32,470 bases of DNA from Candidatus Zhuqueibacterota bacterium. GTDB taxonomy: Bacteria > Zhuqueibacterota > Zhuqueibacteria > Residuimicrobiales > Oceaniaggregativiventaceae. Made by a program: the position numbers and the translations under genes. Where the stretch lies: the NCBI GenBank assembly GCA_014728085.1, contig WJMF01000215.1:1-32470 (forward strand). The letters run 5' to 3'. The notes below the pieces were generated by a model, which was not told where the DNA came from, ran no database searches, and was given only the letters and a program-made list of their open reading frames with translations. Shown here piece by piece: positions 1-32,470 of this stretch (the first letter of the stretch is position 1; each line of letters begins with the position of its first letter).

Positions 1-495
1 AGCGCAATCATTCGGCGGACGGTGAGTGATTCTTTGCAAGCGTATTGGCGATTTGTTCACGAACAGCTTTTTTTACCGCTGGGTATGAAGAGTGCGGTGC
101 TGGAGCCCGATCCTTCCGGTACCTTTGTCGGCTCCTCCTACATGTACGCTACGCCGCGGGATTGGGCCCGGTTTGGCCTCTTTTGCCAGCAGGAGGGCGT
201 ATGGCAGGGCGAGCGTATCCTGCCCGAAGGCTGGATCGACTATTCTACGCGTTTAACGCCTGAATCGAAACATCAGAATTATGGCGCACATTTTTGGCTT
301 GCACCGCAAACCGCGGGAGAAAATGTGCCGCCGTTACCCCGGGATTTGTTTTATCTGGCAGGTCACGATGGTCAATATGTATCTATCGTGCCTTCCCGTT
401 CGCTGGTTATCGTCAGACTGGGTCTCAGCGTGCATACCGGCGTCTGGGATCAAAGTGAATTCGTTCTCCGGGTTCTGGAAGCCATACAATCCTAA
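1..495 (+). CDS. Beta-lactamase-fold serine hydrolase, C-terminal part (5' end outside window)
   Basis: The reading frame is open to the left edge and ends at the TAA at 493-495. A GTG at position 22 is internal, not a convincing start. What is visible is the C-terminal part of a class C beta-lactamase/penicillin-binding-like esterase: the PLGM motif near residue 27, the YATPRDWARFG stretch that precedes the last helices in this family, and GHDGQY followed by a hydrophobic strand, which matches the family's third active-site motif (H-x-G type) near the C-terminus. The catalytic S-x-x-K and Y-x-N motifs would lie upstream of the window. These proteins are usually periplasmic or secreted esterases or peptidases of unknown substrate. 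The gene is followed by an 89-base gap and then the URO-D-like pair, so it may or may not belong to the same operon. Confidence 0.85.
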   Translation, partial: SAIIRRTVSDSLQAYWRFVHEQLFLPLGMKSAVLEPDPSGTFVGSSYMYATPRDWARFGLFCQQEGVWQGERILPEGWIDYSTRLTPESKHQNYGAHFWLAPQTAGENVPPLPRDLFYLAGHDGQYVSIVPSRSLVIVRLGLSVHTGVWDQSEFVLRVLEAIQS

Positions 496-584
496 ATCGC
501 GGGTTATTTATTTTTTTGTAAACAGATGATGACAGCTAAAACGATATCAACCAACCCCTGGTAAAAGAAGAGAAACAGAATAGC

Positions 585-1733
585 ATGCAGGACGGAATAT
601 ATCATCACATCCCGGAAGCGCAAACAAAGTCCGCGAAAAAATTACGCGATACTTATAACCGCAAACCCGGTGCGCCTTTCTTCCATAAAACGTTTGGCCT
701 CTGGATGTGCCTCGATCACTGGTATGAAACCGGTCTGGACAGAAGCGTTGATTTGAATTCGTTTTTTTTACTCGACCCTCCCGGACATCATGAGCTGGGG
801 CAGCTGGGGTGGTGTGAAGCGGCGTTTGTTCCGCATTTTGATGAGATCATCTTAAAAGATCTCGGTGACAAAGAAATCGTTCAGGATATCGCCGGCCGTT
901 CGGTCTTATATTTTAAAGGCAGACGGCATGGTTTTATGCCGGAATACCTCGATCACCCGGTAAAAGACCGCAAAACCTGGGAGGAAAATGTAAAATGGCG
1001 GCTGGATCCGAAAACGCCGGAACGGTGTCAGCTATTAAAAGCACGCATGGATAAAGCCCGCCAGGCGGCGGCAAAAGGCTTGATGATTCAACAGAATCTT
1101 ATCGGAGGCTATATGTATTTGCGCAGCCTTTTCGGACCGGAGCATTTACTCTATGCATTTTACGACAAGCCCGGACTCGTCCATGATTGTATGAAAAGCT
1201 GGTATGAGTTGGCAGACCAGGTCATTGCAAAACATCAACAGGCCGTCACGCTGGATGAACTCTTTATGGCCGAAGATATCTGTTATAACCATGGCCCCCT
1301 GATTTCACCGAATATGATTCAATCATTTTTAGTTCCCTACTATCAGCAACTCGTAGAGAACATCCAAAAGCGGCAACTCGATAAAAACCGGCATTTGTTT
1401 ATTCAAATCGATACGGACGGAAAGGCAACGAGCGTCATCGATCTTTACAGGGATCATATCGGCATGGATGTGATGAGTCCTTTTGAGGTTGCTTCCGGTT
1501 GCGATGTTCGTCATGTCGCCGATCACTATCCCGACTTGGTCATTAGCGGCGGCATTGACAAGCGGGTTCTCAGCAAAGGAAAAACAGAAATCGATCGCTA
1601 TCTGGAGTCTATATTACCCGTTATGCGAAAACGCGGCGGATATATACCCACTGAAGATCATGGTGTTCCTCCGGAAGTGAGCTGGCAAAATTTTCATTAC
1701 TATCGACAGCGTTGTGTCGAGTTTGGAGATTGA
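585..1733 (+). CDS. Uroporphyrinogen decarboxylase-like (URO-D superfamily) protein A
   Basis: A 382-residue protein without signal peptide, therefore probably cytoplasmic. The overall layout is that of the URO-D/MtaA/CmuA superfamily: a TIM-barrel protein with a late GG-x-D segment (ISGGIDKRVL) and a typical C-terminal helix after a GGYIPTEDHGVP loop. It is not a housekeeping HemE: the HemE N-terminal arginine signature is absent. The corrinoid methyltransferases of the superfamily use H-x-C-G to bind zinc; at the matching place (near residue 275) this protein has QIDTDG, so methyl-transfer chemistry of the MtaA type is not supported. The start ATG has only a weak purine-rich region (AAGAG) upstream. 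A 36-base gap separates it from a second, divergent member of the same superfamily, and both precede glycosidase and transporter genes. Substrate unknown. Confidence 0.85.
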   Translation: MQDGIYHHIPEAQTKSAKKLRDTYNRKPGAPFFHKTFGLWMCLDHWYETGLDRSVDLNSFFLLDPPGHHELGQLGWCEAAFVPHFDEIILKDLGDKEIVQDIAGRSVLYFKGRRHGFMPEYLDHPVKDRKTWEENVKWRLDPKTPERCQLLKARMDKARQAAAKGLMIQQNLIGGYMYLRSLFGPEHLLYAFYDKPGLVHDCMKSWYELADQVIAKHQQAVTLDELFMAEDICYNHGPLISPNMIQSFLVPYYQQLVENIQKRQLDKNRHLFIQIDTDGKATSVIDLYRDHIGMDVMSPFEVASGCDVRHVADHYPDLVISGGIDKRVLSKGKTEIDRYLESILPVMRKRGGYIPTEDHGVPPEVSWQNFHYYRQRCVEFGD

Positions 1734-1752
1734 TACGGAAAGGGTTCAAAAT

Positions 1753-1770
1753 ATGAAACAGGCGATTTAA
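1753..1770 (+). promoter_or_regulatory. Five-codon leader ORF overlapping the next start (possible translational coupling)
   Basis: An ATG at 1753 is preceded by GGAAAGGG at a good distance (8 bases) and opens a five-codon frame (MKQAI) ending in TAA at 1768-1770. The last A of this stop is the first base of the ATG of the following gene (TAATG). The following gene has no Shine-Dalgarno of its own close to its start, so ribosomes may reach it by terminating and restarting here. This is an interpretation of sequence layout only. Confidence 0.3.
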
Positions 1771-2864
1771 TGCTGGATTTTAGTCAAGAGCAATGGCAAA
1801 GTGTAAAAGAGATTTCAAAGCGCTGGTGGCAGGGTGACCTGGAGCGGCCGATTATTCAGGTAAGGCTGGAAGGGAAAAAACCAAAAAGACCAAAACCCGA
1901 GCTGCCACTTTATGTTTTTGATTCGTTTCATGACCTTGCCATACCTGCAGAGACGATAGTCGATCGCCTCGACTATCATCTCCAGTCAACTCTTTATATG
2001 GGTGACGCCTTTCCACAATACTGGCCGAATTTTGGCCCCGGTGTGATGGCTGCCATTCTCGGAGCTTCGCTTCAAAATGGATTGGGTACGGTATGGTTTC
2101 ATCCTCCTGATGAGCGGGAGATCGGGGAAATTTATTTTTCTATTGATACAAATAACGTCTGGTACCAGCGTATTTTATCATTGATCCAAGCAGCATCGAA
2201 ACGCTGGCAGGGAACGGTTCAGATCGGCATGACGGACCTGGGGGGTAATCTGGATATTTTATCAGCATTTCGACCCGGAGAAAAGTTGATTTATGATCTT
2301 TATGATCAACCACAGCAAGTTGAACGTTTACTTGAGAAAGCACATGCCCTGTGGTGGGAATGCTTTGAGCAGATGCATGCTTTGACCACACCTGACAACC
2401 CCGGTTATAGCTGCTGGACACCTCTATATTCAGAGCAGAGTTATTATATGCTGCAATGCGATTTTTCTTACATGCTCAATCCGCATTTATTCGACTCTTT
2501 TGTCAAACCCGAGCTGGTTGCTTCAGCGAACAAGCTCGGAAATGCTTTTTATCATCTGGATGGCCCCGGACAGCTGCCGCATCTGGATTCAATATTGGGG
2601 ATCAAGGCGATAAAAGGCGTGCAATGGATTCCCGGAGCCGGCCAACCCGACGTTTCGCAATGGCCATGGGTTTATCAAAAGATTTTGGGCGCAAACAAGT
2701 TGACGCAAATTTTCAATCATCAATGCCATGATGATCTCGATTTTCTCGATCAATTGGCGGATCAACTGGGTACGCTGAAGAATGTTGCCTATATCTATCA
2801 GGGCCATATTTCGCAGGAAAAAAAGATGGAAAAATTATTGCTTAAATATGGCGCTCTTAAATGA
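1770..2864 (+). CDS. Uroporphyrinogen decarboxylase-like (URO-D superfamily) protein B
   Basis: A 364-residue cytoplasmic protein. It opens with FSQEQWQSV and a WWQGDLERP stretch, and contains YHLDGPGQLPHLD (His262, Asp264) followed by IKGVQWIPGAGQP. This set of motifs is characteristic of a URO-D-superfamily branch often labelled as trimethylamine-corrinoid-like or simply URO-D family. In zinc-dependent corrinoid methyltransferases the corresponding motif is H-x-C-G; here it is H-L-D-G, so the cysteine ligand is missing. It is clearly distinct from the upstream neighbour, not a recent duplicate. The chosen start gives the usual N-terminus of this branch and overlaps the stop of a five-codon leader. 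No corrinoid-binding protein lies nearby, so the actual reaction cannot be named; the position next to glycosidases suggests a role in metabolism of a modified sugar or glycoside. Confidence 0.85.
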   Translation: MLDFSQEQWQSVKEISKRWWQGDLERPIIQVRLEGKKPKRPKPELPLYVFDSFHDLAIPAETIVDRLDYHLQSTLYMGDAFPQYWPNFGPGVMAAILGASLQNGLGTVWFHPPDEREIGEIYFSIDTNNVWYQRILSLIQAASKRWQGTVQIGMTDLGGNLDILSAFRPGEKLIYDLYDQPQQVERLLEKAHALWWECFEQMHALTTPDNPGYSCWTPLYSEQSYYMLQCDFSYMLNPHLFDSFVKPELVASANKLGNAFYHLDGPGQLPHLDSILGIKAIKGVQWIPGAGQPDVSQWPWVYQKILGANKLTQIFNHQCHDDLDFLDQLADQLGTLKNVAYIYQGHISQEKKMEKLLLKYGALK

Positions 2865-2991
2865 CGGGAAAAGGGCCCGTGTTAAACAGTGGGTTATTGG
2901 AAAAAGTGTATATAGAATTAACCTTGCAGCTGTTCTATAAACAAGGTCCTCAACACGGACAAACCAATCACCATCAACATTGAGGAGTGAT

Positions 2992-4533
2992 TTGAAGTAT
3001 ATTGCGATTTTTCATGCGAATTTAAACTATGCCTACCTGACACCGGACCGGTATGAGTTTGTTATTCGCAATGCTTATGAAATGATCATTGACACCATGC
3101 AGGAGCGGTTTGCCGGCACGCCTTATGTTTTTGAAGCTTCCGGCTATACGATTGAACAGATGGCGATGAGAACCCCGAATGTGATAAATAAATTAAAAAG
3201 CGCTATCGATTGCGGGCAGTGTGAATTTATGGGGTCGCCATATGCACATCCCATGCTGGCCAATTTTCCAAAAGAGGATGGACTCTGGTCACTGCGGTTT
3301 GCTCTGGAATGTTATGAAAAATATCTCGGCGTTCGACCATCGAGTTTCTGGAATCCGGAATGTGGCTGGCATTCTCAGGTAGCGGAACAGGTCATCGAGA
3401 GTGGCTATGAGAATCTCCTGGGTGATTTTGAGGCCTTTAGCCATGCCCATAATCCGCAGGGAAAGCCGGTGCGGCCGCAGATATACGAGAGCGATTATAC
3501 GGCCAAGCCCGCGTTTTACAATTTTTCGTTTGAATACGATCTTCCCGGAGACGAGGCGGCCATTCATTTTCCTTTCAACCGGCTTTACGGCATGAAAACC
3601 GACGCATTGCGCCTCTTTTTGCGCACCGACAGGGTCGCGCAATTTGGGGTACGATATTTTATGGGAATGCAGGGTTACAGTTTGGATAAATATCTCGATC
3701 TTATCGATAAATATTCAGCCCAAACGCAGAATCAGCCGGAAGGTGCCTTGATTATCTTTGCTGATGATGCTGAATATATCGGTACCAACGGATGGTTTCG
3801 CCTGAAATATCAAAATGAACCGGATCGCGTTTTTGAACCCACGCCGGAATCGCATCAGCGCTTGATCGATCTGGTCCGTGCATGCTCTCAACGGGGAGAA
3901 TTTACGACCTTTGAGCGCGCCTGCCGTCAACTGCCGGTAACGACTGAAACGCTTGCATTTGATGATGATTCGGCCTGGCACGGTGCCCGGGCGTCCACCT
4001 GGGCAACGACACCGATGGCCAAATTGCTCAGGCCCTGGCAGGAACGGGTAAGAGCAAAGCTGAAAGCGCTCGAGTCATCGCTTGCGCCCGAACAGAAGAA
4101 AAGAGCCTGGTTCCATTTGACAAATTCATATAATTCTGACGGGCAGTGGCCTCCGACCTTGCCGGAGGCGCCCCATATTGTTCATCCTTACAACTATAGC
4201 TACTGCTTTGAACACCTCTTACAGGCTGATTTGTTGGTTGGGGGAGTGGATCGGGAGACATTATCTACAGATGCAGCCCAAACCATTGAGCATATTTTGG
4301 AACCACAGCAAAAGCTGGTTTTGGAAAAAGCCGAACACATCCTGCAATCAGGGCAAGACGCGGAAAAAGTCAAAGCACTTGAGGCTCAAACGCTGATCAA
4401 AAAATCCCGGGAAACACCCCCTGGCGGGGAAACCCGGGTGAGGATTCTCTATCCGTCGGAATACCTGGTCCGCGCCAATGCCCTTGTCGAGGCGAGAAGG
4501 CTGGTGGGGGGAGTTGAAATAGAAGAGTCGTAA
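2992..4533 (+). CDS. Glycoside hydrolase family 57-type protein
   Basis: About 513 residues, no signal peptide, therefore probably cytoplasmic. GH57 landmarks appear in order: an early H-x-N segment (FHANLNY), the CEFMGSPYAHP stretch, then SFWNPECGW, whose glutamate (about residue 123) matches the family nucleophile, and FADDAEYIG, whose aspartate matches the acid/base. The C-terminal half is helical, as in other GH57 enzymes. Family members are amylases, alpha-galactosidases, branching enzymes or glucanotransferases; which activity applies here cannot be told. I prefer the TTG at 2992, which has GAGGAG four bases upstream; an in-frame TTG at 2980 would add four residues but has no ribosome binding site. 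The preceding 127-base gap holds only a short GC-rich hairpin (2864-2880) without a T tract. The gene is followed 58 bases later by a symporter gene. Confidence 0.85.
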   Translation: MKYIAIFHANLNYAYLTPDRYEFVIRNAYEMIIDTMQERFAGTPYVFEASGYTIEQMAMRTPNVINKLKSAIDCGQCEFMGSPYAHPMLANFPKEDGLWSLRFALECYEKYLGVRPSSFWNPECGWHSQVAEQVIESGYENLLGDFEAFSHAHNPQGKPVRPQIYESDYTAKPAFYNFSFEYDLPGDEAAIHFPFNRLYGMKTDALRLFLRTDRVAQFGVRYFMGMQGYSLDKYLDLIDKYSAQTQNQPEGALIIFADDAEYIGTNGWFRLKYQNEPDRVFEPTPESHQRLIDLVRACSQRGEFTTFERACRQLPVTTETLAFDDDSAWHGARASTWATTPMAKLLRPWQERVRAKLKALESSLAPEQKKRAWFHLTNSYNSDGQWPPTLPEAPHIVHPYNYSYCFEHLLQADLLVGGVDRETLSTDAAQTIEHILEPQQKLVLEKAEHILQSGQDAEKVKALEAQTLIKKSRETPPGGETRVRILYPSEYLVRANALVEARRLVGGVEIEES

Positions 4534-4591
4534 AACCAGTATCAATATAACGCTTAAAAAATTCGAACTACATTGAGAAAAGGACCTGATA

Positions 4592-6778
4592 ATGTTTGGA
4601 CTGGCAATTGTCGATGTGATTACGATTTGCGTTTACTTTCTCTTTGTCATCATAATTGGATATTGGGCTTCGCGCCGCATTCAAAGTCAGGAAGACTATT
4701 TTCTTGGGGGTCGGCGTTTCGGGAAATTTGTTCAAACCTTTGCGGCGTTTGGCCAGGCCACATCTGCAGAAAGTGCGGTGGGTATATCTGTTATCGTTTA
4801 TCGTAACGGATTGGCCGGCGTCTGGCAGACCCTGACCGGTGTCTTTGGACTTCCCATGTACTGGATTACATCGGTCTGGTACCGGCGCATGCGTCTTTTA
4901 ACGCTCGGGGATTTTTTCGAGGAGCGCTTTCAATCCAAAGGTCTGGCAGCTCTCTACGCCTGGATCAGTGCCGTTTTTTTTATGATTGTCATAGGACTGG
5001 GATTCACCTCCATGACCAGAACCATCACAGCCATTGCCGCTAAACCGCTCGAAGAACTCACAGCGGCTGAACGGGCAGAATACGGCCGGGCTAATGAATT
5101 GGCCGGACTTGAAAATTCTGATGCGAGATTGCTCAGTTCTGAAGAATTGCGTCAACTGGAGTTGCTGCGTTTGGAAAATCCCCGTAAAGAATTCTCCTAT
5201 ATCAATGAGGATATATTGATTTGGGTGGTGGCTTTAATCGTGATTCTCTATGCGGTATTCGGCGGACTGGAGGCCGCTTTTATTACCGATACGCTGCAGG
5301 GAATTTTTATCCTTATTTTATCTCTCATGTTATTACCCTTTGCTTACGGAAAGATCAATGATATCTATGGCACCAGCGGATTGAGTGGTATTGTTGAAAC
5401 CGCCAAAGCGAGACTTCCGGAAGCAAATTTTGAGATATGGGGTTCGCCTCTGATGGTGGATTTTACCTGGTATTATATCCTGGCGATTACGGTGATGACG
5501 TTAATCAATACTGCAATACAGGCAAATCAACTGACCGCCTGTGGATCGGCCAAAGATGAATATACGGCCCGGTTTGGTTTTACCACTGGTATTTATCTGA
5601 AACGATGGGCGACCCTGTTATGGGGCGTTTCTGCCTTGTTGCTGGTGGTGCTCTATATGGATGTTGTAAAAAATCCGGATTATTTATGGGGATATGCCTG
5701 CCGGGATCTGCTGGGGCAGTTGGGAATTGGCCTTGTCGGGTTGATGATCGCCTGTCTGATGGCAGCTTTAATGTCTACTGCAGATGCCCTGATGCTTACC
5801 ACTGCCAGTTTGCTGACTCGTAACTTTTTTCGCCCGATTTTTCCGGGAAAATCGGAAAAGAGCTATATATGGGCCGGACGCGCAATCGGATTTCTGATTA
5901 TTATCGGAGCGGTGTTAATTGCCAGTCAGTTTGATAATGTTTTCCAGATGTTGAAAATGATATGGGAATTTAATATTATTATGGCTGCAGCCTTTTGGGT
6001 GGGATTGAAATGGAGGCGGGCCACGCGCGCCGGCGCCTGGGCATCTATGACAAGTGCGTTGTTGTTTTTCGTCGTGTTACAAGTTCTTGTTCCCATGATC
6101 CCCGGAGTAAAGAGACACCCCTATCTTCTCAAAACCATTGAACCGATGACACTGGTAAGAACATATACCGCTCGTGATGTTGATGTACAAAAGCGGCAGC
6201 AGGAAATATCAGATTGGGATCAGTTAAACGATCGCGGCCTGACACAGGAGCCTCGCCCTTTGCCTCTGGTCGCCGGGCTAAGTTTTCAATCCACCTTTAA
6301 AACACCGAAAAAGTCGATCTTTTGGACAAAAGGATTAAAGATCGACAACCAAAACCGGGTTTATGGATCAGGAATGCTCAGCCTGGAGCTGGTAATTCTC
6401 GACAGAATCGGTTTTGCTCTGGCAAAAAACACTTATGCTATGAACGAAACGATAAGAATTATGATACGAACATGGATGCCTTTTTTGGTCATTATTTTGG
6501 TTTCTCTGGGCACAACACCGGACGACAAACGACAACTCGATCGCTTTTTCGTTAAAATGAAAACACCAGTTCAGAGCGATCGACAGAAAGACGAAGAGGA
6601 GATGAAAAAATCTTATGCCTATCCCAATCGCTTTGATCATAAGAAATTGTTTCCCAATACGCAGCTGGAGTTTACCCGGCTTGATCGCATGGATTGGCGC
6701 GGGATTATTGCCTTTTTATTTGGTGGCATGTTGATTTTGATGGTGTTATATTTGGTCTCATACCTGGGACGATATTAA
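4592..6778 (+). CDS. Sodium:solute symporter (SSS family) with long loops
   Basis: A 728-residue polytopic membrane protein, longer than the usual 450-600 residues of this family. The N-terminus shows the typical first helix followed by YFLGGRRFG, then FAAFGQATSAESAVG, the conserved region of SSS proteins; later GGLEAAFITDTLQG and LMAALMSTADALML match the family's central and late signatures. Two features are unusual: a charged insertion of about 60 residues (roughly 148-206, rich in Glu, Arg and Leu) between transmembrane segments, and a long hydrophilic stretch (about 520-620) before the last helices. Near residue 651 it carries FFVKMKTPV, a motif shared with the second symporter at 25115. 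The ATG is preceded by AAAGGA at seven bases. Its place between a GH57 and a GH2 gene suggests import of a sugar or glycoside with Na+. Confidence 0.93.
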   Translation: MFGLAIVDVITICVYFLFVIIIGYWASRRIQSQEDYFLGGRRFGKFVQTFAAFGQATSAESAVGISVIVYRNGLAGVWQTLTGVFGLPMYWITSVWYRRMRLLTLGDFFEERFQSKGLAALYAWISAVFFMIVIGLGFTSMTRTITAIAAKPLEELTAAERAEYGRANELAGLENSDARLLSSEELRQLELLRLENPRKEFSYINEDILIWVVALIVILYAVFGGLEAAFITDTLQGIFILILSLMLLPFAYGKINDIYGTSGLSGIVETAKARLPEANFEIWGSPLMVDFTWYYILAITVMTLINTAIQANQLTACGSAKDEYTARFGFTTGIYLKRWATLLWGVSALLLVVLYMDVVKNPDYLWGYACRDLLGQLGIGLVGLMIACLMAALMSTADALMLTTASLLTRNFFRPIFPGKSEKSYIWAGRAIGFLIIIGAVLIASQFDNVFQMLKMIWEFNIIMAAAFWVGLKWRRATRAGAWASMTSALLFFVVLQVLVPMIPGVKRHPYLLKTIEPMTLVRTYTARDVDVQKRQQEISDWDQLNDRGLTQEPRPLPLVAGLSFQSTFKTPKKSIFWTKGLKIDNQNRVYGSGMLSLELVILDRIGFALAKNTYAMNETIRIMIRTWMPFLVIILVSLGTTPDDKRQLDRFFVKMKTPVQSDRQKDEEEMKKSYAYPNRFDHKKLFPNTQLEFTRLDRMDWRGIIAFLFGGMLILMVLYLVSYLGRY

Positions 6779-6793
6779 AGCGAGAAAAAAGGT

Positions 6794-9700
6794 ATGCAAC
6801 AAAACGGAGATGTTTTTGCTCAAATAGCCGCCAAACGGTTACAACAACGCAATGCGGAACTGACAGAACCCAATCCGCCGTCGCTTGCTCCTGTATCACT
6901 TCCTGTTGAGCCGGGTTCCAAACAGGCCTTTATCCCGCCCTCTCGACGCGATTCAGACAGAGAGCTCGACAGTGATTTGAAAACGCTTGAGGAAAAATAC
7001 CTGCCGTTTTTACAGAGCTGTGCTCCTCAACTTGATGACTATCGTTTCCGGCTTGCCTTAACCACTTTCGATTGGCGTCCGGAAAAGGATTCGGACCGCA
7101 GGAATTTTGCCGGTGTGGTGGACGGAACGGGTGAATGGCAACAGGTTTCGATTCCTCATTATGGCCCCCCGGTTGGCCGGGCAGCCACTCTTTATCGAAC
7201 CACGTTTCGCCCCGGTGAAGAAATGCTAAACGCCGGATCATTGTTTATCCATTTCAAGGGAGTGGATTATAAAGCTCATCTTTTTATCAACCATGCTTAC
7301 GTCGGCTCACACGAGGGATTTTTCGCTCCCTTTGAGTTTGATATCACACCCCATGTACATCCGGAAGAGAATGTGATTGTCGTTCGGGTTGAAAACGATT
7401 TCATTTTTATGGGCAATCGCAGTAAAAGCGGTAAAGTGATGGAAGGGGATAAAAATTATGCTGCGACCGGATGCGGGTGGGATGACCCCGATTTCGGCTG
7501 GCACCACTGTCCTTCGGGCATGGGTATTTACCAGAAGGTTTATATCGAGGCGCGTCCGCGGCTGTTTATCGGGGATGTTTTCGCAAGGCCGATGCCGGAA
7601 AAGCAGGAGGTCCGAATAAGCGTATCGCTCCATAATGCGGATACGGACTATAAGCAATTTGCCTTCAGGTTATCGCTTTATGGTGAGAATTTCAAATCCT
7701 GTGTTTTCAAGGATTTTATTTTTCAGCCCCGGAGCATGGATGTTCCCGGTTTGGGAGATGTGCAAAAAGACGGCAATAAAGAGGTGATTCTGTCAGCAGG
7801 ACCGGGGGAGAATGAATATATTATCCCCCTTGTTATTGGCGAGATGCGGCAATGGGAGCCGGAAAATCCATGGTTGTATCAGCTGCAGATTACGCTGCTC
7901 GATAAAGAGGACAATCCAGTGGATGCGGCATCGCAGGTCTTTGGCATGCGTTCTTTTGAGATGGATACGACCCGGGAACCCAAAGGTCGGTTCTGCCTGA
8001 ATCAGATACCGGTCAAATTGCGCGGTGTGAATACAATGGGACATTTACAACAATGCGTCCTGAAGGAGGATTGGCATCAACTCGTGGAGGATATTTTACT
8101 GGCCAAACTCTGTCATGTCAATTTTTTAAGATTTACCCAACGGCCGGTTCAGGCGGAAATTTATGATTTTTGCGACAGACTGGGGATGATGACCCAGACC
8201 GATCTGCCGTTATTCGGGGTGGTTCGGCGGAATCGGGTTTGGGAGGTCGTACGCCAGGTGGAAGAGATGGAAAAATTGATCCGTTCTCACCCCTGTAATG
8301 TCCTCGTCTCATACATCAATGAACCGTTTCCCAACGCCATGGGTAGACCCCACAGACATTTGAGCCGCCCGGAGCTCGAAGCGTTTTTCCGGGCCGCTGA
8401 TATCGCCATTTTGAAAAATAATCCGGACCGGGTCATTAAACCCGTGGATGGAGATTATGACCCACCGGCTCCCGGTCTTCCGGACAATCACTGTTATTGT
8501 GGCTGGTATATCGGGCATGGAATAGACCTGGGGAGATTGCACAAGGGATATTGGCAAAAGGTCAAACCCGGCTGGTTGTATGGATGCGGAGAATTCGGTT
8601 CGGAAGGACTGGATTCCCAAGAGGTGATGCGAAAATACTATCCCAAAACGTGGTTGCCCGAGTCACTAACGGATCCCCGGCAATGGACGCCGGATAAAAT
8701 TATTAAAGCGCAAAGCGGCTGGTTTCACTATATGTGGTTTGAGACACCGGAAGATCTTAACGGTTGGATCAAGGCGAGTCAGGCGCATCAGGAATGGATT
8801 ACCCGTTTAATGACGGAAGCGTTCCGCCGCGACAATCGTATGGTTTCCTTTGCTCTGCACCTTTTAATCGACGCGTTTCCCGCCGGCTGGATGAAGGCGG
8901 TAATGGATGTAGACCGCCGTCCCAAGCCGGCATATTTTGCTTTTCGGCATGCCCTTGCACCGTTGATGACAAGTCTGCGCAGCGACCGCAATGCTTTTTT
9001 CAGTGGAGAAGAGATAAAAGTTGAGGCATGGGTTTGTAACGACCTGCATAGTGTTCCACCGGATGCACGCCTCTGTTACCACATGCAAGTCGGGAAGGAG
9101 ATTGTTGCCTCCGGAACGGTGCCGGCAAAGGTTAAACCATTTTCAAGTACATTTCAGGGCTTTATACATTTTCACGCTCCCCGGATTAACCATCGCAAAA
9201 AAGCGATTATACGACTGGCACTGGTTACAGACAAAGTCCTTCATCACACTTTTCTGGAGCTGGATCTTTTTAAGGAGATTGAGCCTGTTTCCCGCGCCGT
9301 GCGCGTTATCGGGAGGCCTGATGGAAAAGCAGCCGTATTGATCGGAGCACTTGGGTATACGACGACGGATAACAGCTCTGTAAAGCGTTCAGATGTGATT
9401 GTCATCGATGACTGGAAAACGTACACTGATATGAAAGAAGAGATCGACCTTGCCGTAACCGGGGGAGCAGTTGCTGTTTTTATCGAACTGTCTCCCGGCT
9501 TTTGTCAAATCGATGGTGATCAAATCGAAGTACAGAAAGCCGGGATGGGTCCCCGGCATTTTGTTTCGCGCAATACAAAGCATGAGCTGGTTAACGGGTT
9601 CCAACCTCATGATTTTAAATTTTGGTATGAGAGTAAATCGGGATATCCGACACCGCTATTGTCCTCGGTTTTCATTACAGCGGGCTGGCAAGCTGTTTTA

Positions 9701-9868
9701 ACCAGCGGTAATGGAGACTGGTATGGCAACTGGAAACCGGTATTCGCAGCGGCGGAAAAACGCAAGGGAAAAGGGGCTTATCGTATCTGTCAGGTTCACC
9801 TCGCAGATCATATCGAGGGAAATCCGGTTGCTGAAATTTTTGCACGTCGTTTTCTGAGCAGAGAATAG
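6794..9868 (+). CDS. Glycoside hydrolase family 2 enzyme (beta-galactosidase/glucuronidase-like)
   Basis: A 1024-residue protein. Domains in order: N-terminal tail without signal peptide (1-70), GH2 sugar-binding jelly roll (about 110-260, with the GVDYKAHLFINHAYVGSHEG strand pair), Ig-like domain (about 265-400), TIM barrel (about 410-700), then a further beta domain and a C-terminal alpha/beta domain (about 830-1024). Catalytic residues can be placed: Glu510 in YINEP as acid/base and Glu600 in CGEFG as nucleophile, both matching GH2. The barrel opens with the usual LRGVN. Lacking a signal, the enzyme should act in the cytoplasm on material brought in by the symporter encoded 15 bases upstream. 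The ribosome binding site is poor (AAAAAAGG adjoining the ATG), so translation may be coupled to the symporter gene. Exact sugar specificity (galactose, glucuronate or mannose type) is not determinable. Confidence 0.92.
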   Translation: MQQNGDVFAQIAAKRLQQRNAELTEPNPPSLAPVSLPVEPGSKQAFIPPSRRDSDRELDSDLKTLEEKYLPFLQSCAPQLDDYRFRLALTTFDWRPEKDSDRRNFAGVVDGTGEWQQVSIPHYGPPVGRAATLYRTTFRPGEEMLNAGSLFIHFKGVDYKAHLFINHAYVGSHEGFFAPFEFDITPHVHPEENVIVVRVENDFIFMGNRSKSGKVMEGDKNYAATGCGWDDPDFGWHHCPSGMGIYQKVYIEARPRLFIGDVFARPMPEKQEVRISVSLHNADTDYKQFAFRLSLYGENFKSCVFKDFIFQPRSMDVPGLGDVQKDGNKEVILSAGPGENEYIIPLVIGEMRQWEPENPWLYQLQITLLDKEDNPVDAASQVFGMRSFEMDTTREPKGRFCLNQIPVKLRGVNTMGHLQQCVLKEDWHQLVEDILLAKLCHVNFLRFTQRPVQAEIYDFCDRLGMMTQTDLPLFGVVRRNRVWEVVRQVEEMEKLIRSHPCNVLVSYINEPFPNAMGRPHRHLSRPELEAFFRAADIAILKNNPDRVIKPVDGDYDPPAPGLPDNHCYCGWYIGHGIDLGRLHKGYWQKVKPGWLYGCGEFGSEGLDSQEVMRKYYPKTWLPESLTDPRQWTPDKIIKAQSGWFHYMWFETPEDLNGWIKASQAHQEWITRLMTEAFRRDNRMVSFALHLLIDAFPAGWMKAVMDVDRRPKPAYFAFRHALAPLMTSLRSDRNAFFSGEEIKVEAWVCNDLHSVPPDARLCYHMQVGKEIVASGTVPAKVKPFSSTFQGFIHFHAPRINHRKKAIIRLALVTDKVLHHTFLELDLFKEIEPVSRAVRVIGRPDGKAAVLIGALGYTTTDNSSVKRSDVIVIDDWKTYTDMKEEIDLAVTGGAVAVFIELSPGFCQIDGDQIEVQKAGMGPRHFVSRNTKHELVNGFQPHDFKFWYESKSGYPTPLLSSVFITAGWQAVLTSGNGDWYGNWKPVFAAAEKRKGKGAYRICQVHLADHIEGNPVAEIFARRFLSRE

Positions 9869-9905
9869 TTGGGTTGCTCTTGATTCAGAATCAAACATTG
9901 CGGGG

Positions 9906-10237
9906 GTGTTCGACAGGTATCGCGCCGATCTTTTAAACGAAAGCGTTTCCGAGGCAGCCTTGCCGGATCAGGTTCATAACGGCAGTAAATTTCTGTTGCA
10001 ATCGAAAACAGAATATGATGAAGCAATTTTCTGAAAACGGCTCTGGTACAAGGTTACGCAATGTCAGATGTGGACCATGGTGTAGAAAAGGATCAAATAG
10101 TCCAGACATTGACACAGCGTTATGAATTGCCCCAACCACCAATCGACCTTACGGTCAAGATTGAAAGAGATTTATTGCAAGCCGAAATTGTTCCACTCTT
10201 GAAGATTAAATTAGATCATACCGGAGCCTCTTTTTGA
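9906..10237 (+). pseudogene. Possible frameshifted relic of a PqqD-like protein
   Basis: No intact gene fits the gap between the GH2 gene and the permease gene, but three short frames follow one another. Frame one (GTG 9906 to TGA 10034, 42 codons) ends in YDEAIF. Frame two (from 10018) continues with FSENGSGTRLRN. Frame three is an open 58-codon stretch (ATG 10061 to TGA 10237) reading DVDHGVEKDQIVQTLTQRYE and further to an Asp/Leu-rich end. Read across the shifts, the order resembles PqqD-family peptide chaperones: a beta part, an L-N-x-T segment, then a D-G-x(4)-Q-I-V helix and a final helix. No radical SAM partner is present. The end overlaps the last 22 bases of the permease gene on the other strand. 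The resemblance is by eye and weak; it may be non-coding. Confidence 0.3.
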
Positions 10238-11046
10238 GCGCGAAAGGATTTTATCAGAATCACCAGAACGAGAAACAAGGCGAGAAAAAGGACAACCACC
10301 GGTCCGCTGGGGACATCCAGATTCCAGGAGAGGAACAAGCCCAGAATGCTCACCAGGGTTCCTGCAATCCAGCCAATGAGGATTCTCCAGCGCCATTGAT
10401 CCGAAAACAGAGCTGAAATTGCAGAAGGTATAATTAAAAAAGCAAAGACGATGAGAATGCCGCCTATCCGGACAGAGTGCATCACCACGATACCGAGGGT
10501 CAGGTAGAATATAAAATCCCACCACATGACTTTGGTTCCTTTTTGTTTTTGCGCTTCATATTTTTCGGACAGGCCAATAAATTTATCGCGAAAAATATAG
10601 TGCACGCCACCGATAACAGCATAGACGACCAGTGACTTTATGATTTCGGGCCATTGCACCCATAAGATCGATCCGATAATCATTTCCTTAATATGTTCAT
10701 GAGAGCCGGCTGCCTTGTCGATAACGATAACCGCAGCGGTGGTGGCAACGGCATAGGTAATGCCGATCACGGCTTCCATGCAAATTTTCGGTTTTTTGCA
10801 GCGCAAGGCAGCGAACAGATATGCAGCGACACAGACAAAGACGAGTGAGAAAAGATACGTCAGCGGGTGTCCTTCTTCAATATTCAACACGAAAGCCAGA
10901 GTAACACCAAAGGCAGCAATTTGTGCCATGGCAATATCGATAAAAATAATACCCCGTTTCAGGACATGGATACCAAAATATCCATGAATGCCGACAAGTG
11001 TCAGACAAGCGGCGAACGGGGGTAACATAAAAATCAGACCTTCCAC
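10216..11046 (-). CDS. Metal ABC transporter permease (ABC-3/ZnuB family), second of two
   Basis: A 276-residue membrane protein with about eight hydrophobic segments. The RGIIFIDIAMAQIAAFG stretch near residue 32 and VVMHSVRIGGILIVFAFLI near residue 190 are hallmarks of the ABC-3 permeases that carry zinc, manganese or iron. I take the GTG at 11046 as start because AGAGG lies a few bases upstream; an ATG six codons in is the alternative. The gene begins 14 bases after the end of a sister permease gene, and the pair most likely forms a heterodimeric channel working with the binding protein encoded at 11876-12952. It is the last gene of the operon; the ATP-hydrolysing subunit that such a system requires is not encoded next to it. 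In the C-terminal part KSFRAQKEAPV is an ordinary cytoplasmic tail. Confidence 0.93.
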   Translation of the reverse strand: MEGLIFMLPPFAACLTLVGIHGYFGIHVLKRGIIFIDIAMAQIAAFGVTLAFVLNIEEGHPLTYLFSLVFVCVAAYLFAALRCKKPKICMEAVIGITYAVATTAAVIVIDKAAGSHEHIKEMIIGSILWVQWPEIIKSLVVYAVIGGVHYIFRDKFIGLSEKYEAQKQKGTKVMWWDFIFYLTLGIVVMHSVRIGGILIVFAFLIIPSAISALFSDQWRWRILIGWIAGTLVSILGLFLSWNLDVPSGPVVVLFLALFLVLVILIKSFRAQKEAPV

Positions 11047-11060
11047 AAGAAACCTCTTTG

Positions 11061-11873
11061 TTAAACCAACCTCTTTTGTTGTGCAAGTATGGACATTATT
11101 AAAAGGGCTCCTAAAGCACAGACGATTGTGGGACCATTGGGAAAATTATATTGATAGGAAATATATATACCTGCCAATGACCCGATCATCGCTGTTACGA
11201 AGGAGATGACAAAACGCTTGTTCCAGGAATCGGTGTAAAGCTGCGCCAGCGTTGCGGGCGCAATGAGATACATAAAAACGAGAAAGATACCTCCGATTTT
11301 AACCGCCTGGACGATTACAAAACCAAAAGTAACATAAAAGAGCAGATCCAGTCGCCGGTTATATGAGCTGAATGTTGTTTGCTCCGAATTCTCCGACAAG
11401 GCGATGAATTGTTTTCTAAAAAATGCGTGTATACAGATAACCAGAGAAAAAAGGAGGAGCATTTGTACAATATCGTTCCAGGAGACCCATAACAGTGAAC
11501 CGGTCAGTGTTTTTTGTACAAAATTGGCTCCTCCCTGAACGGCATCGACAAGGAGCATTGCAGTTGCTAAAGCTACACAGTAAATCACGCCGATAATCAC
11601 TTCCCGTGATAATTCAGTATGCTGGAATTTTGCCAGAGAAAAAAGCGATAGAATAACGAGTGTAAAAGCGAGTGAAATCACCGTGGACAAGAGGGTTCCG
11701 TCCTGAACGCCGATCAGGATGCCCAGCATGGTACCCAGGGCGGCCACTTGTGCAACGGCGATATCGATAAAAATAATACCTCTGGTCAGGATATGGTTGC
11801 CAAAGTAACTCAAAATTGCTGCCAGCAAAAGCGAAGCGGTTATGGGGGCTGCCAAAAAATATACTGTATCCAT
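11061..11873 (-). CDS. Metal ABC transporter permease (ABC-3/ZnuB family), first of two
   Basis: A 270-residue polytopic protein paralogous to the following permease: it shares RGIIFIDIAVAQVAALG near residue 31 and VIVQAVKIGGIFLVFMYLI in the C-terminal half. The open frame extends 15 codons further upstream to 11918, but that extension would overlap the binding-protein gene and has no ribosome binding site, whereas the ATG at 11873 is preceded by AGAGG at eight bases and gives the usual N-terminus (MDTVYFLAAP). The start lies two bases after the stop of the binding-protein gene, so translation is probably coupled. ABC-3 permeases move Zn2+, Mn2+ or Fe2+ across the inner membrane. Two different permeases per system suggest a heterodimer, which occurs in some zinc and manganese transporters. 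Confidence 0.93.
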   Translation of the reverse strand: MDTVYFLAAPITASLLLAAILSYFGNHILTRGIIFIDIAVAQVAALGTMLGILIGVQDGTLLSTVISLAFTLVILSLFSLAKFQHTELSREVIIGVIYCVALATAMLLVDAVQGGANFVQKTLTGSLLWVSWNDIVQMLLLFSLVICIHAFFRKQFIALSENSEQTTFSSYNRRLDLLFYVTFGFVIVQAVKIGGIFLVFMYLIAPATLAQLYTDSWNKRFVISFVTAMIGSLAGIYISYQYNFPNGPTIVCALGALLIMSILAQQKRLV

Positions 11874-11875
11874 AA

Positions 11876-12952
11876 TCAGGACCTCTGCTGAATAGAATGA
11901 TTCAGAGTGGAAATCCAATAGTCTACCAGGTCAAAGATATCTTCTGTGCCTTCGATACCACCGCAGGAGAGGGGTAAAAAGGCGCATTGGATGCCGGTTC
12001 GTTGTGCAATCATCATCGGCGTGGATTTTTCAAAATAGGTTGCCACCATCATAACATCGATATTTTGTTCTTTGATCAGATTGATGGTGTTTTGAACATG
12101 CTTGGCCGAGGGCGGAATACCCGGCTTGGGTTCGACATATCCCATAACCTGCAATCCAAAGGTGTCTGTAAAATATGCCCAGTTTTTGTGATAGGCGATT
12201 ACTTTTTTGTCACGCAGAGGCAGGGCTTGTTTTAGCCAGCCTCCCAGGAGATCGATCAGTTTTTGACCCTGATATTCCTTCTGCAGAAATGTGAACAATG
12301 TATGATTGTGCAAGAGGTTTCCCAGTGTTTCCCCTTCGAAAAGATCGACAAGCGCATCTCCAAAGAGGGCTCTGTCAACCCGGTCGATAAATTCATCGCG
12401 GTTTTTTTGATAGAATTCACAATTTGCCGGATCTACTTTGCAAAGGCCGATGGTTATATTTGCGGCAATTTGCTTCCAGTTTAGCGGTCCGGTATGGATA
12501 TGCGGATTTCCCATAAGATGGATGTCGCCTTCGGTACGGTCAGCTGTATCAACTTTTTGCAGAACTTTGATACCGTCTGCTGCGGCAACAAACCCTTTCT
12601 CTCCGTCCATAATGTCTTTATTTCTGGCTTTGTCCAGCAGGGTGGATGACCAGATTTCCAGGTCCATTCCGGTGGTTACCCAAAGATCAGCTTTACGCAA
12701 CATCATGGCAAAGCTTGGTTTTGGGGGAACAAAATGGGGATCGCCGTCTCCGGCAGAAATAAATTGTACAGAGCCCTTGTCTCTGACAATATCTCTGGCG
12801 ATAGAGGCATAATCGGAAAACGAGGTTACGATTTCAAGTCCCTGCTCATCGTGATGTCTGCCATACCGGCGATGATGGTGTTGTGCCGCGGCCAAAGCGC
12901 TGTAAACGAGAACAACAATGGATAACGTATAAAATATTTTTTGAAACTGCAT
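11876..12952 (-). CDS. Zinc-type ABC transporter substrate-binding protein (ZnuA/TroA family)
   Basis: A 358-residue periplasmic protein. The signal peptide (about 1-24, ending ALAAAQ) is followed at once by a His cluster, HHHRRYGRHHDEQ. The metal-site residues of the cluster 9 binding proteins can be seen: His73 in GDPHF, His151 in GNPHIH, His255 in AYHKNW, plus an acidic residue near VATYFEKS. The long connecting helix typical of the family runs through the middle. His-rich segments are commonly found in zinc-specific members, usually as an internal loop; here the cluster sits at the mature N-terminus. The start has AGGAG six bases upstream. The gene follows the outer-membrane barrel gene by 21 bases and precedes two permease genes. 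Zinc is the likely cargo; manganese or another divalent metal is possible. Confidence 0.92.
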   Translation of the reverse strand: MQFQKIFYTLSIVVLVYSALAAAQHHHRRYGRHHDEQGLEIVTSFSDYASIARDIVRDKGSVQFISAGDGDPHFVPPKPSFAMMLRKADLWVTTGMDLEIWSSTLLDKARNKDIMDGEKGFVAAADGIKVLQKVDTADRTEGDIHLMGNPHIHTGPLNWKQIAANITIGLCKVDPANCEFYQKNRDEFIDRVDRALFGDALVDLFEGETLGNLLHNHTLFTFLQKEYQGQKLIDLLGGWLKQALPLRDKKVIAYHKNWAYFTDTFGLQVMGYVEPKPGIPPSAKHVQNTINLIKEQNIDVMMVATYFEKSTPMMIAQRTGIQCAFLPLSCGGIEGTEDIFDLVDYWISTLNHSIQQRS

Positions 12953-12973
12953 AAAAGACTCCTTGTTTATATT

Positions 12974-14278
12974 TTAATAGGCCTCATGTTTGTGAGGTCC
13001 CATGGCCCAATTCACCTGCACGATGAATGAATGATCGTCGGGCAGGACATCATTAACCGCTGTATCTGATTTGATTTCTCGTTGAGAATATTGGTACTGA
13101 AAACGGATAAAAACGAATTCACTCTGCCAAAAGTCTGCATTTGCAGTAAGAGCCCATTCGTATTGATCAGCAGAAAAGGGTAATTCAGTATAATCGACCC
13201 GGCCACCGACCCACCAGCTTGCATTGACTTTATTTTGAAATGACGAATAAATACCTTTGCTGTTGATATTCTGCCCGGGGGTTTGCCGATGCCCCCAGAC
13301 AAATTCGGTTTTCCAGTCTATTGTTCTGTATTTTGAACGGTCGGTCGGTATCCATTTTAGATTCATCGCCACATTGGTAACAAAACTGCGACACCTTTCC
13401 TGCGGATCGTTATAACCGGTAATACTTCCGAGTCGCCATTCAAAGAAAAGGTCATCGGTTATATCGTAAAAGTGAGTCAGGTTGGCGGCGGTCAATAAAT
13501 TTAAATCCCCCTGGTCGGTAAAGCTCTGACCTGTACCGCCATTGATGAGGGTCAGATCCAATAAAGTTGCATTGGCTCCCAGCAGGGGTGGCAGGAGAAA
13601 GTTTGCAGCAGTACCAAATCCACCCAAATTGCCGTTGGTAAAAAAGCGGGTGAGGACTTTGGGACGGTCAAACTGGGGCAGGGCATGGTCGTGATAGCGA
13701 TTCAGGATACCCCATTCCGCGTTGAAGAGACCAATTTTTAGATTCATATCCAGCGGCAGGTTGAGCCATTCCATATAGGCTTCTTCCAGGCTCAGTTCAT
13801 TTTCCGTTAGAGATATAAATGTTTTGCCCCTTGTAAAGGGATCAAGCGGTGCGGTTAATCCGAGCTCTACTTCCCGTAAAAAGAAACCATTGTTTCCGTA
13901 AGTAAAGTCATTTGGGGTATCCAACTCTTCGCAATTTTGATTGCTGACCGCTGCAAAAAAATCGCCTCCCATACTGATGTTTGGATTGAGCCCGGATTGC
14001 TGCCTTACACCGGTATGGAATTTTTTGCCTAAATTTTCCTGTTTTTTTCTCTTTACTCTACTCAAATCATTCGCTTCATCGAGGAGCGCCTGCAGCTCTT
14101 TTTCCTTTTCCTGCTGTTGCTGTTTGTTGATCAGTTGCGTCAGGTTATACGATAAAGAATCGATTTTTTGTTGTAAAAGTTCAATATCTTCTTTTTTTGT
14201 TTCCGTTTTCTCTTCCCGAGCAAACAGGTTGCCGGTCAACAAAAAGAAGACAAGCCACACGATCCATAGTCTGAGCAT
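12974..14278 (-). CDS. Outer-membrane barrel protein with periplasmic coiled coil, zinc operon member
   Basis: A 434-residue protein with a clear signal peptide (1-20, ending NLFA), a charged Gln/Glu/Lys-rich coiled coil (about 22-80) and then a long stretch of alternating aromatic and polar residues typical of beta strands (about 95-434), e.g. FFLREVELGL, FVFIRFQYQYSQ and the last strand SFIVQVNWAM. The protein ends in HKHEAY, so the C-terminal residue is Tyr rather than the usual Phe. The plan of coiled coil plus barrel recalls phosphate-selective-type porins. The promoter-proximal ribosome site is strong (AGGAGAGG). Because it is located directly before the zinc-binding protein gene, it may let zinc or a zinc chelate through the outer membrane; this function is inferred from position only. 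Confidence 0.85.
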   Translation of the reverse strand: MLRLWIVWLVFFLLTGNLFAREEKTETKKEDIELLQQKIDSLSYNLTQLINKQQQQEKEKELQALLDEANDLSRVKRKKQENLGKKFHTGVRQQSGLNPNISMGGDFFAAVSNQNCEELDTPNDFTYGNNGFFLREVELGLTAPLDPFTRGKTFISLTENELSLEEAYMEWLNLPLDMNLKIGLFNAEWGILNRYHDHALPQFDRPKVLTRFFTNGNLGGFGTAANFLLPPLLGANATLLDLTLINGGTGQSFTDQGDLNLLTAANLTHFYDITDDLFFEWRLGSITGYNDPQERCRSFVTNVAMNLKWIPTDRSKYRTIDWKTEFVWGHRQTPGQNINSKGIYSSFQNKVNASWWVGGRVDYTELPFSADQYEWALTANADFWQSEFVFIRFQYQYSQREIKSDTAVNDVLPDDHSFIVQVNWAMGPHKHEAY

Positions 14279-14339
14279 ATGTACACCTCTCCTGTGTTCA
14301 CAGAAAAATATATTTTGATAAACGATTTCAGGATTGAAA

Positions 14340-14708
14340 TTAAGAAACAGGAGATGTTAGAGGCGGTGCACGAAGATAAAATTGGATACGCTCAAAGACG
14401 AATTGCAATTTCAACAATGTAAAGGCATAGAAATCGAGGCTTTGCTGAAAAATGAAATAAAAGATAACGATCAAAAGAGCCTGATTGAGCAGAGAGGTCA
14501 TGCATCCGAATAGCAACAGGTCTGTGTTCGAGTGATGCGAAGATTGAGGCTGGGGAGAAGAATCGCCATTTTCAAAAGGGTGGGCATGAAAAAGAATACG
14601 ACCATTGCCAATAAGATGAAAATGGCCGTTCATGACGGTATTAATATTGATCGCGATCAATGCGAGCAATAAAAAGAGAATGGAAATATTGTAGATGTGT
14701 CGTTTCAT
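14340..14708 (-). CDS. Small His-rich membrane protein, first gene of the zinc operon
   Basis: A 122-residue protein of unknown family. It has a hydrophobic segment at about 8-24, a hydrophilic middle (25-65) holding paired histidines HFH, HAH and HH (His29, 31, 41, 43, 58, 59), and a second hydrophobic segment at about 72-92, followed by a basic amphipathic tail. The likely topology places the histidines in the periplasm, where they could bind zinc. I use the ATG at 14708; a TTG 12 codons upstream is also in frame but falls inside the predicted -10 region. No good Shine-Dalgarno is seen. The gene is 61 bases ahead of the barrel gene and appears to lead the metal-uptake operon. A chaperone, sensor or accessory role in metal handling is plausible but unproven. 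Confidence 0.7.
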   Translation of the reverse strand: MKRHIYNISILFLLLALIAININTVMNGHFHLIGNGRILFHAHPFENGDSSPQPQSSHHSNTDLLLFGCMTSLLNQALLIVIFYFIFQQSLDFYAFTLLKLQFVFERIQFYLRAPPLTSPVS

Positions 14709-14735
14709 AAATAGTTGTAATGTTTTCAGGCAATG

Positions 14736-14764
14736 AAAATACAAAACTATATTTAAACATTCAA
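14736..14764 (-). promoter_or_regulatory. Possible sigma70-type promoter of the zinc operon
   Basis: On the minus strand TTGAAT (14764-14759) and TATTTT (14741-14736) are separated by 17 bases and lie in an AT-rich stretch just upstream of the ATG at 14708. No convincing Zur/Fur palindrome was seen nearby. Confidence 0.35.
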
Positions 14765-14798
14765 GAATTTTATTGTCTATTGATGCTGTGCAGGTCGA

Positions 14799-15449
14799 TC
14801 AGGTTAGCAGGGGCAACAATTGACGACAATTGTCCAACACGCAGCAGGCGAGCGTAAAGTTTCCATCACGCGTAAGCGGATTGGGAATGGCGGCACAACG
14901 TACGCCTGCCCGGTGAGCAGCGGTTACACCCCGCTCGGAATCTTCTATGACCAGCGCCTCATCTGCGGTTATACCGAGTTTTTCAAGTGCGAGCCGGTAC
15001 GGTTCCGGATCGGGTTTTGAATGTTCATAATCTTCCCGTGTCAGGATGAGATCGAAAAAAGGCAATAGACCTGTATTTCTGTGAATAATGTCAAAATATT
15101 GTCGTCTTGAACTGGTGACCACGGCCATTTTATACCGCGGTGCCAATACGTTTAATACCTCCTCAACCCCGGCCATGATTTCGATATCCTGATGCAGGAG
15201 CTCGATATATCTTTTGTCCCGTTGCTGTCGCAATGCCAAAATTTCATCTGCTGTCATGCCCCGATCGAGTGCAAGGTCGAGGGCGCTTTTGCCCTCTTTT
15301 AAAGATATATGCAAATAGAGTTCATGGGTCAGATCGATCCCCAGAGTTGCCAGAAATTCCCTCGTAGACTGAAAATAGTATTTTTCCGTATCTACCAGAA
15401 TACCGTCGTTATCCCATAAAATAGCCTTTATACCTTTGAGTGGTTTCAC
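14799..15449 (-). CDS. HAD-superfamily sugar-phosphatase/phosphoglucomutase-like hydrolase
   Basis: About 216 residues. All four HAD motifs are present: I, WDNDGILVDTE (nucleophile and acid/base Asp); II, VVTSS; III, KPDPEPY with its Lys; IV, VIEDSERGV. The region between motif I and II forms the small helical cap of the beta-phosphoglucomutase/phosphatase group, which acts on sugar phosphates and similar small phosphates in the cytoplasm. The frame reaches back to a TTG at 15479, but AAAGGAG lies inside that extension and points to the GTG at 15449, which also gives a compact N-terminus. The gene comes just after a sulfatase relic on the same strand. Specific substrate unknown. Confidence 0.88.
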   Translation of the reverse strand: MKPLKGIKAILWDNDGILVDTEKYYFQSTREFLATLGIDLTHELYLHISLKEGKSALDLALDRGMTADEILALRQQRDKRYIELLHQDIEIMAGVEEVLNVLAPRYKMAVVTSSRRQYFDIIHRNTGLLPFFDLILTREDYEHSKPDPEPYRLALEKLGITADEALVIEDSERGVTAAHRAGVRCAAIPNPLTRDGNFTLACCVLDNCRQLLPLLT

Positions 15450-15483
15450 TGTAAACGATTCTCCTTTTAGGCTCGCCAATCAT

Positions 15484-15969
15484 TCAATCTGTAGCCTGAG
15501 GTTCATATAGCATGCCCTTGGAGCCACGCAGGGGCGCCATAGAGGTCATGACACCGTGTCCTCCATTATCTGAACAAATAATCACTATTTCAGGAGAAAG
15601 AACGGGATTATTGGCGACCGGGACAAGCTTGCGAAATCGTGGATTGCCCCGTTCCGGGCTGCCTACAGTATAAACGCCGTGGCGTGGCGAGTATTGTCCG
15701 CTTAACAATGAGGCACGGGTGGGAGCGCAATTGGGAGCGTTTGCATACGCCTGGATAAAAATCATACCCTCTGCGGCAAGGCGATCAATGTTGGGTGTTT
15801 CGTAATAGTCGCTGCCCATAAACCCGACATCTTTCCGGCCGAGGTCATCGATCAGAATAAGGATAAAATTAGGTTGGTCAAAATTATTTGAACAGCTATA
15901 TAAGCGCGGAGCGGCTAAAGCTGCCAGCAGGCCCCTCAGGGATTTTCGCAAAAACAGTCTTCGATGCAT
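15484..15969 (-). pseudogene. Sulfatase relic with internal deletion and missing C-terminal half
   Basis: A 161-codon open frame that starts as a normal type I sulfatase: RR-containing N-terminus, the metal pair Asp41-Asp42 in LIDDLG, and the formylglycine site CAPTR (Cys81). At about residue 128 (near 15588) the text jumps from VPVANNPVLSPE, which in related enzymes is followed by the AEALK-GY-T segment, straight to IVIICSDNGGHG and APLRGSKGMLYE, which normally lie some 150 residues later. It then stops, so the whole C-terminal domain is lost. There is no Shine-Dalgarno before the ATG. The N-terminal part differs clearly from the intact sulfatase encoded next to it, so this is the relic of a second, different sulfatase rather than a copy. 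Confidence 0.85.
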
Positions 15970-16081
15970 AAAAGAATTCTAAAGTCGGATTGAGGTTGTA
16001 ACACAGTTTTGATTACAGGGAAAACTCTAATGCCGAAAAAGGTTTGAAGTTAAAGTTTTTGAAATCAATACATAACTAAAG

Positions 16082-16125
16082 CCTGCGATTCTCCTCAACC
16101 GCGAAGACCGGAAGAGAATCGCAGG
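16082..16125 (-). terminator. Perfect 12-bp inverted repeat, possible terminator of the sulfatase gene
   Basis: CCTGCGATTCTC (16082-16093) is exactly complementary to GAGAATCGCAGG (16114-16125), with a 20-base loop. It lies 48 bases past the stop of the intact sulfatase gene. On the minus strand only a broken T-rich stretch follows, so it may be a weak terminator or an RNA-stabilising hairpin. The rest of the 203-base gap 15970-16172 shows nothing else. Confidence 0.4.
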
Positions 16126-16172
16126 GAGGAATAAATTGTTTTCAAAAGTTTTTGAGCCGGAATTTAGGCGCT

Positions 16173-17651
16173 CTATTTTTCCCGTCGTGCTCTCGCCGCC
16201 AGGTCTTTCTGCAAAATTTCCCGGGTCAGCTCCGGTGTATCTCCATAGTGCCGGCGCAGATCAGCGAGTTCTTTTTTCAGCTTGTTTACCACATCCTGAT
16301 AGTTAGGATCGCTATAAACGTTGTAGAGTTCATGGGGATCATTTTCCAGGTCATAGAGTTCCCAGGCATCAATATCATAGTAGAAATGAATGAGTTTGTA
16401 GCGCCGGCTACGGATGCCATAGTGACGTTTAACCATATGCACGGCCGGATATTCAAAATAATGATAATACATCGATGTCCGCCAATCCGCCGGGGTTTTG
16501 CCTTGCAACAACGGGCGGATGCTTTTACCCTGCATCTCTTTCGGGATTTCAACGCCGGCAAAATCCAGGAAGGTTTCTGCAAAATCCAGGTTGAGGACGA
16601 TGTCGTTATTCACGCTGCCAGCTTGTACCGTTTTTGGATATCTCACCAGGAGAGGCATGCGCAGTGATTCTTCATACATGAATCGTTTATCGAACCAACC
16701 GTGGTCGCCGAGATAAAAGCCCTGATCTGAGGTATAAACCACAATGGTGTTTTCAGACAAGCCGGATTCATCCAGGTAATCGAGAAATCGGCCTATGTTG
16801 TCATCTACAGAGGCGACACAAGCGAGATAATCCTGCATATATCGCTGATACTTCCATGCTTTCAGGGCATTGCCTTGAAGGTCCTGCGGCCAGGGTTCTT
16901 TTACGTCTTCTACGGTGAGATCGTGTAATATACTCATTTCCTGCTCTTTGGCCGCCCGGCTTTTTGTGCTGTAATCGTCATGAAACGTTTCAGGCTCGGG
17001 AATGGATTTTTGGCGCCATTTTTTAGCATATTCCTCATCCGGTTTCCAGCGCCGATGCGGAGCTTTATGGTGATACATGAGCAGAAACGGTTTTTCTCTG
17101 TCCAGCGATTTCAGCCAGTTGATACTCATATCGGTGATGATGTCCGTGACATAACCGCTGTGTTTTTTTCGTTCTCCCATTTCGATAAAGTCAGGGTCGT
17201 GGTAATTCCCCTGTCCCGGGAGAATATTCCAGTACTCGAATCCGGTGGGATCGGTTTTAAGGTGCCATTTTCCGATCATAGCGGTGGTGTAACCTGCTTG
17301 TTGCAATAGCTTGGGAAAGGTTGGTTGTGAGCCATCGAATTTTTTACGATTATCGATTACGCCATTGAGGTGGCTGTATTTTCCCGTCAGAATAGTGGCC
17401 CGGCTGGGTGCGCAAATCGAGTTGGTACAAAAACAGTTATTGAACTGCATGCCTTCGTTGGCCAATCTGTCCAGATTCGGCGTTTTATTAATTTTGCTGC
17501 CATAACAGCTGAGGGCATGGGAGGCATGATCGTCGGTCATAATAAAGACAATATTGGGTTTTGGAGCAGCAGAGCGGCAGCGCAAAAAAGGCAAAGCTGC
17601 TACGCCTACCCCCGTTGTTTTGAGAAAGTCTCTTCTTTTTAACGACTGCAT
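16173..17651 (-). CDS. Type I sulfatase, Tat-exported (N-acetylglucosamine-6-sulfatase-like)
   Basis: A 492-residue full-length sulfatase. The N-terminus has a twin-arginine signal ([10 protein letters not shown] followed by a hydrophobic core and FLRC). Metal-binding Asp40-Asp41 (MTDDH), the formylglycine site CAPSR (Cys80) and the second metal cluster [12 protein letters not shown] are all intact. The [16 protein letters not shown] and [11 protein letters not shown] segments resemble the branch containing N-acetylglucosamine-6-O-sulfatases of heparan/keratan breakdown; this is by memory of family motifs, and the true position of the sulfate is uncertain. The ATG follows GAGGAG closely. The Tat signal fits proteins whose Cys is modified in the cytoplasm before export; no maturase gene is in the window. 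Together with heparinase-like lyases nearby it suggests a sulfated polysaccharide substrate. Confidence 0.93.
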
Positions 17652-17772
17652 AGGCTCCTCACTTTTTTAAATGGAATTATTTTTAATCGTTGGAATACTG
17701 TCTTTACCGTTTATGTTTTCGGAAACAGGCTTTGCATGTCAATACTAAAGGATAACGATTTTTCGAGAAAAA

Positions 17773-18654
17773 TCAAAGATTGTTAAGATATTTCTTCACC
17801 GCATCATAGGACCCTGAAAACGGTCCGGGATCCTGAATTTTTAGCGATGCCAGCGCTGCTGCCCACGCCTGCGCCTCCCGGGGAGGATGGGTAAGACGTC
17901 TGGCGAGGTAAGCTCCAAAGGTGGTGTCTCCGCGACCGGTGCGTCCCAGGTTGCGCTTATGGGTAAAACGCGTAAAAGAATTCGTTTGGTTTGCTCGTAA
18001 CAGAACGCCATTTGAAGTTGTAATGAGTATTTCCTTACAACCCCAGGATTCCACCGTCTGCGCAGCTTTTGCAAGATCATCCGTGCCGGTTAATATTTTT
18101 GCTTCCAGAACGTCCAGCTTGATGAATTGCATCAACGACACGATTTTTTCCTTTTCTGCAACATCCCGGAATTTTATTTTCCTGGTTGTTGGGTGAATTT
18201 GACGCACAAATGATTGTATGTCCAGCGCCAGTGCATATCCAAGATGTTTTAACTTTTGCACAAAAATGAGATCAAATTCCTGGTCTGAAATGCCGGCAAG
18301 AACCAAAAGTTTGGTGCGGAAAGGAAAAAGCTCTTCTATCTTTAGAGGGCCGGCATTGTGAATCTGGTGAACATGACGCTCTTCGATATCATCAGAGGGA
18401 TAGACCACCCTTGCCTCTGTGGTTTCTGCTGCCGGTATGACATAAACATCCACACCGACATCCTGCAACGGGCGAAGGAGGGCTTGGTCATCTGGATTCA
18501 TCTTAATGATTGCAGCGATGTTGGAATGCGTAACACCGGCGGCTACGCCGCCATAGAGCACGGCGCTGCCGGCGGTTCGGACCGGTTTTTGTCCAGGAGC
18601 AATAATTTCATCCTTGCAAAAGTGGCCCATAAATACAATGTCATATCTCTTCAT
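17773..18654 (-). CDS. PfkB-family sugar kinase
   Basis: A 293-residue cytoplasmic protein of the ribokinase/PfkB family. The N-terminal strand DIVFMGHFCKDEI is followed by GGVAAGVTHSN, part of the substrate-binding lid region, and the C-terminal half carries GRTGRGDTTFGAYLARRL, the PfkB signature with the catalytic base Asp. ATP-dependent phosphorylation of a sugar, sugar acid or nucleoside is expected; the sequence does not say which. A 2-keto-3-deoxy-gluconate kinase would fit a uronate-degrading locus, but this is inference from neighbours only. GGAG lies seven bases before the ATG. The gene is the most upstream of the minus-strand block and is followed by a 121-base gap and the sulfatase gene. 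Confidence 0.88.
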   Translation of the reverse strand: MKRYDIVFMGHFCKDEIIAPGQKPVRTAGSAVLYGGVAAGVTHSNIAAIIKMNPDDQALLRPLQDVGVDVYVIPAAETTEARVVYPSDDIEERHVHQIHNAGPLKIEELFPFRTKLLVLAGISDQEFDLIFVQKLKHLGYALALDIQSFVRQIHPTTRKIKFRDVAEKEKIVSLMQFIKLDVLEAKILTGTDDLAKAAQTVESWGCKEILITTSNGVLLRANQTNSFTRFTHKRNLGRTGRGDTTFGAYLARRLTHPPREAQAWAAALASLKIQDPGPFSGSYDAVKKYLNNL

Positions 18655-19044
18655 CCATCCGCTCCGGTTATCCGGGATGATCGAATGACGAGCATCAATT
18701 GATCTTGTGTTTTCATCTCTACGGGCTCGCTATGATGATCCTTGTTGTTTTTTGCTTTGTGATTTTTATGAATGAATATGATACGACATTTTCCGCTAAA
18801 AAACAAGCCATGCAAAAGCAATCGTTGCTGATTACAGCCGGATTGTTTCAGGGCTGAACAGACAGAGAACAATATTAACCCATTGCGGTCTATCTGCGAC
18901 ACAATCGTGAGCTTGTACCCTCGCGAACGCCAAGAGTGGTGCTGATTTAATTTGCTTGATTATCATGAGGATAACTCCTATCATTAAGAGTGTGCAATTA
19001 TTTGATCCGTTTTATCTCATTTTTATAACGCATGGAGTTGATTA
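18655..19044. other. Intergenic region between divergent gene blocks
   Basis: A 390-base stretch separating the minus-strand kinase gene from the plus-strand lyase gene. It must hold both promoters. A CCGG-N4-CCGG palindrome (18664-18675) lies just upstream of the kinase start. A 41-codon frame with a hydrophobic N-terminus (18732-18857, +) has no ribosome binding site and is probably chance. No RNA gene or repeat was recognised. Confidence 0.6.
18956..18984 (+). promoter_or_regulatory. Possible sigma70-type promoter of the lyase gene at 19045
   Basis: TTGATT (18956-18961) and TATCAT (18979-18984) are spaced by 17 bases, about 60 bases before the ATG of the lyase gene. Confidence 0.4.
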
Positions 19045-21453
19045 ATGAATCGGGTGCGACCGGTCTTTTTATCTGTTTTGGTTATTTTACTGGCAAGTTG
19101 CGCTAAACAGAGCGACAGAAGATTTGTCTTTACGGACGCTAAAATTGAACGCGCGAAGCAGAACATACAACAGCACAACTGGGCCGCATCGTTTTATGAT
19201 TCTCTTAAAATTGTCGCTTACCAAGCCATCCGTCTCGATTCTCTGGAAATATGTTCCTGGATACCTGACTATACGCCTACTCGGGTTGTGGATTGTCCTC
19301 ATTGTCATACTTCCTGGAAGGAATATATCTGGCAGTGGGAGGCATCCTCTCCGGACGCCATCACCTGTCGGGTATGCCGTACAAGAGTAACAGATCAGAA
19401 TTATCCCGATAATGACACTGTCCGGGCAATCGATCCGCAAGGTCTTTCTCATCCGGTGCCGGTTTATCGTGCTGCAAACGGGAAGGTGTACCGGTTTCGT
19501 TCACGCATTGCTTATGAAAAACTTTTTCACAGAGTCCGCTACTGGCTTACTGCTCTGGCCTCTGTATACGCCATTGAACGGGATGATAGAGCAGCCGACG
19601 CGGCCATTCGGCTGCTGACGCGGATCGGTAAAGTATATCCGGGTTATGCTCTGCATGATTGGTATCATTACGGGACAAAACCGTGGAGACGGGCCGGCAA
19701 AATATCCGGGTGGAATTATGAGGATGCTATCTTCATCGTCGCGGCCGGTAAAGCCTATGATGCCGTACGAGACTATTATGGCTGGAGCGACAGAAAACGA
19801 CAAATGGTTCTGGAAGGCGTTTTCCGTACAGCTTTGGATATGCTTACGGCCATAGAGCCGGCCAAACAGATTATCAATGACACGCCTTTCCGCTATGCCG
19901 GTGTCGCCGTTTGTGCCCGTATCCTGGGTGATCCGGCTGCCATGCGCTGGGTGCTGAATCCCGAGACCGGTGTGGTCAATTTTATTCGCCGGTATTGGTT
20001 TCCGGATGGCACCTGGTGTGAGCGGTCACCCAGTTATCACAAAATGGCCTTGCGGAATTTCCATCAATTGGTTGAAGTGCTGGAGAATTATTCCGATCCC
20101 GCCTGGTACCAGGAAGAGGATCGAATTGAACGTTTTTACCTGCAAAATATTCCCCGGTTACAACCCATTTATGAACAACTTTTCAGAATCACCTATCCCG
20201 ATGGAACCCTGCCGCCGATAAATGACTCTCACGTTTACGACAAGCCCGGAGCTCTCTTTGCCGATGCCTCCTACGCCTGGTTTGATTCCGAGTTTGCCCT
20301 TTTGTCTTTGGCTTCAGCACTGAAGGACAGCAACCTGAACAGCGGGGATATGTTTGCCCTTTTTTATCGTCCGCCGCAGGCGAGCCAGACTCTGCGGCGG
20401 ATTTTGCAAGGGGATTTTTACGATCGCCCGAGTGAGAATATTGAAGATATGGGACTGGTAATTTTGAGAAGCAAAGCCAAAACACCGGAAACAATGGTCA
20501 CGGCGCAATATGGCGGAATTTATGGCGGACACGATCATTTTGATAAGGCAGACATTACTCTTTTTGCCCATGGACGGGAGATGCTTTCCGATCTTGGTTA
20601 TGTCTATTCTTCTTTCCCGGATATCTTTACCTGGATGCAGCGCAGCCTGGCGCATAATACGGTCACTATCGACGCGATTAACCATCGTTACTCAGCCGGT
20701 GAATGCCAGTTATTCCATACAGAACCGGGGTTTCATGTCGCCGACATCAGGTGCCCGTGGATTTATCACATGGTTACCGATATCTATCATCGTCAGTTGA
20801 TGTTGGTCGAAAACGGTGGTGACGCCTGCCTGGTCGATGTCTTTCGCGTACGCGGCGGTGGCCTGCATGACTGGAGTGTACATGTCCAGAGTAAACAGTT
20901 GCGGATAAAAAATTTAAGCTTTTTTGCAATAAAACGAATCCCGGGTTGTGATTATGCGTATACATATCTTAAAGACAACGCTGTTGCTTCAATAACCCGG
21001 CCCTTTTATGCAGAGTGGCAATGGCCCGAGACGCCGGTGGCAGGATTGAGAATGCACATGTTGTCTCCCATGGGGGCAGAGATGTTTCGCTCTCAGGCGC
21101 CGGCACAGCGACAGCGCGGCAAAGAAGAGAAAAGCCTCCCCTGGCTGGTTGTGCGAACGCAAAACAGTGGCTCGACGACGTTTTTGGCCGTATGGGAACC
21201 TTTCAAAGAGAAACCCGTGCTCTCGACTGTGAAACTGGTAACACTTGACGCCGATCATCCGGACTGGCCGGCAGTTGTGCAGTTAGGCTGGGCGGATGGA
21301 ACTGTAGACTATATTGCCAGTGCCCTGGAAGACAAGCCCGAACGGATGATCTCTGTTTTAGATCAAAAGGCGCCCTGGAAGGGACGTTTCGGGCTGGTAC
21401 GTACCAGGAAGGATCGAATTGTTAAACGAATTTGGTTGAACGCTTTTCACTAA
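19045..21453 (+). CDS. Heparinase II/III-like polysaccharide lyase, lipoprotein with N-terminal zinc ribbon
   Basis: An 802-residue protein. The signal ends in a lipobox (LLASC, Cys19), so it should be anchored to a membrane. A zinc-ribbon-like unit follows: Cys84, Cys87, Cys108 and Cys111 (two C-x-x-C knuckles 20 residues apart). Next comes an alpha-toroid (about 160-440) with the WCERSPSYHKMAL segment, whose Tyr331 matches the catalytic tyrosine of this fold, and a beta-sandwich domain (about 460-800). The predicted metal site of the heparinase II/III fold can be placed at His498 (GGHDHFD), Asp516 (LSDLGY) and His537 (LAHNTVTID). Such lyases cut uronate-containing polysaccharides (heparin, alginate, others) by beta-elimination. 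It is only distantly related to the pair at 27050 and 29465. Substrate not determinable. Confidence 0.9.
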   Translation: MNRVRPVFLSVLVILLASCAKQSDRRFVFTDAKIERAKQNIQQHNWAASFYDSLKIVAYQAIRLDSLEICSWIPDYTPTRVVDCPHCHTSWKEYIWQWEASSPDAITCRVCRTRVTDQNYPDNDTVRAIDPQGLSHPVPVYRAANGKVYRFRSRIAYEKLFHRVRYWLTALASVYAIERDDRAADAAIRLLTRIGKVYPGYALHDWYHYGTKPWRRAGKISGWNYEDAIFIVAAGKAYDAVRDYYGWSDRKRQMVLEGVFRTALDMLTAIEPAKQIINDTPFRYAGVAVCARILGDPAAMRWVLNPETGVVNFIRRYWFPDGTWCERSPSYHKMALRNFHQLVEVLENYSDPAWYQEEDRIERFYLQNIPRLQPIYEQLFRITYPDGTLPPINDSHVYDKPGALFADASYAWFDSEFALLSLASALKDSNLNSGDMFALFYRPPQASQTLRRILQGDFYDRPSENIEDMGLVILRSKAKTPETMVTAQYGGIYGGHDHFDKADITLFAHGREMLSDLGYVYSSFPDIFTWMQRSLAHNTVTIDAINHRYSAGECQLFHTEPGFHVADIRCPWIYHMVTDIYHRQLMLVENGGDACLVDVFRVRGGGLHDWSVHVQSKQLRIKNLSFFAIKRIPGCDYAYTYLKDNAVASITRPFYAEWQWPETPVAGLRMHMLSPMGAEMFRSQAPAQRQRGKEEKSLPWLVVRTQNSGSTTFLAVWEPFKEKPVLSTVKLVTLDADHPDWPAVVQLGWADGTVDYIASALEDKPERMISVLDQKAPWKGRFGLVRTRKDRIVKRIWLNAFH

Positions 21454-21484
21454 ATTGTTACCAATGAGAAAAGGAGGAACATTT

Positions 21485-21874
21485 ATGCCAGCAAAAAATA
21501 CACCTCAAACCACCAAAAAAGCGATTCCGGAAACCGGTAGCAAAGACGAGCGCATGTGGGCGATGTTTTGTCATTTAAGCACGTTTTGCGGATTTATCAT
21601 TCCTTTTGGCAATATTATCGCGCCTTTAATTATCTGGGCACTAAAACGCGATGAGTTTCCTCTGGTAGCTGATCAGGGAAAAGAAGCTCTCAATTTTCAA
21701 ATCAGCATGACCATTTATTTTTTGATTTGTGTGATTTTGATTTTTGTGGTCATAGGCATTCCACTTATTATTTTAGTGGGCCTGTTCGATATCGTTATGA
21801 CGATCATCGCAGCCATAAAGGCCAATGAAGGAGAAAAGTATCGCTATCCCCTCGCTATCCGCCTTGTTGATTAG
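21485..21874 (+). CDS. DUF4870 (Tic20-like) small membrane protein
   Basis: A 129-residue protein with a hydrophilic N-terminal tail and three hydrophobic segments (about 45-60, 75-100 and 100-115). MWAMFCHLSTFCGFIIPFGN, LIIWALKRDEFPLVADQGKE and ALNFQIS are the standard motifs of DUF4870. The function of this family is unknown. The frame is open ten codons further upstream, but AAAGGAGG stands seven bases before the ATG at 21485, which fixes the start. It follows the lyase gene by 31 bases and is closed by a strong terminator, so both genes may form one transcript. Confidence 0.9.
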   Translation: MPAKNTPQTTKKAIPETGSKDERMWAMFCHLSTFCGFIIPFGNIIAPLIIWALKRDEFPLVADQGKEALNFQISMTIYFLICVILIFVVIGIPLIILVGLFDIVMTIIAAIKANEGEKYRYPLAIRLVD

Positions 21875-21888
21875 TACGCTTTGTTTTA

Positions 21889-21924
21889 AAAATACCCCCG
21901 GCGGATTCTCTCCGGGGGTATTTT
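21889..21924 (+). terminator. Rho-independent terminator
   Basis: AAAATACCCCCGG (21889-21901) pairs perfectly with CCGGGGGTATTTT (21912-21924): a 13-bp stem with a 10-base loop, 14 bases past the DUF4870 stop, flanked by A and T runs. The T-rich right side fits termination of plus-strand transcripts. The following bases up to 22122 contain no gene; a GGGT-AAAT-ACCC hairpin (22096-22107) sits just before the next ribosome binding site. Confidence 0.9.
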
Positions 21925-22122
21925 ATCTTCCATCCCCGACTTGTCCAGGGATTTAAACCTTGTATTTTTGCCTCATTTGATTATTTTTATTAAAGAGTTC
22001 TGCGTCGAAAACCGGCCAATAAGAGCGGCAGGTTTTTCTGGAATCCCCTGAAAATCGTATTAACGGGAATACTATTAAATTACACAGTGAAACGTGGGTA
22101 AATACCCGAGTGGAGAATTACT

Positions 22123-24252
22123 ATGAATGTTACACCAAAAACGGTTTTGTTTTTTCTGATCCTTTTTTCGAGTGCGGGAGCGTCTCCGGCCTTCCAAAGT
22201 GATCATCAATACAGTCGAATACCGTTTACGCTTGGTCCTGTCTCATCCGGAGTGGATTTACGCAACATGGTCAGACGCCAAATTGTGCGTCAAAGCTGTG
22301 CCCTGATTGAACAGGGGGCGATTAAACGAGAACAGGCGTTTACGCAGGGAGAGTGGCAATCCTGGCGCCGGGATGTGCGCCTGGCGGTGCTATCCCAGAT
22401 GGGTGAAATGCCCTTTGCCAGGTCCGGAGCTCCCCTTACTGTTCGACAGGTTTCCGGTTTTGAATGGAATCACTGCAGGGTGGAAAATGTTTTGTTCGAG
22501 TCTCTGCCGGGTTGGGATGTCAATGCCTCGATTTTTCTGCCGGATGCGAAAAAGTTTCCCCCTCCCTGGAATGCGATTGTGATACCGGTGGGTCACAGTT
22601 CAAAAACCCGCCCGCACTATCAGATCCCTGCGCAAGCCTTTGCCCGCTTTGGCTATGTTTCTGTTATCTTTGATCCACCAGGGATGGCTGGTGAAAAGCA
22701 GGGCGGTAACGATCATTTTACCGATGCGGTTCGATGTTATTTGACCGGTTATTCCGCCAATCGCTATTTTGTGATCGATGCGCTTCGTGTTGTCGATTAT
22801 CTGGAAACACGGGACGATATTGATATGAGCAATGGTGTCGGCATGACCGGTGTCAGCGGTGGGGGTACCACAACCATGCACGCGACCCTGTTGGATGACC
22901 GAATTACGGCTGCAGGTCCATCTTGTTGTGCGGTACCTATTGCTTATCATCCCGTTTTGGATGGCTACTCGACCTGTTCCGAAACGCTTCCTCCCGGACG
23001 TTTCAAGTTTGGGCTGGATAATGTGGATTTGCTTTGTGCCGCTCTTCCAACGCCGCTTTTATTCATGTGTGGTGAGAAAGATGAAGTTTTTAAAATAGAG
23101 TGGAGCCGTCAAATCGCTGCTGACATCGCTTCCGCCTATAGCGGAAGCGGCTATAAAGAGCGGTTTCAATTCTATGCAGACCCCGGTGGACATGATTACA
23201 CGCTCGAGATGGCCCGGCGGTTTACAAAATGGATGGACAAATGGGTCGCCCAACAGCCGGAACGCACCATTCCATCTCTTCTGCAGACAGATTTTGAATT
23301 GATACCGGCAGAAAAATTGTTCTGTTATCCAAATCTTGAGGGTAACATCTTTTCATTAAACCGCGAACTTGCTTTGCGGTTGAAAAAAAAGCGCAAAGCG
23401 GAAACCCTGTCCGAATCGGTTCGTCATTTGGCTCAACTGCCACAACCCGCTTCCATTCCTTCTGCGCGTTGCAGCGAACCTTTTCAGGTTTGGGTGCATC
23501 ATGTTGAGGAAATCATGCTCAATACCGAGCCCCGCATTGAATTACCGGCAACGTTTATGTATCCCATGACGGCAGATACGGCTGTGGGAGCTGTGTTGTT
23601 TTTTGATGATCGCGGTCGCTGGAGTGAGCTGCGCTCGCAGGGATTATTGGCCGAATTGGCCTTGTTTCTCGATCGAAGTGTTACCGGTTCTGCGGTAATG
23701 AGCGTAGATTTGCGCGGATGGGGGGATACGACACCGGCATTTTTGCCCTATGATATCGCCTCATGGGGTGACCGGGATCGCTGGATTTGCTATTTGTCAG
23801 CAGCAACGGGAGATCATATTTTTGCCCAAAGAATACGCGACGGAGCCGCGGCGCTCGCGTACCTGAAGGCGAGAAAAGAAATCGATGGCCGTAGAATCGT
23901 TGTTGGCGGTTATGGACTCGGAGCGGCGGTTGCATTGCATATTGCCAGGCTGGATGAAGATGTGGCCGGCGTTCTGGCGATGAACAGCCTCTGGAGTTTT
24001 GAATCTCTGGCTGTTTCGGAAACCTATACATGGTCTCTGGGCGCTTTTTTTCCCAATGTGTTGCGATATTATGATCTACCGGATCTGGTAAGACAAAGTC
24101 CGCAACCGTTGCTGATGGTTAATCCTTTGGATGCCGGCAAACAGCCGGTTGATCGAACTCGTTTACAGGTAAATAATCCAAAGGTCGAGATTCTTGAAAA
24201 GCCCTTTCAAAATGAAGAGATTAGCCGTTTTGTTCACAATTTGATTCGTTGA
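22123..24252 (+). CDS. Secreted two-domain alpha/beta hydrolase (acetyl-xylan-esterase-like); second domain degenerate
   Basis: A 709-residue protein with a Sec signal peptide (about 1-23, ending ASPA). The first alpha/beta hydrolase domain (about 80-400) has a complete triad: Ser245 in GVSGGG, Asp320 in GEKDEVF and His357 in GGHDYT. The fold and the AIVIPVGH and VIFDPPGMAG segments resemble the acetyl xylan esterase/7TMR-type esterases found beside polysaccharide-degrading genes. The second domain (about 450-709) keeps a recognisable hydrolase core (VMSVDLRGWGDT, VVGGYGLGAAVALHIA), but the nucleophile position is Gly598 instead of Ser, so it is probably inactive. The ATG has GGAG at seven bases. 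Likely role: removing acyl groups from a polysaccharide outside the cytoplasm. Confidence 0.87.
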   Translation: MNVTPKTVLFFLILFSSAGASPAFQSDHQYSRIPFTLGPVSSGVDLRNMVRRQIVRQSCALIEQGAIKREQAFTQGEWQSWRRDVRLAVLSQMGEMPFARSGAPLTVRQVSGFEWNHCRVENVLFESLPGWDVNASIFLPDAKKFPPPWNAIVIPVGHSSKTRPHYQIPAQAFARFGYVSVIFDPPGMAGEKQGGNDHFTDAVRCYLTGYSANRYFVIDALRVVDYLETRDDIDMSNGVGMTGVSGGGTTTMHATLLDDRITAAGPSCCAVPIAYHPVLDGYSTCSETLPPGRFKFGLDNVDLLCAALPTPLLFMCGEKDEVFKIEWSRQIAADIASAYSGSGYKERFQFYADPGGHDYTLEMARRFTKWMDKWVAQQPERTIPSLLQTDFELIPAEKLFCYPNLEGNIFSLNRELALRLKKKRKAETLSESVRHLAQLPQPASIPSARCSEPFQVWVHHVEEIMLNTEPRIELPATFMYPMTADTAVGAVLFFDDRGRWSELRSQGLLAELALFLDRSVTGSAVMSVDLRGWGDTTPAFLPYDIASWGDRDRWICYLSAATGDHIFAQRIRDGAAALAYLKARKEIDGRRIVVGGYGLGAAVALHIARLDEDVAGVLAMNSLWSFESLAVSETYTWSLGAFFPNVLRYYDLPDLVRQSPQPLLMVNPLDAGKQPVDRTRLQVNNPKVEILEKPFQNEEISRFVHNLIR

Positions 24253-24355
24253 TTGGGTTGTTGATTTACCGGCCTGAACGGGTACCTTTGGATTTAAAAG
24301 CCGGCAATTATAAATTACTGAAAAATATGGTGTGTGGCTTTATTTTAGATTTTTC

Positions 24356-24384
24356 TTGCCAAAGGTAGGGTGTCTTTATATATT
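24356..24384 (+). promoter_or_regulatory. Possible sigma70-type promoter for the small-membrane-protein/fxsA/symporter block
   Basis: TTGCCA (24356-24361) and TATATT (24379-24384) with a 17-base spacer, 60 bases before the ATG at 24445. The 192-base gap 24253-24444 holds no other clear element. Confidence 0.35.
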
Positions 24385-24444
24385 ATGTAACAGAAAAGTC
24401 TGGTGTTTTTAGCTGGTTTGACGTAAAGACAAGGAGGATTTTAG

Positions 24445-24648
24445 ATGGCAGGACAAGGTTCCGGCGGTAATGTATTGGCCGCTCTGTGCAGTCTCGTTAT
24501 TCCTGGTCTCGGTCAGCTTTTGCAAGGCCGGTTGTTGATGGCAATCGTTCATTTTGTGCTGGCCGGGTTGTTGTGGCTTGTTTTATTGGGATGGCTCGTG
24601 CATCTCTGGTCAATTATCGATGCAGCAAAATTCACCCCCAGAGCATAA
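24445..24648 (+). CDS. Small two-helix membrane protein
   Basis: A 67-residue protein. AAGGAGGA six bases before the ATG makes it a convincing gene. After a short Gly-rich start there are two hydrophobic segments (about 9-24 and 31-55) with the VIPGLGQLLQGR motif between them, a pattern common to TM2-like and related small membrane proteins that have a PGLGQxxxGR turn. Function unknown. It is followed 35 bases later by fxsA. Confidence 0.8.
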   Translation: MAGQGSGGNVLAALCSLVIPGLGQLLQGRLLMAIVHFVLAGLLWLVLLGWLVHLWSIIDAAKFTPRA

Positions 24649-24683
24649 ACTTTTTATTTTACCGAGATTAAACAGGGATTGGA

Positions 24684-25079
24684 ATGTTTGGAAAACTGTT
24701 GCTTTTGTTTGTTGGTTTGCCTTTGATAGAACTGGCGCTTTTAATCAAGCTTGGTCAATTGTGGGGATTATGGCCCACAATTGGGCTGGTGGTCTTGACC
24801 GGTATTGTCGGCGCTTCTCTGGCAAGGATACAGGGATTTTTGGTCTATACACGAATCCAAAATGAGCTGGCCGGGGGGCGCGTGCCGGCAGAGGAACTGA
24901 TCGACGGGTTGTTGATACTGGTAGGGGGTGTCGTTTTGCTCACACCGGGGATCCTCACGGATTTGTTTGGATTTGCAATGCTTTTTCACCCCAGCCGTTT
25001 TTATTTTAAACGCTGGTTGCGCAAACGGTTCGATACTATGGCACAAAAAGGAGAAACTCAACTCTTCATTCGCATGTAA
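24684..25079 (+). CDS. fxsA: FxsA family membrane protein
   Basis: A 131-residue protein with hydrophobic segments at about 4-20, 27-45 and 72-97. PLIELALLIKLGQLWGLWPT, the GIVGASLARIQGF stretch and LLTPGILTDLFGFAML are the standard signatures of FxsA (YjeG in E. coli), an inner-membrane protein known as a suppressor of F exclusion of phage T7. Its physiological role is unknown. AGGG six bases upstream supports the start. It precedes the symporter gene by 35 bases and may share its transcript. Confidence 0.93.
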   Translation: MFGKLLLLFVGLPLIELALLIKLGQLWGLWPTIGLVVLTGIVGASLARIQGFLVYTRIQNELAGGRVPAEELIDGLLILVGGVVLLTPGILTDLFGFAMLFHPSRFYFKRWLRKRFDTMAQKGETQLFIRM

Positions 25080-25114
25080 TCCCGTTTATCCGACGCGGTA
25101 TACAAGGAGAAGGC

Positions 25115-27028
25115 ATGATCAAGGACGTTACCTCCATCGACTATTGGGTATTGATATTCTACATCTTTTTGATTCTGGGGATCGGAATCTATTTCAGCAA
25201 ATTCATGAAAGGCGCCAAACAGTATTTTACCGGCGGCAACATGATTCCATGGTGGGTTAGTGGTATCTCTCTGTATATGAGCAGTTTTTCTGCCTGGACC
25301 TTTACGGGGGCATCGGGATTTGTCTATCATTCAGGATCGTTTGGTCTTATTTATTTCCTGACCTGGTCTTTGGCCTATTTTGTCGGTTATCGCCTTACCG
25401 CTACCCGGTGGCGGCGTTCAAGAGTGATTTCACCGACACAGTATACTTCAACCCGCTATAACGTGACCACGCAGCAGTTGGTTAGCTATGTGGTCGTCGT
25501 CAGCGGCATGCTGGCCAGGGGACTCACCCTGACGGCTGTTTCCAAAATCATCTCTTTTACCCTCAATATTAATCTCGATATCGTCATCATCGTTGCCGGC
25601 CTGGCTATATTAGCTTATACGTTTCTGGGGGGACTTTGGGCTGTTACCATTACGGATGTGGTTCAGTTTATTATTCTCTTTGTCATTACCCTTTTGGTTA
25701 TGCCACTGAGCCTATCGCTGATCGGTGGTTTCGACTCTTTCGTTCAAAATCTGCCGCCGCTCAAGCTCGATCATGTCTTTAATAATATGCATTATGATGT
25801 TCATTATCTCATCGCCTTTACATTCATTAATATGATTGCAGGGGCCAATTTTAATGCTGCTCAGAGATACTATAGCGTTAAAGATGAAAAAAGCGCCAAA
25901 AGAGTGGGCCTTACCTGTAGTTTGCTTTTTGTTACCGTTCCCCTGTTGTTCGGGATACCACCGATAGTGGCAAAAATGATGTGGCCCGATCTGTCGGCTT
26001 TACCCTCGTTCGCCGGAACATTGATTCCGGAGGATCTGGTTTATATCAGCGTCGTACTCAAGGTTATTCCCAACGGTCTGATCGGTTTTTTCCTTGCTGC
26101 CATGTTTGCTGCCACAATGAGTACGATTGATACCACCTTTAATATAGAATCTTCTATCATATCCAAAGACCTCTATGGCAACTGGATTAACCGCGACGCA
26201 ACCGATAAGCAAATACTCAAAGTGGGTAAAATAGCCACGCTGTTTCTGGGTGTTTTTACGATTGCTACCGCTCTTTACTATGCCAGAAGCAAGCTGGGAA
26301 TCTTTAACCTGATGGTGACGTTCACCTCTCTGTTGCATATGCCGATAGCAATCCCCATGGTTTTCGGGTTGGTGTTCAAACGATTACCAAGGTGGTCCGC
26401 AGTGAGTGCAATATTGCTGGGACTTTTAACGAGTGTTGTGGCGAAATTTTTACTCTCCTATACGGTCGGACCTCATGTTTATATTACTATTGCGATCACG
26501 TTTATCGTCTTGATCGTGGCCGAGCCTCTGGGGCGTCTTTATAAAAGAAATCATTTGTTTTTGGTGGCGATCGTGCTTTTTTCAACTTTGATATTGTTCG
26601 GTAGTCTCTATTTTACCGCGAGCTGGGCATCTGGTATTCATGTATTTCTCTATGTGATCAGCGCGGTTTTGTTTGCCGCTGTGCTTTTATTCTTTGTCCG
26701 GCTGTTTTCTCTTGAAACCCCTGAAGACAAAATGATTGTTGAAAAATTTTTCGTCAAATTATCAAAGCCCGTAGACGTTATTCGCGAAGTTTATGGTGCC
26801 GGCAAAAAACAAATGTCCACCTTTCCGGTTGTCGGTATCATTACCTTTGTTATCGGAGTTTTTGTCCTGCTTTTGCTTTTAACCTCTCTGACACCAAAAG
26901 AGAGCCGTATCATCGCTATAAGTGGCTTTATGCTGGTTGTTATCGGTTCTTCACTCACCTATTTTGGGAATAAAAGCGAAAAGAAATTCAATCAAAAACT
27001 GGAAAAATGGGAAGGTGAATTCAAGTAA
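25115..27028 (+). CDS. Sodium:solute symporter (SSS family), linked to the tandem lyases
   Basis: A 637-residue polytopic membrane protein. The family pattern is clear: first helix followed by QYFTGGNMIPWWVSG, then MSSFSAWTFTGASGF, GGLWAVTITDVVQF in the middle and LAAMFAATMSTIDTTFN near residue 330. Three or more extra helices lie C-terminal to the core. Near residue 543 it carries FFVKLSKPV, matching the C-terminal motif of the symporter at 4592, so both may belong to one subfamily even though the rest is divergent. The ATG has AAGGAGAA at a normal distance. The gene is 21 bases ahead of a lyase gene, so import of a lyase product such as an unsaturated uronate is the natural guess. Confidence 0.93.
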   Translation: MIKDVTSIDYWVLIFYIFLILGIGIYFSKFMKGAKQYFTGGNMIPWWVSGISLYMSSFSAWTFTGASGFVYHSGSFGLIYFLTWSLAYFVGYRLTATRWRRSRVISPTQYTSTRYNVTTQQLVSYVVVVSGMLARGLTLTAVSKIISFTLNINLDIVIIVAGLAILAYTFLGGLWAVTITDVVQFIILFVITLLVMPLSLSLIGGFDSFVQNLPPLKLDHVFNNMHYDVHYLIAFTFINMIAGANFNAAQRYYSVKDEKSAKRVGLTCSLLFVTVPLLFGIPPIVAKMMWPDLSALPSFAGTLIPEDLVYISVVLKVIPNGLIGFFLAAMFAATMSTIDTTFNIESSIISKDLYGNWINRDATDKQILKVGKIATLFLGVFTIATALYYARSKLGIFNLMVTFTSLLHMPIAIPMVFGLVFKRLPRWSAVSAILLGLLTSVVAKFLLSYTVGPHVYITIAITFIVLIVAEPLGRLYKRNHLFLVAIVLFSTLILFGSLYFTASWASGIHVFLYVISAVLFAAVLLFFVRLFSLETPEDKMIVEKFFVKLSKPVDVIREVYGAGKKQMSTFPVVGIITFVIGVFVLLLLLTSLTPKESRIIAISGFMLVVIGSSLTYFGNKSEKKFNQKLEKWEGEFK

Positions 27029-27049
27029 ACCAACTGATGGAGAATCAAA

Positions 27050-29437
27050 ATGCTTAAACGTATAATTTATTTTGTGATCGTTATCGCAGCTTTATTGTCC
27101 TGCAGCAAACAGGAGCAAACCGGGCCGGTTATTACGCGTTATTCTGATATCTATCAGGAAGACGGTCAGTGGTATTGTCCGTTGTGCAACCAACCGGTTA
27201 AAAACGGCGATCGTTCTGAAATCGATCCGGCCCTTTATCTCTCCGAGTGGCACGATATATATCTTGATGAAAATTATTTTGAGGAAAAAATCAAGCACAT
27301 TTCCGACCAGGAACTCAGTGTCTCGCTCAATTTTCCCTCTCAGCTGGAAAGACGCAGCCGTAATTTTATACAAAAACAGCAAAAGGACTCTCTCTACCAT
27401 ATCATCCGGCAATATTTCATCAACCGTTCAGATAACCGCAGGTTATATCATTATGATTCTGATGTCAAAGTGCCCTTTATTACCATTTCAGAGTTCAGAG
27501 AAGCTGTAGGTGAAGACCCACAGCGTCGCGATGAAATATTCAAGCTTGCAGGCCAATTCGTCGATCCCGACAGTGGATATTTTATCTGGGGAGTTCATTT
27601 TGGCGATGAGATTGATTACAATCATGAATGGCAGGAGCGTTCCAAATTCGGTGTCCATTATCTTCATTTTTTTACTCATATCCTGAACGCTTATTTGGTA
27701 AACAAAGATTCACTCTATAGCCATGCTCTGGAAGACATGTTCAATCAGTGGTATTCACAAAAAGATCAAGTGAAACAAAAAATTAAAAGTAAAAAAGATA
27801 AACAGCGTGATGTGATTTGGTATGAGCTGGGATTGGGAAATCGTACCCCACGTTTGATCGACATGTATCGGGTCCTCGAAGAAGAGCTGGATCCTGAAAC
27901 CCACATGCGCATGTTAAAGATTATTTTGGGCAGTGCGCGTTGGTTGTATGAGTGTGTTAACCAAACACCTTTTCATCCTTATAACTGGCAAACGCAATCT
28001 GCTATGACGTTGGGATACATTGCCATCCTGTTTCCTGAATTCAAGGAATCGGAAAAATGGCTTCGCGTCAGCCGCAACAACATGGAGAAACATTTTCAAA
28101 ACGATATTCTCAAAGATGGGGGATACATCGAGCGAACCGGAAGTTATACTCAATATGTTTTCGGGATGTTTTACCGCTATATGCTGATGTTTGATTACTT
28201 TGTTAATGACAATGATCTTTTGCGGGCTTGTTTACCCAGGCTGGAAAAGTTGATGGAGTTTACGAGTTTAACGATCACCCCTCTGGGCGTTAACAGCCCT
28301 TTTAATGATTGCCGTCGCAGTCGGTGGGAAGAGCTGTTGGTTGAAATGGGACAGTTTTTTGAGCGTCCGGATTTTATCGGCGCCGTGGAACCCTGGATTC
28401 CAACCGCGAAACAGAAATCATTGCAAATAACGCCTCAAACGCCCGATTCTACGTCGGTGCGAATGCCCTATTCAAAATTTACCGTTATGCGTGAAAACTG
28501 GACGCCCCAATCCTGTTTTATGATCATCAATCATGGTCCCTTTGCCAATCATAGCCATTATGATATGCTCGATTTTGAAATTTTTGCCAATGGAATTCCA
28601 ATCGCTGTGGATGCCGGTTTGGGATTATGGGGGTATTCAACGCCAAACCATGTTTCCTGGTACAAACAAGCCAAAGCTCATAATATGTTGATGATTGATC
28701 AGGCAAACCCGGTTAAACGGGACATCTCCGGAGAAAATGTGGTTTGGGTTCCGCAAACATTTACGGATTATTTTGCCGCCAGCCATCGGGGTTATGAAAA
28801 ATATCATGCAACGACCTGCCGGCGGCATATCGTTTTTATTAAAGGAGACTATTGGCTCATTTTGGATCAGGTCTTTACCCCTCATGTTGACAAGCAAATG
28901 AACTGGCAGCTCCACACGCCCTTACATACGGACGAGCTCGAAAACGGCTTTGTTTCGCGTGAACGGCCCGGTGCTCTGTTTCTTTTTCCGCAAGAAGATG
29001 ATGATATACATAAAATCAAACGCAAAGGCGATGCCGATTTAAGAGGAATTCCGGGAGAAGAACCCAATCGCAAGATCGATTGGCTCACTTTTCGCAAGAT
29101 GACACAAGCTGACAGCAGCAAAGATCATTTGGCGACACTGATATACCCGATCAAGGAAAAAGAGGACAACGAGATTCAATTTCATCAGATCAACAGCGAG
29201 GCTGGTGTATGGATTTTCGAGATAAAGGGCAAAACATTTAGCGATAAAATCATCCTGTCTGATGGCGATATGCACCGGTTCAGCGAAAAACTTGAAGGCG
29301 ATTTTACTTTTGCCTGGTTCAGGAGCCGAGAGAACATGATCAGGAAAATGAGCCTTGCCGGCGTTTCCAGGCTCGACCTCAGCGGTACGATATCTCTTGA
29401 ATTACCGGTAAAGAAGCGCTATGAAGCTAATTTTTAA
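27050..29437 (+). CDS. Heparinase II/III-like polysaccharide lyase, lipoprotein (tandem copy 1)
   Basis: A 795-residue protein with a lipobox signal (ALLSC, Cys18). A short segment, WYCPLCNQPVKNGDRS (Cys43, Cys46), follows: a single C-x-x-C knuckle without a partner pair. An alpha-toroid domain (about 150-440) contains DGGYIERTGSY, whose last Tyr aligns with the catalytic tyrosine of this fold, then a beta-sandwich domain starts near residue 470. The predicted metal ligands are His503 (NHSHYD), Asp521 (AVDAG) and His544 (AHNMLMID), with the same 18-residue spacing between the first two as in the lyase at 19045. A beta-elimination activity on a uronate polysaccharide is expected. The next gene, 27 bases away, is a clear paralogue. 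The ribosome site (ATGGAGAAT) is moderate. Confidence 0.9.
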   Translation: MLKRIIYFVIVIAALLSCSKQEQTGPVITRYSDIYQEDGQWYCPLCNQPVKNGDRSEIDPALYLSEWHDIYLDENYFEEKIKHISDQELSVSLNFPSQLERRSRNFIQKQQKDSLYHIIRQYFINRSDNRRLYHYDSDVKVPFITISEFREAVGEDPQRRDEIFKLAGQFVDPDSGYFIWGVHFGDEIDYNHEWQERSKFGVHYLHFFTHILNAYLVNKDSLYSHALEDMFNQWYSQKDQVKQKIKSKKDKQRDVIWYELGLGNRTPRLIDMYRVLEEELDPETHMRMLKIILGSARWLYECVNQTPFHPYNWQTQSAMTLGYIAILFPEFKESEKWLRVSRNNMEKHFQNDILKDGGYIERTGSYTQYVFGMFYRYMLMFDYFVNDNDLLRACLPRLEKLMEFTSLTITPLGVNSPFNDCRRSRWEELLVEMGQFFERPDFIGAVEPWIPTAKQKSLQITPQTPDSTSVRMPYSKFTVMRENWTPQSCFMIINHGPFANHSHYDMLDFEIFANGIPIAVDAGLGLWGYSTPNHVSWYKQAKAHNMLMIDQANPVKRDISGENVVWVPQTFTDYFAASHRGYEKYHATTCRRHIVFIKGDYWLILDQVFTPHVDKQMNWQLHTPLHTDELENGFVSRERPGALFLFPQEDDDIHKIKRKGDADLRGIPGEEPNRKIDWLTFRKMTQADSSKDHLATLIYPIKEKEDNEIQFHQINSEAGVWIFEIKGKTFSDKIILSDGDMHRFSEKLEGDFTFAWFRSRENMIRKMSLAGVSRLDLSGTISLELPVKKRYEANF

Positions 29438-29464
29438 TGTTGAGAGCAACACAAGGGAAAAAAC

Positions 29465-31843
29465 ATGAAAAAGATAACTGTTGCAACTTTATTTGTTCTT
29501 GTTGTCATTTTTGCCTGCGGGAAAAAAGAGCAGACCGGGCCGGTGATTACCCTTTATTCGGATATTTATCAAATCGGTGATCAATGGTACTGTCCCATCT
29601 GCGATCAACCGGTAAAGAACGGCGATCGTTCCGATATCGATGCCAATCTCTATCTTTCGGAATGGCATGATGAATTTCTCGATCCCGGCTACTTTGACAA
29701 AAAGATCAACAACATTTCCGATGTCGGGTTTTTGCGTTCCGTTGATTTAAAAGTTGCTGATACAACAAACGCGGAACGCTCTCTTCACCAGGTCATTGAT
29801 TATTTTTCCAATCGCCGGGACAATCAGCGATTACATTGGTATGATCCGAATGCGGAATATTTTATCACTATCGATGAATTTGTTCGACGGGTTGAAAGCG
29901 ATCCGGCCCGCCGTCAGCAAATATTACAGGCGGCAATGGATGTTGCCCACCCTGACAGCGGCTATACAATCGGAGAAGAAAAATTCGGCTGGCAGATTAA
30001 TTTCAATACAGACTGGCAGTATTCGTCCGACTATATTGTTAATGGGTTGGGATATTTACCCTCGCTGGTAAATGCCTATCTGATTACCGGGAATGATTTT
30101 TGGTTGACCAGCTATGAGGATATCTTCAATCAGTGGTATGAACAGAGAAACACGCTCGAACATCACCGTAAACCCTGGCAACTCAAAGTTTACGGGATTA
30201 TCTGGTATGAATTGGCCACCTCCAGCCGTTTGATTCGACTCGTTGATGGCTACCGCGCCATCGGGGATCATCTGTCACCGCAAACCCAAAAGCGTATGTT
30301 GAAAATTATTCTGGGTTCCGGCCGCTGGCTTTATCAATCTCTCAGCCGGGTTCCGTTTCATCCCTATAACTGGCAAACCGCGAATGCCCGCACCATGACA
30401 TATCTTGCGCTCACCTTTCCGGAGTTTGTTGAAGCGCCGGTTTGGCTGAATCTGGCAGATCAGAATATGAAGCGGCACTTTCACAATGACATACTTGATG
30501 ACGGTGGATATATCGAACGCAGCGTCGGATATACGATCTACACTTATGGTATGCTTTACGGCTATCTGTTGATGCACAAGCATTTTGACAACAATTTGGA
30601 ACCGATGCAGACATACATGCCGCGTCTTGAGAGCCTGATGGAGTTCACCGCATTAACGATGACACCTGTCGGGGTAAATTGTGCTTTTAACGATTGTGCC
30701 CGCGGAACGCGCTTTGCTGATTTCCTTGTGGAAATGGCTGAGGTTTTTCAGCGGGGTGATTTTGTCGGGGCGGTTGAGCACAGGTTGCCTCCGTCTGACA
30801 TAGCAGAACTCAGTGTAGAGCCCGTACAACCCGCCCATAAATCCAAACTCTTTCCACATTCAAAATTTGTTGTAATGAGGGAGGATTGGCATCCAAACGC
30901 CTGTTTTATGATGATAAATTATGGTCCCTGGGCAAATCACGCCCATTATGATATGCTCGATTTCGAAGCGTATGCAAACGGAATACCGATCGCATTGGAT
31001 GCGGGTTTGGGTGAAAGGGGCTATCTGGAACCCAATCATGTGAGCTGGTACAAGCAATCCCCCGCTCACAATATGCTCATGATCGATAATGCCAATACCA
31101 ACAAACGCTTTGTTGAAGGATACGATTCGCTCTGGGCGGCGCAGGCATACACAGATTATTTTGCCGCAACCCATGATGGCTATAAGGAATTTCACGACAC
31201 TATTTGCCGCCGTCATTTCGCTTTTGTAAGAGGAGAATATTGGGTTTTGCTGGATCAGATTTTTACCCCCCATAAAGGCAAAACAATGGATCACATGCTT
31301 CATACCCCTTTACATATGCAACAGCTCGAAAACGGCTATATTTCCGATGAACGTCCGGGAGCACTTTTTTTAATTCCCGAGGAAGAGACTGAAAATATAG
31401 AACGGATCAAACGCATGGGGGAGGCGGATTTGCGAGGTCTTGAGGGAGAACCGGCCAATCGTGAAATCGACTGGCTCACATTTCGCAGAGTCTCTATGGC
31501 GGATGCCCAACAGGACCACATCGCTGTTTTACTTTATCCTCTTGAAAAGAATGTCGAAGACATCCGCTTTAACCAGCTCGAGTCTGAACTGCCGGGAGTT
31601 TTCATTTATCAGGTGACAGGTGATGGTTTTACAGACACTCTGGTTTTTTCTGACGGAAAACAGCATCGTTTTTCGGATCAACTCGATGGTGATTTTGTCT
31701 TCGCCTGGCTGCGCAGTGAGGGTGGAAATCCGGCCGTTATTAGCGCGGTTCAGACATCGCAGTTGAACTGGCAGCAGCAAGTGTCCCTGAAGTTTGCTGA
31801 ACCAAAAAATTATGAATTGACTCTAAATTCGGGAGGACAATAA
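29465..31843 (+). CDS. Heparinase II/III-like polysaccharide lyase, lipoprotein (tandem copy 2)
   Basis: A 792-residue paralogue of the preceding protein. The signal is followed by a less regular lipobox (IFAC, Cys18), then the same WYCPICDQPVKNGDRS knuckle (Cys43, Cys46), the toroid with DGGYIERSVGY, and the metal-site residues His494 (NHAHYD), Asp512 (ALDAG) and His535 (AHNMLMID). The main difference from copy 1 is in the linker after the knuckle (about 80-110), where the sequence is shorter and unalike. Retention of all catalytic positions suggests both copies are active, perhaps on different linkages or as an endo/exo pair. The aldo/keto reductase gene begins five bases after the stop; GGGAGG inside the end of this gene is its only candidate ribosome site. 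Confidence 0.9.
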   Translation: MKKITVATLFVLVVIFACGKKEQTGPVITLYSDIYQIGDQWYCPICDQPVKNGDRSDIDANLYLSEWHDEFLDPGYFDKKINNISDVGFLRSVDLKVADTTNAERSLHQVIDYFSNRRDNQRLHWYDPNAEYFITIDEFVRRVESDPARRQQILQAAMDVAHPDSGYTIGEEKFGWQINFNTDWQYSSDYIVNGLGYLPSLVNAYLITGNDFWLTSYEDIFNQWYEQRNTLEHHRKPWQLKVYGIIWYELATSSRLIRLVDGYRAIGDHLSPQTQKRMLKIILGSGRWLYQSLSRVPFHPYNWQTANARTMTYLALTFPEFVEAPVWLNLADQNMKRHFHNDILDDGGYIERSVGYTIYTYGMLYGYLLMHKHFDNNLEPMQTYMPRLESLMEFTALTMTPVGVNCAFNDCARGTRFADFLVEMAEVFQRGDFVGAVEHRLPPSDIAELSVEPVQPAHKSKLFPHSKFVVMREDWHPNACFMMINYGPWANHAHYDMLDFEAYANGIPIALDAGLGERGYLEPNHVSWYKQSPAHNMLMIDNANTNKRFVEGYDSLWAAQAYTDYFAATHDGYKEFHDTICRRHFAFVRGEYWVLLDQIFTPHKGKTMDHMLHTPLHMQQLENGYISDERPGALFLIPEEETENIERIKRMGEADLRGLEGEPANREIDWLTFRRVSMADAQQDHIAVLLYPLEKNVEDIRFNQLESELPGVFIYQVTGDGFTDTLVFSDGKQHRFSDQLDGDFVFAWLRSEGGNPAVISAVQTSQLNWQQQVSLKFAEPKNYELTLNSGGQ

Positions 31844-31847
31844 TATT

Positions 31848-32470
31848 ATGCAATATACCAGACTTGGCAAGTCCGATATTACGGTTTCCAGAATTGCGAT
31901 GGGTTGCTGGGCCATTGCCGGTGGTCTTGTATGGGGTGAACAGGATGATAAAGATGCAATAGACACCATCGGCGCAGCGCTGGATGAAGGCATTACATTT
32001 TTCGATACCGCCGAAGCATACGGTGACGGCTATTCCGAAAAGCTTCTCGGAAAAGCATTAAAAGGAAAACGCCGAAATGTCATTATCGCTTCCAAAGTCC
32101 GTCCGGGCAATGTTGCCTATGATAACACCATACAGGCTTGCGAGCAAAGCTTGAAAAATCTTCAGACCGATTATATCGATCTTTACCAAATACACTGGCC
32201 GGTTCCGGATGTGCCTTTTGAAGAAACCTATTCAGCTTTAAACACCCTTAAGCAACAAGGGAAAATTCGCACGATCGGTGTGTCCAATTTTGGAGTTAAA
32301 AATCTGGAAGATTTTTTACAGCAAGGCCATTGCCTCATCAACCAGGTCTCGTACAGTCTGTTGTTCCGGGCTATTGAATATGAAATTCTCCCCTATTGCC
32401 GGGAGCATGAAATTGGTGTTCTGCCCTACAGCCCTCTTGCTCAGGGATTACTTACGGGTAAATTCAAGAG
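31848..32470 (+). CDS. Aldo/keto reductase, N-terminal part (3' end outside window)
   Basis: The frame runs from ATG 31848 to the right edge (about 207 residues). The N-terminus MQYTRLGKSDITVSRIAMGC is standard for the family. The catalytic tetrad is visible: Asp and Tyr in FFDTAEAYGDG, Lys in IIASKV and His in YQIHWP; GVSNFG and YSPLAQGLLTGK follow as expected. The enzyme should be a cytoplasmic NAD(P)H-dependent reductase or dehydrogenase of an aldehyde, ketone or sugar. Start is set by position, with GGGAGG about 11 bases upstream, inside the preceding gene. As last gene seen in the lyase operon, it may reduce a keto-sugar made from the lyase products, which is inference. Confidence 0.92.
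   Translation, partial: MQYTRLGKSDITVSRIAMGCWAIAGGLVWGEQDDKDAIDTIGAALDEGITFFDTAEAYGDGYSEKLLGKALKGKRRNVIIASKVRPGNVAYDNTIQACEQSLKNLQTDYIDLYQIHWPVPDVPFEETYSALNTLKQQGKIRTIGVSNFGVKNLEDFLQQGHCLINQVSYSLLFRAIEYEILPYCREHEIGVLPYSPLAQGLLTGKFK

Follow-up and report, generated by a model that had tools for sequence, protein, structure and literature searches.

We find that two adjacent genes in a carbohydrate operon of an uncultured bacterium encode UroD-fold proteins, here termed P1 and P2, that are best explained as substrate-specific (MT-I) corrinoid methyltransferases with hard-ligand active sites. Their corrinoid protein would be encoded elsewhere in the genome, and their substrates would probably be O-alkylated sugars. 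We place the probability of this reading at roughly 0.55. It draws on the active-site residues of both families, the genomes that carry them, and a small number of loci at which their homologues sit beside corrinoid genes.

The window, meaning the whole stretch of DNA that was analyzed, spans 32,470 nucleotides. Its source assembly comprises 5.19 Mb in 244 contigs and is 97.9% complete. P1 and P2 are encoded side by side with a 36-bp gap, and Pfam searches place GH57, sodium:solute symporter, and GH2 genes downstream on the same strand (Table 1), an arrangement that had been described correctly in the original prediction. In three relatives from the window's phylum (G046, G047, and G059), P1 and P2 are followed by one more P2-like gene and, up to the limits of their contigs, by GH57, symporter, and GH2; in G059 the symporter directly follows the P2-like gene, without an intervening GH57. 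Because the gene order recurs in these three relatives, the P1-P2 operon is more than a chance arrangement. In a fourth genome of the phylum (G056), P1 and P2 lie on separate contigs, each adjoining another UroD-fold gene. The GH2 proteins have in common an N-E motif near residue 510. Among 57 P2-family proteins placed in a tree whose bootstrap had not settled, the four operon proteins of the window's phylum cluster together (98/93), and the protein of a Bacillota metagenome-assembled genome (MAG; L170) stands apart, with other Bacillota. Open reading frames (ORFs) of all fetched loci are longest-ORF calls.

Table 1. Operon genes and putative active-site motifs in the window.
Feature	Position	Strand	Evidence
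P1, URO-D superfamily protein, Asp-Asp-His subfamily, 382 aa	585..1733	+	Pfam URO-D 41.3 bits; fold match UROD Z 23.4
P1 D276-T-D278-G, at the position of MtaA H-x-C-G	1410..1421	+	profile alignment to 4ay7; MAFFT alignment of 102 sequences
P1 D358-H359, with H359 at the position of the third MtaA Cys	1656..1661	+	same two alignments (4ay7 profile; 102 sequences)
P2, UroD-fold protein, family without a Pfam model, 364 aa	1770..2864	+	model pLDDT 96; MtaA Z 18.9
P2 H262-L-D264-G motif	2553..2564	+	H262, D264, and G265 invariant in 48/48 relatives, and in 14/14 including distant ones
GH57-family protein	2980..4533	+	Pfam 94.6 bits; 62-64% identity to the G047 and G046 operon counterparts
Sodium:solute symporter	4592..6778	+	Pfam SSF; 66% identity in G047, 74% in G059
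GH2-family protein	6794..9868	+	Pfam GH2 domains; 51% identity in G047

P1 is a member of the URO-D superfamily by sequence, scoring above the Pfam cut-off of 23.9 bits. P2 has no match in Pfam (E 0.001) or NCBIfam, so its assignment to the superfamily is made by fold. The AlphaFold2 model of P2 (48-sequence alignment; mean pLDDT 96.3) has MtaA as its top structural match (4ay7_A; 298 residues aligned at rmsd 3.6); HemE entries follow at Z 16.6-18.0. The P1 model (19-sequence alignment; pLDDT 88) is matched first by human UROD, and MtaA reaches Z 19.3. Both proteins are thus predicted to contain a UroD/MetE-type barrel. Searches of PDB sequences by phmmer with P1 and P2 returned no match, and the P2 family profile gave no convincing match in the PDB. 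A profile built from P1 and its relatives has MtaA as its top match (E 6.9e-16) and CdmB as a weak one (E 6.4e-7).

All three positions that bear zinc ligands in MtaA are changed in P1. In the profile alignment, H-I-C-G of MtaA falls on D276-T-D278-G and the Cys of its P-G-C-G falls on H359, turning His-Cys-Cys into Asp276-Asp278-His359. The aligned MtaA residues have chain indices 246, 248, and 325, which gives them the same spacing as its zinc ligands, named His237, Cys239, and Cys316. The change is concerted. In a MAFFT alignment of 102 sequences (MtaA, paralogues from the window's own genome, and URO-Ds of fetched loci), an Asp at the first position is accompanied by an Asp at the second and a His at the third in 33/33 sequences. 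These comprise 25 P1 orthologues and 8 others, and the 8 include two paralogues encoded on contigs C52 and C154 of the window's genome. The rule is obeyed by five more URO-Ds outside the alignment. Own-genome URO-D paralogues mostly have H-x-C-G. We suggest that Asp-Asp-His may be a rebuilt metal site suited to an oxygen ligand. The original prediction had H-x-C-G replaced in both proteins, which holds, as does HLDG for P2. Its reading of P1 as QIDTDG does not; the MtaA alignment gives D-x-D-G (D-T-D-G), which rules out a Q-x-D-T-D-G without a His/Cys counterpart.

Besides H262-x-D264-G, the 48 relatives of P2 keep D156, D162, C230, D231, H271, and several aromatic residues, 7 Trp and 2 Tyr being invariant. 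Among them no third metal ligand is conserved, and the third position is variable. In the alignments, the His-Cys-Cys zinc triad of MtaA-type S-methyltransferases is absent from P1 and P2. Within the UroD superfamily, S-methyltransferases are described as using His-Cys-Cys, and O-methyltransferases as having carboxylates or non-ligands at these positions (PMC10418091, in the portion available). In the alignments, P1 and P2 both show the latter pattern, a carboxylate replacing Cys. Searches of the available portions of the open-licence literature returned neither an Asp-Asp-His site nor a glycoside operon with a UroD protein.

The window itself encodes no corrinoid protein, in agreement with the original prediction: its contig has no PF02607 match, and the corrinoid protein of this genome, used as a phmmer query, has no match there either. 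RACo and DUF1638 were likewise not found in the window. A scan of a genome collection for P2 gave 200 confirmed stretches, of which 80 were kept, from Planctomycetota, Verrucomicrobiota, Lentisphaerota, Chloroflexota, Latescibacterota, Armatimonadota, Bacillota, and other phyla. Within the stretches examined, no corrinoid protein was found in the first 25 P1 neighborhoods or in 77 of the 80 P2 loci, and three P2 loci have one.

Physical linkage of P1 and P2 homologues with corrinoid genes does exist, and it is rare. At one locus (L228), a run on the + strand comprises a corrinoid protein (3206-3898), RACo (3998-5428), DUF1638 (5425-6150), and a P1 orthologue (6291-7415). At two further loci (L227 and L229), the P1 orthologue is convergent to an adjoining DUF1638-RACo pair. 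The P1 proteins of these three loci are 79-86% identical to one another, so the linkage represents one lineage. Overall, corrinoid or RACo genes lie beside P1 in 3/49 genomes. Elsewhere, a distant Asp-Asp-His URO-D ends a same-strand run of corrinoid protein, DUF1638, and RACo (L246), and another Asp-Asp-His URO-D is followed by DUF1638 (L240). For P2, a corrinoid gene (9355-9987) immediately precedes the orthologue at L148 (ORF from 9995, match from 10001), and at L242 a corrinoid protein and two URO-Ds are encoded in the same run as a P2-family H-L-D-G protein. B12 reactivation has been linked, through fitness data, with proteins of the DUF4445/RamA-like and DUF1638 types (PMC5764234, in the portion available).

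An association is also seen at the level of whole genomes. Among 288 genomes of one phylum (that of G115), 105 carry RACo (PF14574), including 22/22 genomes with P1 and 20/20 with P2 (P = 5e-11 and 5e-10, respectively; 3e-10 and 1e-8 after removal of three genomes picked by the P2 scan). RACo is present in 49/49 P1 genomes, as is PF02607, and in 1/14 controls; the 49 comprise 5 from the window's phylum, 24 of the 25 from a 50-genome P1 search, and 20 from the P1 scan of the 288 genomes. In the window's own phylum, RACo was rejected as a marker of P1 and P2: it occurs in 5/5 of their genomes but also in 50/82 overall, which is not significant (P = 0.078). RACo may also be the mark of an anaerobic lifestyle or of B12-dependent methionine synthase rather than of P1 and P2.

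Consistent linkage of homologues with corrinoid proteins had been named in advance as the observation that would count against novel chemistry. It is seen at the genome level, through RACo in the 288-genome set, and at individual loci it is confined to a minority. The earlier step from a missing Cys motif and a missing local corrinoid gene to unknown chemistry is thus weakened, since O-type enzymes exchange Cys for carboxylates, the two families keep to RACo-bearing genomes in that set, and some of their loci do contain corrinoid genes. Given published O-type enzymes and CdmB, corrinoid-linked homologues, and the RACo genomes, neither of the two absences excludes methyl transfer, and the evidence leans in its favor.

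A PF02607 search of the window's genome returned three proteins, with no MetH-like protein among the matches. One is a stand-alone MtgC/MtbC-like methyl carrier in a neighborhood of glycan and aromatic amino acid genes; the other two are CarH-like regulators. One methyl-carrier-type corrinoid protein thus stands against about 28 URO-D matches above cut-off. One RACo of this genome lies among Rnf, TatC, and PHP genes, which counts against a methyl-transfer reading. A high-scoring RACo type is found in CODH/ACS operons of two genomes (L250 and L255), some P1 genomes being among those with this arrangement, and contig C182 of the window's genome has the same RACo-DUF3786 order as L250. The methyl group might therefore be used in the Wood-Ljungdahl pathway. 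Of the 288 genomes, 17 have RACo at E <= 1e-87, and 14 of these also have P1 or P2; 4 of the 5 P1/P2 genomes in the window's phylum are among 7 with a high-scoring RACo; these cuts were chosen after the data had been seen, so the counts are given little weight.

We propose that P1 and P2 would each bind a sugar or glycoside that carries an O-alkyl, probably an O-methyl, group and transfer this group to a stand-alone corrinoid protein in its Co(I) state. This protein would be encoded elsewhere and be common to several such enzymes, as a hub with spokes, and RACo/DUF1638-type proteins would hold the corrinoid active. The thiol-type His-Cys-Cys site would have been remade in P1 as Asp-Asp-His for an oxygen ligand, while P2 would have retained His-x-Asp amid its many invariant aromatic residues. 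The symporter would take up the glycoside and the GH57 and GH2 proteins would cleave it, P1 and P2 serving one catabolic task without forming an obligate heterodimer. We infer both the methyl transfer and a single corrinoid protein common to P1, P2, and other enzymes; it is the operon that points to a sugar as substrate. The catabolic role first predicted, with a sugar or glycoside as substrate, is still plausible.

P1 and P2 might instead be corrinoid-free, metal-dependent sugar enzymes of a lyase, isomerase, or hydrolase-like kind, using Asp-Asp-His and His-x-Asp for acid-base or Lewis-acid chemistry. The hard-ligand sites in the alignments and the carbohydrate operon would suit this, as would the scarcity of corrinoid genes at most loci, and the invariant Trp and Tyr residues of P2 also fit sugar binding. 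Pfam scans covered 93 of the 129 P1 neighbors and 112 of the 139 P2 neighbors, most short ORFs and most proteins of the UroD fold or the P2 family being set aside. Among the 25 commonest families listed, AraC-type regulators account for 7/93 P1 and 10/112 P2 neighbors, which also favors sugar enzymes. PhyH dioxygenases account for 7/112 P2 neighbors among the families listed; this suggests oxygen-using hosts and counts against corrinoid-dependent methyl transfer. However, a corrinoid-free enzyme does not account for RACo in every P1 and P2 genome of the 288-genome set, or for the corrinoid runs at a P1 orthologue, a P2 orthologue, and another Asp-Asp-His member. We know of no UroD superfamily member with corrinoid-free sugar chemistry of this type. 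Thus, we regard this alternative as rather unlikely.

The pairing of P1 and P2 bears on a second alternative, an obligate heterodimer whose two chains would build a composite active site for new chemistry. In the window's phylum, where orthologues were called at identities of at least 67% for P1 (next best 34%) and at least 49% for P2 (next best 33%), both occur in the same 5/82 genomes (hypergeometric P = 3.7e-8, phylogeny ignored) and are adjacent in 4/5. P1 orthologues of at least 50% identity occur in several phyla; they were found in 25 of 50 genomes searched from among the 80 P2 loci, with a fragment only in G108. The cultured bacterium Eisenbergiella porci has a P2 homologue at 40% identity (L174), and the P1 search returned no match in it at E 1e-25. 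In the Bacillota MAG, a single gene, for a LacZ-type GH2, lies between the P2 orthologue and the P1 orthologue. The gene pair is therefore real, and it is compatible with a heterodimer. A same-strand UroD-fold neighbor within 150 bp is found at 16/81 P2 loci against an expectation of roughly 1% per locus, and this too would favor a partner of that fold.

The co-occurrence is perfect in the window's phylum, but weak elsewhere. In the 288-genome set, P1 is present in 22 genomes, P2 in 20, and both in 8 against 1.5 expected (P = 2e-5). Among the RACo-bearing genomes of that set, however, 6 have both, 14 P1 only, 11 P2 only, and 71 neither, and the P value drops to 0.095. This leads us to reject tight pairing everywhere, and the raw excess may mostly reflect a common need for corrinoid machinery. 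Because 14/22 P1 genomes lack P2 and 12/20 P2 genomes lack P1, an obligate heterodimer is unlikely; the original prediction had raised a heterodimer as a possibility. The UroD-fold neighbors of P2 are, moreover, of several kinds. Taken as a whole, composite-site chemistry seems to us improbable.

Two further alternatives follow from the fold. P1 and P2 could act on the acceptor side (MT-II) or be thiol methyltransferases of the MtaA or MetE kind, as the MtaA matches, first by fold for P2 and first by profile for P1, would suggest; the His-Cys-Cys thiol site is missing from both, and we consider this role very improbable. That they are tetrapyrrole enzymes (HemE paralogues) has the UROD fold of P1 in its favor and can be dismissed almost entirely, given the sugar-operon context, the HemE equivalog TIGR01464 (P1 21.2 bits against a cut-off of 302.95; no match for P2), and two other loci of the window's genome that reach 200-213 bits with the URO-D model.

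Substrate-specific methyl transfer may have implications beyond this operon. This uncultured glycan degrader has a much enlarged set of UroD-fold genes, and such genes are usually labeled "uroporphyrinogen decarboxylase". If they are substrate-specific demethylases with one common corrinoid protein, methylated sugars would supply methyl groups under anaerobic conditions, and the operon around each spoke could reveal its substrate. More tentatively, glycan-degrading, acetogen-like bacteria of many phyla could practice hub-and-spoke demethylation, in which tens of UroD-fold enzymes, encoded in scattered sugar operons, all draw on one corrinoid protein, and each removes the alkyl groups of a different natural sugar or glycoside to feed the Wood-Ljungdahl pathway. 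One branch would have an Asp-Asp-His center, new to the superfamily in the portions of the literature available. We see this broader scheme as a possibility that is short of probable. The concerted exchange from His-Cys-Cys to Asp-Asp-His makes the idea directly testable.

Known systems resemble P1 and P2 in part. The methylcobalamin:coenzyme M methyltransferase MtaA (4ay7) shares with them the UroD fold and the three ligand positions, but it has His-Cys-Cys and a thiol acceptor, whereas P1 has Asp-Asp-His and P2 has His-x-Asp without a conserved third ligand. HemE/UROD resembles P1 in fold but works without metal, whereas P1 does not score at the HemE level and has the metal-type residues Asp276, Asp278, and His359. 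CdmB, as described in the available part of PMC13222342, is a UroD-fold MT-I enzyme that lacks zinc and has a separate corrinoid protein as partner; its aromatic cavity is proposed to position the substrate before that protein. The known substrates of CdmB, OdmB, VdmB, MtvB, and MtoB are haloalkanes and methoxylated aromatics, whereas P1 and P2 lie in a sugar operon without a corrinoid protein or an MT-II enzyme. The closest parallel for a common corrinoid protein is MtgC of Ruegeria pomeroyi, a single corrinoid protein that serves more than one methyltransferase (PMC12478193, in the portion available). The corrinoid protein of the window's genome is MtgC-like, but where MtgC supports two activities, we propose many UroD-fold partners.

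The genome to which the window belongs (G000) carries about 28 URO-D matches above the cut-off, versus a single methyl-carrier-type corrinoid protein. Motifs among these URO-D proteins are of the kinds H-x-C-G, H-x-D-G, H-x-H-G, and D-x-D-G. Near the stand-alone MtgC-like corrinoid protein of contig C9 are genes for DAHP synthase, prephenate dehydrogenase, and a DegT aminotransferase, and a corrinoid protein close to a DegT gene recurs in the same-phylum relative G047 (locus L249). Because a PF02607 search of the G000 genome found no MetH, the C9 protein may belong to a split methionine synthase. The genome also encodes two CarH-like B12-binding regulators.

In a Pfam scan of P2 loci, phytanoyl-CoA dioxygenase-like (PhyH) proteins made up 7 of 112 neighbours of P2, the second UroD-fold protein of the operon. 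Such neighbours are unexpected for a Co(I)-dependent enzyme. In three relatives, an additional P2-like gene separates P2 from the GH57 or symporter gene that follows; this extra gene is missing from the window. Downstream, the window continues with metal uptake genes and further polysaccharide genes, including one short sulfatase (15484-15969).

Positions of features in the window, in G000, and in other genomes
Feature	Location	Remarks
Additional P2-like UroD-fold gene	L048:7349-8533; L049:1401-2576; L050:1475-2572	27-29% identical to P2
Stand-alone MtgC-like corrinoid protein	L090:7269-7901	G000, contig C9
CarH-like B12-binding regulators	L093:6252-7292; L081:914-1801	G000
Zinc/manganese-type ABC uptake genes	window:10216-12952	two permeases, one binding protein; after operon, opposite strand
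More polysaccharide genes	window:14799-31843	sulfatases, three heparinase II/III-like proteins, esterase-like protein, second symporter
RACo-DUF1638 fusion	L172:926-3289	single open frame

A RACo-type protein (corrinoid activator) on G000 contig C178 (L248) adjoins RnfD-, TatC-, and PHP-family genes. Thus, RACo is not in every case a corrinoid operon gene. At another locus, L172, one frame matches both RACo and DUF1638; this fusion has a corrinoid protein and MtaB nearby, with a P2 orthologue ~4.5 kb away.
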